Positions 1 through 64,000 of a stretch of 64,000 bases of DNA are shown one piece after another. Every line of letters starts with the position of its first letter. Position 1 is the stretch's first letter. The notes beneath the pieces were generated by a model that saw only the letters and a program-made list of their open reading frames with translations, searched no databases and was not told the DNA's origin. The DNA comes from Oscillospiraceae bacterium. Lineage in GTDB: Bacteria > Bacillota > Clostridia > Oscillospirales > Acutalibacteraceae. A program made the translations under genes and the position numbers. The stretch is taken from contig JAQXVY010000004.1 of NCBI GenBank assembly GCA_029225165.1, forward strand, positions 22,321-86,320, written 5' to 3'.

Positions 1-271
1 TTAGGTGTGAGGACAGAAAAATCCCTACAATTTGGTCGTTTGGCGGGATTTTGTTAAATGTATCCTCAATCAGCTTTGGCGAGGGCAGGGATGTCTTTGG
101 GTGAGCGTCCTGCATTGTCAGAAGATTGTAAAAAATCCTCTTTGTCAAATTCACATTCTCCTTGTAGTGGACATTGCCAAAGGAAACAGTCAGGGGTATA
201 GCTTCAATGTCCAGCAGAGATATTTCAAGGGGTTCAAAATCGGCGGCAGAATCGGTTATTATCCTTACCAT
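1..271 (-). CDS. DegV family fatty-acid-binding protein, 5' part only (cut by window edge)
   Basis: This open frame is absent from the supplied ORF track because it runs off the left edge. It reads MVRIITDSAADFEPLEISLL and continues for 90 codons without a stop. The opening IITDSAAD is the typical start of DegV proteins, which bind a fatty acid; in Firmicutes the related FakB proteins hand the fatty acid to the kinase FakA. The segment PLTVSFGNVHYKE and the later TSLPSP also fit the family, where a TSQPSP-like loop contacts the lipid. The start is set by a strong GGAGGAACTTT just before the ATG at 271. A full DegV protein has about 280 residues, so roughly two thirds lies outside the window. 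No FakA partner is visible here. Confidence 0.88.
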   Translation of the reverse strand, partial: MVRIITDSAADFEPLEISLLDIEAIPLTVSFGNVHYKENVNLTKRIFYNLLTMQDAHPKTSLPSPKLIEDTFNKIPPNDQIVGIFLSSHL

Positions 272-330
272 AAAGTTCCTCCAAAAAAGTGTTCTGTATA
301 TTATATTGCCCCGAAAAATCACCAATAATC

Positions 331-361
331 AAAAAGCCTTGACCGTCAAGTCAAGGCTTTT
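331..361 (-). terminator. Intrinsic terminator of nadE
   Basis: The arms AAAAGCCTTGAC and GTCAAGGCTTTT form a perfect 12-bp stem around a 6-nt loop. On the minus strand the stem ends in a T-run. It lies between the nadE stop and the DegV start. Confidence 0.85.
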
Positions 362-381
362 GAGTTACTTTATTAAAGTTT

Positions 382-2358
382 TTACAGCTTTTCTACCTCA
401 TCAAGCCAGATTCTTGCACTGGAATCTGTTGGCATTCGCCAGTCGCCCCTTGGAGAAAGGCATACAGAGCCAACCTTTACGCCGTCAGGCAGACAGCTGC
501 GTTTAAACTGCTGTGTGAAAAATCTTCTGTAAAATGTTTTCAGCCATTTTTTAATGGTGTCCTTGTCAAATTCGCCCTGAAAGGCGGTACAGGCAAGGCT
601 GAAAATCTTTTCGGGCTTAAAGCCAAAGCGGAGAACATAGTACAGGAAGAAGTCGTGTAGGATATACGGACCGACCTTTTCTTCTGTCTTTTGTGCTATT
701 TTTCCGTCCTTTGTAGGTGGCAAAAGCTCGGGGGAGATAGGTGTGTCAATAATATCCTCCAAAATTTCCGTACCCTCTGCAAAGATGTTGTTCTTTGCAA
801 CAGCGTCAATCATCCACTTGATAAGTGTTTTTGGTATAGAGGCATTCACACCGTACATTGACATATGGTCGGCATTGTAGGTGCACCAGCCAAGGGCAAG
901 CTCAGAAAGGTCGCCTGTACCAACAACAATTCCTCCAACCTTGTTGGCTACATCCATAAGCACCTGTGTTCTTTCCCTTGCCTGAACATTCTCGTAGGTG
1001 ATGTCGTGTACATTTTCGTCGTGACCTATGTCCTTCATATGCTGACGACAACTGTCGGCTATGGGGATTTCCATTGATGTGACGCCAAGGGCTTTCATTA
1101 GGCTGATTGAGTTGTTGTAGGTGCGGTCGGTTGTGCCAAAGCAGGGCATTGTAACTCCCACAACATCTGTCATTGGCTTGTTCATTCTCTTTGCAGTTTC
1201 GGCGCATACAAGGAGAGCAAGGGTTGAGTCCAGTCCTCCGCTTACCCCAACAACCATTTTTCCGCCGATTACGGAAATTCTCTTTTTCAGTCCCTCAACC
1301 TGCATTGAGAAGATTTCCATACATCTCTTTAGCTTTTTGCTGTTGTCGGCAGGTACGAAAGGAGTTTTGTATACAGGGTAGTATTCGCCGTTTGACACAG
1401 AATCCTTTATTGGTTTATCTGTTTCGTCAATGTAAAATTCTCTTTTTTCATTAACAAAATTTGTATAGATATCTTCGTTGAATTTTTTGTAATATACCTG
1501 ACAGTCCTTAAAGGACTTGTTTTTTCTGCGGTCTGCTCTTATTTTGCCAAGGTCTGTGTCGCATATTAACAGGTAGTCGTTGTCGATAGTCTTTTGGTTT
1601 TCTTTTAGAATAGTTCCGTTTTCGCTGATGATGGAGTGTCCGCTGTAAATCAGGTCTTGGGTGCTTTCTCCTGCACCTGCCGAGCAGTAAACATAGGTGC
1701 AGATGTTGCTTCCGCTATACTGCTTTACCATTGAACGGAGATATTCACCCTTGCCGATTGTTGCGTTGCTGGCGGATAGGTTCAGTATGATTTCCGCACC
1801 TGAAAGTGAAAGCATTGCCGAGGGTGGCACAGGCGCCCACAAATCCTCGCAGATTTCCACACCAAATTTGCAGTAGTCGTTGTCAAAAATCATATTTCCG
1901 AAGCCTATGCACTTATAGCCGGCAAAGCTCATAACTTCAAAGGGCTGATTATTCAGGTCGGTGTTTGAACTGAACCACCTTTTTTCGTAAAACTCGTTGT
2001 AATTTGGCAAAAAGGTCTTTGGCACAATGCCCACAATGTCGCCCCTTGTAATTACAACACCGCAGTTGTAAAGCTGACCTTTATATTCTACGGGACAGCC
2101 AACAATAAATGTTCCGTACAGTTTTTTTGATGTTTCTGTAATGATTCTTACGCCATCTTCTGCGTTTTCAAGCAGTTCCTGCTGAAAGAACAAATCCTGA
2201 CAGGTGTAGCCTGTTACGGAAAGCTCGGGAAATACGGTGATGTCTACATTTTCCCTGTCTGCCATTTTCATCATTTTGATGTGTTCTTCAACATTCTTTT
2301 TGGTGTCTGCAACGGTTGTGTTAATCACAGCCGAGGCTACCCTTACAAAATCGTTCAT
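382..2358 (-). CDS. nadE: Glutamine-dependent NAD(+) synthase
   Basis: This enzyme makes NAD+ from deamido-NAD+ and ATP, using ammonia from glutamine. The N-terminal half (about residues 1-300) is a nitrilase-type glutaminase with the catalytic set visible: Glu in FPELSVTGY, Lys in PKTFLPNYNEF and Cys in GVEICEDLW. The C-terminal half is the synthetase, with the ATP PP-loop VSGGLDS near residue 372 and GTGDLSELALGW further on. The length of 658 residues is normal for the two-domain form, so no separate amidotransferase is needed. The start ATG follows GAAAGGGTAAAT. The gene appears to be a single transcription unit that ends at the hairpin just downstream. Confidence 0.97.
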   Translation of the reverse strand: MNDFVRVASAVINTTVADTKKNVEEHIKMMKMADRENVDITVFPELSVTGYTCQDLFFQQELLENAEDGVRIITETSKKLYGTFIVGCPVEYKGQLYNCGVVITRGDIVGIVPKTFLPNYNEFYEKRWFSSNTDLNNQPFEVMSFAGYKCIGFGNMIFDNDYCKFGVEICEDLWAPVPPSAMLSLSGAEIILNLSASNATIGKGEYLRSMVKQYSGSNICTYVYCSAGAGESTQDLIYSGHSIISENGTILKENQKTIDNDYLLICDTDLGKIRADRRKNKSFKDCQVYYKKFNEDIYTNFVNEKREFYIDETDKPIKDSVSNGEYYPVYKTPFVPADNSKKLKRCMEIFSMQVEGLKKRISVIGGKMVVGVSGGLDSTLALLVCAETAKRMNKPMTDVVGVTMPCFGTTDRTYNNSISLMKALGVTSMEIPIADSCRQHMKDIGHDENVHDITYENVQARERTQVLMDVANKVGGIVVGTGDLSELALGWCTYNADHMSMYGVNASIPKTLIKWMIDAVAKNNIFAEGTEILEDIIDTPISPELLPPTKDGKIAQKTEEKVGPYILHDFFLYYVLRFGFKPEKIFSLACTAFQGEFDKDTIKKWLKTFYRRFFTQQFKRSCLPDGVKVGSVCLSPRGDWRMPTDSSARIWLDEVEKL

Positions 2359-2411
2359 ATTTACCCTTTCAAATTTTTTAACATTATTATTGTCAGTTCT
2401 AATTGTTTTAT

Positions 2412-2437
2412 TAAAGGGGCAGAAAAACTGCCCCTTA
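2412..2437 (-). terminator. Hairpin terminator after the YARHG lipoprotein gene
   Basis: AAGGGGCAG and CTGCCCCTT form a 9-bp stem around five A residues. It lies just past the stop of the minus-strand gene at 2466. The T-run is modest (TTTAATAAAA). Confidence 0.65.
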
Positions 2438-2465
2438 TAATTACATATTTGTACTACATAAAAAC

Positions 2466-3041
2466 TTATCTGTAATGTGACAGGAAGTTTTTGTTGTAGT
2501 TTTCGTAGTCGTTAAAGCTTTTTTCTGCCTCGCTTTGGCTGCTTACTGTACCCTTGTACCAGGACTGGCTTTCGTAATAAGCCTGAATTGAGGCTGTTTT
2601 GAAGATATAGCCGTGGTGAGCGTAGATGTCGTTGATAACGCTTTGTACTGTGTCGGAAGAAAGACCTACTACATCACTTTCGTCAAAGTATCTTGTTGAT
2701 GCTCCGCTGTAGTCAATGTAACCCACAGGAGCCTGTGTTTCAGGCTCATAGTACTGAGTTGTCGGCTCATAATAAACGGTAGTAGGCTCATAATATACTG
2801 TGGTGGTAGGTGCCTTTGTTGCCTTTTTCTTTGTAGCAGAAGGCGCAGTTGCCTTTTTGGTGGTAGAGGTTTTATCTCTGAATGAAAATGTTACTGATTC
2901 CGAAATTGAAACGGTAGGCTCCTTAAAGGTTGCCTGTGTGGTGGATTCTGAATCTGTTTTGCTTATAAAGTCACATCCTACAAATGTAAGGAGTGTAACA
3001 AATACCAGTAGTATTGGGAGCGTTGTAAATATTTTTCTCAT
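2466..3041 (-). CDS. Predicted lipoprotein with C-terminal YARHG domain
   Basis: The protein has a lipoprotein signal: a charged start (MRKIF), a hydrophobic stretch and a lipobox-like FVGC, with Cys at residue 24 as the likely lipid site. A Thr/Lys/Ala-rich linker follows, then a short repeat of the type TVYYEPT in three copies (about residues 80-105). The last 80 residues contain INDIYAHHGYIF and YESQSWYKG, which match the YARHG domain found in extracellular proteins of Firmicutes. YARHG has no firmly established activity. The protein probably sits on the outer face of the membrane, with the linker spanning the wall. The start is preceded by GGAGGTCACT and a promoter at 3099-3127. Confidence 0.82.
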   Translation of the reverse strand: MRKIFTTLPILLVFVTLLTFVGCDFISKTDSESTTQATFKEPTVSISESVTFSFRDKTSTTKKATAPSATKKKATKAPTTTVYYEPTTVYYEPTTQYYEPETQAPVGYIDYSGASTRYFDESDVVGLSSDTVQSVINDIYAHHGYIFKTASIQAYYESQSWYKGTVSSQSEAEKSFNDYENYNKNFLSHYR

Positions 3042-3098
3042 AGTGACCTCCTATATAATTAATGGGTAATTAGTGTTATGACAAATTTCTACACCTTT

Positions 3099-3127
3099 AC
3101 TTTACCAAATAACAATTATTTAGTCAA
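3099..3127 (-). promoter_or_regulatory. Sigma-A promoter for the YARHG lipoprotein gene
   Basis: On the minus strand TTGACT and TAAAGT are separated by 17 bp, about 60 nt upstream of the start codon. Confidence 0.55.
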
Positions 3128-3164
3128 TATTTAAAGATAATTATTCCAAAAATGTAATTAACCC

Positions 3165-3194
3165 TTGTAATTTATACCCAAAATGTATTAAAAT
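3165..3194 (+). promoter_or_regulatory. Sigma-A promoter for trkA-trkH
   Basis: TTGTAA and TAAAAT are separated by 18 bp, about 45 nt upstream of the trkA ATG. It is divergent from the lipoprotein promoter. Confidence 0.5.
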
Positions 3195-3239
3195 CATATC
3201 AGTTATATTTTACTCAAGGATATACGGGAGGAAACAAAT

Positions 3240-4595
3240 ATGCATGTGGTTGTTATCGGTGGCGGTAAGATAGGAAAGTTCCTTATCAGCAGTCTTAGAG
3301 AAGAAGGCCATGATGTTGTTGTAGTTGATATTGACGAGCAAAGAGTTGACAGAATTGTTGAGGAACAGGATGTTAACGGAATTTGCGGCAACGGAACACA
3401 TTACGATGTGCTTAGGGAGGCAAATATTCAAAATGCTTACCTTGTTATAGCCACCACACTTTCCGATGAGATAAACATACTCTCTTGTCTTATAGCCAGA
3501 AAAATGGGCGCAAGACACGCTATTGCAAGAGTTCGTGGGCCTGAATATGTCAATCAGATTGACTTTATGAAGAACGAATTACGAATATCAATGATGGTTA
3601 ACCCCGATATGAGCGTTGCAAATGAAATATCCCGTATTTTGAAATTCCCTGCCGCCACAAATTACGAAACCTTTGCAAACGGCAGAATTGATATGATTGA
3701 GGTTCAGGTCAAGGGCGACAACAACATTATTGACAAGCCTATATACGAAATTTCCCGTATGTACGGCAATCAGTTTTTGATTTGTGCCGTTCGCCGAAAT
3801 GAGGATGTGTTTATCCCAAACGGTAATTTTGTTATCCGTGAAAAGGACAGCATCTACATCTGCGGTTCTCACAAAACCATTGAAAATATCCTGAAGGGAA
3901 TGAAAATCCTCAAGCACAGGATAAAAAATGTTATGATAATAGGCGGTTCACGAATTGCCCACTACCTTACAATGATGCTTATGAAAATGGGTATGAATGT
4001 GACTGTAATTGAGAAAAATAGAGAAAGGTGCAAGTTCCTTGCAGACCATTTGCCTGACGCAAGAATTGTCCTTGGCAACTCCGCCGACCACAATCTGCTT
4101 ATAGAAGAGGGTATTGCAAGATGTGACGCTGTGGTAAATGTTACCGACAGTGACGAGGGCAATTTCCTTGTGGCTATGTACGCCCAAAGCTTTAATGTGA
4201 AAAAACTGGTGACAAAGATAAACGAGCCTGAATTTTATCAGTTATACAACAAAATTATGGGTGAAAGTGCCATATCAATGAGCCAGATTACATCTTCAAT
4301 AATTGTAAAATATATGAGGGCAAAGCTGAATGCAGAGGGAGAGGAAATCAAAAATCTGTATAAGCTGATGGACGGCAGAATTGAGGCAATAGAATTTGTT
4401 GCACAGGGCAATAAGGACTATATCGGAGTTCCCATAAAGGAGCTTAAATTCAAAAAGGATATACTTATAGCCGCAATCAGCAGAAAAAGGAAGATTATTT
4501 TCCCCACAGGTGACGATACAATACAGGAGAATGACTCTGTAATTGTTGTTACAAAGGGTAAGGCTATTCGTTCGTTAGAGGATATATTTGTATGA
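3240..4595 (+). CDS. trkA: Trk potassium uptake regulatory subunit TrkA
   Basis: TrkA is the cytoplasmic gating subunit of the Trk K+ channel; it binds nucleotides and opens or closes the TrkH pore. The protein contains two tandem RCK units. Each begins with a Rossmann motif: MHVVVIGGGKIGKFL at residue 1 and VMIIGGSRIAHYL near residue 230. Each unit ends with a TrkA-C lobe, containing KPIYEI in the first and VPIKELKF in the second. The 451 residues are standard for full-length TrkA. The start follows GGGAGGAAACAAAT. The stop overlaps the trkH start by 4 nt (ATGA), so the two subunits are translationally coupled. Confidence 0.96.
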   Translation: MHVVVIGGGKIGKFLISSLREEGHDVVVVDIDEQRVDRIVEEQDVNGICGNGTHYDVLREANIQNAYLVIATTLSDEINILSCLIARKMGARHAIARVRGPEYVNQIDFMKNELRISMMVNPDMSVANEISRILKFPAATNYETFANGRIDMIEVQVKGDNNIIDKPIYEISRMYGNQFLICAVRRNEDVFIPNGNFVIREKDSIYICGSHKTIENILKGMKILKHRIKNVMIIGGSRIAHYLTMMLMKMGMNVTVIEKNRERCKFLADHLPDARIVLGNSADHNLLIEEGIARCDAVVNVTDSDEGNFLVAMYAQSFNVKKLVTKINEPEFYQLYNKIMGESAISMSQITSSIIVKYMRAKLNAEGEEIKNLYKLMDGRIEAIEFVAQGNKDYIGVPIKELKFKKDILIAAISRKRKIIFPTGDDTIQENDSVIVVTKGKAIRSLEDIFV

Positions 4596-6040
4596 ACTAT
4601 CGTGCAGTAATTAATATTTTAGGCAAAATTATGTTCCTTGAGGGGGCGCTTATGACTCTGCCCCTGATAGTAGCCATAATTTACGGAGAAACAAGTACAT
4701 ACATTTCGTTTGTTATTCCCATTTGTATTCTGCTTGGTATAGGGTTGATTTTCGGAATAAAAAAGCCGAAAAATACTATGCTCCTTGCAAGAGAAGGACT
4801 GGCAATCTGCGGTCTTGCCTGGATTTTTATGTCACTTTTCGGATGTTTGCCATTTGTTATTTCGGGAATGATACCAAACTATTTGGACGCATTTTTTGAA
4901 ACTGTGTCGGGATTTACCACCACAGGCTCAACCGTTATGACAAAAATTGAGGGCAACCCCCTTGGACTGCTGTTTTGGAGGAGCTTTACCCACTGGATTG
5001 GCGGTATGGGTGTTCTCACATTTTTAATGGCAGTTGTGCCACAGGGTGACGGTCAGTCAATGCACCTTATGCGTGCAGAGGTGCCGGGGCCTAAGGCAGG
5101 TAAAATTGTGAGCAAAATGACTGACACGGTGAGGATTCTCTATGTCCTTTACTTCATCCTAACCGTTGCGGAAATTGTTTTCCTTATGTTCTCAGGCATT
5201 GGCTTTTACAACAGCGTTGTCACAGCCTTGGCTACAGCAGGTACAGGAGGCTTTTCCGTAAAGGACGCATCTATTGCAGGGTACAACAGTCCGTATGTTG
5301 AATATGTTGTAGCGTCATTTATGATGCTGTTCGGCGTAAACTTTAACCTGTATTTCTTCCTGATTATGAGGAAGTTTGGTGCTGTGTTTAAGGACGAGGA
5401 GTTCAGAGCTTACATCTGCATAGTAGCATCAAGTGTTGGGTTAATTGCCGTTAATCTCCTCACAACCTCTCAGGTTGCCTTTGAAAAGGCTTTCAGAGAT
5501 TCCTTCTTTACCGTCACATCAATTATAAGTACCACAGGCTTTGTAACGGCGGATTTTGAACAGTGGTCAATTTTTGCCAAGATAATCCTTGTTTTGCTTA
5601 TGTTTGTAGGCTCAATGGCAGGCTCAACAGGTGGCGGAATTAAGGTCAGCCGACTAATCATTTATTTTAAGCAGATGATTAACGATTTAAGGCAGATGAT
5701 TCGTCCCCGTCAGGTTATGAGCGTCAGGCTGAACAAAAAAAGTGTTGACAACAGCATACTAAAGGGCATCAACACCTATCTTGTTATCTATGTTTTTATT
5801 ATCATTACAAGCGTTTTGCTTGTCAGCATAGAGGGTGAAAGTCTGGTTACAACCTTTACCTCCGTTGTTGCCTGCTTTAACAACATAGGCCCCGGTATGG
5901 AGGATGTTGGTGCAACGGCAAACTTTGCCCATATGAGTGTGCTGAGCAAAATTGTCCTTAGCTTTGATATGCTTGCCGGCAGACTTGAAATTTTCCCAAT
6001 GATGATACTGTTTATACCGTCACTGTGGAAGAGGCATTGA
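4592..6040 (+). CDS. trkH: Trk potassium uptake membrane subunit TrkH
   Basis: TrkH is the K+-conducting membrane subunit. It has four M1-P-M2 repeats, and each pore loop is visible: GFTTTGST, GTGGFSV, STTGFVTAD and NIGPGM. The conserved Gly of each filter is in place. The protein is 482 residues of mostly hydrophobic segments, normal for TrkH/KtrB. The start ATG overlaps the trkA stop, making an operon with its own regulatory subunit. A strong terminator follows 20 nt downstream, so the unit is bicistronic. Confidence 0.96.
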   Translation: MNYRAVINILGKIMFLEGALMTLPLIVAIIYGETSTYISFVIPICILLGIGLIFGIKKPKNTMLLAREGLAICGLAWIFMSLFGCLPFVISGMIPNYLDAFFETVSGFTTTGSTVMTKIEGNPLGLLFWRSFTHWIGGMGVLTFLMAVVPQGDGQSMHLMRAEVPGPKAGKIVSKMTDTVRILYVLYFILTVAEIVFLMFSGIGFYNSVVTALATAGTGGFSVKDASIAGYNSPYVEYVVASFMMLFGVNFNLYFFLIMRKFGAVFKDEEFRAYICIVASSVGLIAVNLLTTSQVAFEKAFRDSFFTVTSIISTTGFVTADFEQWSIFAKIILVLLMFVGSMAGSTGGGIKVSRLIIYFKQMINDLRQMIRPRQVMSVRLNKKSVDNSILKGINTYLVIYVFIIITSVLLVSIEGESLVTTFTSVVACFNNIGPGMEDVGATANFAHMSVLSKIVLSFDMLAGRLEIFPMMILFIPSLWKRH

Positions 6041-6060
6041 TAAAAAATGATAAAAATAAC

Positions 6061-6102
6061 GGCTGTGAAATTGTTAATTCAATCTCACAGCCTGTTTTTT
6101 TG
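6061..6102 (+). terminator. Terminator of trkA-trkH
   Basis: GGCTGTGA pairs with TCACAGCC around an AT-rich loop, followed by TGTTTTTTT. It lies between two convergent genes. Confidence 0.85.
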
Positions 6103-6120
6103 CCTAAAGCAAATCGCTGA

Positions 6121-6762
6121 TTACAGAGTATTAGCACCTAAAATCCTCTTTGTCACGTCTGTCAGCTTTTCCTCAAATTCATTGTCCTCACTGCAAACAG
6201 AAAGCTGATAGCCCTCTACATTGTATTCCTTAAAGTAATATGGGTTGTTGTTGATGTTTTGCTCTACCCTAATGTCACCGCCGTTAAGGTTAATGCTTGT
6301 TTTGCGAAGATTTCTTCCAATACCGGTGCCGATACATTTCAGGAAAGCCTCTTTCAGCGTCCACAGCCTTGTAAAGGTTCTGTCGGGGTCGTAGCTTTGG
6401 TCTATCTGTATGTTTTCCTCAAGTGTAAAGAATTTTGAGGCTATCTTCCTTCTGCCCCTTTGCAAAAGCTCAATGTCAACTCCCACAGGCTCGTTAGAAA
6501 CGGAAAGCACTACATATCTTCCGCTGTGGCTGATGTTAAACTGTGTTTCCAAAGCCTGTGGCTTTCCGCCTATTCCGTAGGAGGTTATCTCCCCGATAAA
6601 GGTTTTTATCAGAAGTCCTGCCCCAAGGGATTGCTTTTGCGGGGTGTTCTTTGGAAGTCTTAAAATCTTTTTTCTCCGCTCCTTGTCAACGGTTTCAAGC
6701 TTCTTTTCAAAAAGCTCCCTGTTGTCAAGGGCGTCTGTGTTTAATATATAAGTCTTAATCAT
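6121..6762 (-). CDS. 4'-phosphopantetheinyl transferase, Sfp type
   Basis: The enzyme moves phosphopantetheine from coenzyme A to a serine of a carrier protein. The family signatures are present: a core GVDIE (Mg2+-binding Asp and Glu) near residue 95 and WTLKEAFLKCIGTGIG near residue 140. FNISHSG upstream supplies the conserved His. The length of 213 residues fits the Sfp class rather than the 120-residue AcpS class. Sfp enzymes often serve secondary metabolism, but no PKS or NRPS gene lies in this window, so the substrate carrier cannot be named. The neighbouring minus-strand membrane protein gene lies 24 nt upstream and may be cotranscribed. Confidence 0.93.
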   Translation of the reverse strand: MIKTYILNTDALDNRELFEKKLETVDKERRKKILRLPKNTPQKQSLGAGLLIKTFIGEITSYGIGGKPQALETQFNISHSGRYVVLSVSNEPVGVDIELLQRGRRKIASKFFTLEENIQIDQSYDPDRTFTRLWTLKEAFLKCIGTGIGRNLRKTSINLNGGDIRVEQNINNNPYYFKEYNVEGYQLSVCSEDNEFEEKLTDVTKRILGANTL

Positions 6763-6786
6763 AAAAAAATCACGCCTTTGTGAAAT

Positions 6787-7218
6787 TTATTCTTTCTCAT
6801 CAGATTTTTTCGAGAGTCCGCTGAATGTTGGTATTGTCATTTCATACATACCGTTTGACCTTTTGATTAGTATAGCCAGTAAAAATATAATTTTAAAGAA
6901 TAAAAAAACAGCTGCACCAATCATAACGCACCAACCCCACAGGTGGTCAATGTTGCCGAAACCCACAGTAATTACAAGTGCAAAACCGATTACGAGAAAT
7001 TCCGTAACAGACGCTGCCTTTGGAGCAAAAATCAACAGCACAAGAAACGCCGGCCAAAATACAAAATCCAAGTATTTTGCCGGTGGCCCGAAGAGCCATC
7101 CGCATACTTGATCAATGGGGATAAATGTAGCTAAAAAGGGAATTATTATCTTGAAAATAATTCCAAAGCTGTTCCCGAATTTTTTTCCGATAAAATCAAA
7201 AAATTTAACCAGTGTCAT
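6787..7218 (-). CDS. Small integral membrane protein of unknown function
   Basis: I do not recognise a family. The ORF track begins at a GTG (7260), but I favour the ATG at 7218, which has an AGGATTTTAAGG region in front; this gives about 143 residues starting MTLVKFFDFIGKKFG. Three or four hydrophobic stretches are visible (for example FGIIFKIIIPFLATFIP, VFWPAFLVLLIFAP and FLVIGFALVITVGFG), and the C-terminus is charged and cytoplasmic-looking (KKSDEKE). It sits 24 nt upstream of the phosphopantetheinyl transferase on the same strand, so the two may share a transcript. No catalytic motif is visible. Confidence 0.7.
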   Translation of the reverse strand: MTLVKFFDFIGKKFGNSFGIIFKIIIPFLATFIPIDQVCGWLFGPPAKYLDFVFWPAFLVLLIFAPKAASVTEFLVIGFALVITVGFGNIDHLWGWCVMIGAAVFLFFKIIFLLAILIKRSNGMYEMTIPTFSGLSKKSDEKE

Positions 7219-7339
7219 CCTTAAAATCCTATCACAATTAGTATATTTGAATTTTATCACATTAATAAGTGAATGTCGAGTTGTTTTTTTGTTATTCTGT
7301 TTCTTTTATTAAAGATTTATTCTGCAAAAGTGCAAATAC

Positions 7340-7368
7340 TTGATTATTCTAAATGCAAAAGGTATAAT
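7340..7368 (+). promoter_or_regulatory. Sigma-A promoter for alr
   Basis: TTGATT and a perfect TATAAT are separated by 17 bp, about 30 nt upstream of the alr start. Confidence 0.8.
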
Positions 7369-7399
7369 ATATGGGAAATAAACGAAAAGAAGTGTTACT

Positions 7400-8569
7400 A
7401 TGCAGGAATATATGCGTGTAAGGGCAGAAGTAGACCTTGATGCAATACATCACAACCTGTCACTTGCAAAAAGCGTTATTAACAAGGATACTCAGCTTAT
7501 GGCTGTTATCAAGGCTGACGGATACGGTCACGGTGCAAATCAAATTGCAAAGTACTGTGATGATGTTATCGACAGATATGCAGTTGCTATCCCCGAGGAG
7601 GGCATAGACCTTAGAAAAGCAGATTTTACAAAGCCCATAAACCTTTTGGGCTACACACATCCTACCCAGTATGAGGATGTAATAAACTACGATTTAATCC
7701 CTGCAATTTTTACCCTTGATATGGCTAAAAGGCTTTCCGATACGGCAATTTCTATGAAAAAAACCGTAAAAATACATATAAAGGTTGATACGGGAATGAG
7801 CCGAATAGGCTTTGCCGACAATGACGAAAGTGTTGATGTAATTAAGGAAATCAGCCTGTTGCCTAATTTGGAGATAGACGGAATATTTACCCATTTTGCA
7901 AGGGCAGACGAAAAGGATAAATCTGTTGCAAAGAGTCAGTTTGAAAGATTTACAAATTTTGTAAATAAGCTGAAGTCAAAAGGACTTAAAATTCCAAACT
8001 GTCACATAAGCAATTCTGCCGCAATTATGGAGCTTTCCCATATGAATTTGCAGATTGTAAGAAGCGGAATTATCACCTACGGTCTTTATCCAAGTGAGGA
8101 GATGGTCAAGGAAAATTTCAAAATTATCCCGGCAATGGAGCTGAAGTCACAGGTGTCATTTGTAAAAACACTAAAGGCAGGAACTCCCGTTGGGTACGGC
8201 GGTACATATGTGACAGATAAGGAAACTGTAATTGCCACCATACCTGTGGGCTATGCCGACGGCTATCCTCGTTCTCTTAGCAACAAGGGCAGAGTGCTTA
8301 TAAAAGGACAGTCTGCACCTATTGTCGGCAGGGTTTGTATGGATCAGTTTATGGTTGATGTAACCTGTATTGAGGGAGTTAAGCAGGGGGACACAGTAAC
8401 CCTTATGGGAAAAGACGGTGAGGAATTTATCAGCTGTGAGGAGCTTTCAGACCTTTCAGGAAGTTTTAATTACGAATTTGTGTGCGACATCAGCAAGAGA
8501 GTTCCAAGGGTTTACTTTAGGGACGGAAATATTGTGGATGTTGTAAAATATGTAGGCAAAGGACTATAA
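7400..8569 (+). CDS. alr: Alanine racemase
   Basis: This PLP enzyme converts L-alanine to D-alanine for peptidoglycan. The PLP lysine lies in MAVIKADGYGHG (near residue 40). The catalytic Tyr region is seen in GTPVGYGGTYVT, and the C-terminal barrel has IPVGYADGYPR and GRVCMDQFMVDVT. The 389-residue length is normal. It is flanked by its own promoter and a strong terminator, so it appears monocistronic. The in-frame Met at codon 5 is an alternative start, but MQEYM is closer to the usual spacing from the promoter and upstream GAAAAGAAG. Confidence 0.96.
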   Translation: MQEYMRVRAEVDLDAIHHNLSLAKSVINKDTQLMAVIKADGYGHGANQIAKYCDDVIDRYAVAIPEEGIDLRKADFTKPINLLGYTHPTQYEDVINYDLIPAIFTLDMAKRLSDTAISMKKTVKIHIKVDTGMSRIGFADNDESVDVIKEISLLPNLEIDGIFTHFARADEKDKSVAKSQFERFTNFVNKLKSKGLKIPNCHISNSAAIMELSHMNLQIVRSGIITYGLYPSEEMVKENFKIIPAMELKSQVSFVKTLKAGTPVGYGGTYVTDKETVIATIPVGYADGYPRSLSNKGRVLIKGQSAPIVGRVCMDQFMVDVTCIEGVKQGDTVTLMGKDGEEFISCEELSDLSGSFNYEFVCDISKRVPRVYFRDGNIVDVVKYVGKGL

Positions 8570-8576
8570 AATTATA

Positions 8577-8611
8577 GGGGGCTGTTGTTTATAAAACAAC
8601 AGTCCTTTTTT
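8577..8611 (+). terminator. Terminator of alr
   Basis: GGGGGCTGTTGTTT pairs with AAACAACAGTCC across a short loop, followed by TTTTTT. Confidence 0.9.
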
Positions 8612-8712
8612 AAAAAATTTACAATGAAAACGCTATGAAAGATAAGTCCTATAATTCGTCAAAGTTTAGTATTTATCCCTTATTTTATAACATTATTTGT
8701 CGAATTATTCCA

Positions 8713-8741
8713 TTGAACAGAAAACCTGTTTGAAGTATAAT
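8713..8741 (+). promoter_or_regulatory. Sigma-A promoter for the surface-polysaccharide operon
   Basis: TTGAAC and TATAAT are separated by 17 bp. The promoter lies inside the extended ORF that begins at 8697, which argues for the later start at 8811 and a leader of about 60 nt. Confidence 0.75.
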
Positions 8742-8810
8742 GTTTATGAAGTGTGTTATATAGAAAGTTATATAACCATAAGAAAAGAAAAAGGGGTATT
8801 AAGGGAGAAT

Positions 8811-10262
8811 ATGTACAAAAAGAGTTATCAAAGCTGGCGAAAACACTTTGACTTTTTGCTTTTGGATGTTTTGTGCCTGCATATTTCTTATATTTGTGCC
8901 TTTTGGATGTTTAACGGCTGGGGAAACCCTTATGGCGTAAGCTTGTACAGAATTTGTGTTTTGATGGCAACCCTGGTAGAGGTGCTTGTGGCAATATTTT
9001 TTGAATCCTACAAGCATATTTTACAGCGAGGGAAATACAGGGAATTTGTTGCAGTTCTAAAGCACTACGCACTGTGCACCTTGAATTTTGTTTTACTGTT
9101 GTTCTTTTTGCAAAACGAGAATAAGGTTGACAGACCGTTTCTTTTGATTTGGCTGGGCGTTGCATTTGTTGTTACATATTTTGAGAGATTTTTCTGGAAA
9201 ATTTTACTGACTAAAAGGGCAGACGCCTCAGGTAAAAGGGCAATGCTTGTTGTAACAACAGGCGATCGAATGACATCTGTTATAAATAATATCAAAAACA
9301 ACAATTATGTTCGATACAAAATTATGGGTATTTCCGTAATTGACCAAGACCTAAAGGGTCAGCATATTGACGGAATAAGTATTGTTGCCAACAGCGATGA
9401 TATTTGTGAATTTGTCTGCAAAAACTGGGTTGACGAGGTATTTATTGACCTTGGAGACGAAGGCTTTACCCCTGACTTTTTGATTGAACAGTTTGAATCT
9501 ATGGGGGTTGTTACCCATATTAATCTTCTTAACGACAAGAGTGTTTTGGGCAGGAGGCAGTTTATTGAGCGTGTTGCAGGCTACACAGTGCTTACCACAT
9601 CCATAAACTATGCAAGTCCTGCAAGTCTTTTTGTTAAGCGTACCATTGACATTATAGCAGGAATATTCGGTTGTATATTAACCGGCTTGCTTTTCCTAAT
9701 CTTTGCACCGATGATTTATAAAGAATCTCCCGGTCCAATATTCTTTTCACAAGAGCGTGTAGGTAAAAACGGAAAAACCTTTAAGATTTATAAATTCAGA
9801 AGTATGTACCTTGACGCTGAGGAAAGGAAAAAGGAGCTTGAGTCACAAAATGCCATTGAGGGCGGACTTATGTTCAAAATGGAGGATGACCCAAGAATTA
9901 TCGGCTACAAAAAGTTGCCTGACGGCTCCTTTAAAAAGGGAATCGGTCACTTCCTAAGGCGTACAAGCGTTGACGAATTTCCTCAGTTTTTGAATGTTTT
10001 ATTAGGGGATATGAGCCTTGTAGGTACTCGTCCTCCAACTGTTGACGAATGGCAGAAGTATGAGCTTCACCACAGAGCAAGGCTTTCCACAAAGCCGGGC
10101 ATTACAGGACTTTGGCAGGTTAGCGGCAGAAGTGAGATTACCGATTTTGAAGAAATTGTTAACCTTGACAGGGAATATATCCGCAACTGGTCAATAGGAA
10201 ACGATATAAAAATCCTCCTTAAAACGGTTAAGGTCGTTTTGAGGGGCGAGGGTTCAATGTAA
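8811..10262 (+). CDS. Polyprenyl glycosylphosphotransferase (undecaprenyl-phosphate sugar phosphotransferase)
   Basis: This membrane enzyme starts a surface polysaccharide by loading a sugar phosphate onto undecaprenyl phosphate. The N-terminal half carries four hydrophobic segments and a CoA-binding-like soluble region, as in the WcaJ/WbaP family. The C-terminal catalytic part has KRTIDIIAG, YKFRSMYLDAEERKKEL, RRTSVDEFPQFLNVL, GDMSLVGTRPP and GLWQVSGRS, all standard signatures. I place the start at MYKKSYQSWRK (483 residues) because AAGGGAGAAT precedes it and the upstream promoter falls inside the longer frame. The rfb genes follow on the same strand with short gaps, so dTDP-rhamnose is a likely component of the polymer. 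Confidence 0.92.
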   Translation: MYKKSYQSWRKHFDFLLLDVLCLHISYICAFWMFNGWGNPYGVSLYRICVLMATLVEVLVAIFFESYKHILQRGKYREFVAVLKHYALCTLNFVLLLFFLQNENKVDRPFLLIWLGVAFVVTYFERFFWKILLTKRADASGKRAMLVVTTGDRMTSVINNIKNNNYVRYKIMGISVIDQDLKGQHIDGISIVANSDDICEFVCKNWVDEVFIDLGDEGFTPDFLIEQFESMGVVTHINLLNDKSVLGRRQFIERVAGYTVLTTSINYASPASLFVKRTIDIIAGIFGCILTGLLFLIFAPMIYKESPGPIFFSQERVGKNGKTFKIYKFRSMYLDAEERKKELESQNAIEGGLMFKMEDDPRIIGYKKLPDGSFKKGIGHFLRRTSVDEFPQFLNVLLGDMSLVGTRPPTVDEWQKYELHHRARLSTKPGITGLWQVSGRSEITDFEEIVNLDREYIRNWSIGNDIKILLKTVKVVLRGEGSM

Positions 10263-10289
10263 TACTATTATAATTATAGGAGTAGCATT

Positions 10290-11186
10290 ATGAAGGGAAT
10301 TATACTTGCCGGAGGCTCCGGCACAAGACTTTATCCGCTTACAAAGGTAACTTCAAAGCAGTTGTTGCCAATTTACGACAAGCCTATGATTTACTATCCT
10401 ATGTCTGTGCTTATGAATGCAGGCATTCGTGACATTCTCATCATCTCAACACCACAGGATACACCAAGGTTTGAGTCGCTTTTAGGGGACGGTCATCAGT
10501 TCGGGGTAAACCTTTCATACAAGGTTCAGCCATCTCCTGACGGACTTGCACAGGCATTTATCATTGGTGAGGAATTTATCGGTGACGATACTGTGGCAAT
10601 GGTTTTGGGTGACAATATTTTTGCAGGTCACGGACTTAAAAACAGGCTTTTATCTGCTGTTGAAAACGCAGAGCAGGGCAGAGGCGCAACCGTGTTCGGC
10701 TACTATGTTGATGACCCCGAGCGTTTCGGTATTGTTGAATTTGACAAGGACGGCAGAGCAATTTCCATTGAGGAAAAGCCCGAAAAGCCAAAGAGCAACT
10801 ACTGTGTAACAGGACTTTATTTCTACGATAACCGTGTTGTTGAGTATGCAAAAAATCTAAAGCCCTCTGCAAGAGGCGAATTGGAAATCACAGACCTTAA
10901 CAGGATTTACCTTGAAAATAAGGAGCTTAATGTTGAACTTTTGGGACAGGGCTTTACTTGGCTGGACACAGGAACACACGAAAGCCTTGTGGAGGCAACA
11001 AACTTTGTTATGACTATTGAAGGTCATCAACACCGCAAGATAGCCTGTCTTGAGGAGATTGCCTATCTAAACGGATGGATTTCCAAGGAAGAAGTACTTA
11101 AGGTTTACGAAGAGCTGAAGAAAAATCAGTACGGACAGTACCTTAAGGATGTTATTGACGGAAAATATATTGACGCCAACAACTGA
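10290..11186 (+). CDS. rfbA: Glucose-1-phosphate thymidylyltransferase
   Basis: This is the first step of dTDP-L-rhamnose synthesis: dTTP plus glucose-1-phosphate gives dTDP-glucose. The nucleotide loop reads [20 protein letters not shown] at the N-terminus. Further signatures are [31 protein letters not shown] and LDTGTHESL. The 298 residues match RmlA. The gene opens the rfbA-B-D-C block and lies 27 nt after the sugar transferase gene, with its own ribosome binding site (TATAGGAGTAGC). Confidence 0.97.
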
Positions 11187-11231
11187 TAATTATAAAAATA
11201 AACAAGAAGTACATAAAGTGAGGAGTTTACT

Positions 11232-12251
11232 ATGAATATTATTGTAACCGGCGGAGCAGGATTTATCGGGTCAAACTTTGTTTTTCATATGCTGAAAAAG
11301 TATCCCGATTACAGAATAATTTGTCTTGACAAGCTGACATATGCAGGTAATTTGTCAACCCTGGCACCTGTTATGGACAACCCGAATTTCCGCTTTGTAA
11401 AGGCTGACATCTGCGACAGAGAAGCAGTTTACAACCTTTTTGAGGAGGAAAAGCCTGATATGGTGGTTAACTTTGCGGCGGAAAGCCATGTTGACCGTTC
11501 CATTGAAAACCCTGACATCTTCCTGAAAACTAACATTATGGGTACAGCAGTTCTTATGGACGCTTGTCGCAAGTACGGAATTACCCGTTACCATCAGGTT
11601 TCCACAGATGAGGTTTACGGAGATTTGCCACTTGACAGACCTGACCTTTTCTTTACAGAGGAAACACCGATACACACAAGCAGTCCGTATTCATCATCAA
11701 AGGCAGGAGCAGATTTGCTTGTTCTTGCATACCACAGAACCTACGGTTTGCCTGTTACAATCAGCCGTTGCTCCAACAACTACGGTCCTTATCACTTCCC
11801 TGAAAAGCTGATTCCCCTTATGATAGCAAATGCCCTTAACGACAAGCCTTTGCCTGTTTACGGAGAAGGTCTTAATGTTCGTGACTGGCTCTATGTTGAG
11901 GACCACTGCAAGGCTATCGACCTGATTATCCACAAGGGTAAGGTTGGCGAGGTTTACAATATCGGCGGTCATAACGAGATGAAGAACATTGATATTGTTA
12001 AAATAATCTGCAAGGAGCTTAACAAGCCCGAGAGCCTTATCACATATGTTACAGACCGTAAGGGTCACGATATGCGTTATGCTATTGACCCAACAAAAAT
12101 CCACAATGAGCTTGGCTGGCTCCCTGAAACAATGTTTAAGGACGGCATCAAAAAGACAATTCAGTGGTACCTTGACAACCGTGAATGGTGGGAAACAATC
12201 ATCAGCGGAGAATACCAAAACTACTACGAAAAAATGTACGGTGACAGATAA
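11232..12251 (+). CDS. rfbB: dTDP-glucose 4,6-dehydratase
   Basis: This is the second step of the dTDP-rhamnose pathway: NAD+-dependent dehydration of dTDP-glucose to the 4-keto-6-deoxy sugar. It is an extended SDR protein with the Rossmann motif VTGGAGFIGSNF at the N-terminus, FAAESHVDRSI and STDEVYGDLP, and the catalytic pair in SPYSSSKAGADLL (YxxxK-type). Also visible are SNNYGPYHFPEKLIPLMI and RDWLYVEDHC. The length of 339 residues is normal. Its TAA stop shares one base with the ATG of rfbD, so the two genes are coupled. Confidence 0.97.
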   Translation: MNIIVTGGAGFIGSNFVFHMLKKYPDYRIICLDKLTYAGNLSTLAPVMDNPNFRFVKADICDREAVYNLFEEEKPDMVVNFAAESHVDRSIENPDIFLKTNIMGTAVLMDACRKYGITRYHQVSTDEVYGDLPLDRPDLFFTEETPIHTSSPYSSSKAGADLLVLAYHRTYGLPVTISRCSNNYGPYHFPEKLIPLMIANALNDKPLPVYGEGLNVRDWLYVEDHCKAIDLIIHKGKVGEVYNIGGHNEMKNIDIVKIICKELNKPESLITYVTDRKGHDMRYAIDPTKIHNELGWLPETMFKDGIKKTIQWYLDNREWWETIISGEYQNYYEKMYGDR

Positions 12252-13183
12252 TGAAGGTTTTAGTTACAGGTGTTGCAGGTCAGCTTGGACACGATGTGAT
12301 GAACGAGCTTTATAAAAGGGGTTATGAGGGCGTTGGCTCCGATATAGCGCCCTCTTACAGCGGAAATGAGGACGACACACCGGTTACAACAATGGAGTAT
12401 GTTCCAATGGACATTACAGACGAATCTGTTGTAAAAAAGGTTGTTGCAGAGGTTAACCCCGATGTAGTAGTTCACTGTGCCGCTTGGACTGCTGTTGACA
12501 ATGCAGAGGATGAGGAAAACCTTGACAAGGTTATGACCATCAATGTTAAGGGAACAGAAAATCTTGCAAAATCCTGCAAAGAAAATGACTGCAAAATGGT
12601 GTACATCAGCACCGACTATGTCTTTGACGGACAGGGCGAAAAGCCTTGGGAGGAGGACTGCAAGGATTATGCACCGCTCAATGTTTACGGAAAGTCAAAG
12701 CTCCTTGGGGAACAGGCAGTAAGCTCTGTTCTGGACAAGTACTTTATTGTCCGTATAGCTTGGGTGTTTGGCACAAATGGAGGAAACTTCATCAAAACTA
12801 TGCTCAATGTGGGCAAAAGGTTTGATACATTAAAGGTTGTGAACGACCAGATAGGCACACCTACATATACATTCGATTTGTCACGACTTCTTGTTGATAT
12901 GCTTGAAACAGACAAGTACGGATATTACCACGCAACAAATGAGGGTGGATATATATCCTGGTATGACTTTGCCTGTGAAATTTTCCGTCAGGCGTCACAG
13001 TACGATTCTGCTTACGGCAAGGTGAAGGTTTTGCCTGTTACCACAGAGGAATACGGCGTTTCAAAGGCAGCCCGTCCATTTAACAGCAGACTTAGTAAGG
13101 CAAAGCTAAAGGAAAAGGGTTTTGCTCCTTTACCCCTATGGCAGGACGCACTTAGCAGATATTTAAAGGAAATTGAATTTTAA
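12251..13183 (+). CDS. rfbD: dTDP-4-dehydrorhamnose reductase
   Basis: This is the last step of dTDP-L-rhamnose synthesis, an NAD(P)H-dependent reduction. Motifs are VTGVAGQLGHDV at the N-terminus, HCAAWTAVDNAE, STDYVFDG and YGKSKLLGEQA (catalytic Tyr and Lys), then RIAWVFG and RPFNSRLSKAKL near the end. The 310 residues are slightly longer than the usual 280-300, within family range. It overlaps rfbB by one base and is followed 16 nt later by rfbC. The gene order A-B-D-C differs from the common A-C-B-D order. Confidence 0.96.
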   Translation: MKVLVTGVAGQLGHDVMNELYKRGYEGVGSDIAPSYSGNEDDTPVTTMEYVPMDITDESVVKKVVAEVNPDVVVHCAAWTAVDNAEDEENLDKVMTINVKGTENLAKSCKENDCKMVYISTDYVFDGQGEKPWEEDCKDYAPLNVYGKSKLLGEQAVSSVLDKYFIVRIAWVFGTNGGNFIKTMLNVGKRFDTLKVVNDQIGTPTYTFDLSRLLVDMLETDKYGYYHATNEGGYISWYDFACEIFRQASQYDSAYGKVKVLPVTTEEYGVSKAARPFNSRLSKAKLKEKGFAPLPLWQDALSRYLKEIEF

Positions 13184-13199
13184 AAAAGAGGATTTTGTT

Positions 13200-13802
13200 A
13201 TGTCACAGATTAAGGTTACAAAATGTCCTATTGAGGGACTTTACATCATTGAACCGGCAGTTCACGGTGACAGCCGAGGATATTTTATGGAAACATACAA
13301 CAAAAAGGATATGGAAGAATGTGGTCTGAATATGGACTTCGTTCAGGACAATCAAAGTATGTCCACCAAGGGTGTGCTTAGAGGACTTCACTTCCAAAAG
13401 GAATATCCACAGGGCAAGCTTGTTCGTGCAATCAAGGGCAGTGTTTTTGATGTTGCGGTTGACCTCCGTTCAGGCAGTGAAACCTACGGAAAGTGGTTTG
13501 GCGTTGAGCTTACCGAGGAAAACAAAAAGCAGTTTTATATCTCAGAAGGCTTTGCCCACGGATTTCTTGTACTTTCCGAAACAGCAGAATTTTGCTACAA
13601 GGTAACTGACTTTTACCACCCCGGTGACGAGGGCGGACTTGCATGGAACGACCCTGAAATCGGCATTGAGTGGCCAAGCCTTGTAGGTGAATACAAGGGC
13701 AGTGCCGACTCGGAGGGCTACACCCTTGAGGACGGAACTCCACTTAACCTTAGTGACAAGGACAAAAAGTGGCTTGGGCTAAAGGACACATTTAAATTTT
13801 AA
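13200..13802 (+). CDS. rfbC: dTDP-4-dehydrorhamnose 3,5-epimerase
   Basis: This cupin-fold enzyme epimerises the keto sugar at C3 and C5. Motifs seen are FxDSRGYFMETYN (here HGDSRGYFMETYN), QDNQSMSTKGVLRGLHFQ, which includes the catalytic His, and GKLVRAIKGSVFDVAVDLR. The ORF track begins at 13173, inside rfbD. I prefer the ATG at 13200, which has AAAGAGGATTTTGTT in front and gives the usual N-terminus SQIKVTKCPIEGLYII (200 residues). It completes the pathway with rfbA, rfbB and rfbD. Confidence 0.95.
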   Translation: MSQIKVTKCPIEGLYIIEPAVHGDSRGYFMETYNKKDMEECGLNMDFVQDNQSMSTKGVLRGLHFQKEYPQGKLVRAIKGSVFDVAVDLRSGSETYGKWFGVELTEENKKQFYISEGFAHGFLVLSETAEFCYKVTDFYHPGDEGGLAWNDPEIGIEWPSLVGEYKGSADSEGYTLEDGTPLNLSDKDKKWLGLKDTFKF

Positions 13803-13823
13803 GAGTTTTTTGGAGGTGTTAAT

Positions 13824-14003
13824 ATGGCAAAATCAAATTGCGATATGTGCGCGCATTATATCTATGATGAAGAATTTGACTATTACACCTGTGATATTAA
13901 TTTAGACGAGGACGAGGCGGTCAGATTTATGCAGGGCAATTTTGACAATTGTTCATTTTACGACCCCTATGATGAATATAAAATCGTAAGAAAGCAGAAC
14001 TAA
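13824..14003 (+). CDS. Small acidic cysteine-containing protein (DUF6472-like)
   Basis: This 59-residue gene is too short for the ORF track. It reads MAKSNCDMCAHYIYDEEFDY and ends DEYKIVRKQN. Four cysteines are spaced CxxC ... C ... C (C6, C9, C23, C43), which suggests a small zinc-binding fold, and the rest is acidic. I recognise it as the kind of short protein annotated DUF6472 in Clostridia; its function is not known to me. The ribosome binding site TTGGAGGTGTTAAT is strong. It lies 21 nt after rfbC and just before a terminator, so it is the last gene of the polysaccharide transcript or uses readthrough from it. Confidence 0.8.
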   Translation: MAKSNCDMCAHYIYDEEFDYYTCDINLDEDEAVRFMQGNFDNCSFYDPYDEYKIVRKQN

Positions 14004-14013
14004 TGTTGAAAAT

Positions 14014-14045
14014 ATGCTCCCGTGGTTTCACAGGAGCATTTTATT
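14014..14045 (+). terminator. Terminator at the end of the rfb transcription unit
   Basis: ATGCTCC pairs with GGAGCAT, extended by an inner CGTG/CACA pairing, and is followed by TTTTATT. Confidence 0.8.
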
Positions 14046-14050
14046 CATTT

Positions 14051-14215
14051 AGGGAAACACTGATTAAATCATTTGCACAGATTGTGCAGTCAGATTTTTT
14101 GTCGGTATGTTCAAAAAACCGTAGGAATACTGACGTATTGCGAGGATTTTTTGGGCATACCGACGGAAAATATGCAAACAAGATGTGTAAAGTGATTTAT
14201 TCAGTGTTTCCTTAG
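14051..14215 (+). repeat. Dispersed palindromic repeat family A, copy 1
   Basis: The ends are inverted copies: GGAAACACTGATTAAATCA on the left and TGATTTATTCAGTGTTTCC on the right. The inside contains a second inverted pair, GTCGGTATG...CAAAAAACCG against GATTTTTTGGGCATACCGAC. A near-identical inverted copy lies at 52671-52834. The ORFs predicted over both copies translate to almost the same peptide (ETLIKSFA...QSDFLSVCSKNRR), which reflects DNA repeat identity rather than a gene. It looks like a MITE-type, non-autonomous element; the rest of the 14004-14485 gap is AT-rich promoter DNA. Confidence 0.85.
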
Positions 14216-14378
14216 TTATACTATGCCGTTGATAAAAAATCTGGCATATTTTGTAATATACAGGTATAATAAGACAGTTTTTGTCCTGTAATTTTGCACA
14301 AATAAATTTTCAAAAAATGCTTTCTGAATATGCACAAAATGGAAAATTGAGTTTTAAGAAAATAACTGTGCAAAAAAA

Positions 14379-14407
14379 TTGTTTCATTATAAAATATGTG
14401 ATATAAT
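14379..14407 (+). promoter_or_regulatory. Sigma-A promoter for the zinc-ribbon membrane protein gene
   Basis: TTGTTT and TATAAT are separated by 17 bp, about 80 nt upstream of the start. Confidence 0.7.
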
Positions 14408-14485
14408 CCTATAGTCAGAAAATATAATTAAAGGGTTAGAATAAAACACAGTTTTATGTTACTAATCAGATTTTGGAGGTAAAGT

Positions 14486-15283
14486 ATGATTTGTAAAAAT
14501 TGCGGTAAAGAAATTGCGGATAACTCCCGTTTTTGCACACTTTGCGGTGCAAAGCAGGATGAACAAAGTGCACCTGTACAGCAGACTGCTCCCGTTCAGA
14601 ATGAAACACCTGTTTCAAACGAAGTTCCGCCACAGGGAACAGCCCCTGTTGAAAATGCAGTGCCTACACAGACAACTGTTGACCCGGCCGGTCAGCCCAC
14701 AGGAGTACCTTATCAGCCAACAGCTCCCGTTGCAAAGAAGTTTGACTTTAAGAAGTATCTTCCCATGCTAATTGCCATTGCCGGTGGAGTAGTAGCAGTT
14801 ATCATTGTTATTTGTGTTGTTGTGAACATTGTATCCAACAGCGGTGTTAAGGGTGTTGTTAACCGTATGGAAGACGCTGTCAACGACAGGGATATTGATA
14901 AGTTTAAGGAACTATATCCTGATTTCGTTGTTGAGGAAATGGATATTGACGAGGAAACAATGGAAAGCGCTTTCGGCTTGATTGACGGCTTTGATTTTGA
15001 TGTTGACTTTGAAGTTGTTGACGAAGAGGATATTACAGACGAGGACTATGAGTATGATGACTCTATGACTTGGGCTGAATATATTCAGGAAAATTATGCC
15101 GACAACTATATTGAATATGATGACGAAGAAGTTGACGCAGTTAGTAAGGTTACTGTTAAAATGGAAATGGACTTTGACAACGGTATTGCAAACGCACTTG
15201 CAGATGCTTTAACCGATTCTGTTGAGGAAAAGGAAATAACCTGTGTTAAGGTTGACGGCGACTGGTACATTTATGAAAATTAA
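14486..15283 (+). CDS. Zinc-ribbon membrane-anchored protein with acidic outer domain
   Basis: The N-terminus is a zinc ribbon, ICKNCGKEIADNSRFCTLCG, with two CxxC pairs. A Pro/Gln/Val/Thr-rich linker follows (about residues 28-80), then one transmembrane helix (LIAIAGGVVAVIIVICVVV, about 93-113). The C-terminal 150 residues are strongly acidic (many D and E) and begin VKGVVNRMEDAVNDRDIDKF, which resembles domains that follow the anchor in many Firmicutes zinc-ribbon proteins. The ribbon is predicted inside the cell and the acidic domain outside. Function is unknown. The start follows TTTTGGAGGTAAAGT. It is monocistronic between a good promoter and a terminator. Confidence 0.8.
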   Translation: MICKNCGKEIADNSRFCTLCGAKQDEQSAPVQQTAPVQNETPVSNEVPPQGTAPVENAVPTQTTVDPAGQPTGVPYQPTAPVAKKFDFKKYLPMLIAIAGGVVAVIIVICVVVNIVSNSGVKGVVNRMEDAVNDRDIDKFKELYPDFVVEEMDIDEETMESAFGLIDGFDFDVDFEVVDEEDITDEDYEYDDSMTWAEYIQENYADNYIEYDDEEVDAVSKVTVKMEMDFDNGIANALADALTDSVEEKEITCVKVDGDWYIYEN

Positions 15284-15301
15284 TTAATCAAACTTCACCA
15301 C

Positions 15302-15330
15302 AAAGCTCCCGTAATAGGGAGCTTTTCTTA
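15302..15330. terminator. Terminator between convergent genes
   Basis: AAGCTCCC pairs with GGGAGCTT around GTAATA and is followed by TTCTTA on the plus strand. It can serve the plus-strand gene ending at 15283 and may also serve the minus-strand transporter gene. Confidence 0.8.
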
Positions 15331-15338
15331 TGTGATAG

Positions 15339-16271
15339 TTATTGCAGAAAAATACCAAACAATAAGGGAATTGTCACAATGCACATCAGCTGGCTGACAA
15401 GTGCAAGGCTACCTCCCAGCTTTGGGTCTTTTCCGTATGCCGAGGGGATAATAACTGTGTTAAGTCCCAACGGCATTGCGTTGGCACAAAGGGCAACGCT
15501 TACAATATCCTTTGGAGTGTTAAGTAAGTTAAGAATCACCACAATTAGAAGGGGCATAACAAAAATCCTTGCAACTGCAATGATATATACCTTGTAGTTT
15601 TTCAGCTGACTTAAAATAGGATAACTGCCGATTACAAAGCCTGTAAGTATCATAGCCATAGGGGACATTGCCTTTGATGCTCCGCCTATGATAGAGGGCA
15701 AAAAGTTTAGCTGTGCAGGAATATACCTAAGTGCATTTGTAAGCCCCATAACAGCACCTATAAGCAGGGATATGCATATTGGGTTAAGGAAACTTTTAAA
15801 GGAAAAACTCCTGTTGCCCTCAGTTGGAATAAGCCAAGCAACTCCCAAGGAAAATGTATATAGGTTTAGAGGGAGAATAAACAGCAGATAGTCAAACAGC
15901 AGCTCAGGTGCAACGCCCTCAACGAAAGCAATTCCCAAAAAGGCAAAATTGCACACAGTAAAGGAGTAGCGGTATATCCGCTGAATGTATGGGTCTTTGT
16001 GAAAAAATCTACCGAATAAAAGCCCTACAATAATGCAAAAAAGCAAAATTACAGAGGAATACAGCATAATATGCCATTTGCTCACAAAATTCTCCACAGT
16101 ACATTTGTCCATAAAGGTGTTAATAATGGTTGCCGGCATAAGTATATAGTTTAAAAGTCTGGATATTACCGTTGGAGTATTTTCAGGCAAAAATTTTCCC
16201 CTACACAGGAAAAATCCCATACCCATATACCCAAACAGAATAAGTATTTGATTAATTGTGGTCAAAAGCAT
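15339..16271 (-). CDS. AEC family transporter (auxin efflux carrier-like permease)
   Basis: This is a 310-residue hydrophobic protein with about ten transmembrane segments. The N-terminal repeat contains LFGYMGMGFFLCRGKFLPEN and LLNYILMPATIINTF; the C-terminal half contains PMAMILTGFVIGSYP and ANAMPLGLNTVIIPSAYGKD. These are hallmarks of the AEC family (bacterial members move malate, malonate or other small acids). The substrate cannot be read from the sequence. The start follows GGGGGATTTT. It is isolated, with no pathway partner beside it. Confidence 0.9.
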   Translation of the reverse strand: MLLTTINQILILFGYMGMGFFLCRGKFLPENTPTVISRLLNYILMPATIINTFMDKCTVENFVSKWHIMLYSSVILLFCIIVGLLFGRFFHKDPYIQRIYRYSFTVCNFAFLGIAFVEGVAPELLFDYLLFILPLNLYTFSLGVAWLIPTEGNRSFSFKSFLNPICISLLIGAVMGLTNALRYIPAQLNFLPSIIGGASKAMSPMAMILTGFVIGSYPILSQLKNYKVYIIAVARIFVMPLLIVVILNLLNTPKDIVSVALCANAMPLGLNTVIIPSAYGKDPKLGGSLALVSQLMCIVTIPLLFGIFLQ

Positions 16272-16372
16272 AAAATCCCCCTAAGGTATTGTTAGAAAAA
16301 CAGAAAGTATTATTCCTGTTTTTTGAATTTATCCCATTATCCATACAATAATGTCATTCATAGCCACCACTC

Positions 16373-16532
16373 TGTCATTCCGAGCTTGTCGAGGAATCTG
16401 AAAGGAAAGCAGTCGTGCATAAAGCGACACTATCAGGTTATATGAAAATATTATTTCTCTAACAAAATCGGTGACAGAGGAAGGGGATTCCTCGCTACGC
16501 TCGGAATGACAGGGTGTTGTGCGGAATGACAG
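16373..16532 (+). repeat. Dispersed repeat family D (TGTCATTCCGAG type), copy 1
   Basis: The left end reads TGTCATTCCGAGCTTGTCGA and the right end CGCTCGGAATGACA, so the unit is an inverted repeat. Related copies are at 17914 and 22874. Relative to those two, the interior of this copy is largely reversed. It occupies most of the gap between the AEC gene and the LRR gene. Confidence 0.85.
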
Positions 16533-16551
16533 GCGGATGGGCTTTTATTTC

Positions 16552-16580
16552 TTGACCTTGTGTTTGATTAATGATAGAAT
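16552..16580 (+). promoter_or_regulatory. Sigma-A promoter for the LRR protein gene
   Basis: TTGACC and TAGAAT are separated by 17 bp, about 30 nt before the TTG start. Confidence 0.65.
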
Positions 16581-16608
16581 TATCGTATAACATTACAGGA
16601 GTTTAGTT

Positions 16609-17895
16609 TTGGAAAGAGTAAAAAATCAATCGGACAAAAATATAAATAAAGAAAAAACACCCATCAGCATAATCAGGGTGACAGTAGGTGCATCAATAGG
16701 TGTTTGCGTTCTTGTACTTCTTTGGCTTTTTGTGTACTATACAGGAATTTTTGATGTATCCCCAAGTGGCTTTGAGGTGAATATGAGGGGTAGCGGTATG
16801 GAGATTGTAAGCTATACCGGAGAAGAAAAAAATCTCAAAATTCCCAAAACTATCAACGGTCACAAGGTGGTTTATATAGGTGAAAAAGCCTTTTACAAAA
16901 ATGACACCGTGGAAAAGCTTGTGTTGCCCTCAACAGTAAAAGAGGTTGGCAAACAGGCCTTTGCCGATACAAAATCACTAAAAGAGATTGAATTTTCCTC
17001 AAAATACACCCAGTTTGGTGAGGGTGCTTTTGAAAATTCCTCTGTTGTAAAGGCAAAGCTTCCTACAAGACTGCAAAAAATCAGCGATTGTATGTTCAAA
17101 AATTGCAAAAGTGTTACAAATGTGTCCTTTCCTGATGACCTGAAAAGCATAGGTGATGAGGCTTTTTCGGGATGTTCCTCCCTGAAATCAATGACCATAG
17201 GTGACGAGGTCCTAAAAATCGGAAAGGATGCCTTTGCCAACGAGCAAACAGGCTTTACACTAAACAGTATTATCGGCAGTGAAACAGAAAACTATGCCAG
17301 AGATAACGGAATTGAGTATGTTCCCTGCAACTCCTATTATGAGGCTTATACAAAATATAGTTTACACTACGGCAAAAACAGCCTTAACACCCAACAGGTT
17401 TCCGAGGGCAGAAGAGGAATCCTGTCTTTCTTCCCAAGTGCAACAGGCTACTACCGAATTACCCTTGAGGGCAAGGGCGTTAGCTTTTTTGTTACAGACG
17501 CAATCAAGGATAACCAAGTTTGTCCCTCAATAAAGGGTGACGAAAGCGACTTTATCGGTTATTATCAGCAGGGAAAGGAGTACTTTTTCCCTGTTCGTTC
17601 CGACGGATTTGTAAACTATGAAGTAAATGTTGCAAAAACGGACAAGGACATTGCCTCTATGTACAAAAAGGGAGAAAATCTGCTGAAAGGCAAGGGCAAG
17701 TGCAGTCTTGACAGCGGTTCTTCTCTGTATAAAAACCACAGCACAAATTCGGAAAATGTAGCGCAGGTTAATTCCGACATTATGCTTACAAAGGTGCTTG
17801 ACTACTATATCGAGGACAGCAAACACATATGGTATCAAATCAACGCCAATGTGGGCGGAGCAGGCAAGCAGGATTTGTGGTTTAGGAGTAAATAG
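16609..17895 (+). CDS. Membrane-anchored leucine-rich-repeat (BspA-type) protein
   Basis: After a charged cytoplasmic start the protein has one transmembrane helix (GASIGVCVLVLLWLFVYYTG, about residues 27-46). Four or five BspA-type leucine-rich repeats follow (about 70-210), with the repeating pattern IGEKAFYKNDTVEKLVLPST, ... VSFPDDLKSIGDEAFSGCSS. The remaining 200 residues form an uncharacterised outer domain. LRR_5 proteins of gut Firmicutes are usually surface proteins that bind host or microbial ligands; the ligand here is unknown. The start is a TTG with AGGAG 9 nt upstream and no in-frame ATG close by. A family D repeat lies on each side of the gene. Confidence 0.85.
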   Translation: MERVKNQSDKNINKEKTPISIIRVTVGASIGVCVLVLLWLFVYYTGIFDVSPSGFEVNMRGSGMEIVSYTGEEKNLKIPKTINGHKVVYIGEKAFYKNDTVEKLVLPSTVKEVGKQAFADTKSLKEIEFSSKYTQFGEGAFENSSVVKAKLPTRLQKISDCMFKNCKSVTNVSFPDDLKSIGDEAFSGCSSLKSMTIGDEVLKIGKDAFANEQTGFTLNSIIGSETENYARDNGIEYVPCNSYYEAYTKYSLHYGKNSLNTQQVSEGRRGILSFFPSATGYYRITLEGKGVSFFVTDAIKDNQVCPSIKGDESDFIGYYQQGKEYFFPVRSDGFVNYEVNVAKTDKDIASMYKKGENLLKGKGKCSLDSGSSLYKNHSTNSENVAQVNSDIMLTKVLDYYIEDSKHIWYQINANVGGAGKQDLWFRSK

Positions 17896-17913
17896 GGTTT
17901 TCACCACTACCTC

Positions 17914-18092
17914 TGTCATTCCGAGCTTGTCGAGGAATCCCCTTCCTCTATCACTCATTTTGTTAGAGAAATCATACTTTTATATAACCTATTGGTGTCG
18001 ATTAATGCACTACTGCTTTCCTTTCAGATTCTTCGGTCGTTTCACTTCCTTAGAATGACAGGGAGAGAAGTTTCACCCCCCCTCAGAATGAC
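17914..18092 (+). repeat. Dispersed repeat family D, copy 2
   Basis: It starts TGTCATTCCGAGCTTGTCGA and shares long internal stretches with copy 3 (for example TTAGAGAAATCATACTTT and TGCACTACTGCT). It ends in two short TAGAATGACA / CAGAATGACA units. Confidence 0.85.
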
Positions 18093-18122
18093 AAGATGAG
18101 TGGCATAAGGCGAAAAAAACAA

Positions 18123-18167
18123 AAAATGGTCTGTCGCAAATCTAAGAATTTAGCGATAGACCATTTT
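18123..18167 (-). terminator. Terminator of the LOG-family gene
   Basis: AAAATGGTCTGTCGC and GCGATAGACCATTTT form a 15-bp stem with one mismatch. On the minus strand it is followed by TTTTTTGTTTTTTT. Confidence 0.85.
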
Positions 18168-18205
18168 GTCATATTATTTTGTAATTATAATTTTTGCAAA
18201 CTTCC

Positions 18206-18787
18206 TCAATTCCTCTTCAGGTCGTCCAAGCTCCACTTTGTGCCTGTGTCGTGTTCAATATAGTCAAGGAGCTTGTCGCTGTCGTCAAAATATCTGTAAA
18301 GGTCACTGCATTTTTCCCTTACAAAGCCCTCACGCATTGAATGTTCCATCATTTCTTCCATACTGTCGTAATATCCGTTGATGTTGTAAACTGCTATTGG
18401 CTTGTTGTGTCTGCCAAGCTGTTTAAGGGTGACAATCTCAAAAAATTCTTCAAAGGTACCAACACCGCCGGGTACAATGATAAAGGCGTCTGCCATATCC
18501 TCCATTTTTGCCTTTCTTTCCCTCATTGTATCTGTGGTGAAAAGCTCTGTACATTCCTCAAAAAGTCCCTCAATGCCCTCTTCAACAAAGAATTTCGGCA
18601 CAACGCCGTAGATTTCTCCGCCGGCTTTCTTCATACCTCTTGCAGAGGCACCCATAAGTCCTTCGCCTCCTGCACCGAAAACAAGCTGATGATTCCTTTT
18701 ACCCATCTCATATGCAAATTCCTCAACAGTTTTGATGTAGTTTTCGTTTATTATATTACTGGCTGAGCCAAAAACACATATTTTCAT
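18206..18787 (-). CDS. LOG-family protein (TIGR00730 type, Rossmann fold)
   Basis: The protein has the two family signatures: FGAGGEGLMGASARG (near residue 38) and PGGVGTFEEFFE (near residue 105), the LOG/lysine-decarboxylase-like motif PGGxGTxxE. LOG enzymes remove ribose-5-phosphate from nucleoside monophosphates; in plants this activates cytokinins and in bacteria it may clear nucleotides. The 193-residue length is typical. Older annotations call this family lysine decarboxylase, which is not supported by biochemistry. The start follows AAAAAGAGGTATCAAT. It stands alone, with a terminator after it. Confidence 0.92.
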   Translation of the reverse strand: MKICVFGSASNIINENYIKTVEEFAYEMGKRNHQLVFGAGGEGLMGASARGMKKAGGEIYGVVPKFFVEEGIEGLFEECTELFTTDTMRERKAKMEDMADAFIIVPGGVGTFEEFFEIVTLKQLGRHNKPIAVYNINGYYDSMEEMMEHSMREGFVREKCSDLYRYFDDSDKLLDYIEHDTGTKWSLDDLKRN

Positions 18788-18865
18788 ATTGATACCTCTT
18801 TTTATATATCTTTTTTCTGAATATATTATATATTATATTTTAACTTTTATCAATAAATAACTGTG

Positions 18866-18894
18866 TTGTAAATGGGATTTTATAGTAGTATAAT
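18866..18894 (+). promoter_or_regulatory. Sigma-A promoter for the proteasome-like protein gene
   Basis: TTGTAA and TATAAT are separated by 17 bp, about 35 nt upstream of the start. Confidence 0.75.
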
Positions 18895-18928
18895 TTATAT
18901 ATAGTCTTTTTTTAAAAGGTGAAAGGTT

Positions 18929-19531
18929 ATGTCGTATATTTGCTTAATCGGAAATGAATATGGTATAGTTGCCGCCTCGGATTCAAGAGAAACTGTGGGT
19001 AATGGAAAATATTTTGACAATCGGCAAAAGGTATTTTGCGACAAAAAGCAGGGGCTTATTTGGGCTTGTTGCGGAATTACAAAGCATTTGGGCAAGGATT
19101 ATCTTCGTCTTGTGGAATTTATTATGAGGGACAGCAAAACTACCTTTGACCAAAAGCTTGATTACCTTGAAAAGAGCATATGCAAGGTTACTGCACAGGC
19201 TGTTGACGACTTAGGCTCAAAAAGTGCTATGGATATTCTTGTGGGTAAGGTGGACAAACGCACAATGATGATAAGAATGAACTTCGCTATGGGGAATATG
19301 GACAGAAAGGTGTTCTTTTCGCCCTTAGCCTTAGAGGGCGGATGCGGAAAATTGCTGTGTCCCAAGATGAAGTTAAAGGAATACAAAGATCTTTTGCTGC
19401 CCGACCTAAAGAAATATGCTCATAATCGTGTTGAAAGCGTAATATATAAAGATAGAGAATTATCGGCAAATTGCCCGTCAAGAGAAAATTCCGTTGGCGG
19501 AAGAGTACTTTGTGAGTGTATAAAAAGGTAA
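18929..19531 (+). CDS. Proteasome-beta-like Ntn-hydrolase-fold protein with N-terminal Ser
   Basis: The start MSYICLIGNEYGIVAASDSR lines up without gaps with the start of mature proteasome beta subunits (T1TTxA...GVIVAVDSRAT). If Met is removed, Ser2 takes the place of the catalytic Thr1; Asp18 and Arg20 fall on D17 and R19, and Lys34 falls exactly on K33. The next strand, LIWACCGITKHLGKD, fits the loop that carries Gly47. The length of 200 residues is somewhat longer than HslV, and no hslU or other ATPase is nearby. It does not read as HslV itself. The alignment comes from my memory of the family, so the fold is well supported but activity is inferred. It appears monocistronic, with its own promoter and GTGAAAGGTT upstream. 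Confidence 0.65.
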   Translation: MSYICLIGNEYGIVAASDSRETVGNGKYFDNRQKVFCDKKQGLIWACCGITKHLGKDYLRLVEFIMRDSKTTFDQKLDYLEKSICKVTAQAVDDLGSKSAMDILVGKVDKRTMMIRMNFAMGNMDRKVFFSPLALEGGCGKLLCPKMKLKEYKDLLLPDLKKYAHNRVESVIYKDRELSANCPSRENSVGGRVLCECIKR

Positions 19532-19654
19532 ATTTAGGTATTTTAATCCCGTATTAAAGAATTGTTAATAATTTGTTCATAAAATTTATGCTTTTTTAAT
19601 AGTTTTTTCAAAATAAAGTTATGGAAAGTGAGAATAGTTTATTATTCGGCAATT

Positions 19655-19663
19655 TGGTATAAT
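19655..19663 (+). promoter_or_regulatory. Extended -10 promoter element for the GH13 gene
   Basis: TGGTATAAT is an extended -10 box about 60 nt upstream of the start; no convincing -35 is visible. Confidence 0.45.
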
Positions 19664-19723
19664 CAAATATAGTTAGACTGATAGATTGAGAATAGATTAT
19701 TTTTAGAAAGAGGGTTCTTATTT

Positions 19724-22700
19724 ATGAGAAAAATATGTAAACCATTATCAATGCTGTTGGCGCTTGTTTTGCTGGCTACAACTGCAACATTCTCAGTTCT
19801 TTCTGCAACAAATGATTACAATTCGAGTGGGGCTGATATTGAAGTGGAAGCAACATCTGCATACACAAATTCAGGCGAAAGCTACAATACTTACAGCGGA
19901 AACGACCTTGGTGCGGTTTATTCCAAGGACTCCACAACATTTAAGGTGTGGGCTCCGTCTGCTACAAAGGTACAGCTAAAGCTGTACAACACAGGTTCCG
20001 ACAGCGAAACAGGAGCCGGTGTAATCGGTACATACGATATGTCCAAGGACAGTACAAACGGCGTTTGGTCAATTACCCAAAGCGGTGACCTTAACGGTAA
20101 GTACTACACATATCTTGTAACCGTTAACGGTACAACAAAGGAAACCCGTGATGTATATGCCAATGCCGCCGGTGTAAACGGTAGGCGTTCAATGGTTGTT
20201 GACCTTAGCAGTACCAATCCTGACGGCTGGTCAAACGACAGGCATATTCTCTTTGACAATGCTCCCGAGGCTGCAGTTTGGGAGGTTTCCGTAAGGGACT
20301 TTTCCATTGACAGTACATCAGGTGTGGACGCTGACAAGCGTGGTAAATATATGGCGTTTACACAGCACGGAACAACCCTCAACGGTGCCGGTGTTCTCAA
20401 GACAGGTATAGATTACCTTATTGAAAACAATATTAACTGTGTTCAGATTATGCCAATGTACGACTTTGGCTCTGTTGACGAAACAAAGGGCGGACAAAAC
20501 TGGGGATATGACCCAATGAACTACAATGTTCCCGAGGGCTCCTTCTCCTCAAACCCATATGACGGTGCTGTTAGAATCAAAGAGCTTAAATCTATGATTA
20601 AGGCACTTCACGATGCAGGCATTTCCGTAATTATGGATGTTGTTTACAACCATACCTACAACACAAGCGACTCTGCATTTGAAAACACTGTTCCGGGCTA
20701 CTACTACAGAATGAACGGAAGTACATTCTTAAACGGCTCAGGCTGTGGAAATGTTACAGCATCTGACAAAACAATGTACAGAAAGTATATGATTGATTCT
20801 GTAAAATACTGGGCAAACGAGTACCATATTGACGGTTTCCGTTTTGACCTTATGGGCTGTCACGACTATACTACAATGAACAACATCCGTGCAGAGCTTG
20901 ACAAGATTGACAAGCGAATCATTATGTACGGTGAGCCTTGGATGGCTGACTGGGGTGGCGGAAACGGTATTGCAAATTCCTCTGCTGCTATTATGGATAA
21001 TGCAAGCAAGTTAAATCCAAGGGTAGGATGCTTTAACGATAAGATGAGAAATGCCCTGAAGGGTGGCACAAGCGACAAATCCTCAGGTTTTATTCAGGGT
21101 TCAACCTCAAGCACAGCAGATGTTAAAGCCGGTTGTATGGCTCATACATCATCAATTCTTGGTAAGTGGTCACAAGCTCCAAGCCAGACAGTAACCTACA
21201 ACTCCTGTCACGATAACCTTACCCTTTGGGATAAGATTTTGTATTCACAGGGAAGCACAGATTACAACGGTTCCAACGGAACATTCCTTGCAATGAACAA
21301 ACTTTCTGCGGCTCTTGTTCTCACTTCACAGGGAGTTGCCTTTACACAGGCAGGTGAAGAATTTGCAAGAACCAAAAGAGGTGACGAGAACTCCTACAAC
21401 ACAGGTGACGCTGTAAACAAAATTGACTGGACACGAATTTCACAGTATTCAAGCCTTAGGGAATACTACAAGGGTCTTAGATTAATCAGACAGGTTTACA
21501 GTCCGTTTACAGACGGAACAAACACATCTGTTGGACAGTCATACTTTTCAGGCTCAAACTCCGTAATTGCATACACAATGCAGAACAAAACTGCAAACGC
21601 CGCTAACGAGTGGGGAACAGTTGCTGTTATTGCAAACAACAGCGCCTCTACTCAGTCTGTAACACTAAAGGCAAGTACAACACTTCCAACCTCTTGGGCA
21701 ACAATAGTTAACGGTTCAAGTGCAGGACTTAAGAACTTGGGCACTGTAACAGGCACAACAATCTCTGTTCCGGGAAGAACAGCAATGGTGCTTGTTGACT
21801 TGGCGTCCTTTAACGAAAAGAATATTCAGGGACCAACTACAACTGTTCCGACTACTTCTACACCGGCTAACGGAACTGTTACTTGGAATACAACAAAGAT
21901 CAAAGGCTTTGCTGACGGTGTAGCGTATGAGGATTTGGCAGGTTCAACATCAAGAATTACAAAGACAGTTGTTCCTGAGGACGGATACGAGATTGCATAT
22001 GTAAAGGTTGTTACAGGCGGTGCAGATGTTACATCAACTGCATACAATTCTGCAACAGGTATAATCGACTTTACCCGTAACGGCAACGCAGAGATTACCT
22101 TGATTGCAACAAAAATTCCATCTACTCATCTTTACGGGGATACTAACGAGGACGGAAAAATCAATGTTAGAGATGTAACAACTATCCAAAAGTATATTTG
22201 CAACCCTGACGACTCCTTAAGTGATGTTGGAAAGAAAGCATCAAATGTTAACGGTGACGAGGGAATAGATGTTCAGGACGCAACTGTTCTGCAAAAGTAT
22301 ATCGCCAAGGTTATCACTTCACTTCCTGTTGGCGACTCTTTCTCTGATGAAAAACCAACATTTACAATTCCAACAGAAACAACAACTTCTACAACAGCTA
22401 CCGTTCCTACAAGCACACAAACATCACCAACAAATCCTTCCGGTTCAATTACAGTCAACTTTGTATCAAATGTTGACAATGGTAATGAAAGATGGGCTGC
22501 ATATTGCTGGACAGACACAAACAATATGTGGTTTGATGTAGTTAACGGACAGGTTACTGTTCCAAGCAGTATGGAGAATATTATCTTTGTAAGATTTGAC
22601 GGCACCTCCACAGAGAATAAGTGGGATGAAGAGGGCGCAACAGTTAAATATGTTTGGAATCAGACTGACGACTTATTACTCGGCTCGGGTTCAACCTACA

Positions 22701-22756
22701 CAGTTACCGGCTGGGGCGACGGCTGGGGTGCACCCCTTGAAGGCTCTTGGTCATAA
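19724..22756 (+). CDS. Secreted dockerin-bearing GH13 pullulanase-type enzyme
   Basis: This is a modular extracellular amylase/pullulanase. In order: a signal peptide (LSMLLALVLLATTATFSVLSA), a CBM48-like N-domain with FKVWAPSATKVQLKLY (about residues 60-150) and a GH13 barrel. The barrel shows QNWGYDPMNYNVPEGSFSS, MDVVYNHTY, DGFRFDLMG (nucleophile Asp, about 371), MYGEPWMADWGGG (acid Glu) and YNSCHDNLTLWD. NWGYDP is typical of type I pullulanases. A Thr-rich linker and an extra beta module follow. The type I dockerin has two duplicated calcium loops, GDTNEDGKINVRDVTTIQKY and NGDEGIDVQDATVLQKY (about 802-868). A C-terminal CBM26-like starch module ends at WGAPLEGSW. The dockerin means the enzyme is docked onto a cohesin scaffold, as in the Ruminococcus bromii amylosome; no cohesin is in the window. 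Confidence 0.92.
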   Translation: MRKICKPLSMLLALVLLATTATFSVLSATNDYNSSGADIEVEATSAYTNSGESYNTYSGNDLGAVYSKDSTTFKVWAPSATKVQLKLYNTGSDSETGAGVIGTYDMSKDSTNGVWSITQSGDLNGKYYTYLVTVNGTTKETRDVYANAAGVNGRRSMVVDLSSTNPDGWSNDRHILFDNAPEAAVWEVSVRDFSIDSTSGVDADKRGKYMAFTQHGTTLNGAGVLKTGIDYLIENNINCVQIMPMYDFGSVDETKGGQNWGYDPMNYNVPEGSFSSNPYDGAVRIKELKSMIKALHDAGISVIMDVVYNHTYNTSDSAFENTVPGYYYRMNGSTFLNGSGCGNVTASDKTMYRKYMIDSVKYWANEYHIDGFRFDLMGCHDYTTMNNIRAELDKIDKRIIMYGEPWMADWGGGNGIANSSAAIMDNASKLNPRVGCFNDKMRNALKGGTSDKSSGFIQGSTSSTADVKAGCMAHTSSILGKWSQAPSQTVTYNSCHDNLTLWDKILYSQGSTDYNGSNGTFLAMNKLSAALVLTSQGVAFTQAGEEFARTKRGDENSYNTGDAVNKIDWTRISQYSSLREYYKGLRLIRQVYSPFTDGTNTSVGQSYFSGSNSVIAYTMQNKTANAANEWGTVAVIANNSASTQSVTLKASTTLPTSWATIVNGSSAGLKNLGTVTGTTISVPGRTAMVLVDLASFNEKNIQGPTTTVPTTSTPANGTVTWNTTKIKGFADGVAYEDLAGSTSRITKTVVPEDGYEIAYVKVVTGGADVTSTAYNSATGIIDFTRNGNAEITLIATKIPSTHLYGDTNEDGKINVRDVTTIQKYICNPDDSLSDVGKKASNVNGDEGIDVQDATVLQKYIAKVITSLPVGDSFSDEKPTFTIPTETTTSTTATVPTSTQTSPTNPSGSITVNFVSNVDNGNERWAAYCWTDTNNMWFDVVNGQVTVPSSMENIIFVRFDGTSTENKWDEEGATVKYVWNQTDDLLLGSGSTYTVTGWGDGWGAPLEGSWS

Positions 22757-22801
22757 TTGGCTTATTTCGCAGAAAATCGAAATAGAAAAATAATAAAATT
22801 T

Positions 22802-22831
22802 GGGCGTACCCATATGGGTGCGTCCTTTTTT
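22802..22831 (+). terminator. Terminator of the GH13 gene
   Basis: GGGCGTACCC pairs with GGGTGCGTCC around AT and is followed by TTTTTT. Confidence 0.8.
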
Positions 22832-22873
22832 GCATATAGCTTTCTCTGTAATTCCGAGGATACCCTCTCATCC

Positions 22874-23052
22874 TGTCATTCCGAGTTTGTCGAGGAATCC
22901 CCTACCTTTACCACCGACTATGTTAGGGAAATCATACTTTCATCTAACCTGTCAGTGTCGATTTATGCACTACTGCTATCCTTTCAGATTCTTCAGTCGC
23001 TTTGCTCCCTCAGAATGACAGAGAGGAAAAATTTGCTCCCTCAGAATGACAG
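22874..23052 (+). repeat. Dispersed repeat family D, copy 3
   Basis: It starts TGTCATTCCGAGTTTGTCGA, parallels copy 2 for most of its length and ends in two CAGAATGACAGAGA units. It fills much of the 22757-23310 gap; the rest is AT-rich and holds a possible promoter. Confidence 0.85.
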
Positions 23053-23239
23053 AGAAGATGAATTTCATTTCCACCACATTTTTTTGTATAAGTTTTATAA
23101 AAATAACCATTTTACTTGTGAAGTATTTATTTTCGTTGTAAATATGAACAAAATATTAACATAAGATTTGGTGATGATTACCATTTATTTCTATTTGTAC
23201 TTATGATAGACTAAATTAAAACGTTTTATTTATATACTG

Positions 23240-23268
23240 TTAACATTTTGATAGTATATATTTAATAT
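23240..23268 (+). promoter_or_regulatory. Possible promoter for the pilus operon
   Basis: TTAACA and TAATAT are separated by 17 bp, about 45 nt upstream of the TTG start of the tip protein. The boxes are weak. Confidence 0.35.
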
Positions 23269-23310
23269 AAGAACATATAACAAAACAAAATTTTAGGAAG
23301 GAGAACAATT

Positions 23311-26300
23311 TTGAAAAAAGGTAAGTTGACAAAATTAATGGCAAGGGCATCAACTGCTGTTATTTTGGCGTTTATGACTGCTATATCCTGCTTTTCTGTT
23401 ATTGCTGTAAATACAGAAAATGCGGATACCGGCGCTAATTCAGACTTAGTAGAATCCGGTGAACAGCTTACACAGAATAAGGACTATTACCTTATCGGTA
23501 CCTTTAACAACTGGGCAAAGAGTGACCCCGACTGGAAGTTGACAGGAGATAGTTACGGTAACTGTTATACCGGCACTTTTACGCTTACAGGCTCCGAAAC
23601 TAATTACCAATTCAAGGTATATAACAGTGACGGAAACTACTACTCTGCAAAAGGTCACTGTTTTAACAGTAGTAATACTGTTAAAACAGGACTCGTTTCA
23701 GGTGCCAATAATGACCAGATTGAGTGTATTGCTACCTCAGGTTCAATTACCCTTAATGTAAAGCTCTACTGTGAGTACAGCGGTGACAGCCGTCTTGAAA
23801 TCAAACAGAGCATATCAGGAAGCGGTGGGGTTACTGAAATTACCAAGGGAAATACCACAGATTCCGGGGTGTACAGTGCAAATATTGACATTGAAAACCA
23901 AACCGGCGGTACAGAGATTATTTCTGTAAACGGTTCGTTCTATGACTACTATATGGACGAGGAAATAAGGAATGGCGGACGCTGGCGCAGTAGTCTGACA
24001 GGCTATTACAGGTCTGTTGAAAACGGCAACGAGGCTGCCGCCCGTGAGCCTTTTGAATGCTTTAACAAGGCTTTAGGTGAGTATAGTTCCCTTAACAGCG
24101 ATTGGAACTATCCGCTTTACTTTGGTAACTTCTATAACAAACCTGATGATTATACAGGCAGAGGATTGGGTGGACTGAAAAAGTTTAAAATAATACCAAA
24201 CGATTCAAATGCCACAACATCAACAGTTAACGGCTCTGTTTCTGCTCTTGTTGACACCACCCTTAACAGTGACGGTATGCTTACTGCAAACGGAGTTACA
24301 CTCCCTTACTTTAACGCCAAATGGCTTAAAGATAACGGATACGGCACAGTCATTAACTCGCCTTTCCCAATGAGGAAGTCCCAGACTGCAAAGGGCAACG
24401 ATTACTTTGAGTTTGACAGTAACAATGGTAAGGATAACTGCTACTTTAGCGGTTACTCCACAAACCAGTACACAATGAACTACGCCTACAATTTAAACGA
24501 GTACAAGGTTAAGGACGCACTAAGCGGATTTTCAGACGAAGGTGACGGATACGGATTTTTCCCATTTGACCGTTCAACCGAGCATAACGGAAATGCCTAT
24601 GACTTTGGCTTTGGTATGCGACTTGACATTGACTTTACCCTTGGTGAAAACGGCACAATCGGCAGTGGTGCAAATAAAGAGAATACACAGTTTAAATTTT
24701 CAGGTGACGACGACCTTTGGGTATATCTTGACGGTGTACTTGTCCTTGATATGGGCGGTGACCACAAAAAGTCCGGCGGCTTAATTGACTTTGCCAAAAA
24801 GAAGTCCTATGTAAACAACATAGACACTTCCTACCAGGAAGATAAAGAAAACGCTTTGAATTATGTTGAAGACACAAGTGTTTCAGGCTACGGATGTTCA
24901 GCAGAGTTCCCACAGCTTTTTGCAAACAATGCAAACACAACAAGCACCTATGCTTTGGGTACTTCAGAATTTGACAATAACAACCCTAATGTAAAGCATA
25001 CCCTTACAGTTTTCTATATGGAAAGAGGTATGATTGAGTCAAACCTTAGTGTTGGCTTTAACTTTGTTCCTGCAAAGGACTCCCTAAAGGTAACTAAAAC
25101 CGTTGACACATCGGAAGTTAACCCTCGCCTTGCTGACAAGGTTGAGAATTTAGATTCCTTTGGCTATGCAGTAAAGAACGCACCTGCTTTGGATGGTGTT
25201 CCTACAGATATTTCAAACAAAAACTATACCTTTAACGACAGCTCAGACGGACACAGCTACTATGCTGTTACAGGCGGTAATTCATTCTCCTTGGCAAACG
25301 GCGATAGTGCTGTTTTCAGCGAACAGTTTGTTCCCGGTTCGTATATTCAGGTTACCGAGAATGACTCTCCAAAGGATACAATTGTTACATTAAACCAAGA
25401 CAGACTGCTTTTCTTTGACCCGTCAGGATGTACATGGTTCGGTGACAGCGGTGCTGTTCCTGCAATAGCACAGAATTATGACGGTACAACACCTTCTAAT
25501 TACAGTTTGATGTCATCCTATAAGGTTGACGGAAAAACATATTACTACTACCCGATTTCCGACACCACAACTACATTTACCATAGCAAGAAAAACTACAA
25601 ATGGTATATACAACAGATTTAAGTTTGATGTTGAGGCTGATGATAACGGAAAACTAACAAGTAACTATATTAAAGCCGGTAGTGTATGGAACGGAGATAC
25701 CGAGGGACAAAACACCTGCCAAACATATTCTTCAACCGACACAAAGGGCATTACATACACAAAGTTTACTAACGCCTATCCCGACACAACCCAAAGTGTG
25801 ATTAAGACAAGCAACAGAAGTAAAATTGCTTACAGTCCTTCTTGGAGTCTTTACGATATTTCTGCAAGTAACGAAACTTCTGAATCTAACTTAGTTGAGT
25901 CAGGCACAGGAGAAGAATCGTCACTATTCCAATATATCAACAAGTCTAATGACGAAATGCTTTCTACACATATGCTGTTGTCATATGTAAACACAGTATA
26001 TACAAACGATATTACCGTTAACAAAACAGTTGTTGACAAGGACGAAAAAGTACTTTCCGATGACAATACAGAATTTACCGTAAAGCTCCTTGTTGACCTT
26101 GATGATGACGATATATACGAGGACTACGGATTAACCGGAACAATCAGTCAAAATAATCCTTATGTATTCAGGGGTATTCCACAGGGTGTTGACTATCAGA
26201 TTGTTGAGGAAGATTCGTACGGATACACCAACTTAACGGATGTAATTGAAGGTACTCTTGGCAAAGAAAGTGCCCGACACACCTTTACAAACCGTAAGGA

Positions 26301-27288
26301 AGAGGCAAAGTACACTCCTGCTGTGACCAAGACTCTTGACGGTGAAAACTACTATGGTGAAAAATTCACATTCACCTTAGAGGGTATGGAGTCAATCGTC
26401 CTTGGCAATGATGAAACACTGGACACAACGGAAATTGGAAGTCAAACAGTTACAAAGATTCCGTCAGAAACTCCCGGCAAGGTCACTTTTGAAAGCATTA
26501 CATATGACGGAGAGGGTACTTACCTTTACAAAATCACAGAGGGAAGCGTAAACGACACTGACTATCAGACTGACAGTGATGCAATTATCCTAAAGGTTGT
26601 AGTAAGCCGAAATAACGACAATACCCTTAGTCTGACTCCTACATATTACAAGGGAAATCTTAACGATTACTTGGTTGATTCAGAGAACGGCGACTTTGTA
26701 ACATTTGACTATGAATCATTTATGGATAGAAATGCAACCGATACCCCAACCTTTGAAAATGTTTCCACACCCGGCTCTGTTACAATAAACAAAACAGACG
26801 GTGAGGGAAATGCCCTTGGTGATGTTACTTTTGCCCTTTACAAGGTCAGCGGTGACGGTGCTGATGTTTCCGGATTAACATCAACAGGCGAAACCACTTC
26901 CAACGAAAACGGTGTAGCACAATTTAATAACCTTGCTATTTTTACTGACGACAGCAAAACCAGTAACGAAAGCGGTATTACCGACTATACTAAGGAATAC
27001 CAATGGTATTGTGTGAAAGAGGTTTCAACTAAGGAAGGTCATATTAAAGACCCGGAGATGCAGTACTTCTGCCTGCCTATGGCAGACTCAACCACAGGGG
27101 AGATGAAGTACAGCATTACTCTTGATTATGTTAACCCTGTTATTACAGTACCTATGGCAAGCGGTACTCCAACAACATTCTTTATGATTTTAGGAATGTG
27201 CATTGTGGGCTTGTCACTATTCTCGGGCGGATGCTACATAGTTGGCACAAGGAGAAGAAAATCCGTAAACTGTCGCCACGGCAGATAA
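23311..27288 (+). CDS. Giant pilus tip/adhesin with fibro-slime and isopeptide pilin domains
   Basis: This is the largest protein in the window (1325 residues). It has a signal peptide ending near FSVIAVN. An N-terminal module contains YYLIGTFNNWAKSD, which resembles sugar-binding CBM48/CBM26-type folds (about residues 55-165). Next is a fibro-slime/PA14-like region with FSGDDDLWVYLDGVLVLDMG (about 205-590). A Cna-B-like domain, an FctA-type domain (KTLDGENYYGEKFTFTLEG ... YDGEGTYLYKITE) and an SpaA-type domain (INKTDGEGNALGDVTFALYK) follow; all of these can form internal isopeptide bonds. The C-terminus has VPMASG, a hydrophobic helix and RRRK, a sorting signal in which the usual LPxTG is degenerate. 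The start is a TTG behind AGGAAGGAGAAC. Together with the downstream major pilin and sortases it should be the adhesive tip subunit. Confidence 0.85.
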   Translation: MKKGKLTKLMARASTAVILAFMTAISCFSVIAVNTENADTGANSDLVESGEQLTQNKDYYLIGTFNNWAKSDPDWKLTGDSYGNCYTGTFTLTGSETNYQFKVYNSDGNYYSAKGHCFNSSNTVKTGLVSGANNDQIECIATSGSITLNVKLYCEYSGDSRLEIKQSISGSGGVTEITKGNTTDSGVYSANIDIENQTGGTEIISVNGSFYDYYMDEEIRNGGRWRSSLTGYYRSVENGNEAAAREPFECFNKALGEYSSLNSDWNYPLYFGNFYNKPDDYTGRGLGGLKKFKIIPNDSNATTSTVNGSVSALVDTTLNSDGMLTANGVTLPYFNAKWLKDNGYGTVINSPFPMRKSQTAKGNDYFEFDSNNGKDNCYFSGYSTNQYTMNYAYNLNEYKVKDALSGFSDEGDGYGFFPFDRSTEHNGNAYDFGFGMRLDIDFTLGENGTIGSGANKENTQFKFSGDDDLWVYLDGVLVLDMGGDHKKSGGLIDFAKKKSYVNNIDTSYQEDKENALNYVEDTSVSGYGCSAEFPQLFANNANTTSTYALGTSEFDNNNPNVKHTLTVFYMERGMIESNLSVGFNFVPAKDSLKVTKTVDTSEVNPRLADKVENLDSFGYAVKNAPALDGVPTDISNKNYTFNDSSDGHSYYAVTGGNSFSLANGDSAVFSEQFVPGSYIQVTENDSPKDTIVTLNQDRLLFFDPSGCTWFGDSGAVPAIAQNYDGTTPSNYSLMSSYKVDGKTYYYYPISDTTTTFTIARKTTNGIYNRFKFDVEADDNGKLTSNYIKAGSVWNGDTEGQNTCQTYSSTDTKGITYTKFTNAYPDTTQSVIKTSNRSKIAYSPSWSLYDISASNETSESNLVESGTGEESSLFQYINKSNDEMLSTHMLLSYVNTVYTNDITVNKTVVDKDEKVLSDDNTEFTVKLLVDLDDDDIYEDYGLTGTISQNNPYVFRGIPQGVDYQIVEEDSYGYTNLTDVIEGTLGKESARHTFTNRKEEAKYTPAVTKTLDGENYYGEKFTFTLEGMESIVLGNDETLDTTEIGSQTVTKIPSETPGKVTFESITYDGEGTYLYKITEGSVNDTDYQTDSDAIILKVVVSRNNDNTLSLTPTYYKGNLNDYLVDSENGDFVTFDYESFMDRNATDTPTFENVSTPGSVTINKTDGEGNALGDVTFALYKVSGDGADVSGLTSTGETTSNENGVAQFNNLAIFTDDSKTSNESGITDYTKEYQWYCVKEVSTKEGHIKDPEMQYFCLPMADSTTGEMKYSITLDYVNPVITVPMASGTPTTFFMILGMCIVGLSLFSGGCYIVGTRRRKSVNCRHGR

Positions 27289-27301
27289 ATGATTCAGTTT
27301 A

Positions 27302-27469
27302 TTAGGGCTTGTTTAATAAATGACAAAACGCCCAGAAAAGCGGATATTTTTCCGCAATACTGCGTTATTTTTCCTCGAAATACGCCAGTATTCCATCGAA
27401 AAAATGCCTTGTCTTGCGAAAAAATCTCTCGCTTTTTGTGCATTCCGCTATTTATTAAACAAGCCCTAA
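27302..27469 (+). repeat. Palindromic repeat element (family B) inside the pilus operon
   Basis: The ends are TTAGGGCTTGTTTAATAAAT and ATTTATTAAACAAGCCCTAA, a perfect terminal inverted repeat. The interior has further short inverted segments (ACTGCG..., TACGCCAGTATTCC). The ORF at 27289-27507 is only a translation of this element. It separates the tip gene from the major pilin gene. Confidence 0.88.
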
Positions 27470-27503
27470 TTAAAAAATATATATTTAAAAGGAGAAAAAA
27501 GAA

Positions 27504-28886
27504 ATGAAAAAGACATTTATGAAAATTATGGCAGCTGTTCTTGCTGTATTGATTATGGCTGTTGCTATACCATTCGGCGCAGGCGCAGCCCTCACAAGCG
27601 GAAACAGTTATATTTTTACACTCAAGTGTGACAAGACAGACTTTGGCTTCACAGTTTATCAGCTTGCAACTATCGACACAACAACCGGTGATGTAACAGT
27701 TACCGACGGTGTTGCTGACGCTGTTAAAACGGCTATCGAAAACGGTAGCTCAGCTTCTGCAATTATCAGCGCCGCTGACGCAACAGAATCACTTGGCTCT
27801 GTTTCCGACACATTCCAGCCTACAGATGCAAGCACAACAAAGGATTTTAGCACAGTTCCCGGTTACTACTATGTAAAGTGCACACGTATGCCACAGGGTG
27901 CCTCTGCTGCATCTTCACTTATTGTAACACAGTATGAGAACAATGCTTGGGTTGAAAATGCCGGCACTATTGATGTAGGCGGTAAGGTTGGTACTGTCAG
28001 CCTTGACAAGAAGATTGTTGAAAATAATAAGGAAGTAAAATACACATCTGCAAGTGTTGGCGAAACAGTAACATTTAAGCTCAAGGCTTCTGTTCCCAGC
28101 AATGTTTCCGAAAAACTTACAGAAATGACTATCACAGATACAATGGAAGCAGGTCTTTCTGCAACAGATGTAAATATTGTATCAGTTAAGCAGGGTACAG
28201 CAGACATTAAATACTCAAAGGTTGATGTTCAGGACGCAACATTCGGTATCAAGATTGACAGCAATGTACTTACAAAGGATTCCTTCTACCAGAATGGTGA
28301 TGTAGTTGTAACATTTACAACTATGGTTACTCCTCAGGCAACTGTTGGTCGTGACAGCAACGACAACACAGTTGGTATTCAGTATAAGACAACCGGAAAT
28401 GTTAAAACTCAACAGGGTCCTACTGTTCAGGTGTTTACATTTAATGTAGAGGTAATTAAGGTTGACTCAAATAGCAACAAGCTTCAGGGTGCAAAATTTG
28501 GTCTTTACAGCCAAAGAGATTGCAGTGATAACAGTAAGCTTGCAGAGGCAACAACAGACAGAGCGGGTACAACAAACTTTGGCGGAAAACAGCTAAAGGC
28601 AGGTACATACTATGTAAAAGAGCTTGAGGCTCCAAAGGGTTATATCCTTGATTCAACTGCTTATCCTGTAACTATCGAACCTAACTACGATACAACAGGT
28701 GGCACGGTAACAGTAAGAGATTATCAGGCAAATTCAGACGGAAAAATCACAGTTGAGAACATCAAGATTTCTGCTCCACAGACAGGTGGTATGGGCACAA
28801 TGATGTTCACAATCGGCGGTGCAGCTCTTATCGCAGCAGCAGGCGTAATGTTTGTTATGCTTAAGAGAAAAAAGACTTCCAAGTAA
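27504..28886 (+). CDS. Major pilin, SpaH/EbpB family isopeptide-forming fimbrial protein
   Basis: The protein has a signal peptide (MAAVLAVLIMAVAIPFGAGA), then an N-domain with KCDKTDFGFTVYQLATID. A middle isopeptide domain (VSLDKKIVENNKEVKYTSASV...) and an SpaA-type Cna-B domain follow (VDSNSNKLQGAKFGLYSQ, KELEAPKGYILDSTAYPVT, about residues 320-410). The C-terminal sorting signal APQTGG, a hydrophobic helix and KRKKTSK are intact. This is the layout of the polymerising shaft subunit of Gram-positive pili. The classic YPK pilin motif is not obvious, so the acceptor lysine is uncertain; VSLDKK is one candidate. The start follows AAAAGGAGAAAAAAGAA. Confidence 0.92.
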   Translation: MKKTFMKIMAAVLAVLIMAVAIPFGAGAALTSGNSYIFTLKCDKTDFGFTVYQLATIDTTTGDVTVTDGVADAVKTAIENGSSASAIISAADATESLGSVSDTFQPTDASTTKDFSTVPGYYYVKCTRMPQGASAASSLIVTQYENNAWVENAGTIDVGGKVGTVSLDKKIVENNKEVKYTSASVGETVTFKLKASVPSNVSEKLTEMTITDTMEAGLSATDVNIVSVKQGTADIKYSKVDVQDATFGIKIDSNVLTKDSFYQNGDVVVTFTTMVTPQATVGRDSNDNTVGIQYKTTGNVKTQQGPTVQVFTFNVEVIKVDSNSNKLQGAKFGLYSQRDCSDNSKLAEATTDRAGTTNFGGKQLKAGTYYVKELEAPKGYILDSTAYPVTIEPNYDTTGGTVTVRDYQANSDGKITVENIKISAPQTGGMGTMMFTIGGAALIAAAGVMFVMLKRKKTSK

Positions 28887-28914
28887 TTAAACATTAATGA
28901 TAAGTAATAGTTTC

Positions 28915-28945
28915 GGGATGCGGGCAACCGCATCCCTTATCTTTA
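28915..28945 (+). terminator. Terminator after the major pilin gene
   Basis: GGGATGCGG pairs with CCGCATCCC around GCAA and is followed by TTATCTTT. It may lower sortase expression relative to pilin. Confidence 0.8.
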
Positions 28946-28960
28946 TAATTGCAACAGTTC

Positions 28961-28989
28961 TTGAAATATACGGCAGTTTACCTTATAAT
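28961..28989 (+). promoter_or_regulatory. Sigma-A promoter for the sortase genes
   Basis: TTGAAA and TATAAT are separated by 17 bp, 37 nt upstream of the first sortase start. Confidence 0.7.
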
Positions 28990-29025
28990 TAAAGGTGATG
29001 AACGCATTTATTTAAGGAAGATTTT

Positions 29026-29925
29026 ATGAAGAAAAAAATTGGACTGATTTTTGTAATTCTTTTGTTTGTCGTTGGCATCGGAATAATGTCCTACCCAATG
29101 ATAAGCGCAATGATTAACAACCACGCCCTTGCACAGGAGAGCCGGGTTTATTATAATACCGTAAAAAATATGGATAATAAGAGGTACAGGGAACTGCTTT
29201 CACAGGCGAAAAGCTACAACGAAAGCCTTACCGACAATGTTATTATCACCGACCCGTTTGATGAAGAGGCATACAGAAAAATCGGCGCAAACTACGAAAA
29301 AACCTTAGATGTTGACGGTAAGGGTCTAATCGGCTATGTTGAAATTCCAAAGATTAGCGTTAATCTTCCTATCTATCACGGTACTTCCGAAAAAATCCTG
29401 CAAAAGGGAGCAGGTCATCTCCAAAATACATCTCTGCCTATTGGTGGAAAAAGCACTCATTCGGTAATTTCTGCCCATACGGGAATGCCCACAGCCACAA
29501 TGTTTGATTACCTGACAGAAATGAAAAAGGGAGATGCCTTTTACATCCGTGTTATCGGCAAAACTTTAAAATATCAGGTTGACCAAATCAAGGTTGTACT
29601 TCCGGAGAAAACACAGGATTTGCACATCGTCAAAGGTGAGGACCACATAACATTGCTCACCTGTACACCTTACGGACTTAACACCCACAGGCTACTTGTC
29701 CGTGGAGTGAGAGTGCCTATGGATAAAAGTGATGATGAGCAAACTGTTCAGCAGGCAACCTTTAGGGACGGATATATGTACCTCTTTGGCTACCGTATTC
29801 CTTATTGGGTTGTGACAATAGTGATTGTGGGCTTTGTAATCCTTGTAGCAACTATTGTTTTTGCTGTGGTGAGGAAGAATAAAAAGAAACTTCAAACATC
29901 AGTTGACATCAACGGTAGTGAGTAA
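29026..29925 (+). CDS. Class C (pilus-assembly) sortase
   Basis: This transpeptidase polymerises pilins by joining the sorting signal of one subunit to a lysine of the next. It has a transmembrane helix at each end, as usual for class C (LIFVILLFVVGIGIMSYP and YWVVTIVIVGFVILVATIVF). Catalytic residues are visible: His in ISAHTGMPTATMF, Cys in LLTCTPYGLNTHRLLVRG, with the Arg in that same motif. The ITDPFDEEAY segment in the N-terminal region fits the DPF/DPW lid that covers the active site in class C enzymes. It is 299 residues long and lies 12 nt upstream of a second sortase gene. Confidence 0.93.
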   Translation: MKKKIGLIFVILLFVVGIGIMSYPMISAMINNHALAQESRVYYNTVKNMDNKRYRELLSQAKSYNESLTDNVIITDPFDEEAYRKIGANYEKTLDVDGKGLIGYVEIPKISVNLPIYHGTSEKILQKGAGHLQNTSLPIGGKSTHSVISAHTGMPTATMFDYLTEMKKGDAFYIRVIGKTLKYQVDQIKVVLPEKTQDLHIVKGEDHITLLTCTPYGLNTHRLLVRGVRVPMDKSDDEQTVQQATFRDGYMYLFGYRIPYWVVTIVIVGFVILVATIVFAVVRKNKKKLQTSVDINGSE

Positions 29926-29937
29926 GGGGGCAAAGGA

Positions 29938-30726
29938 GTGAAAAATAAAAAAGTACGAGTGACATTTACAATTATTGCAACTGTTATGCTTATTGCAGGG
30001 ATAGGACTGATTTTGTTCCCGACCATTTCCAACTGGTACGGAAAAAGTGTGGCTAAGGATATTTCAAACACCTTTGACCAAAGCACAAGTAATCAAATGG
30101 ATGGTTCCTTTAGGGAAGCAAAAAAGAAGGGCATTGTTGATGATGAGGGATACCTTAAAGACGGTTCCTCGGACTACCCCATATATTTCAAGGCAGATAT
30201 TGAAAGGTTAAAGCGTGACAGCATAGAGTATAACGAAATGCTGAAAACAAAGCAAAGGGAAAAGCTGACAGACGAAATTGCCTATGAACAGCCCTCCCTA
30301 AAGCTTAGTGAATATGGAATTTTTAACGGTGTTTACGGCTATGTTGAGGCACCTGCCATTGATATGAAACTGCCGATTTACTTGGGCACAGGCAGAAATC
30401 ATATGGAGTATGGCTCGGCACACCTGACATATACATCACTGCCTATCGGCGGTAAGGACACAAACTGCGTACTTGCAGGACACACAGGATATGTGGGCAG
30501 AATATTCTTCGATAACATCCGAAATTTGAAAATCGGAGATGAAATTAAGGTTAAAAATTACTGGTCAACGCTAAAATATTCTGTAACAGAAACGAAAGTA
30601 ATTACACCAAAACAGATGGATGACATTTTCCTTAAAGAGGGTAAGGATATGCTGATTTTGATGACCTGTATTAAGACAGACGGCAGTGGATTTGACAGAT
30701 ATTTGGTATTTTGCGAAAGGAAGTAA
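29938..30726 (+). CDS. Second sortase, divergent
   Basis: The protein has an N-terminal membrane anchor (FTIIATVMLIAGIGLILFP) and a sortase core with GYVEAPAIDMKLPIYLGT, the catalytic His in VLAGHTGYVGRIFFDN and the catalytic Cys in LILMTCIKTDGSGFDRYLVF with a following Arg. It lacks the C-terminal helix of its neighbour and ends right after the last strand. That suggests a different role, perhaps tip incorporation or wall anchoring of the finished pilus. The start is GTG behind AAGGGGGCAAA. The gene is 12 nt from the first sortase gene and 2 nt before the next gene. Confidence 0.87.
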   Translation: MKNKKVRVTFTIIATVMLIAGIGLILFPTISNWYGKSVAKDISNTFDQSTSNQMDGSFREAKKKGIVDDEGYLKDGSSDYPIYFKADIERLKRDSIEYNEMLKTKQREKLTDEIAYEQPSLKLSEYGIFNGVYGYVEAPAIDMKLPIYLGTGRNHMEYGSAHLTYTSLPIGGKDTNCVLAGHTGYVGRIFFDNIRNLKIGDEIKVKNYWSTLKYSVTETKVITPKQMDDIFLKEGKDMLILMTCIKTDGSGFDRYLVFCERK

Positions 30727-30728
30727 TT

Positions 30729-31106
30729 ATGGATAAGGAACTTAACAGATTGCAAAGGGAAGAGGCAGGAAAAAGGCTGAAAATTTTGGGATACCCACAG
30801 GATGTTTGCCAAAAATATAAGGACAAATCTTTTATGCTAAAATTACAAGAGGCAGACAGCGGAGATGTCCCCGAAGAAATTAATATTGCACCGTTCCTAA
30901 AAATGGAGCAGGACGAAAACATATTTACCTACCTTTACAGATATTCTGTAACAGAAGATGGAAAATTGCAGTTAAGACTGTTTTTCGTCACAGACAAGGT
31001 GGATGAGTGGGAAAAGGACAGAGAAACCTTGTGCAGTGCAATGGAAAAGGGAATAGATACGAAAGACGCAAAATCAATATTCCGTACATTTGTCCGCCCA
31101 ATGTGA
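30729..31106 (+). CDS. Hypothetical protein at the end of the pilus/sortase operon
   Basis: I do not recognise this 125-residue protein. It is soluble, charged and probably helical at the start (MDKELNRLQREEAGKRLKIL). It has no signal peptide and no transmembrane helix, and a central FTYLYRYSVTEDGKLQLRLFFV strand-like region. The start is the ATG at 30729 behind GAAAGGAAG, only 2 nt after the sortase stop, so it is cotranscribed. The ORF track start at 30711 lies inside the sortase gene and is less likely. A role in regulation or assembly of the pilus is a guess from position only. Confidence 0.7.
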   Translation: MDKELNRLQREEAGKRLKILGYPQDVCQKYKDKSFMLKLQEADSGDVPEEINIAPFLKMEQDENIFTYLYRYSVTEDGKLQLRLFFVTDKVDEWEKDRETLCSAMEKGIDTKDAKSIFRTFVRPM

Positions 31107-31195
31107 TGTTTTCCCTGATATTATCCGCAATAAAAACGATAAAGCAAATAAATACAAAAAATAATATATTTTTGCAATTATTTTTCAAAAAGCTA

Positions 31196-31225
31196 TTGAC
31201 AATTCACCATAACTTATTATATAAT
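31196..31225 (+). promoter_or_regulatory. Strong promoter for the tRNA-Pro gene
   Basis: A perfect TTGACA and a perfect TATAAT are separated by 18 bp, about 20 nt upstream of the tRNA. Confidence 0.85.
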
Positions 31226-31246
31226 AATCAGGCACGAAAATTAAAA

Positions 31247-31323
31247 CGAGGTGTAACTCAGTTTGGTAGAGTGCTTGGTTTGGGACCAAGATGCCGCAGG
31301 TTCGAGTCCTGTCACCTCGACCA
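31247..31323 (+). tRNA. tRNA-Pro (anticodon TGG)
   Basis: The 77-nt gene folds with acceptor arms CGAGGTG/CACCTCG, anticodon arm CTTGG-TTTGGGA-CCAAG and T-arm CAGG-TTCGAGT-CCTG. The CCA end is encoded. The anticodon TGG reads proline codons. Confidence 0.96.
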
Positions 31324-31324
31324 T

Positions 31325-31358
31325 AAATTCAGCATACAGATGTGTGCTGAATTTTTGC
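31325..31358 (+). terminator. Terminator between the two tRNA-Pro genes
   Basis: AAATTCAGCA pairs with TGCTGAATTT around a short loop, followed by T residues. Confidence 0.8.
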
Positions 31359-31406
31359 TATTTAGTTTTATCACAAGAATGTGACAAAACAGGACAAATT
31401 CCATAA

Positions 31407-31483
31407 CGAGGTGTGGCTCAGTTTGGTAGAGCGCTGCGTTCGGGACGCAGAGGCCGCAGGTTCGACTCCTGTCACCTCGACCA
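31407..31483 (+). tRNA. tRNA-Pro (anticodon CGG)
   Basis: The acceptor arm is CGAGGTG/CACCTCG, the anticodon arm CTGCG-TTCGGGA-CGCAG and the T-arm CAGG-TTCGACT-CCTG, with CCA encoded. It differs from its neighbour mainly in the D and anticodon arms, consistent with tandem duplication. Confidence 0.96.
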
Positions 31484-31484
31484 T

Positions 31485-31525
31485 TAAAACAGGTAATGCA
31501 TCGGCATTACCTGTTTTAATTTTAA
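31485..31525 (+). terminator. Terminator after tRNA-Pro (CGG)
   Basis: AAAACAGGTAATGC pairs perfectly with GCATTACCTGTTTT around ATCG, followed by AATTTT. Confidence 0.88.
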
Positions 31526-31533
31526 ACAAGCAA

Positions 31534-31772
31534 CGAGGTGACAGGAGTCGAAGGTGACGAGTACGACCGCCGCCAGTGGCGGAGGAAGGGAGTACGAGGA
31601 AGAGCCGCAACAAGGAGTTTGAGGAAGTGCATTTATGCACGACGCTAAACGACTATGTTGCAATCGGAGTAAAGAAAACAGTCCTGTGGACTGTTTTTGG
31701 GGAGAGTGTAGAAGATACTATTGTAGGAAATAGTGTTTCTTCTTTGTATATAATATATCGCCTATTCTTATA
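31534..31772. other. Structured non-coding segment with an inverted copy of the tRNA-Pro 3' end
   Basis: It begins with CGAGGTGACAGGAGTCGAA, the exact reverse complement of 19 nt of the T-arm and acceptor end of the upstream tRNA. A GC-rich stretch follows, with the hairpin CCGCC-AGT-GGCGG. Two further hairpins follow: AAACAGTC-CTGT-GGACTGTTTTT, and AGAAGATACTATT paired imperfectly with AAATAGTGTTTCTTCT. No ORF fits. It occupies most of the gap between the tRNAs and the zinc-ribbon gene. Confidence 0.5.
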
Positions 31773-31857
31773 AATTAATTGCAAAACATTTACTAAAATG
31801 ATATGATATTTTTAGGAAATTAACTGTATAGGAATAGGAGGGGGTTATGTCCTTTCA

Positions 31858-31977
31858 ATGTCAGTAGCAGATGAAAGAAATTCTGACTTGGTTGGTACAT
31901 TTCATATTACTTCAACATGGAAAAAGTCAGAAAATACATACAAGCTTATTTTTAATATGGATTCAAGAATTATGTGA
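31858..31977 (+). CDS. Possible 39-residue ORF upstream of the zinc-ribbon gene
   Basis: The frame MSVADERNSDLVGTFHIT continues to FNMDSRIM and stops inside the ribosome binding site of the next gene. A very strong GGAGGGGG lies 12 nt before it, but it sits closer to an ATG that gives only MSFQCQ. It could be a short leader peptide or a decayed gene remnant. I recognise no family. Confidence 0.25.
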   Translation: MSVADERNSDLVGTFHITSTWKKSENTYKLIFNMDSRIM

Positions 31978-31985
31978 GGTGCAAA

Positions 31986-32240
31986 ATGGATAAAATATGT
32001 CAAAGTTGTGGTATGCCTATTACTTCTAATGAGCAGTTAGGCACAGAAAATGATGGAAAAATAAATAACGACTACTGTAAATACTGTTACGAAAAAGGTG
32101 AATTTATTGACAAGGTGACAATGGAAGAATACATAGAAATGTGTTCACAATACGGTTCACAGGCAGGAATGACAAATGAAGAAATGAAAGAGCATTGTGA
32201 AAAGCTTTTCCCTACATTAAAAAGGTGGAAAGCGGAATGA
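31986..32240 (+). CDS. Small putative zinc-ribbon protein
   Basis: This 84-residue protein starts MDKICQSCGMPITSNEQLGT and has a second cysteine pair in YCKYCYEKGEF, giving a CxxC...CxxC zinc ribbon as in the Pfam putative zinc ribbon family (PF12674 type). The C-terminal half is helical and acidic (EEYIEMCSQYGSQAGMTNEE). Proteins of this kind are widespread in Firmicutes and of unknown function. I prefer the ATG at 31986 over the GTG at 31974, because GTGAGGTG serves as its ribosome binding site. Cardiolipin synthase follows 44 nt downstream. Confidence 0.8.
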   Translation: MDKICQSCGMPITSNEQLGTENDGKINNDYCKYCYEKGEFIDKVTMEEYIEMCSQYGSQAGMTNEEMKEHCEKLFPTLKRWKAE

Positions 32241-32284
32241 TTAGTATTGGCAAATAATGATTTGTATTTATGGTGGTGTGCGTT

Positions 32285-33859
32285 ATGAATGAAGAAACAA
32301 ATAAGGGGTTGACCCTGCTGAAAAAAGGGCAGAAAGGACTGCTTCACCTGATTTTCAGCCGATTGGGACTGATTTTGCTGCTGTTGGCAGTTCAGATTTT
32401 TGTTATGTTCGGTGTATTCTATTGGTTTGCAGAGTTTCTCCCTCATATCTATGGCGGAATGATACTATTTATGGCGGTTATGGTGCTATATCTCATTAAC
32501 AGTCGTATGGACGCATCGGCAAAGCTTACTTGGATGATGGTTATTATGCTGTTGCCTGTATTCGGAGCGTTGCTGTTTTGGTACACTCAAAGGGACTTGG
32601 GGAATCGCACCCTGAAAAAGCGTATGAATTGGCTGATTGACCATACAAGAAAGAGTATTCCTCAATCCCAAAAGCTGATGGAAAATCTGGACAAGGAGGC
32701 TCCGGAGGTTTCGGCACTTACCCGATATTTAGGTCGTACCGGGTGCTATCCTGTCTATGAAAACACTGATGTAACATATTTTCCATTGGGAGAAAATATG
32801 TGGGAGGAAATGCTTAAGCAACTGGAACAGGCAGAGCATTTTATCTTTTTGGAATATTTCATTGTAGATGAAGGTCTGATGTGGGGCAAAATATTGGAGA
32901 TTTTGGCTCGGAAAGCCAAGCAGGGTGTTGAGGTTCGTGTAATGTACGACGGCACCTGTGAATTCTCAACACTGCCACACGATTATCCAAAGCGATTGAA
33001 GGAGCTGGGTATTCAGTGCAAAATGTTTTCCCCTGTGACTCCCTTTCTTTCCACTCACTATAATTATAGGGATCACAGAAAAATTATGGTGATTGACGGA
33101 CACACAGCCTTTACAGGAGGTGTGAATTTGGCAGATGAATACATAAATCATAACAGCAAATACGGTCATTGGAAGGATGTAGGTGTTATGCTTAAGGGCG
33201 ATGCAGTAAAAAGCTTTACCTTGATGTCATTGCAGAGCTGGAACATTGATGAAAAACATCCTGAGTTCCAAAAGTATTTGGACTATCCGACTTTTGTACC
33301 TGACAATACTTCAGGATATGTAATTCCATATGGTGATTGCCCTCTTGATCAGGACAAGGTGGGCGAGCGTATTTATATGGATATTCTGAACAGGGCGCAG
33401 AGGTATGTTCATATTATGACGCCCTATCTGATAATGGACAACGAAATGGAAACAGCGCTGAAATTCGCTTCAGAGCGTGGAGTGGAAGTGTCTTTAATTC
33501 TCCCGGGAGTGACTGACAGTGCAGCCGCTCACGGCTTGGCATGGACTCACTATGCCTCGTTGCTGGAGTCGGGCGTGAAAATCTACGAATACACACCGGG
33601 ATTTGTTCACGCAAAGGTATTTGTCAGCGATGACAGAGAAGCGGTGGTAGGCACCATCAATATGGATTACAGGAGCCTTTATCATCACTTTGAGTGCGCA
33701 ACCTATTTGTACAAAACCGCCTGTATAACAGATATTGCAGAGGATTATAAGGAAACTCTTTCAAAGTGCGTTGAGATAACACCTCGGTCACAAAAAAAGG
33801 TGAAATTAAGCCGTAAGGTGATAGGTATCCTCCTAAAAATTTTTGCTCCTTTGATGTAA
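32285..33859 (+). CDS. cls: Cardiolipin synthase
   Basis: This membrane enzyme joins two phosphatidylglycerol molecules into cardiolipin. Two transmembrane helices open the protein (LGLILLLLAVQIFVMFGVFY, MILFMAVMVLYLI), then a PLDc_N region and two phospholipase-D catalytic motifs: YRDHRKIMVIDGHTAFTGG (HxK(x)4D) and FVHAKVFVSDDREAVVGTIN. The 524-residue length (from ATG 32285) is normal. The ORF track start at 32270 is a less likely GTG/ATG cluster; GGTGGTG precedes the chosen ATG. A good terminator follows, so it ends its transcription unit. Confidence 0.95.
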   Translation: MNEETNKGLTLLKKGQKGLLHLIFSRLGLILLLLAVQIFVMFGVFYWFAEFLPHIYGGMILFMAVMVLYLINSRMDASAKLTWMMVIMLLPVFGALLFWYTQRDLGNRTLKKRMNWLIDHTRKSIPQSQKLMENLDKEAPEVSALTRYLGRTGCYPVYENTDVTYFPLGENMWEEMLKQLEQAEHFIFLEYFIVDEGLMWGKILEILARKAKQGVEVRVMYDGTCEFSTLPHDYPKRLKELGIQCKMFSPVTPFLSTHYNYRDHRKIMVIDGHTAFTGGVNLADEYINHNSKYGHWKDVGVMLKGDAVKSFTLMSLQSWNIDEKHPEFQKYLDYPTFVPDNTSGYVIPYGDCPLDQDKVGERIYMDILNRAQRYVHIMTPYLIMDNEMETALKFASERGVEVSLILPGVTDSAAAHGLAWTHYASLLESGVKIYEYTPGFVHAKVFVSDDREAVVGTINMDYRSLYHHFECATYLYKTACITDIAEDYKETLSKCVEITPRSQKKVKLSRKVIGILLKIFAPLM

Positions 33860-33880
33860 ATGAAATTATTTCCGTTTTTT

Positions 33881-33967
33881 AGGAAACGCTGATAAATAAG
33901 GCATTTTAAAAGGCTCAAGTTCATTTGAACTTGAGCCTTTGACTTAGGGAAATACTGAATAAATCAC
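33881..33967 (+). repeat. Remnants of repeat family A ends
   Basis: AGGAAACGCTGATAAATAA at 33881 and AGGGAAATACTGAATAAATCAC at 33946 both resemble the GGAAACACTGATTAAATCA end of family A. Here they are direct, not inverted, and the family interior is missing. The cls terminator lies between them. Confidence 0.55.
33909..33942 (+). terminator. Terminator of cls
   Basis: AAAGGCTCAAGTTC pairs perfectly with GAACTTGAGCCTTT around ATTT. It can also act on the minus strand for the Big2 gene. Confidence 0.85.
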
Positions 33968-35994
33968 TTTACATTAACTTTCAGATTAAGGGTTTTTACG
34001 CCATTAACCTTGATTTTCAGGGTTGTTGTTCCCTTTTTAAGTCCTTTGATTTTTAGAACCGATGTACTTACCTTTGAATTAATTTTTGCAATCTTTGTGT
34101 TTGTGTACTTATTGTCTATGGTTGCAACCTTACCGCTGATTAATACTGTGGCAGTACCGCCCTTTTTCACCTTAACTGTTGTTTTTGTGAGCCTTGGTGC
34201 TGTTGCAACAACTACCTTGCAAGTCAGCTTTTTGCCTGTTGTAAGTGTGGCTGTAACCGTTGCTGTTCCTTTGCTAAGTGCTGTTATCTTACCGTCCTTA
34301 ACTGTGGCAACATTTTTGTTTGATGTTGTCCAGGACCTTACTGTTCCGCCAACAGCCTTTATGGTTTTGCTTCCACCTGACTTTAGGATAACCTTTGACA
34401 ATGTCAGCTTTGGTGAGGTTACAACAGTTACCTTACAGGTGAGCTTTTCCCCTGTTGTTAAAGTTGCGGTGATTGTTGCAGTGCCTTTGCCCACCGCTGT
34501 CACCTTTCCGTTATTAACAGTCGCAACATTTTTGTTTGAGGTTTCCCAGGCTTTTGCTGTGCCGTCTGTAACCTTTAAAATCTTAGTATCACCGGCTTTA
34601 AGGGTTAATTTTGATTCAGAAAGCTTTGCCTGATTCTGAATTTTCCTGACTTCGCCCTCAAGTAGTACCTGCTCACCCCAAGCTTTTACAAGATACTCAT
34701 TTTTATCAGCTTTTTCAACCGAGTATTCAGATATTTTATATTCTCCTGTATCATAATTCAAATATCTTCTTTTTGGTGTTACAGATACTATTTCATATCC
34801 ATAATCGGGGATAATCTGAAAATAAAAGGAATAATCATAATTAACAATTTGACTTTCAATTGGGTAACTATAACTTGGAGTTGTTCCATCTCCGGGGATA
34901 TATTGGTATAAAGATACATGTTCCAAATTTGTTGTAAAAGAGCAAAGTGAGCCTATTCCGTGAACTGTATGTGCAGAACTATTAGTTAAGGCTCCTATTG
35001 TAATATCTCCGGTAACACAAGGAATATCAATAGTGTATGTGTATTCATCAACCTCTATCGGATCAATAAAAGTGTCTTTGCCCATTACAACACCTATATC
35101 ACTAATTATGTCATAAGCAAGGGTTTCCTTGCCTTTTACCGTAGTAGTAAAACTACTTCCATATTTACAGTAATTAGGCTTGTAAGAGAAATTTAATTCA
35201 TCTCCATCACAGGCATATAAGTAATTTACCTTTACATATCCGTCTTTATCTTGGTTTGTTGCCTTTTTCTCTGCAACTACTTTAACAAACATACTTCCCG
35301 ACGGCATATACCTAAGTGTATAAGAGCCGTCCTCATTTTTTGTCAATGTATCAGCAGACTCACCGTCAAGCATATCCTGCTCACGATAATCATAACCCTT
35401 GGCAAGTGGTTCACCGTAATAATTTACAGTATCGTAAAGATAAGCACAGGTGTTAACTGCCTTAATTTCCTTTATTTCGTAACCCTCTTTTGGTGTGAAG
35501 GTTTCTTCAAAATAGAAAGAACCGTTTGGCAAATAATAATCCTCACAGCCGTAGTACTTAACATTAGGCATATCGGACACTACATTTTCTAATACCCTGA
35601 CAATTTCACCGTAACCGCTACTTCCGACTTGAACCGCACCGGTCTTTGACGCAGTATATGCAGAGATATACAGATTTCCTGTAACCTTAGGAATGTCAAC
35701 GGACAAGGTGTAGTCGTCAACAGCCTTTGGCTCAACTATGGTGCCGTCATCCATAATTACTCCAACCTTAATCTCGCCCATTTCTTCTTTGTTTTTAATT
35801 GAGATTGTTGTGGAGTAGCTGTCGCCCTTTTTCACTTCAAGAGAAGTGTTGCTGATAACAGCTTCTGTTTTGTTGAGTATGGTAACAGCATATGTATCTG
35901 CCCCGGTTGTTTCGGCACTAACCGCAGGTAATGCAGTGACAATCATAGACAGCATTAACACCATAGAAAGTGTGATTGACAATAGCTTTTTCAT
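33964..35994 (-). CDS. Secreted protein with C-terminal Big2 immunoglobulin-like repeats
   Basis: A signal peptide (LLSITLSMVLMLSMIVTALPAVSA) is followed by a 430-residue region of unknown fold. That region holds two related units, seen in VGVIMDDGTIVEPKAVDDYTLS and IGVVMGKDTFIDPIEVDEYTYT. The C-terminal part has two clear Big2 domains with the repeated core WxTSNKNVATVxxGKxTAxxKGTATxTATLTTG and a third, diverged Lys-rich copy. Big2 domains are common in surface adhesins and cell-wall-attached proteins. No sorting signal or anchor is seen at the end (LKVNVK), so the protein is probably released or held non-covalently. Function unknown. It has its own promoter and stands alone. Confidence 0.85.
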   Translation of the reverse strand: MKKLLSITLSMVLMLSMIVTALPAVSAETTGADTYAVTILNKTEAVISNTSLEVKKGDSYSTTISIKNKEEMGEIKVGVIMDDGTIVEPKAVDDYTLSVDIPKVTGNLYISAYTASKTGAVQVGSSGYGEIVRVLENVVSDMPNVKYYGCEDYYLPNGSFYFEETFTPKEGYEIKEIKAVNTCAYLYDTVNYYGEPLAKGYDYREQDMLDGESADTLTKNEDGSYTLRYMPSGSMFVKVVAEKKATNQDKDGYVKVNYLYACDGDELNFSYKPNYCKYGSSFTTTVKGKETLAYDIISDIGVVMGKDTFIDPIEVDEYTYTIDIPCVTGDITIGALTNSSAHTVHGIGSLCSFTTNLEHVSLYQYIPGDGTTPSYSYPIESQIVNYDYSFYFQIIPDYGYEIVSVTPKRRYLNYDTGEYKISEYSVEKADKNEYLVKAWGEQVLLEGEVRKIQNQAKLSESKLTLKAGDTKILKVTDGTAKAWETSNKNVATVNNGKVTAVGKGTATITATLTTGEKLTCKVTVVTSPKLTLSKVILKSGGSKTIKAVGGTVRSWTTSNKNVATVKDGKITALSKGTATVTATLTTGKKLTCKVVVATAPRLTKTTVKVKKGGTATVLISGKVATIDNKYTNTKIAKINSKVSTSVLKIKGLKKGTTTLKIKVNGVKTLNLKVNVK

Positions 35995-36097
35995 TCTAAA
36001 CTCTCCTTTTACTAATAAATTTTGCTTTGCAAAAACTTATTTAACCATTTTTATCACCTTATTTGATTAGAAAAGTATTTAATTGGTTTATATCCAT

Positions 36098-36126
36098 ATT
36101 TTAGCACTTTGAGACAACAAAGTAAA
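36098..36126 (-). promoter_or_regulatory. Sigma-A promoter for the Big2 protein gene
   Basis: On the minus strand TTTACT and TAAAAT are separated by 17 bp, about 100 nt upstream of the start. Confidence 0.6.
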
Positions 36127-36177
36127 GATAATTAATGTATAAATGACGAACTTTTTGTTAATTATGCAAAAATGTAA

Positions 36178-36525
36178 TACGGCTTTGCGCCAACATGCTA
36201 TGATGACAACGGGGATATTTATTCTGTTACAAAGTCAGAAAACGGAGATATTTTCACCTTTGACTGTTCCTACAACAATTTGGAGATTTCCTTTGGCAAG
36301 GTGCAGGATTTAAATGAGGTATGGGAACGGTTTACAGAATATATCGAATTTTCCAATGACTATTTAAAGCCCTATAACACCTTGCTCACAGGCTTTGGAA
36401 TAAATCCCTACAGACAGTATAACAACAACATTCCTATTCCAAACGGCAGATACAGAATGCTTTTTAATTACCTCAACTCCTACAAGGAGCATCAGCCTGA
36501 AAAGCAGTTTTTTCATCATAATTAA
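36178..36525 (+). pseudogene. 3' remnant of a lost gene
   Basis: The frame YGFAPTCYDDNGDIYSVTKS runs into FTFDCSYNNLEISFGKVQDL and ends FFHHN at 36525. It opens directly after a stop codon at 36175 and has no ATG and no ribosome binding site; the track start at 36280 is an unsupported TTG. The composition looks like real protein, so this is best read as the surviving C-terminal 115 residues of a larger gene. I do not recognise the family. Confidence 0.45.
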
Positions 36526-36722
36526 AATACAGTTGTATAATTTTGACAAATAATGCCTCAATTTTCTATGACTTGTTACAAATAGATTGATGTTTTCAAC
36601 AAAATATATTGTGTTTTTTTGACGATAATGCTAATTTATTATTTATAGCAAAAATTGTATAATGTATGTAAGAATTAGTAATATGTAAATTATAATTCGG
36701 AAATCAACAGGAGGAATATTTT

Positions 36723-37856
36723 ATGAAAAAAATAATATCAGCGGTACTGACCCTTGCAATGTTGATAACAATGTTTGTTGTTCCCGTAACAGGGACATCG
36801 GCAAAAACAACTAAAAAAGTGCCTACTACCTATATTGCAACAAATAGAAGTTATGCAGTAAAGAATGGTTCTGTGTTCTGTTTTGACAAGGGAAAACTCC
36901 AGTACAGAACTAAACAGGGCAAAACAAAAACCCTTGCAAAGTTTTCTGATCTTTACACTTGTAAGTATTATGTAAGGAGTAATACTGTTTACTATAATAC
37001 CAATAACCAAAAGTCCCACTGCCTTATGCAGGTTGGCTTAAACGGAAAGAATAAAAAGAAGCTTTACAGCAGTAAAAATTCAGTTGTAATGGTAATCGGC
37101 GGATACGGCTCAAGTGTTATTTTCCAATGCGGAGAAAAGATTTGCAGGTATAAGGACGGCAAGGTAAAAACACTTGTTAAAACCGATGACGGTGGCTTGC
37201 TTTCTTCACTCACGCAGATATTTAACGGAAAAATTTACTATAATAACAAATCCTATGATTTAGCAACAGGTAAGACAAAAACTTTCATGGCGGATTTTAC
37301 TTATTCAACAAAGAATTATCTGTACTTTGTAAACAGTAAAATGGATTTGAAAAGGCTTGATAAGTCCGGCAAAATCAATACTGTAGCTACAAGGATTACC
37401 GACCTGAACTATGCTGACGGTGATACGGTTTGTTTCAGTAAGAAGAACAGTAATAATAAAGAGGTATTTTACAGAAGAACAGGCGTAAAGAATAAGGCAG
37501 TACAGCTTTGTACATGGAATGATATTTATAGTAAGATTAAAAATAAGGACGATTTAAAGTCAAGCTCAATGCATTCTGTTACTATGGAGATAGCAGGAGG
37601 CAAGGTGTACTTATCTCCTCTCGTTATGGGTGGTATGGAGTATGACGAAAAGACCGGTACATTCAGTGACTTTATATTCCGTCAGTCACTCCTTTCTGTT
37701 CCTGTAAAGGGCGGTACACCGAAGATGGTTTACGAATGCAAGGGTTATGACGGTATAAAAGTTATGACAATTAACAATAAACTGCAATATAAGGTGATTA
37801 AAAACCTGTACGACCTAAAAAATAATTTATATGAAGATGTTTTTTCAATGATGTAA
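36723..37856 (+). CDS. Secreted beta-propeller-like protein (DUF5050 type)
   Basis: A signal peptide (ISAVLTLAMLITMFVVPVTG, cleavage near TSAKT) is followed by a Lys- and Tyr-rich body of short repeated strands such as NGSVFCFDKGKLQYRTKQGK, RSNTVYYNTNNQK and FNGKIYYNNKSYDL. This pattern (about 40-residue units with NxVYYxN) is that of DUF5050 propeller-like domains in secreted Firmicutes proteins. No catalytic motif or anchor is seen. It starts behind CAGGAGGAATATTTT and ends at a strong terminator, so it is monocistronic. Confidence 0.72.
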   Translation: MKKIISAVLTLAMLITMFVVPVTGTSAKTTKKVPTTYIATNRSYAVKNGSVFCFDKGKLQYRTKQGKTKTLAKFSDLYTCKYYVRSNTVYYNTNNQKSHCLMQVGLNGKNKKKLYSSKNSVVMVIGGYGSSVIFQCGEKICRYKDGKVKTLVKTDDGGLLSSLTQIFNGKIYYNNKSYDLATGKTKTFMADFTYSTKNYLYFVNSKMDLKRLDKSGKINTVATRITDLNYADGDTVCFSKKNSNNKEVFYRRTGVKNKAVQLCTWNDIYSKIKNKDDLKSSSMHSVTMEIAGGKVYLSPLVMGGMEYDEKTGTFSDFIFRQSLLSVPVKGGTPKMVYECKGYDGIKVMTINNKLQYKVIKNLYDLKNNLYEDVFSMM

Positions 37857-37873
37857 ATTACTGAAAAAATTTG

Positions 37874-37912
37874 GCTGTGACGAGTGAAAAATTCGTCACA
37901 GCTTTTTTATTT
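37874..37912 (+). terminator. Terminator of the DUF5050-type gene
   Basis: GCTGTGACGA pairs with TCGTCACAGC around a short loop, followed by TTTTTTATTTTT. Confidence 0.9.
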
Positions 37913-37988
37913 TTATTAATTTTTCAACCCTTTAAGTCAGAAAATAAATTCAGCGTAAAATTTAGTTGAATAAATTGTTACAAATTCC

Positions 37989-38017
37989 TTGCAAAATTTT
38001 AACCTATGGTATATAAT
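37989..38017 (+). promoter_or_regulatory. Sigma-A promoter of the dcw cluster
   Basis: TTGCAA and TATAAT are separated by 17 bp. The predicted transcript starts near 38024, directly before the MraZ-box repeats. Confidence 0.8.
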
Positions 38018-38029
38018 AGTGTTTGTTAA

Positions 38030-38062
38030 GTGGCATTCCGTGTCAATTCGTGACACTAAGTG
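38030..38062 (+). promoter_or_regulatory. Probable MraZ operator (10-bp spaced GTG repeats)
   Basis: GTG occurs at 38030, 38040, 38050 and 38060, exactly one helical turn apart: GTGGCATTCC, GTGTCAATTC, GTGACACTAA, GTGTT. MraZ is known to bind direct repeats of this spacing in front of its own gene. The site covers the start of the transcript, which fits autorepression. Confidence 0.65.
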
Positions 38063-38119
38063 TTGAAGGATGATAGGCGAATGTCATTTTTATTCTGAAT
38101 TTGGAGGTGGCAGATAAAT

Positions 38120-38536
38120 ATGTTCTCGGGTATGTCGGTTCATTCCGTTGACGCTAAGGGCAGAATTGTTCTGCCACAAAGATTCAGGGAGGCTCTTGGT
38201 GAGGAATTTTATGTTACCAACGGCTTTTCCAGCAATATTCAGATTATGTCAGTTGAAGAATTCAACCGCCTAAAGGATCAAATTCGTGAGCTTCCTGCAA
38301 AGAGTGCTTTGGCGCTCCAGTATGTTCTTTTATCTGCCGCAACCCTTGTGAGCCCTAACTCACAGGGCAGAATTCAGTTACCCCAAAAACTGCGTGAGGA
38401 CAGTGCCATTGAGGGCGAGGCTGTTGTTGTGGGTATGGATACAAGAATTGAAGTTTGGAACAAGGAACGGTTTGACCAATTTATTGACGACAAGAAGAAA
38501 GATTTGGACGACGCTCTGAGTCTTTTAAGGATTTAA
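38120..38536 (+). CDS. mraZ: Transcriptional regulator MraZ
   Basis: MraZ is the ring-shaped DNA-binding protein that controls the division and cell-wall cluster. The 138 residues hold two SpoVT/AbrB-like halves, with the conserved signatures DAKGRIVLPQRFREAL and NSQGRIQLPQKLRED. The N-terminal MFSGMSVHSVDAKGR is typical. It is the first gene of the dcw cluster and is followed by rsmH after 6 nt. The operator-like repeats upstream match its role as autorepressor. The start follows TTTGGAGGTGGCAGATAAAT. Confidence 0.97.
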   Translation: MFSGMSVHSVDAKGRIVLPQRFREALGEEFYVTNGFSSNIQIMSVEEFNRLKDQIRELPAKSALALQYVLLSAATLVSPNSQGRIQLPQKLREDSAIEGEAVVVGMDTRIEVWNKERFDQFIDDKKKDLDDALSLLRI

Positions 38537-38542
38537 TCCAAG

Positions 38543-39475
38543 ATGAGCTTTAATCATATTCCCGTGTTGCTCAAGGAGTGCATTGAGGGGCTTAATATAA
38601 AAGAAAACGGAATTTATGTTGATGGCACAGCAGGCGGTGGAGGTCATTCGGCAGAAATTCTCAAACATTTAAAGTGCGGTAAGCTGTTTTCCATTGACAG
38701 GGATCCTGACGCAATCAGAACAGTTACGGAGAGGTTTAAGGATGAGCCTAATTCCATAATAATCAAGGGTTGCTTTGGAGATATGAAGTCCCTGTTAAAG
38801 GACAGAGGAGTAAATCAGGTTGACGGAGTTTTACTGGACATTGGCGTCAGCTCACATCAGCTTGATACAGAGTCAAGGGGCTTTAGCTTTCACAAGGACG
38901 CTCCCCTTGATATGAGAATGAGCCAAAGCGGTACAACGGCCGCCGACCTTGTTAATAACCTTAGCTATGAAGAGCTTAGAGATATAATCTACCGCTATGG
39001 CGAGGACAAGTACGCACCATCCATAGCAAAAGGCATCGTAAAGGCAAGGGAAGAGGGAAAAATCGAAACCACCCTTCAGCTTGCAGAAATTATAAAGTCA
39101 AGTGTGCCTCAAAAGGTAAGGAGAGAGGGACATCCTGCCCGAAAAACCTTTCAGGCACTTAGAATAGAAGTAAACGGTGAATTAACCCAGCTTGAAAATG
39201 GCTTGGAGGACGCATTTGATATGCTTGCTTTCGGTGGCAGGCTTGCAGTAATCACATTCCACTCCTTAGAGGACAGAATTGTCAAGAAGAAAATGGCGTC
39301 CTGGTGTCAGGGCTGTACCTGTCCAAAGGACTTTCCTGTGTGTGTTTGTGGAAATTCACCAAAGGCAAGGCTTGTAAACCGCAAGCCAATAGAGGCTGAA
39401 ATTTCCGAATTGGAAAATAACGCCCGTAGCCGAAGTGCAAAGCTGAGAATTTGCGAAAAAATTTATGTAAAATGA
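38543..39475 (+). CDS. rsmH: 16S rRNA (cytosine(1402)-N4)-methyltransferase
   Basis: RsmH methylates C1402 in the ribosomal P site using S-adenosylmethionine. The signatures are HIPVLLKECIEGLNI at the N-terminus, the SAM loop VDGTAGGGGHSAEIL, GVLLDIGVSSHQLD, SRGFSFHKDAPLDMRM and FHSLEDRIVKKKM. The length of 310 residues is standard. It lies 6 nt after mraZ, in the conserved dcw order. A Cys-rich segment (WCQGCTCPKDFPVCVCG) near residue 255 is common in the family. Confidence 0.97.
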   Translation: MSFNHIPVLLKECIEGLNIKENGIYVDGTAGGGGHSAEILKHLKCGKLFSIDRDPDAIRTVTERFKDEPNSIIIKGCFGDMKSLLKDRGVNQVDGVLLDIGVSSHQLDTESRGFSFHKDAPLDMRMSQSGTTAADLVNNLSYEELRDIIYRYGEDKYAPSIAKGIVKAREEGKIETTLQLAEIIKSSVPQKVRREGHPARKTFQALRIEVNGELTQLENGLEDAFDMLAFGGRLAVITFHSLEDRIVKKKMASWCQGCTCPKDFPVCVCGNSPKARLVNRKPIEAEISELENNARSRSAKLRICEKIYVK

Positions 39476-39551
39476 CAATTTTGTATTATTTGACTGGACA
39501 AATCACACTATATGTAGTAAAATATTTCAGTAGTGTAATTAAGGTTACAAA

Positions 39552-39569
39552 AACACAATCGATTGTGTT
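39552..39569 (+). promoter_or_regulatory. Perfect 18-bp palindrome upstream of ftsL
   Basis: AACACAATCGATTGTGTT is a perfect dyad in the 233-bp AT-rich gap between rsmH and ftsL. Its size suggests a repressor or regulator site, but no known operator matches from memory. Confidence 0.4.
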
Positions 39570-39708
39570 ACAAATCGGTTGCAAATAAATACATATAGTA
39601 TTTTCTTATTTTTCTTTATTTGAATTTTTGGTGAGATAACGAACCTATATATCACAATATGTAGATTGTTGTCTTTTTGGTATATAAGATATTGCAGGGA
39701 AGTTTAAT

Positions 39709-40227
39709 ATGACATTTTTTAAAGACAATAATGCATATGATATATCGTTCTTTGATACGGACAGCACAGCAAGGGATATTTCCTATAGCCCTGAGCCTGT
39801 TCGTAAGAAAAAGGGCAAAGTGGTTAGAATGCCACGCAGAAAAAGAGAACAGAATAGACGACGCAAGCACAATCCTCTTAAGTTAGCTGTTGGATTTGCA
39901 CTTTCTGCTATTGTTGTTGCTGTTGTTGCCACCATGATCTATGGTCAGGTACAGCTTACCGAGCTTAATCAAAATATTGCCGATGCTCAGGATATGCTGG
40001 AGAACAGCCAAAGCGAGTACACTCAAATGCAGATGAAAGTTGACGCAAAGTACACAACTGCTATTGTAGAGGAGTATGCACAGGACAAGCTGGGAATGTA
40101 CAAGGCTTCCAACAGTCAAAAGGAATTTGTGGATCTTTCCAGCGGAGATAAAGCAGAGGTTGTGTCCGATGCTGATAAAAGTATCTTTGATACTATTGCG
40201 GATGCAATATCCTCTCTGTGGTCATAA
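39709..40227 (+). CDS. ftsL: FtsL/DivIC-like cell division protein
   Basis: FtsL is a single-pass divisome protein that links FtsB/DivIC to the FtsI-FtsW synthase. This 172-residue protein has a basic cytoplasmic tail (KKKGKVVRMPRRKREQNRRRK), one membrane helix (LAVGFALSAIVVAVVATMIY, about residues 63-82) and a coiled coil outside (QLTELNQNIADAQDMLENSQ...), followed by YAQDKLGMYKAS, the usual end of the family. Sequence conservation in this family is low; its position between rsmH and the PBP gene supports the call. The tail is longer than average. Confidence 0.82.
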   Translation: MTFFKDNNAYDISFFDTDSTARDISYSPEPVRKKKGKVVRMPRRKREQNRRRKHNPLKLAVGFALSAIVVAVVATMIYGQVQLTELNQNIADAQDMLENSQSEYTQMQMKVDAKYTTAIVEEYAQDKLGMYKASNSQKEFVDLSSGDKAEVVSDADKSIFDTIADAISSLWS

Positions 40228-40263
40228 GTGGGACAGTTATGTAATAAGATTATAGAGGGTAAC

Positions 40264-40297
40264 AAGAGTTGAGATTAGGCGAATCTTAACTCTTTTT
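40264..40297 (+). terminator. Hairpin between ftsL and the PBP gene
   Basis: AAGAGTTGAGATT pairs with AATCTTAACTCTT (one mismatch) and is followed by TTT. It may attenuate transcription inside the cluster. Confidence 0.6.
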
Positions 40298-40329
40298 CCG
40301 TATTTATTGAAAAGAAAGGAGCAGATAAA

Positions 40330-42573
40330 ATGTCAAAGCCAAAGCCGGGTGCAGCCCAAACACTTAGCCGAAGGTCTGCCTTACTGCTCATTATTCTTAT
40401 ATTGTTAGGTTTTGGAGCGGCAATTTGCCGTATTGCATTTTTGCAGATTGTAAAGGGCGAGGAGCTTAGCCAAAAGGCTGTTGAGCAACAGCTTCACGAC
40501 ACAGAAATATCTGCAAAAAGAGGTACAATTTACGACAGAAACGGAAAGCCACTTGCACAGAGTGCCTCTGTGTGGAGGGTTGTAATGGCTCCTGCATATT
40601 TTGAAGAAGATGAACAGAGGGAGTATGTTGCCGAGAATCTTGCAAAAATCCTTGACCTTAACTATGAGGATGTTTTAGAGGAAACAAAGCAAAATTCCTA
40701 CTATGTCAATGTTAAGAGAAAGATTGAAAGTGAAGAAAGGGAGCAAATCCTAAAGCTTCAGGATAAGATTGAAGAAGAATACGGCATAAAAAATGTAATA
40801 GATTTGCTTGATGATTACAAAAGATATTACCCATACAACGAACTTGCATCTTCCGTAATCGGTTTTACCGGTGCGGACGACCAAGGTCTTGAGGGAGTTG
40901 AATATCAGTACAACAAGTACCTCTCCGGTACAAAGGGCAGACTTGTTTCTGCAAGGAACTCAAGGGGTGCGGATATGCCCTTTGAGTATGAACAGAATAT
41001 TGAGGCAGAGGACGGAAATAATATTGTTCTCACAATAGACGAAACTGTTCAGGCTATCTGCGAAAAATATATGGCTCAAAATATACAGGACTTTAATGTA
41101 TATAACCGTGGCTGTGCAATAATGATGGATGTAAATACCGGTGAAATTATTGCAATGGCAACTGTGGGAGGCTTTGACCTTAACGAGCCATACACCATTG
41201 CAGATAAGGAAACGAAGAAAGAGATTGACGCAATAACCGACGAAAAAAAGAAGAATAAAGCCATTAGCGAGGCACTTACAAAGCAATGGAGAAACAAGGC
41301 AATTTCCGACACCTATTATCCCGGTTCTGTATTTAAGATAATCACATCTTCAATGGGACTTGAGGAGGGCGTAATCTCCACAGACGACACCTTCTTCTGC
41401 TCAGGCGGAATGACTGTGGGCGACAGGGAAATCCACTGTCACGATACTAACGGTCACGGCACACAAACCTTTGAACAGGCTATTATCAACTCCTGTAACC
41501 CTGCATTTATGCAGATTGGCGCAAAGATTGGTGCAGAAAAGTTTTGGGAGTATTATCAGGCTTTCGGCTTTTCTGAATTGACAGGAATTGACCTGCCAGG
41601 CGAAAGTGACGACATATTCTTCTCCCAAGACGGTTCAATGCTTGTAACCGACCTTGCAGTTGCATCCTTTGGTCAGAACTTCTCAATCACGCCTATTCAG
41701 ATGATAACTGCTGTTGCCTCCGTTGCCAACGGAGGAAATCTTGTTCAGCCCCATGTGGTTAAGCAGATTCAGGACAGCAAGGGAAATGTTATCAAGAACT
41801 TTGATACAAAGGTAAAAAGAAAAGTAATCTCAGGTGATGTTTCGGAAACCCTAAACGGAATACTTGAAAGAAACTCCAAACAGGGCGGAGTAAAGGCAGG
41901 ATATGTTGCAGGTTACAGAGTAGCAGGAAAAACCGGTACATCGGAAAAAAAGGTTGACTTAAACGATGACGGCGAGGAGGACTATATCGCATCATTCCTG
42001 GGCTATGCCCCTGCCGATAACCCAAAGTATGCAATGCTGATGTTCTTCGACACACCTGTGGGCGGCGCTTACTATGGCTCAATTGTATCAGCGCCTGTGT
42101 TCTCGTCTATTATGGAGGAGGTTTTGCCTTATCTTGAGGTTGAAACAGAATATACAGACGAGGAGCTGGAGAATATCGACAGCGTAGCCGGTATATATTC
42201 CGGCCTTACACCAAGCGAGGCTGAACAACAGGTTCAAAGCGACAATTTGGTGGCTGTAATAAAGGGAACAGGAGAAAAGGTTATAGCTCAGGTTCCCGAG
42301 GCGGGTGCATCCGTTCCAAACGGAGGAACAGTTGTGCTTTACACAGACGAAAGCTCAGCAAAGGAAACTGTTGAGGTTCCTAACCTAATCGGGTACAGTC
42401 TTAGCGAGGTAAACAATGTGGCGGCAGCATACGGACTGAATGTTTCGGTTAAGGGTGCGTCAACCACAAGTGACGCTTTGTCAACTCAGCAAAGCTTGCC
42501 TGAGGGTACAAAGGTAAGTGAGGGTACTGTGGTGACGGTAACATTTGCGGCACAAACAGGTATTGCGGACTGA
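40330..42573 (+). CDS. Class B penicillin-binding protein (FtsI/SpoVD type) with two PASTA domains
   Basis: This divisome transpeptidase cross-links septal peptidoglycan. It has an N-terminal membrane helix (ALLLIILILLGFGAAICRIAF), a PBP dimer domain starting AKRGTIYDRNGKPLA, and the transpeptidase with all three motifs: SVFK in YPGSVFKIITSS, SCN in INSCNPAFMQ and KTG in VAGKTGTSEK. Two PASTA domains close the protein (about residues 620-745). Bacillus PBP2B has two such domains and SpoVD one, so a vegetative role is likely, though the same gene may serve spores in Clostridia. It is 747 residues and the fourth gene of the dcw cluster. Confidence 0.93.
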   Translation: MSKPKPGAAQTLSRRSALLLIILILLGFGAAICRIAFLQIVKGEELSQKAVEQQLHDTEISAKRGTIYDRNGKPLAQSASVWRVVMAPAYFEEDEQREYVAENLAKILDLNYEDVLEETKQNSYYVNVKRKIESEEREQILKLQDKIEEEYGIKNVIDLLDDYKRYYPYNELASSVIGFTGADDQGLEGVEYQYNKYLSGTKGRLVSARNSRGADMPFEYEQNIEAEDGNNIVLTIDETVQAICEKYMAQNIQDFNVYNRGCAIMMDVNTGEIIAMATVGGFDLNEPYTIADKETKKEIDAITDEKKKNKAISEALTKQWRNKAISDTYYPGSVFKIITSSMGLEEGVISTDDTFFCSGGMTVGDREIHCHDTNGHGTQTFEQAIINSCNPAFMQIGAKIGAEKFWEYYQAFGFSELTGIDLPGESDDIFFSQDGSMLVTDLAVASFGQNFSITPIQMITAVASVANGGNLVQPHVVKQIQDSKGNVIKNFDTKVKRKVISGDVSETLNGILERNSKQGGVKAGYVAGYRVAGKTGTSEKKVDLNDDGEEDYIASFLGYAPADNPKYAMLMFFDTPVGGAYYGSIVSAPVFSSIMEEVLPYLEVETEYTDEELENIDSVAGIYSGLTPSEAEQQVQSDNLVAVIKGTGEKVIAQVPEAGASVPNGGTVVLYTDESSAKETVEVPNLIGYSLSEVNNVAAAYGLNVSVKGASTTSDALSTQQSLPEGTKVSEGTVVTVTFAAQTGIAD

Positions 42574-42596
42574 CGAAGGGATAGTGAACTTTAGGC

Positions 42597-43028
42597 TTGA
42601 ATAATCAAATTGTAATTAAGGGTGACTCACCTGACAAAAAAGAAGTAGAAATGCTTTTGAAAAACTGCGTCAGCAGTCAGTCACTTGAAACTAAAGTCCC
42701 TGTAACCCTTGTCCTTGACAACGCTTATCACGATTTTGACATCAAGGGTGCTTTGGCTGTTCCTGCATCTAACAAAATGTATGACGGTGGGGAAAAGCTG
42801 ACATATTCAACAGTAAATCAAAGTGCTGATGTTGTTGGACTGAATATTCAGGACAGAGAAAATCAAAGGTGCTTTGAACTGCTTTACGGAGCAGAAATGG
42901 GCAGAATTTTTGTAAGTAAAAGCAAGGATATTGCCATTCCCTCTGTAGTAGCGGCGGCGTCTGCTTTAATAGCAGGGAAAATTCCGGTAAAAAAGGTTAT
43001 TGAGGAAATCAATAATCAATTAAAATAA
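42597..43028 (+). CDS. Mur-ligase-like fragment in the murE/murF position
   Basis: This 143-residue protein sits between the PBP gene and mraY, where murE and murF normally lie. The stretch KLTYSTVNQSADVVGLNIQD, CFELLYG... and IPSVVAAASALIAGKIPVKK follows the end of the central domain of Mur ligases (TYG...ADV...NI...F.L ... NVYNALAAIA.G). There is no Walker A GTNGKT and no C-terminal domain, so it cannot be an active ligase. The frame is intact. The start is a TTG with poor ribosome binding sequence, 23 nt after the PBP stop. It may be a retained vestige with a structural or regulatory role, or a decaying gene. The Mur similarity is from memory and needs a profile search. Confidence 0.55.
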   Translation: MNNQIVIKGDSPDKKEVEMLLKNCVSSQSLETKVPVTLVLDNAYHDFDIKGALAVPASNKMYDGGEKLTYSTVNQSADVVGLNIQDRENQRCFELLYGAEMGRIFVSKSKDIAIPSVVAAASALIAGKIPVKKVIEEINNQLK

Positions 43029-43054
43029 AAGAAGTATTAAATGAGGTGAGTTAG

Positions 43055-44086
43055 ATGTTAAACGGTATATGGGCGGCATTGGCGGCTGTGGTTGCCTTTG
43101 CTATCTCGGCGGCAGTTGGAAAGGTTCTTATTCCGGCGTTGCACAAGTTAAAATACGGTCAAACCATTTTGGATATAGGACCTTCCTGGCATAAGAAGAA
43201 AGAGGGTACTCCAACAATGGGCGGAATAATGTTTATCATCGCCATTGTTGTTTCAACAGCGGTTGTCACAACCTGTTTAGCCCTCTTTGGAAGTATTTAC
43301 GAGCCAACAGGATACTCCTTTGGCAAGGAAGTATTTATGATGATAGTAAGCCTTGCTATGGCGTTTTTGTACGGTGCAGTAGGCTTTTTGGACGACTACA
43401 TCAAGGTTGTTAAAAAGAGAAACCTTGGACTTACAGCAAAGCAGAAGCTGGGTTTTCAGTTTGGAATAGCCATTGCATATGTAGCCGTTAACGCATTTTT
43501 CGGCTACGGCAGCAAAACTTATATTCCGTTTTTGGGAACAGTTGACTTTGGCAGCTTTGCCATTGTGTATTATATAATCAGCGTTATCGTAATCGTGGGC
43601 ATTGTAAACGCAGTTAACCTTGCTGACGGAATTGACGGACTTGTAGGCTCGGAAACTTTCTTTGTAGCGCTGTTCTATATGATTGTTGCAAGCATTATGT
43701 CCAGTCCTGCAACAACTGTGCTTTCCTCAGCAATTGCAGGTGGATGCCTTGGATTTTTGATTTGGAACTTTAACCCTGCAAAGGTGTTTATGGGCGACAC
43801 AGGCTCTTTGTTCCTTGGCGGTGCTGTTTGCGCTATGGCTTTTGCAATGAATATGCCTGTAATCCTAATACCGATGGCTTTGGTATATATCATTGAAATG
43901 CTTTCGGTTATTTTGCAGGTTTCATACTTTAAATTAACTCACGGAAAAAGACTTTTCAAAATGAGCCCTATTCATCATCACTTTGAAAAATGTGGTTGGA
44001 GCGAAACAAAAATTGTAGTTGTTTTCAGCTCCTTTACTGTGGTTGTTGGTATAATTGTTACAGCCTTAGTAATTTTAGGACTTTGA
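43055..44086 (+). CDS. mraY: Phospho-N-acetylmuramoyl-pentapeptide transferase
   Basis: MraY makes lipid I by moving phospho-MurNAc-pentapeptide to undecaprenyl phosphate. About ten transmembrane segments are visible. Catalytic and family motifs: KKEGTPTMGGIMF, FLDDYIKVVKKRNLGLTAKQK, NAVNLADGIDGL (metal-binding Asp), WNFNPAKVFMGDTGSL and MSPIHHHFEKCGWSE. The 343 residues are normal. It is followed 37 nt later by ftsW; murD, which usually lies between them, is missing. The start follows GAGGTGAGTTAG. Confidence 0.97.
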   Translation: MLNGIWAALAAVVAFAISAAVGKVLIPALHKLKYGQTILDIGPSWHKKKEGTPTMGGIMFIIAIVVSTAVVTTCLALFGSIYEPTGYSFGKEVFMMIVSLAMAFLYGAVGFLDDYIKVVKKRNLGLTAKQKLGFQFGIAIAYVAVNAFFGYGSKTYIPFLGTVDFGSFAIVYYIISVIVIVGIVNAVNLADGIDGLVGSETFFVALFYMIVASIMSSPATTVLSSAIAGGCLGFLIWNFNPAKVFMGDTGSLFLGGAVCAMAFAMNMPVILIPMALVYIIEMLSVILQVSYFKLTHGKRLFKMSPIHHHFEKCGWSETKIVVVFSSFTVVVGIIVTALVILGL

Positions 44087-44123
44087 TTTATCATATATAT
44101 GGTTAGTAGAAAGGAGGAGCGTA

Positions 44124-45365
44124 ATGTCAACACAAACCTTGAAGAGAATGTCGTCGGAAAGACAGCGTACCTCAAAAAGCTACAATAGAAAAAGAGGAAC
44201 AGTTAACTCAAAAACTCCTCCAAAGGGTAGAAAAAAACACCTTTCCCTATTTTCTGTGGGTATGGGTATTGACCTGCCCTTTTTGATAATAATTCTGTTG
44301 CTCCTTGTAATCGGCCTTATTATGATGTTTTCTGCATCCTATCCGGTTGCATACTACAACAACGGCGACAGCCTGTATTTTCTCAAAAGACAGCTTATGT
44401 TTGCCGCTATCGGCATAACACTGATGTTAGGTATTTCCTACATAGATTATCACATACTTCACCATCTGGCATACATTTTTTTGGGGATTTCCTATTTCGC
44501 CCTTGTTCTGGTGCTTATACTTCCTCCGGTTCAAAATGTGCACCGTTGGGTTGGTGTTGGCGGTTACGGTATTCAGGCGTCGGAGTTTTCAAAATTTGCA
44601 ATAGTTCTTTTCCTTGCCCGTTGGGGTAGCTTGTACTACGAAAAAATGAATACGATAAAGTACGGTGTAATGCCTGCTTTAACTGTGTTTGTCAGCACAG
44701 CCCTTTTGCTTGTTCTTGAGCCTCACTACTCAGGCATAGTTATTGTGCTTTTGCTTACGGTTATGATGCTGTTCCTTTCGGGTATTAAAACAAGGTGGCT
44801 TGTTATGGCATTTATAGCCGCCGGAGTGGCTTTCCTTATTGCTTGGGCAACAGGAATTTTGTCATATGCTATGACCCGAATGGAGGGCTGGGGTCAGGCG
44901 CTTGAATATACAAACGAAAAAATGTGGCAAACAACTTGGCAGACAAGAAACAGCCTTTATGCAATAGGCTCCGGAGGATTTTTCGGATTGGGACTTGGCA
45001 ACTCAAGGCAAAAGTATTTGTACCTTCCTGAGCCTCAAAACGACTTTATCTTCGCTATTGTGTGCGAAGAGCTTGGACTTATGGGAGCTATTGTAATTTT
45101 GGCTATATTTGCTTTTCTGGTTTACAGGGGTATTTTTATTTCCCTGCGTGCTCCCGACCGTTTCGGCAGACTTCTGGGAATAGGCTTAACCTCCCAAATC
45201 GGAATACAGGTTATTCTTAATATATTCGTTATTACAGACTGGTTGCCAAACACAGGCATCAGCTTGCCCTTCTTCTCCTACGGAGGAAGTTCGCTGATAG
45301 TACTTTTGGCACAGATGGGTGTTGTGCTTTCCATATCACGACATTCAAATATTGAAAAAGCATAA
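44124..45365 (+). CDS. ftsW: Peptidoglycan glycosyltransferase FtsW
   Basis: FtsW is a SEDS glycan polymerase that works with the class B PBP at the septum. The protein opens with a long basic, Ser/Lys-rich cytoplasmic tail (about 45 residues), then has about ten membrane helices. SEDS signatures seen are [62 protein letters not shown] (split here) and [14 protein letters not shown]. The catalytic Asp lies in PEPQNDFIF. The 413-residue length is normal. It overlaps no neighbour; murG follows after 12 nt. Confidence 0.96.
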   Translation: [413 protein letters not shown]

Positions 45366-45377
45366 TGAGGTGAAAAA

Positions 45378-46496
45378 ATGAGGATTCTTTTTGCAGGTGG
45401 CGGAACAGCAGGCCACATCAACCCTGCTTTGGCTATTGCAGGTTATGTAAAAAAACAAAATCCCAATGCCGAAATACTCTTTGTAGGCAACAAAGGCGGT
45501 ATGGAGGAAAGGCTTGTTCCTCACGCAGGATTTAACTTTAAGTCCATTGTTATCAGCGGATTCAGAAGAAGCTTTGGGGTAAAGGCTGTTGGACACAACA
45601 TAGCAACAGTTAAGAGAATGTTTACATCCTCTGTTGCCTCAAAAAAGATTATAAAGGAATTTAAGCCGGATTTGTGTGTCGGCACAGGAGGATATGTCAG
45701 CGGTCCTGTACTTCGCACAGCGGCAAAGATGGGTATTCCAATCATTATTCACGAGCAAAACGCATATCCCGGAGTAACAACAAAAATGCTCTCAAAGCTG
45801 GCTAAAAAGGTAATGATTGCTATTCCCGATGCAAAAAAGTATCTGGATAAAAGCCTTGACTTTGTTGTAACAGGCAACCCTGTAAGACAGGAGATTTTGT
45901 CTGCCCACAGAGATGAGGCAAGGAAAGAGCTTGGCCTTGATGAAAGACCTGTTGTGCTTTCCTTTGGAGGCTCCTTGGGTGCAAGAAAAATAAACGAAAA
46001 CCTTGCCGACCTTATTGCCCGCAGCGGTAAGGACGGAAAGTATCAGCATATTCACGCCTACGGTCAGTACGGAAAGTGGTTCCCTGACCTTGTTAAGGAA
46101 AAGGGTGTGGATATAGAAAAATGTTCAAACCTTGACATAAGAGAATATATAAACAATATGGCAACCTGCCTTGCTGCGGCAGATGTGGTTATTTCAAGAG
46201 CCGGTGCAATTACCCTATCTGAAATTCAGGCACAGGGTAAGCCGGCGGTGCTTATTCCCTCACCTAATGTTGCAGAAAATCATCAGTACCACAATGCAAT
46301 GGCGCTGGTAAATAAAAAGGCAGCAGAAATTATTGAGGAAAAGGATTTAACACCAAGCCTTCTTATCAAGAAGGTGGATAAGCTACTTGGAAGTAAAGAG
46401 GTACTTGAAGAATACAGTAAAAACGCCGGAAAAATGGCTATTGTTGATGCCAACGAAAGGATTTATCAGGTTATTCAAGAGGTAATTTCAAGGTAG
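45378..46496 (+). CDS. murG: UDP-GlcNAc:lipid I N-acetylglucosaminyltransferase
   Basis: MurG converts lipid I to lipid II on the inner membrane face. Motifs are FAGGGTAGHINPALAIA near the N-terminus, GTGGYVSGPVLRTA, IHEQNAYPGVTTKML, VLSFGGSLGARKIN and ISRAGAITLSEIQAQGKP, where the last set binds UDP-GlcNAc. The 372 residues match family length. It lies 12 nt after ftsW with GAGGTGAAAAA as ribosome binding site, and 67 nt before murA. Confidence 0.97.
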   Translation: MRILFAGGGTAGHINPALAIAGYVKKQNPNAEILFVGNKGGMEERLVPHAGFNFKSIVISGFRRSFGVKAVGHNIATVKRMFTSSVASKKIIKEFKPDLCVGTGGYVSGPVLRTAAKMGIPIIIHEQNAYPGVTTKMLSKLAKKVMIAIPDAKKYLDKSLDFVVTGNPVRQEILSAHRDEARKELGLDERPVVLSFGGSLGARKINENLADLIARSGKDGKYQHIHAYGQYGKWFPDLVKEKGVDIEKCSNLDIREYINNMATCLAAADVVISRAGAITLSEIQAQGKPAVLIPSPNVAENHQYHNAMALVNKKAAEIIEEKDLTPSLLIKKVDKLLGSKEVLEEYSKNAGKMAIVDANERIYQVIQEVISR

Positions 46497-46563
46497 CACA
46501 ATTATCAATTCCCGTCATAAAATATGGAGCAATGGTTTCATTATTTTGTAAAGGGTGTTGTTT

Positions 46564-47817
46564 GTGGCTAAGCTGATTGTTGAGGGCGGTAATAAAATAA
46601 AAGGTCAGGTGGATGTTCAAGGGGCTAAAAACAGCGCCTTGCCAATGCTTTCCGCCACCTTGCTTACAGAGGACGAAAGCATCCTTCACTGTTGTCCTCA
46701 AATCAGCGACATTGACGCAGCAATAAGAATTTTGCGTTACTTAGGGTGCAGTGCAAAAATGCACAACCATACTGTTGTTGTTGACAGCAGCGGTATGAAC
46801 AGATATGATATACCCGAAAATTTAATGAGGAAAATGCGTTCCTCCGTTGTATTTTTAGGTGCAATAATTGCCCGAACAGGCAGGGCAGAGCTGTACTTCC
46901 CCGGAGGATGTGAATTAGGACCCAGACCAATTGACTTGCACCTTGATTCCCTTAGGAAGATGGGTGTTTCAATTGATGAAAGGTTTGGGTGTATTTCCTG
47001 CAAGGTAAAGGATAACCTCCACGGTGCAAAGATTGTTTTGCCCTTTCCAAGTGTGGGTGCAACTGAAAATATTATCCTTGCGGCTGTACTTGCCAAGGGA
47101 ACAACTATTATAGCAAATGCCGCCCGTGAGCCTGAAATTATTGATTTGTGCGACTACCTTGTGAGATGCGGTGCCGAAATTTACGGTGCCGGTGAAAGCA
47201 CAATTATCATTTACGGTGTTGAAAAGCTTAAGGGTTCTGTTCACACCATTATTCCCGACAGAATTGTTGCAGCAACACTTATGGCTTGCTGTGCTGTAAC
47301 AGGTGGCGAAATTCTATTAAAGGGTATCATAACCGGTCACATAGAGTCCATAATTCCTCTGTTTGAGGAGATGGGATGTACAGTTGCCATAAAAGACGGC
47401 AATCTTCACCTTGTATGTCCCAAAAGGCTGAAAAGCTTTAAATATGCAAGGACAATGCCTTATCCCGGATTTCCCACAGACGCACAGGCGGTTATGATGT
47501 CTGTTGCAACTGTGGCACAGGGAACAACGGTATTTGTTGAAAATATATTTGAAAGCAGATACCGCCATGTTGAGGAGTTAACAAGGCTTGGCGCAAACAT
47601 CAAGGTTGCAAACAAGGTGGCTGTGGTTGAGGGTGTTGACAGACTCTTTGGCACAAAAGTGTCGGCTAAGGAGCTTAGAGGTGCAGCTTCACTTGTGGTT
47701 GCCGGTCTTAGAGCAGAGGGAATAACAGAGATTGACGGAATAAAATTTCTTGAAAGAGGTTACGAAAATCTTGAAGTAACCCTTACTGAATTAGGTGCAA
47801 ATATAAAGAAAGTATAA
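46564..47817 (+). CDS. murA: UDP-N-acetylglucosamine 1-carboxyvinyltransferase
   Basis: MurA is the first committed step of peptidoglycan synthesis and the target of fosfomycin. The repeated IPT barrel is visible, with GAKNSALPMLSATLL at the N-terminus and the fosfomycin-binding Cys in YFPGGCELGPRPIDLH. GFPTDAQAVMMSVA and FESRYRHVEELTRLG lie in the second half. I place the start at the GTG at 46564 (417 residues), which has AAAGGG in front, in place of the track start at 46555. It lies within the dcw cluster, an uncommon but known arrangement in Clostridia. Confidence 0.95.
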   Translation: MAKLIVEGGNKIKGQVDVQGAKNSALPMLSATLLTEDESILHCCPQISDIDAAIRILRYLGCSAKMHNHTVVVDSSGMNRYDIPENLMRKMRSSVVFLGAIIARTGRAELYFPGGCELGPRPIDLHLDSLRKMGVSIDERFGCISCKVKDNLHGAKIVLPFPSVGATENIILAAVLAKGTTIIANAAREPEIIDLCDYLVRCGAEIYGAGESTIIIYGVEKLKGSVHTIIPDRIVAATLMACCAVTGGEILLKGIITGHIESIIPLFEEMGCTVAIKDGNLHLVCPKRLKSFKYARTMPYPGFPTDAQAVMMSVATVAQGTTVFVENIFESRYRHVEELTRLGANIKVANKVAVVEGVDRLFGTKVSAKELRGAASLVVAGLRAEGITEIDGIKFLERGYENLEVTLTELGANIKKV

Positions 47818-47833
47818 GGAAAGGGGTGTGAAA

Positions 47834-49231
47834 ATGGCTAAGAAAAAATCTGCAAAAAGGAAAAATGCGGGCAAAATAGTCCTTGAGGATGACAGAAAAT
47901 CAAGGGGTAAAAGTGTAAAGACAAATTCCAAAAAGAAACCTGCCAAAAAGCCTGTTAACAGGGCACACAGATATGATGATTTTGACTACATCCGCCCCGG
48001 TCGTGACGTGGAATTTTCCCGTGGCATCGGAGATGTTAATATGCCGACTCCCCCTAAAGCTCAACCTGTTGACAGAACAAAGAAAAGGGTGGATAACAAG
48101 AAAAAGAAAGCCCCTCAAAACAAGAAAACAAAAATTCACAACAGAAACAAAGAATTTTTAGGAAAAAATGTTTCAGGCAGCGGAGTTTACGAGGACGAAT
48201 TTTACGATAACAAAACAAGGAAGAAGAAAAAGCCTTCATCCCAAAGCCACACAACCCGCCGTAGCCTCAAAATATTTACATATGCTGCTATTGTGGGTGT
48301 TGTGGTAGTTTTGGGCATCACACTTTCCCTTACAGTATTTTTCAAAACAGCCCAATTTGAGGTTAACGGAAAGACAAGATATGATAAACAGGAAATTATA
48401 AATGCCTGCGGAATTAAAGAGGGAGAAAATATTTTTATCGCCGACAAAAAGAGGGCGTCGGAAAATATAGTAAACGCCTTTCCGTATATCGCTCAGGCAG
48501 ATGTTTCCTTTGGCTTTCCCGACAGAATTGTAATTGATGTAACAGAGGGCAAAGCTAAATATATGGTGAAGTATGCCAAAAAGGAATTTTGCGTTGTTTC
48601 CAAAGAGGGCAGAATTTTAAAAATTGCAAAAAAGAAAATCGCCGATTTGCCCCTTGTTAAGGGCTTAACCCTAAAATCAAATGTTCCCGGAACATATGTG
48701 GAATACAGCGAAAAAAGTATGTCCACAGCACTTGAAGCTATTGTCAAAAGTGTAGATAATTGCGGACTGAAGGATTTGACAGAGATAAATGTTTCGGACA
48801 AGGCAAACCTGACCTTTACCTATGACGGCAGAGTGCTTGTAAAGCTTGGTGTTCCCGAGGATATTGACTACAAGGTGAGAACTGCTAAAGCCATAATTAC
48901 GGACAAGCTTGACCCCAATAATACAGGAATTATACAGGGTACTCTTGATGTTAGTCAGTGTAAGGAAACAAAGAGAAGTTACTTTAACGAAAAGTCCATT
49001 GTAACCTCGGTATCTGACAATAGCCAAACTGAAACAACTGCACCTGTACAGGATTACTATGCAGACCCAAATGCTTATGTTGATCCAAATGCATACGCAG
49101 ACCCCAACGCATACGCAGACCCAAATGCTTATGCAGACCCTAACGCATATGTTGACCCTAACGCATATGTTGACCCTAACACATATGTTGACCCTAATGC
49201 CTACACCGACCAAGGCGGAGCAGTGCAGTGA
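47834..49231 (+). CDS. ftsQ: FtsQ/DivIB cell division protein with DPNAY repeat tail
   Basis: The protein starts with about 150 basic, Lys-rich residues inside the cell. One membrane helix follows (FTYAAIVGVVVVLGITLSLTVF), then a POTRA domain beginning FEVNGKTRYDKQEIINACGI and a DivIB-type beta domain. These features fit FtsQ/DivIB, which recruits FtsL-DivIC to the septum. The C-terminus is unusual: eight six-residue units of the form [AV]DPNAY end the protein. The basic tail is also much longer than usual. The start ATG follows AAAGGGGTGTGAAA; the GTG at 47828 in the track is inside that site. It precedes ftsZ. Confidence 0.9.
   Translation: MAKKKSAKRKNAGKIVLEDDRKSRGKSVKTNSKKKPAKKPVNRAHRYDDFDYIRPGRDVEFSRGIGDVNMPTPPKAQPVDRTKKRVDNKKKKAPQNKKTKIHNRNKEFLGKNVSGSGVYEDEFYDNKTRKKKKPSSQSHTTRRSLKIFTYAAIVGVVVVLGITLSLTVFFKTAQFEVNGKTRYDKQEIINACGIKEGENIFIADKKRASENIVNAFPYIAQADVSFGFPDRIVIDVTEGKAKYMVKYAKKEFCVVSKEGRILKIAKKKIADLPLVKGLTLKSNVPGTYVEYSEKSMSTALEAIVKSVDNCGLKDLTEINVSDKANLTFTYDGRVLVKLGVPEDIDYKVRTAKAIITDKLDPNNTGIIQGTLDVSQCKETKRSYFNEKSIVTSVSDNSQTETTAPVQDYYADPNAYVDPNAYADPNAYADPNAYADPNAYVDPNAYVDPNTYVDPNAYTDQGGAVQ
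49061..49204 (+). repeat. Tandem 18-bp coding repeat in ftsQ
   Basis: Eight 18-bp units encode ADPNAY or VDPNAY (one VDPNTY). Units differ at third codon positions (CCAAATGCT, CCCAACGCA, CCTAACGCA), so selection appears to keep the peptide while the DNA drifts. Confidence 0.92.
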
Positions 49232-49414
49232 AATAACGATGTATTTTGTCAAAAATATGATGTTAAACACCATATATAGATATGCTTTTGGAATTTTAAG
49301 ATAAACCCGAAAATTACTTGATTTTTTTGTGTAATTATGTTAACCTATACAATAGATATTCTATGAAAATAATAGATAGTTTTTTACATATAAGGTTGCA
49401 AGGAGGAAGTAAAA

Positions 49415-50506
49415 ATGGCTTTTGAGTTAGAAAATGAACCAATGAATTATTTGCCTGTTATTAAGGTTATAGGTGTCGGTGGCGGCGGCGGTAACGCCAT
49501 TAATCGAATGGTGGCTACCGAGGTACAAAATGTTGAATTTATCGCTGTCAACACAGATGAGCATGTTCTTCAGTTCTCCAAGGCTGACAAGAAGATTCAG
49601 ATTGGCGAAAAGATTACAAGAGGTAAGGGTGCAGGTTCTTTGCCGCAAATCGGTCAGCAGGCTGCTGAGGAATCCAAGGAAGAAATTGCAGCTCTCCTTA
49701 AGGATACAGATATGGTATTCGTTACTGCCGGTATGGGCGGCGGCACAGGTACAGGTGCTGCTCCTGTTGTTGCAAGTATTGCAAAGGAAATGGGTATCCT
49801 TACAGTTGCTGTTGTAACAAAGCCTTTTGCCTTTGAGGGTAAAAAGAGAATGGCTCAGGCAGAGCAGGGTATTCAGGAGCTTGCAACATCTGTTGACTCT
49901 TTGATTATTGTTCCTAACGAAAGATTAAAATATTTCAGCGACCAGTCCATCACATTGAAAAATGCTTTCAGCATTGCCGATGATGTTCTCCGTCAGGGTG
50001 TTCAGAGTATTTCTGACCTTATCCTTGTTCCCGGTCTTGTAAACCTTGACTTTGCTGATGTTACAGCAATTATGAAGAATGCCGGCTATGCTCATATGGG
50101 CATCGGTAAGGCTTCCGGTAAGGACAAGGCTACTCTTGCAGCAGAACAGGCTATTTCTTCTCCGCTTTTGGAAACAGCAATCGACGGTGCAAAGGGTGTT
50201 ATCATCAATGTTACTGCATCTGCTGATATTTCACTTGAGGATATCGACACCGCTTCAACAATGATTTCTCAAAAGGCTTCCGAAGATGCTAACATCATCT
50301 GGGGTGCTGTTATTGACGAAAATATGGAGGACGAAATCAGCGTTACAGTTATTGCAACAGGCTTTAACGGTGATGACACAAGGGTTTCTGACGACAGAAA
50401 GCCTGCTTTTAAGGACGCAAAGAAATCCGCTAAAAAGGAAGTTAAGCCTCAGGACGATGACGAGGATGATACTTTCTATGACATTATGTCGATATTTAAT
50501 AAATAA
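49415..50506 (+). CDS. ftsZ: Cell division GTPase FtsZ
   Basis: FtsZ is the tubulin homologue that forms the division ring. The GTP-binding region is clear: [29 protein letters not shown] (tubulin signature) and the T7 loop with [20 protein letters not shown]. The C-terminal conserved peptide that binds FtsA/SepF is present as [13 protein letters not shown]. Length 363 is standard. The start follows AAGGAGGAAGTAAAA. It is the last gene of the cluster and ends at a strong terminator; a 183-bp AT-rich gap upstream may hold an extra promoter. Confidence 0.98.
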
Positions 50507-50522
50507 TTTATTTATGACTTTT

Positions 50523-50552
50523 AGGGGCTGTTTTGACAGCCCCTTTTATTAT
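50523..50552 (+). terminator. Terminator of ftsZ
   Basis: AGGGGCTGT pairs with ACAGCCCCT around TTTG and is followed by TTTATTATT. Confidence 0.9.
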
Positions 50553-50599
50553 TATCTTTACTTTTTGATTTGATAGTGTTATATTATATCTGTGGACTG

Positions 50600-50865
50600 T
50601 ATTATCGTGTTGTAAACGGTACCATATAATGATTTTATTTATTAACCTTTACAGCTTATATCCGTAAGGAATGGGACTGGGTTGTCACCTGTAAAAGGGT
50701 GATATGGATTTGCAATATAAATGATTTATATTTCCGTAAAAATAAATATGTTGTTTCAGTTGTGTTTCTTTATATTGAAGTATAAGAACACTGTGCGTTA
50801 TATGTTCAGTCCATCCTCTGTTTGCCGTAAAGTACTATGGTGAAACAGCAGGTGGATTTTTTGCT
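50600..50865 (+). ncRNA. Candidate structured leader or small RNA upstream of panB
   Basis: The 425-bp gap between ftsZ and panB has no ORF. A plausible promoter (TTTACT, 17 bp, TATATT) lies near 50565-50592. The transcript would contain hairpins such as TCACC-tgtaaaa-GGGTGA within a larger ATATCC/GGATTT pairing. It would end at CTGTTTGCC...GGTGAAACAG with an outer ATCC/GGAT and then TTTTTT (about 50811-50863), an intrinsic terminator 70 nt before panB. This may be an attenuator or riboswitch-like leader, or an independent small RNA. I do not recognise a known class. Confidence 0.4.
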
Positions 50866-50931
50866 TTATAAAAGATAAAAATAAAGAAAAGGATTATTCA
50901 TCCCTTGAAAACATTTTGAAAGGAAAAGAAT

Positions 50932-51783
50932 ATGAAAAAGAATAATGTGGCAACCTTTGCAAAGATGAAGAAAAATAACGAGAAAATTACAATGCTCACC
51001 TCCTATGATTACTCCACAGCAAAGTTGGTGGATAACTCCGGTGTGAACGCAATTTTGGTTGGGGACAGCCTCGGCAATGTAATGCTTGGCTATGAGGACA
51101 CAGTTTCCGTTACAATGGAGGATATGATTACCTTTGGCAGTGCAGTTTCAAGAGCCGGTAAAAATGCTATGGTGGTAATTGATATGCCCTTTATGTCCTA
51201 TCAAATTTCCGATGAACAGGCACTTGAAAATGCCGGCAGACTGATGAAAGAGGCAAGGGCAAACGCTGTTAAGCTGGAGGGTGGCAAAGAGGTTTGCAGT
51301 CAGATTAGAAAAATTACAAGTGCCGGTATTCCTGTTATGGCTCATATCGGTATGACACCTCAAAGTGTAAATGCCTTTGGCGGTTTTAAGGTGCAAGGCA
51401 AGGATATTGAAAATGCAAAGAAAATAGTTGAAGATGCACTTGCAGTAGAAAAGGCAGGGGCATTTGCCGTAGTAATTGAATGTGTACCGGCAGATTTGGC
51501 GGAGTACATCACAAGTAAACTGACTATTCCAACAATCGGAATCGGTGCGGGTAAGGGAACAGACGGTCAGGTGCTTGTTTATCAGGATATGCTTGGTATG
51601 TTCAGCGACTATGTTCCCAAGTTCGTAAAGCACTATGCAAAGGTTGGGGAAATTATGCAAAATGCCTTCGAGGAATACGACACAGAGGTAAGGAACGGTG
51701 CTTTTCCAAGTGAGGAGCATAACTTTGCCATTGACGAAAGTGTTATGGAGGAAATCAAAAAGTCATTTGAATTTCCATTTTAA
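50932..51783 (+). CDS. panB: 3-methyl-2-oxobutanoate hydroxymethyltransferase
   Basis: PanB makes ketopantoate from alpha-ketoisovalerate and methylene-tetrahydrofolate, the first step to pantothenate. It has the family motifs MLTSYDYSTAKLVD, ILVGDSLGNVMLGYEDT (metal-binding Asp), VVIDMPFMSYQ, VKLEGGKEV, PVMAHIGMTPQSV, VIECVP and PTIGIGAGKGTDGQVLV. The 283-residue length fits. It begins behind GAAAGGAAAAGAAT and lies 26 nt before panC. No panD or panE is visible here. Confidence 0.97.
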   Translation: MKKNNVATFAKMKKNNEKITMLTSYDYSTAKLVDNSGVNAILVGDSLGNVMLGYEDTVSVTMEDMITFGSAVSRAGKNAMVVIDMPFMSYQISDEQALENAGRLMKEARANAVKLEGGKEVCSQIRKITSAGIPVMAHIGMTPQSVNAFGGFKVQGKDIENAKKIVEDALAVEKAGAFAVVIECVPADLAEYITSKLTIPTIGIGAGKGTDGQVLVYQDMLGMFSDYVPKFVKHYAKVGEIMQNAFEEYDTEVRNGAFPSEEHNFAIDESVMEEIKKSFEFPF

Positions 51784-51809
51784 TAATTCTATTTTAATCA
51801 GGAAAGAGG

Positions 51810-52664
51810 ATGAGCAATTTGAAAATTGCAACTACAATTCAGGAAGTAAGAGATACCGTCAAAGAGTGGAAAAGCCGGGGGCTTTCAGTAGGTCTTGTGC
51901 CTACAATGGGCTACCTTCACGAGGGACACGGAAGTCTTATTAAAACCTCTGCATCAGAGTGTGACAAAACAGTTGTAAGTGTTTTCCTGAATCCAACACA
52001 GTTTGCCCCTAATGAGGATTTGGAGTCATATCCAAGGGATTTTGAACAGGACAAGGTGTTGTGCGAAAAAATGGGCGCTGACCTTGTTTTCCACCCTGAG
52101 GTAAGTGAGATGTATGAGCAGGACAACGCAACATTTGTGGAAATACTTTCAGAAATGCCAAAACAGCTCTGCGGAAAAACCCGTCCAATCCACTTCAGAG
52201 GTGTTTGCACCGTTGTATCAAAGCTGTTTAACATAGTTACCCCCGACAAAGCATTCTTTGGAGAAAAGGACGCACAACAGCTGGCTATAATCAAAAGAAT
52301 GGTCAGAGATATGTCCTACGGCATAGAGATTGTGGGCTGTCCTATAATTAGGGAAGAGGACGGTCTTGCTAAGTCAAGCCGTAACACCTACCTTAATGAG
52401 GAGGAGAGAAAGGCGGCTCTGTGCCTTTCCAAAGCAATCTTTTTAGGTCAAAGTCTTGTTGAAAACGGGGAAATAGATGCAAAAAAGGTAATTGAGGAAA
52501 TGAAAAGCCTTATTAACAAGGAGCCTTTGGCAAGGATAGATTATGTTGAGGCTGTTGACGGAGTGACAATGATGCCTGTTGACAAGATAGAAAAGGACAC
52601 CCTTGTTGCAATGGCAGTTTACATTGGAAAAACAAGATTGATTGATAATTTTTCTGTAAAATAA
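51810..52664 (+). CDS. panC: Pantothenate synthetase
   Basis: PanC joins pantoate and beta-alanine with ATP to make pantothenate. The nucleotidyl-transferase motifs are visible: LVPTMGYLHEGHGSLI with the HIGH-like HEGH, FLNPTQFAPNEDLESYPR, CGKTRPIHFRGVCTVV, FFGEKDAQQLAIIKRM and KSSRNTYLN. The 284 residues are typical. It starts at ATG behind AGGAAAGAGG and ends 6 nt before a family A repeat. Together with panB it supplies pantothenate, but the beta-alanine source (panD) is not in the window. Confidence 0.97.
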   Translation: MSNLKIATTIQEVRDTVKEWKSRGLSVGLVPTMGYLHEGHGSLIKTSASECDKTVVSVFLNPTQFAPNEDLESYPRDFEQDKVLCEKMGADLVFHPEVSEMYEQDNATFVEILSEMPKQLCGKTRPIHFRGVCTVVSKLFNIVTPDKAFFGEKDAQQLAIIKRMVRDMSYGIEIVGCPIIREEDGLAKSSRNTYLNEEERKAALCLSKAIFLGQSLVENGEIDAKKVIEEMKSLINKEPLARIDYVEAVDGVTMMPVDKIEKDTLVAMAVYIGKTRLIDNFSVK

Positions 52665-52670
52665 TGTCCT

Positions 52671-52834
52671 AAGGAAACACTGAGTAAATCACTTCACACA
52701 TCTTGTTTGCATATTTTCCGCCGGTATGCCCAAAAAATCCTCGCAATGCGTCAGCATTCCTGCGGTTTTTTGAACATACCGACAAAAAATCTGACTGCAC
52801 AATATGTGCAAATGATTTAATCAGTGTTTCCTTA
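52671..52834 (-). repeat. Dispersed palindromic repeat family A, copy 2
   Basis: The minus strand matches copy 1 (14051-14215) almost base for base, with the same inverted ends GGAAACACTGATTAAATCA and TGATTTACTCAGTGTTTCC. A few differences (for example GCTGACGCATTG for ACTGACGTATTG) show slight drift. It lies between convergent panC and spoVT. Confidence 0.88.
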
Positions 52835-52850
52835 ATAAAAAATAATAAGG

Positions 52851-52884
52851 GAAAAAACAAAACCGTCTGGTAACAGGCGGTTTT
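52851..52884 (-). terminator. Terminator of spoVT
   Basis: AAAACCGTCTG pairs with CAGGCGGTTTT around GTAA; on the minus strand a GTTTTTTCCC tail follows. Confidence 0.8.
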
Positions 52885-52907
52885 GCTTATGTCTTATACT
52901 TTTCCTG

Positions 52908-53450
52908 TTATTCTTCCATCTGCTTTCCCAAAAATGCGGCGGCACTTTGGCAAAGCTTAATTTCGGAGTCGGTTGGAATTTTTACGGTGTCGCTTTGCAG
53001 CATACAAACAGCTCCTGTCACATCGCCCGATGCGATGATGGGATAAATAATTGATGCCGGAGAGTCAATGCCCTCCACAGGCAGTGTGTCGCCGTTGCTG
53101 TTTTCTGTGGCGGTGTAGCTCCTGCGTTGCTCCATATAGTTTTCAAGTGTTTGGGTAACTCGTCGTTCCATAAATTCACGGCGACTTGCCCCTGCAACTG
53201 CAATAACATGGTCACGGTCGGTGATAACCGTTGGCATTTGGCTTATTCTTGTCAGCACCTCTGCATATTGGGTTGCAAAGTTGCCCAGCTCCCCAACAGG
53301 GGAATATTTCTTAAAGACAACCTCCCCATCGGTAGCGGTGAAAATTTCCAGCGGGTCACCCTCCCTGATACGGAGAGTTCGTCTTATTTCCTTAGGAATA
53401 ACAACCCTGCCCAAGTCGTCAATTCTTCTTACAATTCCTGTGGCTTTCAT
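52908..53450 (-). CDS. spoVT: Stage V sporulation protein T
   Basis: SpoVT is a late forespore transcription factor that tunes sigma-G genes. The N-terminal AbrB-like DNA-binding swapped hairpin is MKATGIVRRIDDLGRVVIPK and EIRRTLRIREGDPLEIFT. The C-terminal part (about residues 55-180) is the GAF-like domain with YAEVLTRISQMPTVITDRDH and ASIIYPIIASGDVTGAVCM. I place the start at the Met at 53450 (180 residues), which gives the usual N-terminus and has AAAGGAAATGTTATAT in front; the track start at 53474 adds MMKGNVIY. A sigma-G-like promoter lies upstream. Its presence indicates a spore-former. Confidence 0.95.
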   Translation of the reverse strand: MKATGIVRRIDDLGRVVIPKEIRRTLRIREGDPLEIFTATDGEVVFKKYSPVGELGNFATQYAEVLTRISQMPTVITDRDHVIAVAGASRREFMERRVTQTLENYMEQRRSYTATENSNGDTLPVEGIDSPASIIYPIIASGDVTGAVCMLQSDTVKIPTDSEIKLCQSAAAFLGKQMEE

Positions 53451-53498
53451 ATATATAACATTTCCTTTCATCATATTAATGGTTTTTGAACCCAGTAA

Positions 53499-53527
53499 TA
53501 TTATCTGTAAGTAAATTTTGACTATGC
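53499..53527 (-). promoter_or_regulatory. Possible sigma-F/G-type promoter of spoVT
   Basis: On the minus strand GCATA and GATAATA are separated by 17 bp, close to the forespore consensus GHATR and CATNNTA (first -10 base differs). Known sigma-G control of spoVT in Bacillus makes this plausible. Confidence 0.4.
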
Positions 53528-53577
53528 CAAAAAATATAAGGTTTATTTTGGAAATAAAATATTTTCACAAATAAATT

Positions 53578-53619
53578 CCCTCGATACATATTGTGTTATG
53601 TATTGAGGGATTATTTTTT
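53578..53619. terminator. Strong hairpin between spoVT and the cas regulatory region
   Basis: CCCTCGATACATA pairs with TATGTATTGAGGG around TTGTGT, followed on the plus strand by ATTATTTTTT. No plus-strand gene ends here, so it may insulate the spoVT promoter from the minus-strand RNA upstream. Confidence 0.65.
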
Positions 53620-53679
53620 GAATTATTGTAAAACCGGGATTAACTCTTTTTCTTAGGATGTAGAAATTTTTTCATATAA

Positions 53680-53705
53680 AAAGAAAAGTCCCAATTATAG
53701 GACTG
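53680..53705 (-). terminator. Probable terminator of the minus-strand guide-like RNA
   Basis: On the minus strand AGTCC pairs with GGGACT across TATAATT, followed by TTTCTTTTT. Confidence 0.6.
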
Positions 53706-53710
53706 AGTTT

Positions 53711-53753
53711 GTGTTATACTGTATGTGAAATTAAATCACATACAGTATAACAC
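53711..53753. repeat. Perfect 18-bp inverted repeat abutting the second degenerate repeat
   Basis: GTGTTATACTGTATGTGA and TCACATACAGTATAACAC are perfect complements around AATTAAA. On the minus strand it forms the 3' hairpin of the guide-like RNA; as DNA it could also be a large operator. Confidence 0.85.
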
Positions 53754-53825
53754 TCCAATTTGGATAGATTTAATTGTTTTTTAAAATATACACTCTTTAA
53801 AATCCAATTTGTTTAGATTTACTTA

Positions 53826-53855
53826 ATTTTATCACATAATATCCAAAATATCAAA
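53826..53855 (-). promoter_or_regulatory. Promoter of the guide-like RNA
   Basis: On the minus strand TTTGAT and TAAAAT (with an extended TGA in front) are separated by 18 bp. Transcription would start near 53819, just inside the first degenerate repeat. Confidence 0.5.
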
Positions 53856-53915
53856 TGAGCGTTTTATACTTAAATTATAAATATTGATAGATAAATTAGT
53901 GAAAATGATTTAATT

Positions 53916-53929
53916 AAATATACACTTGG
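53916..53929 (-). promoter_or_regulatory. Putative Cascade target site in the cas promoter (CCA PAM plus 11-nt seed match)
   Basis: On the minus strand CCA is followed by AGTGTATATTT, identical to the first 11 nt of the pseudo-spacer at 53794-53784. The site ends 2 bp before the -35 box of the cas promoter. Confidence 0.6.
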
Positions 53930-53931
53930 TG

Positions 53932-53959
53932 TTGACAAAGCGAAATATTGTGATATACT
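53932..53959 (+). promoter_or_regulatory. cas operon promoter
   Basis: A perfect TTGACA and TATACT with extended TGA are separated by 16 bp. The transcript would have an AT-rich leader of about 117 nt before cas6. Confidence 0.78.
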
Positions 53960-54082
53960 AAATACAAAACAGAATTATTTAGCGATTTTAGTCGAATAAA
54001 AGAATATCTTGTAAAATTCAATATATTTTGTGAATAAATTTGTCTTAATTGTTTTTTATTATTATTAAAACAGGAGGTAAAA

Positions 54083-54811
54083 ATGAAAATTCTATTACAG
54101 TTTGTTTTGAAGAACAACAAATTGCCGGTAGATTACAGGCGAGTCTTTCTTTCCTTTTTCAAGCGAGTGCTCTCTGAAATTGCAGGTGGTGAGTATTACG
54201 AAAAATATTACTTCACCCCCCAAAGAAGAAATTTTACTTTTGCAGTGTATTTGCCTCACCCAAAATTCACTAAAAGTGAAATTACACTTGAAAAGAATGA
54301 ACTGCGTCTTACATTTTCTACCGCAGACAAAACCACAGGTTTTGTTTTTATGTCAGCTTTTATCAAGTATAAGGGCAGGAGTTTTCCGGCAACTTTGGGC
54401 AATACATTTACATTAACAAATGTTACTCAACAGTTGGAAAAGCAGACAAATTCAAAGGAAGTACTGGTGAAGATGTTAAGTCCTCTGTGTATCAGGGAGC
54501 ATAATGAAGAGGATAACACCGACAGGTATTTTTCTGTTGACAGCGACGAATTTCAGGAAAAAGGAAACAAAATTATCCAAGGTCAGCTTTTAGAATCGGG
54601 CTTTGACGAGGTTATGGTTTCCAAATTTACCATAAAACCCGTCAGCGGAAAAAAGACTGTTGTGTATCACTACGGAAACTACATTGAATGTAGCCTTGGT
54701 GAGTTTATCATCAGCGGTGACAAGGCGATAATAAATTATCTTTTACAAAGCGGTATCGGTTCAAGAAAATCAGCAGGATTTGGCTTTTCGTTACTTTTGG
54801 CTGAGGGATAG
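54083..54811 (+). CDS. cas6: CRISPR pre-crRNA endonuclease Cas6
   Basis: Cas6 cuts the array transcript in each repeat, leaving the 8-nt 5' handle. The 242-residue protein has the family layout: an N-terminal ferredoxin-like fold (KILLQFVLKNNKLPVDYRR) and a C-terminal glycine-rich loop, SGIGSRKSAGFGF, the clearest Cas6 signature. The His in the N-terminal part is not obvious, so the catalytic residue cannot be assigned. It opens the cas operon behind AACAGGAGGTAAAA and is followed by cas8 after 12 nt. In type I-B it stays bound to the mature crRNA less tightly than in I-E. Confidence 0.94.
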   Translation: MKILLQFVLKNNKLPVDYRRVFLSFFKRVLSEIAGGEYYEKYYFTPQRRNFTFAVYLPHPKFTKSEITLEKNELRLTFSTADKTTGFVFMSAFIKYKGRSFPATLGNTFTLTNVTQQLEKQTNSKEVLVKMLSPLCIREHNEEDNTDRYFSVDSDEFQEKGNKIIQGQLLESGFDEVMVSKFTIKPVSGKKTVVYHYGNYIECSLGEFIISGDKAIINYLLQSGIGSRKSAGFGFSLLLAEG

Positions 54812-54822
54812 GAGGTGATTGC

Positions 54823-56214
54823 TTGAAAATTAAGATTGACTATAGAGGATATGACGCACTACTCCAGCCCACCGACTGGAGATATGCGTCGGCAACACTT
54901 GGACTCTTAAAATTTTTGAAATACTATGGCTTTGACTATGAAATTTTGAATAATTGCGATGAAAAGCCTTGTGGTGCTGTGTACGGCTTTGACGGTATCC
55001 TGTACAAGCAGGAATACATTACAGAGGAAAATTATCTGCTTTTTGCAGAGCATCATTTTTCTAAGGATATGACGCATATCAGTATTCTAAATATGCTTAA
55101 AAAGGAAGAACTCAGTGATGAAGATGTTAAGACTGTCAACGAACTTTTAAAGAGCAAAACTGTATTGAAAAAGGTTATGGGCAAGGTTAAGTTTGACGGT
55201 GCAAATAAGGACGAAATAACCTCGCTGATTGAAAAAAACAGGCTTGAAATTATCAAAAGCATATTTAGATACGGAAAAAATCTTTACAGTAACTACTGCA
55301 ACAGCAATCTGTTGTTGACAGGTGAAAACAACCATTGCAGATTGACAGGCTATTCCGTTGACGAGGGCAGAAAAACAAGGTTTTTAGGCTTTTGCTTTTC
55401 AAAGGACAGCTTTGACAGCAACGACATACCGGAATTTGATTTCATCCCTTTTGCGTTTTCAAATGGCGATATGTACGAAACCTACTTTATCAACAACAAC
55501 TACTCCGTTGAAACCCTTGAAATTACAAGTGAAATTCTCTCTGAGGAGTTAGGCAAAGTTGAAAAAAGGGACTCAAGAACAAAGCTGCTTGCAGTTTTGC
55601 AAAGGGTTGAAAACTTTATTAACTATGATGTGGAAATCATTGTTAAGTCAAGGGATAATGAATATTACAACTCTCTGTATGTAAGGCTTGAATGCCTTAA
55701 AAAACTAAAGGATTTGAACGATAACTCGTTGAATTATACTATAAAAATAACAAATGAATACGAAATAAGCGTTGAGTGTGAAGTTTATGACCGTTGCCTT
55801 AATAATGTCTTGCTTGATGACCTTATTGAAAGAATGTTGGTACATTATTTTGAAAAGGATGTGAACAAGTCTATTGTTAAACAAATAACAGAAAATTTAA
55901 TTACAATTAATGCATCATGGAAAGGAAATTTAGAGATGAAAAAAATTGCAAATGATTTGGGATACAAGGCTAATATGATTCTTTTGGATAAAGACAAAAG
56001 TAAGGTTGGCATATTTAAGCGAAAACTCACAAGTGCATTTATTGCTCATGATTATGACAGAGTGATGGATATTATGCTAAAATTATCGGAATATGCAGAG
56101 ATGGATTTATCATTTTTTGTGAACTTCTTTGAAGAACCTGAAAAGAACAGAGAATTGATGTATGAATTTATATGCAAATTAGAAGTTCCGTCAGAGGACA
56201 AATCAAATAAGTAA
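54823..56214 (+). CDS. cas8b: Type I-B Cas8 large subunit of Cascade
   Basis: Cas8 recognises the PAM and starts R-loop formation. The 463-residue protein begins MKIKIDYRGYDALLQPTDWRYAS, where DW(R)YA-type starts are common in Cas8b/Cst1 proteins, and continues into a long helical region. Cas8 families are very divergent, so subtype rests on the order cas6-cas8-cas7-cas5-cas3-cas4-cas1-cas2 of type I-B. The C-terminal helices may act as the small subunit, since no separate cas11 gene is present. An internal start could yield Cas11; I did not find a clear internal ribosome binding site. The start is a TTG behind GGAGGTGATTGC. Confidence 0.82.
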   Translation: MKIKIDYRGYDALLQPTDWRYASATLGLLKFLKYYGFDYEILNNCDEKPCGAVYGFDGILYKQEYITEENYLLFAEHHFSKDMTHISILNMLKKEELSDEDVKTVNELLKSKTVLKKVMGKVKFDGANKDEITSLIEKNRLEIIKSIFRYGKNLYSNYCNSNLLLTGENNHCRLTGYSVDEGRKTRFLGFCFSKDSFDSNDIPEFDFIPFAFSNGDMYETYFINNNYSVETLEITSEILSEELGKVEKRDSRTKLLAVLQRVENFINYDVEIIVKSRDNEYYNSLYVRLECLKKLKDLNDNSLNYTIKITNEYEISVECEVYDRCLNNVLLDDLIERMLVHYFEKDVNKSIVKQITENLITINASWKGNLEMKKIANDLGYKANMILLDKDKSKVGIFKRKLTSAFIAHDYDRVMDIMLKLSEYAEMDLSFFVNFFEEPEKNRELMYEFICKLEVPSEDKSNK

Positions 56215-56232
56215 AAAGGAGATTGATTTATT

Positions 56233-57111
56233 ATGAAAAAAACAGCACTAACCCTAACAATAATTGCAAATATGACAAGCAACTACGGAGAAAGCCTTGG
56301 CAACATTTCAAGCGTACAAAAGGTATTCAGAGATGGAAAGGAATACGCCACAAGGAGCAGAGAAAGCCTTAAAAATGCTATTTGTGTTCAGTCAGGTCTT
56401 TATGACGACTTGCAAACTTCAAGTGTTACAGTTGCACAAAAACTCGTTACAAAGGACATCAATGCGGCAACCTGCAAAGCACTGGAGGGTGGATATATGT
56501 CCACAAAGGATGTTACATACATCAGGAACAGCTCCTTCTACCTCACCGACGCAATTTCGGCAGAGCCTTTTATCAATGACGCCCGTTTTCACAACAACCT
56601 TTTCCTTGCAACCAATTACGCAAAGGCTAACGGTAAAAATGTTCAAAATGATGCAAAAGAGTGTGGACTGAATCCATATCAGTACGAGTATGACAAGTCA
56701 ATCAAGATTTACAGCCTTACCATTGACCTTGAAAAGGTTGGTGTTGACGAAAACTTTGGTGCAGAGGCTGACAATGAGGAAAAGTGCAGTCGTGTACTGT
56801 CAATCATTGACGCAGTAGAAAATCTTTCCCTTGTTGTAAAGGGCAACCTCGACAACGCAGAGCCGATTTTCGTTGTTGGCGGACTTTCTCCGAGGAAAAC
56901 CCATATGTTTGAAAACGCAGTAAGGGTTGTGGGCAAAAACCTTGTAATTGAGCCTGTCAAGGAAAAACTGGATATGGGCTTTGCCTGCGGACTTATGCGA
57001 AACGGTCAGCTTGGCAACGAGGACGACATTGTGAGAGAACTAAATCCGACCACTGTGCCAAAGTTTTTTGGTGAGTTAAGGGAAGAAGTAAAGGAATATT
57101 TTGCAAATTAA
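56233..57111 (+). CDS. cas7: Cascade backbone protein Cas7 (Cst2/DevR family)
   Basis: Cas7 forms the filament that holds the crRNA. The 292-residue protein starts ALTLTIIANMTSNYGESLGN and has the family features AKANGKNVQNDAKE, PYQYEYDKSIKIYSLTIDLEKVG and GGLSPRKTHMFENAVRVVGKN; the last resembles the DevR/Cst2 signature. It begins behind AAAAAGGAGATTGATTT and lies 18 nt after cas8 and 12 nt before cas5. Several copies per complex are expected. Confidence 0.93.
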   Translation: MKKTALTLTIIANMTSNYGESLGNISSVQKVFRDGKEYATRSRESLKNAICVQSGLYDDLQTSSVTVAQKLVTKDINAATCKALEGGYMSTKDVTYIRNSSFYLTDAISAEPFINDARFHNNLFLATNYAKANGKNVQNDAKECGLNPYQYEYDKSIKIYSLTIDLEKVGVDENFGAEADNEEKCSRVLSIIDAVENLSLVVKGNLDNAEPIFVVGGLSPRKTHMFENAVRVVGKNLVIEPVKEKLDMGFACGLMRNGQLGNEDDIVRELNPTTVPKFFGELREEVKEYFAN

Positions 57112-57123
57112 GGTGGAATTAAT

Positions 57124-58194
57124 ATGAAAGCTGTAAGACTTCATATAAAGCAAAACAGCGCAAATTACAGGAAAGAGGAAACCGTAAATTGCCGAATGAC
57201 CTACCCTTTGCCACCTCCTTCCACTATAATCGGTGCTGTGCATAATGCCTGTAAATACACAAGTTACCACCCTATGAAGGTCAGCATACAGGGCAAGTAC
57301 GGCTCGCTGAAAACAAAAATGTACAAGGATAACTGCTTTTTAAATTCCCTGCAAAACGACAGAAATACCCTTGTAAAAATGCGAAATCCCGATATGCTGT
57401 CAACAGCATATGATGTTGTTGCTGTGGCACAAAATTCCCAGGGCAACGACTTTGACAAGGGTATTACAATCAATGTGGTAAATCAAAAGCTTTTGGATGA
57501 ATACCGATTTTTGAGAAGAACAAAAAAGCGTATTGATAAGCACAAAAAGCTCATTAAGGGAATGAAGGATAAGGCTAAAAAAATGAAGGCGGACGAAACT
57601 GTTTCCGAAAAGGATTTTAAAGTCTTTAGCGACAGGGTAAAGGAAATTGAAACCGCTTATAAAAGGTATGAGGAGCAGAAGTACACAGTGCCCTACTCAA
57701 AATTCAGAACCCTTGCCACAGGCCCAAAGTATATTGAAATGCTTTACGATATTGAGCTTGTAATTCATATTGTAAGCGATGAACAGACAATGACGGACAT
57801 TGTAAACAACATTGGAAACCTGACTGCAATAGGCAGGGGAGAGGACTTTGTTGAGGTGCTGGAATGCTGTGAAACAGAACTTCAGGAGGGGGAGATAACA
57901 ATAAAAAATGGTATTCGCAGATATGAAAAAAATATCTATATGCCACTTGAAGTTCTTGATAAAAATAAGGATACCGTTAAAGTTTTTAGCAAAGCTGTTG
58001 GGGAAAGAATGCAAGGAACAAAGTATCTTATGCCAAAGGATTATACCGTTGAGTATTTAAAGGGCGGTATGAGGAAAAGAAATTTCAACAAAATCCCTGT
58101 ATTATATGGTAGCCTTAGATACATAAAAGGGCAATGTGACGGTGTATATAAGGATTCTTTTAACGGACAGGATTATGCTGTATTTTTGGTTTAG
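57124..58194 (+). CDS. cas5: Cascade subunit Cas5 with a long charged insertion
   Basis: Cas5 binds the 5' handle of the crRNA. The N-terminus MKAVRLHIKQNSANYRKEET and the motif TYPLPPPSTIIGAVHNACKY are characteristic. With 356 residues it is far longer than the usual 220-250. The extra part is a highly charged, probably coiled-coil stretch (about residues 130-185) with RRTKKRIDKHKKLIKGMKDK and ETAYKRYEEQKY. After it, the family end resumes (VLYGSLRYIKGQCDGVYKDS). The insertion could contact Cas8, Cas3 or nucleic acid. It lies 3 nt before the cas3 frame. Confidence 0.92.
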   Translation: MKAVRLHIKQNSANYRKEETVNCRMTYPLPPPSTIIGAVHNACKYTSYHPMKVSIQGKYGSLKTKMYKDNCFLNSLQNDRNTLVKMRNPDMLSTAYDVVAVAQNSQGNDFDKGITINVVNQKLLDEYRFLRRTKKRIDKHKKLIKGMKDKAKKMKADETVSEKDFKVFSDRVKEIETAYKRYEEQKYTVPYSKFRTLATGPKYIEMLYDIELVIHIVSDEQTMTDIVNNIGNLTAIGRGEDFVEVLECCETELQEGEITIKNGIRRYEKNIYMPLEVLDKNKDTVKVFSKAVGERMQGTKYLMPKDYTVEYLKGGMRKRNFNKIPVLYGSLRYIKGQCDGVYKDSFNGQDYAVFLV

Positions 58195-58203
58195 GGGTTG
58201 CAA

Positions 58204-60462
58204 ATGGATATAGATTACTATTTCAAAAAGTACCTAGAAATTATTAAAACAGATAAGTTTAATGACGAAAAGCTCTTGGCTAAGCCAACAGAGTCTTTGC
58301 GAAGTCATACTGATAATGTGGTTAAACAAGCTTTCTTGCTAATGAAAATGAATTACATAAAATCAGAAAAGCTATTCTGGGATTTACTTATTTCTTGTGA
58401 ATTTCATGACTATGGAAAGATGAATGATATGTTCCAGAAAAGAGTTTCCCCAAACTATCGTAAATTTGCCTTTGATAAAGATAACGAGGTTGCACATTCT
58501 GCTATATCAATATTTTTTATCGATGATACTATTTGTAACAATTTTATCAGCGTGTTATTTGCGGTTTTATATCATCATTATAGAAAGGTTGAACCATCAT
58601 ATTGGATTGATAATGATCCTGAACTCGTTGATAAATTTTTAGAGGAGTTTGACAGTGTATTAAATTATGATGATATTCAAATATACCTTGGTGAAATTCA
58701 AGAACTATTTAAAACTCCCCTCGAATCCCCCGAAAAACAATACGCAGTACTGTTAAAGGGTCTATTGCACAAGTGCGATTATAGTGCCAGTGCCGGTATA
58801 GAGTGCGAAAAGAAAAATGATTTTCTCCTTGAATGTATTGATAACTGGAGTAAGAATAATTTTGAGGATGATTTTGAGTATAACAAACTGCAAATCTTCT
58901 GTTTGGACAACAGGGATAACAATTTGATTGTAACCGCCCCTACAGGAATGGGCAAAACAGAGGCGGGCTTGCTGTGGTGCGGTAATAACAAATGTTTCTT
59001 TGTTTTGCCCTTAAAAACTGCAATAAACGCTATGTATGACAGAATCAAAAAACTGTCCGGTGCTGATTTTAAGGATAGAGTTGCCCTTGTACATTCAGAT
59101 ATGAAATCATACTATCTTAAGGAAACAGACAAGAACAGTGACGAATCATTTGATTTTGATTACTTGGAGTACAGCAAACAGTTTTCCTTGCCTATTACAG
59201 TTTGTACCCCTGACCAAATTTTTGACTTTGCCCTAAAATATCCCGGCTATGAATATAAACTTGCAATTTCCTCCTATTCAAAATTTATAATTGATGAAAT
59301 TCAAATGTATTCTCCCGATGTGCTTGCCGCCATAATTTATGCAATTAAAATGATACACACAGTTGGAGGTAAGGTTGCAGTTTTAACCGCAACCTTGCCA
59401 CCCTTCGTAAAGAAAGAATTGCTGAAAATTTTTGGAGATGATGTGGTGCTGAACGACTTTTCCGATGAGGGAAAATTAAGACACAATGTAAAGGTGATTG
59501 AGGATAAACTCACTTCTCAAGATGTATATGATATTGTATCAAATACTAATGATGAAATAGTAAAGAAATACCTTGTTGTCTGCAACTCAATTCCAACAGC
59601 AAACAGAATTTACAGGGAACTCAAAGAGGGCGATATTGACGCCGATATTCACCTTTTTCACGCCAATTTTATTCAAATAGACAGAATGGAAAAAGAGAAA
59701 AATATTAAGAAAACCTCTGATAAAGAGCAAAAGGATATGCAAAGACCCGAAATATGGGTTTCAACCTCCGTTGTTGAGGCAAGTCTTGATATTAATTTTG
59801 ATATTCTTATTACAGAATTATCCGATTTATTCTCCCTGTTCCAAAGGTTTGGCAGAGTTAACAGAAATGGAAAAAAGGACTTTTCAAAATATAATTGCTA
59901 TGTGTTTACCGAGTTACAGGATACTGCAACAAAATTTGTTGACAAAACAATCCACAGCCTTTCCAAAGAGGCAATAATATCTGTTGACGGAGTTGTTACA
60001 GAAAAAGACAAAAATGAACTTATCGAAGAGCATTTGTCAGCAGAAAAAATTGAAAATTCACAGTATTACAAAGATTATTGTACCGTAATGGGCAATTATC
60101 AAAACGGCTATGATTATCTGAAAAGCAAGGATGACGGAATACGCAGTATTGACCGTATCAGCGTAATTCCCGAGCCTGTTTATGACGATAATTTTGGGAT
60201 AATTTGTGATGCCCTTGAAGTTTTGAAATCAAAGGAATCAACCCGAGATGATAAACTCAATGCAAGTGACGACATTAATTTGCTGACTGTTTCTGTTCCT
60301 ATGTACAGGTGCAAGAAACATAAAACAAAGAAATATGTTGACAGCCGTTACAACAATATACCCGTTGTCAACTGCAAGTACAGTAAGGAAACCGGAATAG
60401 ATTTTGAAGAGTCTGGCTCGGAAAACAATGATACAAGTGAAACAGAGGACCACTTTTTGTGA
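58204..60462 (+). CDS. cas3: CRISPR nuclease-helicase Cas3 (HD plus helicase)
   Basis: Cas3 is recruited to bound target DNA and degrades it. The N-terminal HD nuclease has LRSHTDNVVKQA, CEFHDYGKMN (HD pair, about residue 67) and HHYR. The SF2 helicase has VTAPTGMGKTEAG (Walker A, about 242), FIIDEIQMYSPD (DExx box), VLTATLPP and FQRFGRVNRNG (motif VI). The 752 residues are normal for a fused HD-helicase. I place the start at the ATG at 58204, which has AGGGG upstream; the TTG at 58198 in the track is less likely. It follows cas5 by 9 nt and precedes cas4 by 7 nt. Confidence 0.96.
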   Translation: MDIDYYFKKYLEIIKTDKFNDEKLLAKPTESLRSHTDNVVKQAFLLMKMNYIKSEKLFWDLLISCEFHDYGKMNDMFQKRVSPNYRKFAFDKDNEVAHSAISIFFIDDTICNNFISVLFAVLYHHYRKVEPSYWIDNDPELVDKFLEEFDSVLNYDDIQIYLGEIQELFKTPLESPEKQYAVLLKGLLHKCDYSASAGIECEKKNDFLLECIDNWSKNNFEDDFEYNKLQIFCLDNRDNNLIVTAPTGMGKTEAGLLWCGNNKCFFVLPLKTAINAMYDRIKKLSGADFKDRVALVHSDMKSYYLKETDKNSDESFDFDYLEYSKQFSLPITVCTPDQIFDFALKYPGYEYKLAISSYSKFIIDEIQMYSPDVLAAIIYAIKMIHTVGGKVAVLTATLPPFVKKELLKIFGDDVVLNDFSDEGKLRHNVKVIEDKLTSQDVYDIVSNTNDEIVKKYLVVCNSIPTANRIYRELKEGDIDADIHLFHANFIQIDRMEKEKNIKKTSDKEQKDMQRPEIWVSTSVVEASLDINFDILITELSDLFSLFQRFGRVNRNGKKDFSKYNCYVFTELQDTATKFVDKTIHSLSKEAIISVDGVVTEKDKNELIEEHLSAEKIENSQYYKDYCTVMGNYQNGYDYLKSKDDGIRSIDRISVIPEPVYDDNFGIICDALEVLKSKESTRDDKLNASDDINLLTVSVPMYRCKKHKTKKYVDSRYNNIPVVNCKYSKETGIDFEESGSENNDTSETEDHFL

Positions 60463-60469
60463 GGGAAAT

Positions 60470-60967
60470 ATGTCAAACAATGATGTAACAGGTATGCAGG
60501 TATATTACTACTATGTTTGCAAGAGGAAATTGTGGTATTTTTCCAATGAGCTTACAATGGAAAGTGAAAACGAAAATGTGAAAATTGGGAAAATTATTGA
60601 TGAAACTTCTTACAAAAATAAAAAGAAGCATATAATGATTAACAACACCATTAACATTGATTACATTTCGGAGCATAAGCTTTTGCACGAGGTAAAAAAG
60701 AGTAAGCACATTGAAGAGGCAAGCATTGCGCAGATTAAGTATTACTTGTATTATCTGAAAAAATATGGGGTAGAAGGGCTAAAAGGGAGAATTGATTTTC
60801 CTCTTCTAAAACAAAGTATAGATGTTGAATTATCAAAGGATGATGAAACAGAAATTGAAAAAGTCATTGAGGATATTAACAAAATTGTAGATATGGATTT
60901 GCCACCTGAGTTTATAAAGAAAAGGATATGCAAGTCCTGTGCTTACTATGATTTGTGCTGTATTTGA
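60470..60967 (+). CDS. cas4: Cas4 RecB-like exonuclease
   Basis: Cas4 trims prespacers and helps select those with a PAM before Cas1-Cas2 integration. The first iron-sulphur Cys is in YYYYVCKRKLWYF and the last three in RICKSCAYYDLCC; the RecB-like core includes IEEASIAQIKYYLYYLKK (QxxxY). The length of 165 residues is standard. The start ATG at 60470 follows GAGGGAAAT and overlaps nothing; the earlier track start lies inside cas3. An inverted-repeat element separates it from cas1. Confidence 0.94.
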   Translation: MSNNDVTGMQVYYYYVCKRKLWYFSNELTMESENENVKIGKIIDETSYKNKKKHIMINNTINIDYISEHKLLHEVKKSKHIEEASIAQIKYYLYYLKKYGVEGLKGRIDFPLLKQSIDVELSKDDETEIEKVIEDINKIVDMDLPPEFIKKRICKSCAYYDLCCI

Positions 60968-61131
60968 TACTAATACCTAATCAAAAGCAGACAATCTTTG
61001 CGGTCAAATTTCCAGAGTACTGCGTTGTCGTCCTTGCAAGGCGTCAGCCTTACTGCGTCATCCGCCTTGTCCTCTGAAAATTATCCTCACAAATATAAGT
61101 CTGCTTTCTATTATGTATCAGTATGAGGTGT
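60968..61131 (+). repeat. Palindromic repeat element between cas4 and cas1 (family C)
   Basis: The ends are imperfect inverted copies: TGATACTAATACCTAATCAA AAGCAGAC on the left and GTCTGCTTTCTATTATGTATC AGTATGA on the right (each spaced here). The inside contains ACTGCG, GCGTCAGCC and TACTGCGTCAT, similar to the interior of family B. The right end supplies TGAGGTG, the ribosome binding site of cas1. Confidence 0.78.
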
Positions 61132-61134
61132 AAA

Positions 61135-62127
61135 ATGCAAGAGAGTTACTATATCTATTCATCGGGAAATCTAACCCAAAAGGACAACACATTGAGATTT
61201 AAAACCCTTGACGGGGACACAAAGGATTTGCCTATTGAAAACATCAAGGAAATATACATAATGAACGAAATAACAGTAACATCCAAGTTGCTTAATCTGT
61301 TCTCAAAGTACGGTGTCATTGTGCATTTTTTCAATCACTATCAGTTTTACATAGGTAGTTTTTGTCCAAAGGAAAGCAAGCTTGCAGGTCAGTTACTTGT
61401 TCAACAGGCACTTGTGTACAGTGATTACACCAACAGACTTTCAATAGCACAGGAGTTTATTAAGTCTGCGTCCTTTAACATCTATCGAAATTTAAGGTAT
61501 TATAACGGCAGAGGTAAGGATGTTTCTTCCTCAATGAAAAGGATAGAAAATCTCCGAAAAAATATTGAAAAAACCGAAAGCATCGAAGAACTAATGGGTG
61601 TTGAAGGGAATATCAGACAGGAATATTACAAGGCGTGGAACATCATAATTGACCAAAATATTGATTTTGAGAAAAGGGTATATCATCCTGCCGACAATAT
61701 GATAAACAGCCTTATTTCTTATGTGAATACCTTGGTTTATACCAAAACCCTGTCAGAGATTTACAAAACACAGCTAAATCCCACAATCAGCTTTCTTCAC
61801 AAGCCCGGCACAAGGCGGTTTTCGCTTGCATTGGATATTTCAGAGGTGTTCAAACCGCTAATTGCCGACCGTCTTATTTTCTCTTTGCTCAATCGCAATC
61901 AAATTACAGAGGACAGCTTTGTGAAAGATTTAAACGGATTACAGCTAACCGAAAAGGCGTCAAAAACTATTATGGCAGAGCTTGACAATAAGCTAAAGAC
62001 TACGATTTTTCATAAGGAGCTAAATAAAAATGTGTCTTATCAATTCCTAATTCGTCTTGAATTATACAAATTGATAAAACACATTATCGGAGAAAAAGAG
62101 TACAACGGTTTTGAAATGTGGTGGTAA
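61135..62127 (+). CDS. cas1: CRISPR adaptation integrase Cas1
   Basis: Cas1 with Cas2 inserts new spacers at the leader end. The catalytic metal ligands are visible: Glu in LMGVEGNIRQEYYKAWN, His in ISFLHKPGTRRFSLALDIS and the following Asp/Glu in ALDISEVFKPLIADR. The N-terminal beta domain starts YYIYSSGNLTQKDNTLRF. The 330-residue length fits type I-B. I place the start at the ATG at 61135 behind TGAGGTGTAAA. The stop lies 3 nt before cas2. Confidence 0.96.
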   Translation: MQESYYIYSSGNLTQKDNTLRFKTLDGDTKDLPIENIKEIYIMNEITVTSKLLNLFSKYGVIVHFFNHYQFYIGSFCPKESKLAGQLLVQQALVYSDYTNRLSIAQEFIKSASFNIYRNLRYYNGRGKDVSSSMKRIENLRKNIEKTESIEELMGVEGNIRQEYYKAWNIIIDQNIDFEKRVYHPADNMINSLISYVNTLVYTKTLSEIYKTQLNPTISFLHKPGTRRFSLALDISEVFKPLIADRLIFSLLNRNQITEDSFVKDLNGLQLTEKASKTIMAELDNKLKTTIFHKELNKNVSYQFLIRLELYKLIKHIIGEKEYNGFEMWW

Positions 62128-62130
62128 AAT

Positions 62131-62409
62131 ATGTATGTAATTCTTGTGTATGACATACTATGCGATGATAAAGGCAAAAAAGTATTGCCTAAAATTTTTA
62201 AAATTTGCAAAAAATACCTTGTTCACATCCAAAATTCTGTTTTTGAGGGGGACTTGAGCAAATCAAATGCAATTGCATTAAAGAAAGAACTTGCCCAATA
62301 TGTGCGTAAGGACAAGGATTCTGTGATTATGTTTCATACCCGTGAGGAACGGTGGCTTAACAAGGAATTTTTGGGAATTGAAGAGGACAAAACCTCTAAT
62401 TTTTTGTGA
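62131..62409 (+). CDS. cas2: CRISPR adaptation protein Cas2
   Basis: Cas2 is the structural dimer of the integration complex. It has the ferredoxin-like start MYVILVYDILCDDKGKKVLP with the conserved Asp in YDI, followed by CKKYLVHIQNSVFEGDLS. The 92 residues are standard. It is the last cas gene, with the array leader directly downstream. Confidence 0.96.
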   Translation: MYVILVYDILCDDKGKKVLPKIFKICKKYLVHIQNSVFEGDLSKSNAIALKKELAQYVRKDKDSVIMFHTREERWLNKEFLGIEEDKTSNFL

Positions 62410-62594
62410 TACATACGGTTGTCGACCCCTTGTAATGAGAAAATGTACGGGGGTTGACAGACGGTAAAAATTCAGTGTTTATGGTGATTCCAAGAGGAAA
62501 ACAAATTTAAAAATCGAATTGATAACAAATTTTTGATACCTCGACAATTTGTGTACAATTAAAGCTGATAAACACTGAACTTTTTGCCTTGCGG
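62410..62594 (+). promoter_or_regulatory. CRISPR leader
   Basis: The AT-rich 185-bp segment between cas2 and the first repeat is the leader, so new spacers enter at the 62595 end. It holds an imperfect hairpin, TGTCGACCCC against GGGGTTGACA, and a perfect inverted pair TTCAGTGTTTAT (62471) and ATAAACACTGAA (62568). A promoter TTGATA...TACAAT (62533-62559) has a short 15-bp spacing. Confidence 0.78.
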
Positions 62595-64000
62595 CTATAA
62601 ATCTATCCATACTGGATTTTAAATTGATGCATTTCGTGCGTTTTTATATTTTCCATAAGCTATAAATCTATCCATACTGGATTTTAAATTCTTGATTTTA
62701 ATTTCTGAAGGAAACAGACAAAAACTATAAATCTATCCATACTGGATTTTAAATCGAATTTCCTTTCGTTCTTCCTCAAAGGGGTCAATCTATAAATCTA
62801 TCCATACTGGATTTTAAATTTGATGAATTAGGCAAAACATTACCCGGTACAAAGTCTATAAATCTATCCATACTGGATTTTAAATATAATACAAGACGCA
62901 TTGTATAATGGAGGAATTTCCTATAAATCTATCCATACTGGATTTTAAATATTACTGCTCTTTGTGATGCAGAAGGTAAAGAGATATATAAATCTATCCA
63001 TACTGGATTTTAAATAAACACCAGAAAGGAAAAAATATGAAAGATTTGACTATAAATCTATCCATACTGGATTTTAAATTTATCTTGAAATCATTTCTGC
63101 GATTAGTGTCTGCACTATAAATCTATCCATACTGGATTTTAAATTCGTTCTCGTTACACTCATCTTCAGACTTGTAACTAACTATAAATCTATCCATACT
63201 GGATTTTAAATACTGTGGTACTGTTGGGTCGATCTCGCTTTCGTACTATAAATCTATCCATACTGGATTTTAAATAATTAATGACGATGCACCGTTATCA
63301 CGAACAGTATACTATAAATCTATCCATACTGGATTTTAAATAACTGAAATTACTTGAAAGAGTAGGAAAAATCAAGACTATAAATCTATCCATACTGGAT
63401 TTTAAATTTGAAAAAAAGCAAAACAGATAAGAAAGCATACAACACTATAAATCTATCCATACTGGATTTTAAATTTGAGGGAAGAAATTGTTTACAAATC
63501 AATACGCAAACTATAAATCTATCCATACTGGATTTTAAATTAAGAGGTTATAAAACTATAAAGAAAAATTACTTTACTATAAATCTATCCATACTGGATT
63601 TTAAATACAGAATATGTTGTTTTAGACTTGGAAACAACCGGGCTATAAATCTATCCATACTGGATTTTAAATTTCTTGTCTTGTTCTGTGATTAACTCAC
63701 CAGGTTTGCTATAAATCTATCCATACTGGATTTTAAATCCTAATTCAAATATGTAGGTGTTAGGTAACAAATGCTATAAATCTATCCATACTGGATTTTA
63801 AATCTTTGATGCCTGGGTTTTTAATACCGCCTCTGAAGCTATAAATCTATCCATACTGGATTTTAAATTTGAAACTATGACATCATTTTCATCAGTGAAG
63901 TACACCTATAAATCTATCCATACTGGATTTTAAATTAATAGGAAAGTTAAAATCCTCCCTCAATTTATCATCTATAAATCTATCCATACTGGATTTTAAA
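62595..64000 (+). CRISPR. Type I-B CRISPR array, 22 repeats in view, continues past the window
   Basis: The 30-bp repeat reads CTATAAATCTATCC-ATACT-GGATTTTAAAT. The inner ATCC/GGAT can form a small hairpin, and the last 8 nt, TTTTAAAT, would be the crRNA handle. There are 22 repeats (the last lacks one base at the window end) and 21 spacers of 34-37 nt. Only the seventh repeat varies, with A for C at its first base. Orientation follows the leader next to cas2 and the handle position. The repeats start at 62595, 62660, 62725, 62790 and so on, with a period of 64-67 bp. The track ORF at 63408 is spurious. Confidence 0.97.

Follow-up and report, generated by a model that had tools for sequence, protein, structure and literature searches.

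A shortened, P-loop-less murE gene in the pbp-mraY slot of an Oscillospiraceae dcw cluster, a putative non-catalytic MurE derivative

Known MurE systems and the analyzed locus

Mur ligases, textbook examples of essential enzymes, are also drug targets, and it has long been asked whether they take part in a multi-enzyme complex as structural components. The closest described counterpart of the gene presented in this work (hereafter mini-MurE) is MurE itself (UDP-MurNAc-L-Ala-D-Glu ligase, central domain PF08245), which in related bacteria occupies the same slot of the dcw cluster. Both proteins share the homologous second half of the central domain and the same predicted fold, but mini-MurE comprises about 143 aa versus 480-500 aa of MurE, and is devoid of the UDP-binding domain, the P-loop, the catalytic residues and the DNPR-containing C-terminal domain. 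In plants, MurE has been recruited as a structural component of a different machine, its homologues there being peripheral subunits of plastid RNA polymerase (PMC12681378); unlike mini-MurE, they are full-length, keep many catalytic residues, act in plastid transcription and are of independent origin. Moreover, association of Mur enzymes with MraY and MreB is documented for several bacteria, and MurE-MurF binds MurG with micromolar affinity (PMC6420597). The complexes in which a MurE-MurF fusion and MurG form a scaffold (PMC6420597, 8f5d) exemplify physical contacts of MurE within the cytoplasmic lipid II pathway, and contacts of this kind are what mini-MurE could keep, although these complexes consist of active enzymes, whereas mini-MurE has no active site. 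MurT (of MurT-GatD), present in the source genome (L005), is likewise a Mur-fold protein outside the MurC-MurF set, but it is full-length and carries a P-loop, and hhalign comparisons of the mini-MurE profile with MurT and with MurD (each represented by a single sequence) gave no match. Our searches of open-access literature yielded no description of a truncated MurE, of a Mur pseudoenzyme or of a dcw remnant resembling mini-MurE. Pseudoenzymes and a repurposed MurE being already known, the new element is a P-loop-less mini-MurE that arises repeatedly in the native slot after displacement.

The window, i.e., the whole analyzed stretch of 64,000 nucleotides, originates from a genome assembly of 1.97 Mb (61 contigs, 88% complete). 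Its + strand carries mraZ, mraW, ftsL, pbp, mini-MurE, mraY, ftsW, murG, murA, ftsQ, and ftsZ (gene names were assigned by reading the translations). The sequence-only reading had pointed to an intact frame of 143 codons in a position normally held by murE/murF; the open frame was confirmed, and related genera indeed hold murE and/or murF there. The frame starts 23 nt past the pbp stop codon and mraY follows 26 nt past its end, and because of this spacing co-transcription of the three genes is likely. The TTG start lines up with ATG starts of the copies found in relatives. The coordinates of the features are collected in Table 1.

Table 1. Location of mini-MurE, its neighbours and its distinguished segments within the window.
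Feature	Position	Strand	Remarks
PASTA-domain penicillin-binding protein gene (pbp)	40330..42573	+	upstream neighbour of the mini-MurE gene
mini-MurE gene	42597..43028	+	143 codons, TTG start, TAA stop; homologues intact, 22/161 congeneric genomes
First strand and helix (residues 5-26)	42609..42674	+	probable structural equivalent of the strand-loop-helix of Walker A, with a destroyed P-loop (IVIKGDSPDKKEVEMLL); AlphaFold2, Foldseek
Residues 44-141, homologous to the latter half of the MurE central domain	42726..43019	+	sequence profile comparison
Conserved TYS motif (residues 69-71)	42801..42809	+	shared with slot MurE; alignment
MGR motif (residues 101-103)	42897..42905	+	IGR of slot MurE; alignment
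mraY	43055..44086	+	downstream neighbour of the mini-MurE gene

Full-length MurC, MurD, MurE, MurF, and MurT, together with a FolC-like protein, are encoded on other contigs of the source genome. As a full-length MurE is among them, the mini-MurE frame is unnecessary for the MurE reaction. As to gene order, murD is placed on another contig (contig 15 of G000) and is absent between mraY and ftsW (window positions 44086-44124), and the full-length murE and murF are likewise located outside the dcw cluster. It is also worth mentioning that the FtsQ-like protein ends with a C-terminal tandem (Y-A/V-D-P-N-A) tail of about 10 copies (window positions 49050-49231).

Identity, predicted structure and lost motifs of mini-MurE

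Scanning with the single mini-MurE sequence gave no match in Pfam and no Mur match in NCBIfam, where the best hit was an aldolase (E=0.004, 16.6 bits). Such a result would suit an unrelated small protein or a gene-calling artefact in the slot. This explanation was refuted: the aldolase match occurred in only one of the 22 members of the genus family and was far under the cut-off (406), while profile, fold and synteny rule out a gene unrelated to Mur and, together with selection, agree on MurE. When all 22 members were scanned, only Mur families matched recurrently, i.e., the MurE model in 10 members (best E-value 4.8e-5) and MurF in nine. Comparison of the genus profile with MurE of the order applying hhalign resulted in an E-value of 1.6e-15 (MurC, 1.3e-8; MurF, 1.6e-6), with a score of 108 over residues 44-141 versus at most 26 for 40 column shuffles; the reversed profile stayed at noise level and five unrelated dcw profiles scored 12 to 16. 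The Mur similarity proposed earlier was therefore borne out, with negative controls. In the profile search of PDB sequences MurE appeared only at E=1.7, and a STEAP4 match (E=0.084) was at chance level. MurC, the sole full-length Mur match of the profile in the source genome, was rejected as the source of the gene, since slot MurE scores far better. The order pbp-murE-murF-mraY kept in relatives points to a reduced native murE and, judging from the sequence comparisons and the modelled fold taken together, mini-MurE is almost certainly the native dcw murE cut to a compact central domain.

Structure prediction with AlphaFold2 (22 sequences) gave a pLDDT of 94.1 and a pTM of 0.90, with a predicted order of beta-alpha-beta-beta, followed by four strands and two helices. 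The best Foldseek match in PDB was MurE of Thermotoga maritima (1.9e-5), and all 35 matches at E<=0.001 were Mur ligases, pseudomurein peptide ligase or the MurE-like subunit of plastid RNA polymerase. The 143 residues mostly span about 200-230 target columns, i.e., with internal deletions. The suggestion that the frame resembles only the end of the Mur central domain thus held for the sequence comparison (residues 44-141) and not for the predicted structure, in which the entire chain maps onto the central domain, interrupted by internal deletions. In longer relatives the N-terminal stretch aligns, in a degenerate form, to the Walker A motif of MurE, IGVTGTNGKTTT; their N-terminal profile scored 23.8 against Walker A versus no more than 16.6 for 60 shuffles, and the match obtained from the genus sequences alone was not significant. 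On this evidence, residues 1-43 need not be foreign.

The frame begins at the central domain; none of the short copies found has an N-terminal UDP-binding domain, and mini proteins stop at the end of the central domain and carry no D[ND]P[RK] motif. As anticipated, the Walker loop and the C-terminal domain are missing, and the P-loop, DHLD, the nucleotide loop, the UDP-binding domain and the greater part of the catalytic core are all gone from mini-MurE as well. The motifs GTxGKT, DHxD, PGxF, and DNPR are absent from all 28 mini proteins scanned, in which Arg103 is invariant. The combined alignment with MurE revealed that TYS, AD, N, F-E, and GR are retained and that the PGxFxVYN loop, which follows IGR in MurE, is missing. 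This loop of Mur ligases contributes to nucleotide binding, and with its loss the remainder is a structural core without a nucleotide site. Of the features of an active Mur ligase, only the central-domain homology was found, with no P-loop, UDP-binding domain or DNPR C-terminal domain, and ligase activity is expected to be absent.

These losses also bear on the view that mini-MurE is a non-catalytic regulator that adjusts the flux by binding Mur-pathway enzymes, precursors or nucleotides, a view that includes the previously proposed sensor of UDP-MurNAc precursors. The Mur fold retained in the model and the co-transcription with pbp and mraY expected from the spacing would fit such a role, but with the UDP-binding domain, the P-loop and the PGxFxVYN loop absent, the ancestral sites are unlikely to serve for direct sensing of UDP-MurNAc or ATP; the sensor is disfavoured, and we consider a regulator in general unlikely.

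Conservation, selection and loss of the mini gene

Profile searches of 161 congeneric genomes (many of the compared genomes are draft assemblies) revealed mini-MurE homologues in 22, while the other matches were to MurC genes, apart from a single chance match. In 21 of them the homologue is located between pbp and mraY, and in the remaining carrier (G098) pbp lies upstream and the contig stops after the mini gene. A search of genome contigs with the mini-MurE alignment, and then with the single protein, gave no matches, and a subclade search indicated five close relatives and one distant match. The genus proteins have 138-155 aa and 21-45% identity to the window protein, and most of their genes possess ATG starts and GGAGG-like (Shine-Dalgarno-like) sites. 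Residues N83, M101, R103, and N139 are invariant, and T69, Y70, S71, D78, and Q85 nearly so. It should be stressed that mini-MurE diverges faster than its neighbours, with 42% identity to the copy of G022 versus 78% for mraY.

At about 25% identity, none of the 22 genus homologues contains an internal stop or a frameshift. Pairwise dN/dS values (NG86) were 0.14-0.17 in a close trio of mini genes. Codon models gave omega of 0.143 and 0.194 in two clades of five, which are the best resolved, and of 0.03-0.11 in three smaller, more saturated clades; omega=1 was rejected with 2dlnL of 125 and 143 in the former two and of 71-143 over all clades. Stops, frameshifts and relaxed selection, by which a pseudogene is recognized, are thus not observed, as the 22 frames are intact and omega is well below 1, whereas the enzyme fold kept (in prediction), the catalytic residues lost and the purifying selection are those of a pseudoenzyme. 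Mini-MurE is very probably a protein that folds, as modelled, lacks catalytic motifs and evolves under purifying selection, i.e., a pseudoenzyme and not a decaying pseudogene. The function expected from the uninterrupted frame is accordingly upheld by purifying selection, intact frames and a confident predicted fold.

Other genera of the family carry murE, murF or both genes in this slot. The distance between pbp and mraY equals 2856-2888 nt with murE and murF (family f1), 1518 nt with murE only, 460-562 nt with the mini gene in this genus and 578-688 nt with the mini gene elsewhere, and mostly 26-227 nt in slots without a gene. On the pbp+mraY+ftsW tree the mini state is scattered over the subfamily and the genus and absent from whole clades, a distribution that we read as repeated loss of an ancestrally present mini gene. 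The gene was lost in many clades without a visible replacement, and its function is therefore dispensable, or not universally needed.

This pattern could also be produced by a slowly decaying murE relic without function, heading for deletion, for which the clean loss in whole clades, the high divergence of mini genes and the graded series from murE and murF through murE only and the mini gene to nothing may be quoted. Against it stand the omega of 0.14-0.19 with omega=1 strongly rejected, the undamaged frames of the 22 homologues, the confident globular fold obtained in modelling and the lack of half-decayed copies, since five pbp-mraY gaps without a gene were checked for pseudogene traces and no remnant was found. 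A relic is therefore improbable, even more so than the regulator.

Some slots have other contents. In G015 (L027) and G033 (L031), at about 1077-1442, a protein of 122 aa replaces mini-MurE, and by eye it looks like the four-helix S23/intervening-sequence type. In G378 (L207), the pbp-mraY gap is unusually long (904 nt) and shows no similarity to mini-MurE or MurE.

Apparent repeated reduction of murE and the possible role of its product

Short frames also occur in f14, another family of the order, where frames of 178-271 codons occupy the same slot in genera g14, g221, and g160. For one mini protein of g221, a confident structure prediction (pLDDT 85.6, pTM 0.84) yielded a similar fold, which matches Mur ligases. 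In a class-wide sample of 391 genomes, frames below 250 aa were, among the matches listed, confined to f1 and f14. The slot of G419 (L290 / L261) holds a 391-aa intermediate, which lost the N-terminal domain, is the only reduced copy to retain the C-terminal one and has GGAGKT for GTNGKT and DDPR for DNPR; this genome also carries a relocated full-length MurE. Among the 16 tested genomes with a mini gene, 15 had a full-length MurE at another locus, the exception being an assembly that is 76% complete.

In the MurE tree the slot enzymes create one clade (support 1.00) and the relocated enzymes a separate one (1.00), with the exception of the g14 enzymes, which make up a third lineage. The relocated MurE of g160 and G419 falls within the f1 group, a placement that horizontal transfer would produce. 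The concatenated marker tree, built with FastTree, requires four conversions (one in f1 and three in f14) if a full slot murE was never regained, so about four murE-to-mini conversions are counted. The position of g14 on this tree is weakly supported (0.31), and by the marker tree alone two of the f14 conversions could be one; the different relocated MurE of g14 argues against a single event. From the trees, it is likely that the genome gained, at a different locus, a full-length MurE belonging to another lineage, which freed the slot copy from catalysis.

The constant company of a full-length MurE (bar the one incomplete genome) might suggest that mini-MurE is its partner subunit in a hetero-oligomer with the functional enzyme. 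However, G407, G016, and G222 have the same relocated MurE lineage without the mini gene, so the enzyme does not need mini-MurE, and we find this reading very unlikely, more so than the relic.

In the mechanism that we propose instead, the acquired MurE would take over catalysis and the native dcw murE would then shrink. Mini-MurE would retain the old docking surface of MurE, i.e., a three-stranded beta subdomain with TYS..AD..N and M-G-R, facing membrane-proximal partners such as MraY, MurG, MurF or a PBP, and would tether or adjust the cytosolic Mur pathway by protein-protein contact. The mini gene has probably taken on a new task that is not enzymatic, and the scaffold role suggested earlier is plausible. 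More specifically, gene position and precedent tentatively suggest that the protein serves the lipid II machinery as a non-catalytic docking subunit, for which we see slightly less than an even chance, the partner being conjectural. As a whole, the explanation composed of a reduced and displaced murE, a selected pseudoenzyme and a docking role is the best one available, and we give it even chances. The most general form, in which murE was pared repeatedly and convergently to a P-loop-less core kept because it structurally contacts the membrane machinery of lipid II, is possible but rather doubtful. If it is true, MurE has a structural moonlighting role separable from catalysis and mapped by natural deletions. 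On about four occasions evolution seems to have stripped away the chemistry while retaining a single domain. Mini-MurE indicates which portion of MurE may have a non-catalytic role and offers a small protein, well folded in prediction, for testing it.

A link with MreB was considered and rejected, as MreB occurs in nearly all genomes with or without the mini gene. Among mini-gene carriers, G278 shows only a weak actin-like match. In the draft genome G063 (C15:58152-59122), an mreB-like gene is split into two frames, one of them with stops, which could reflect an assembly error.
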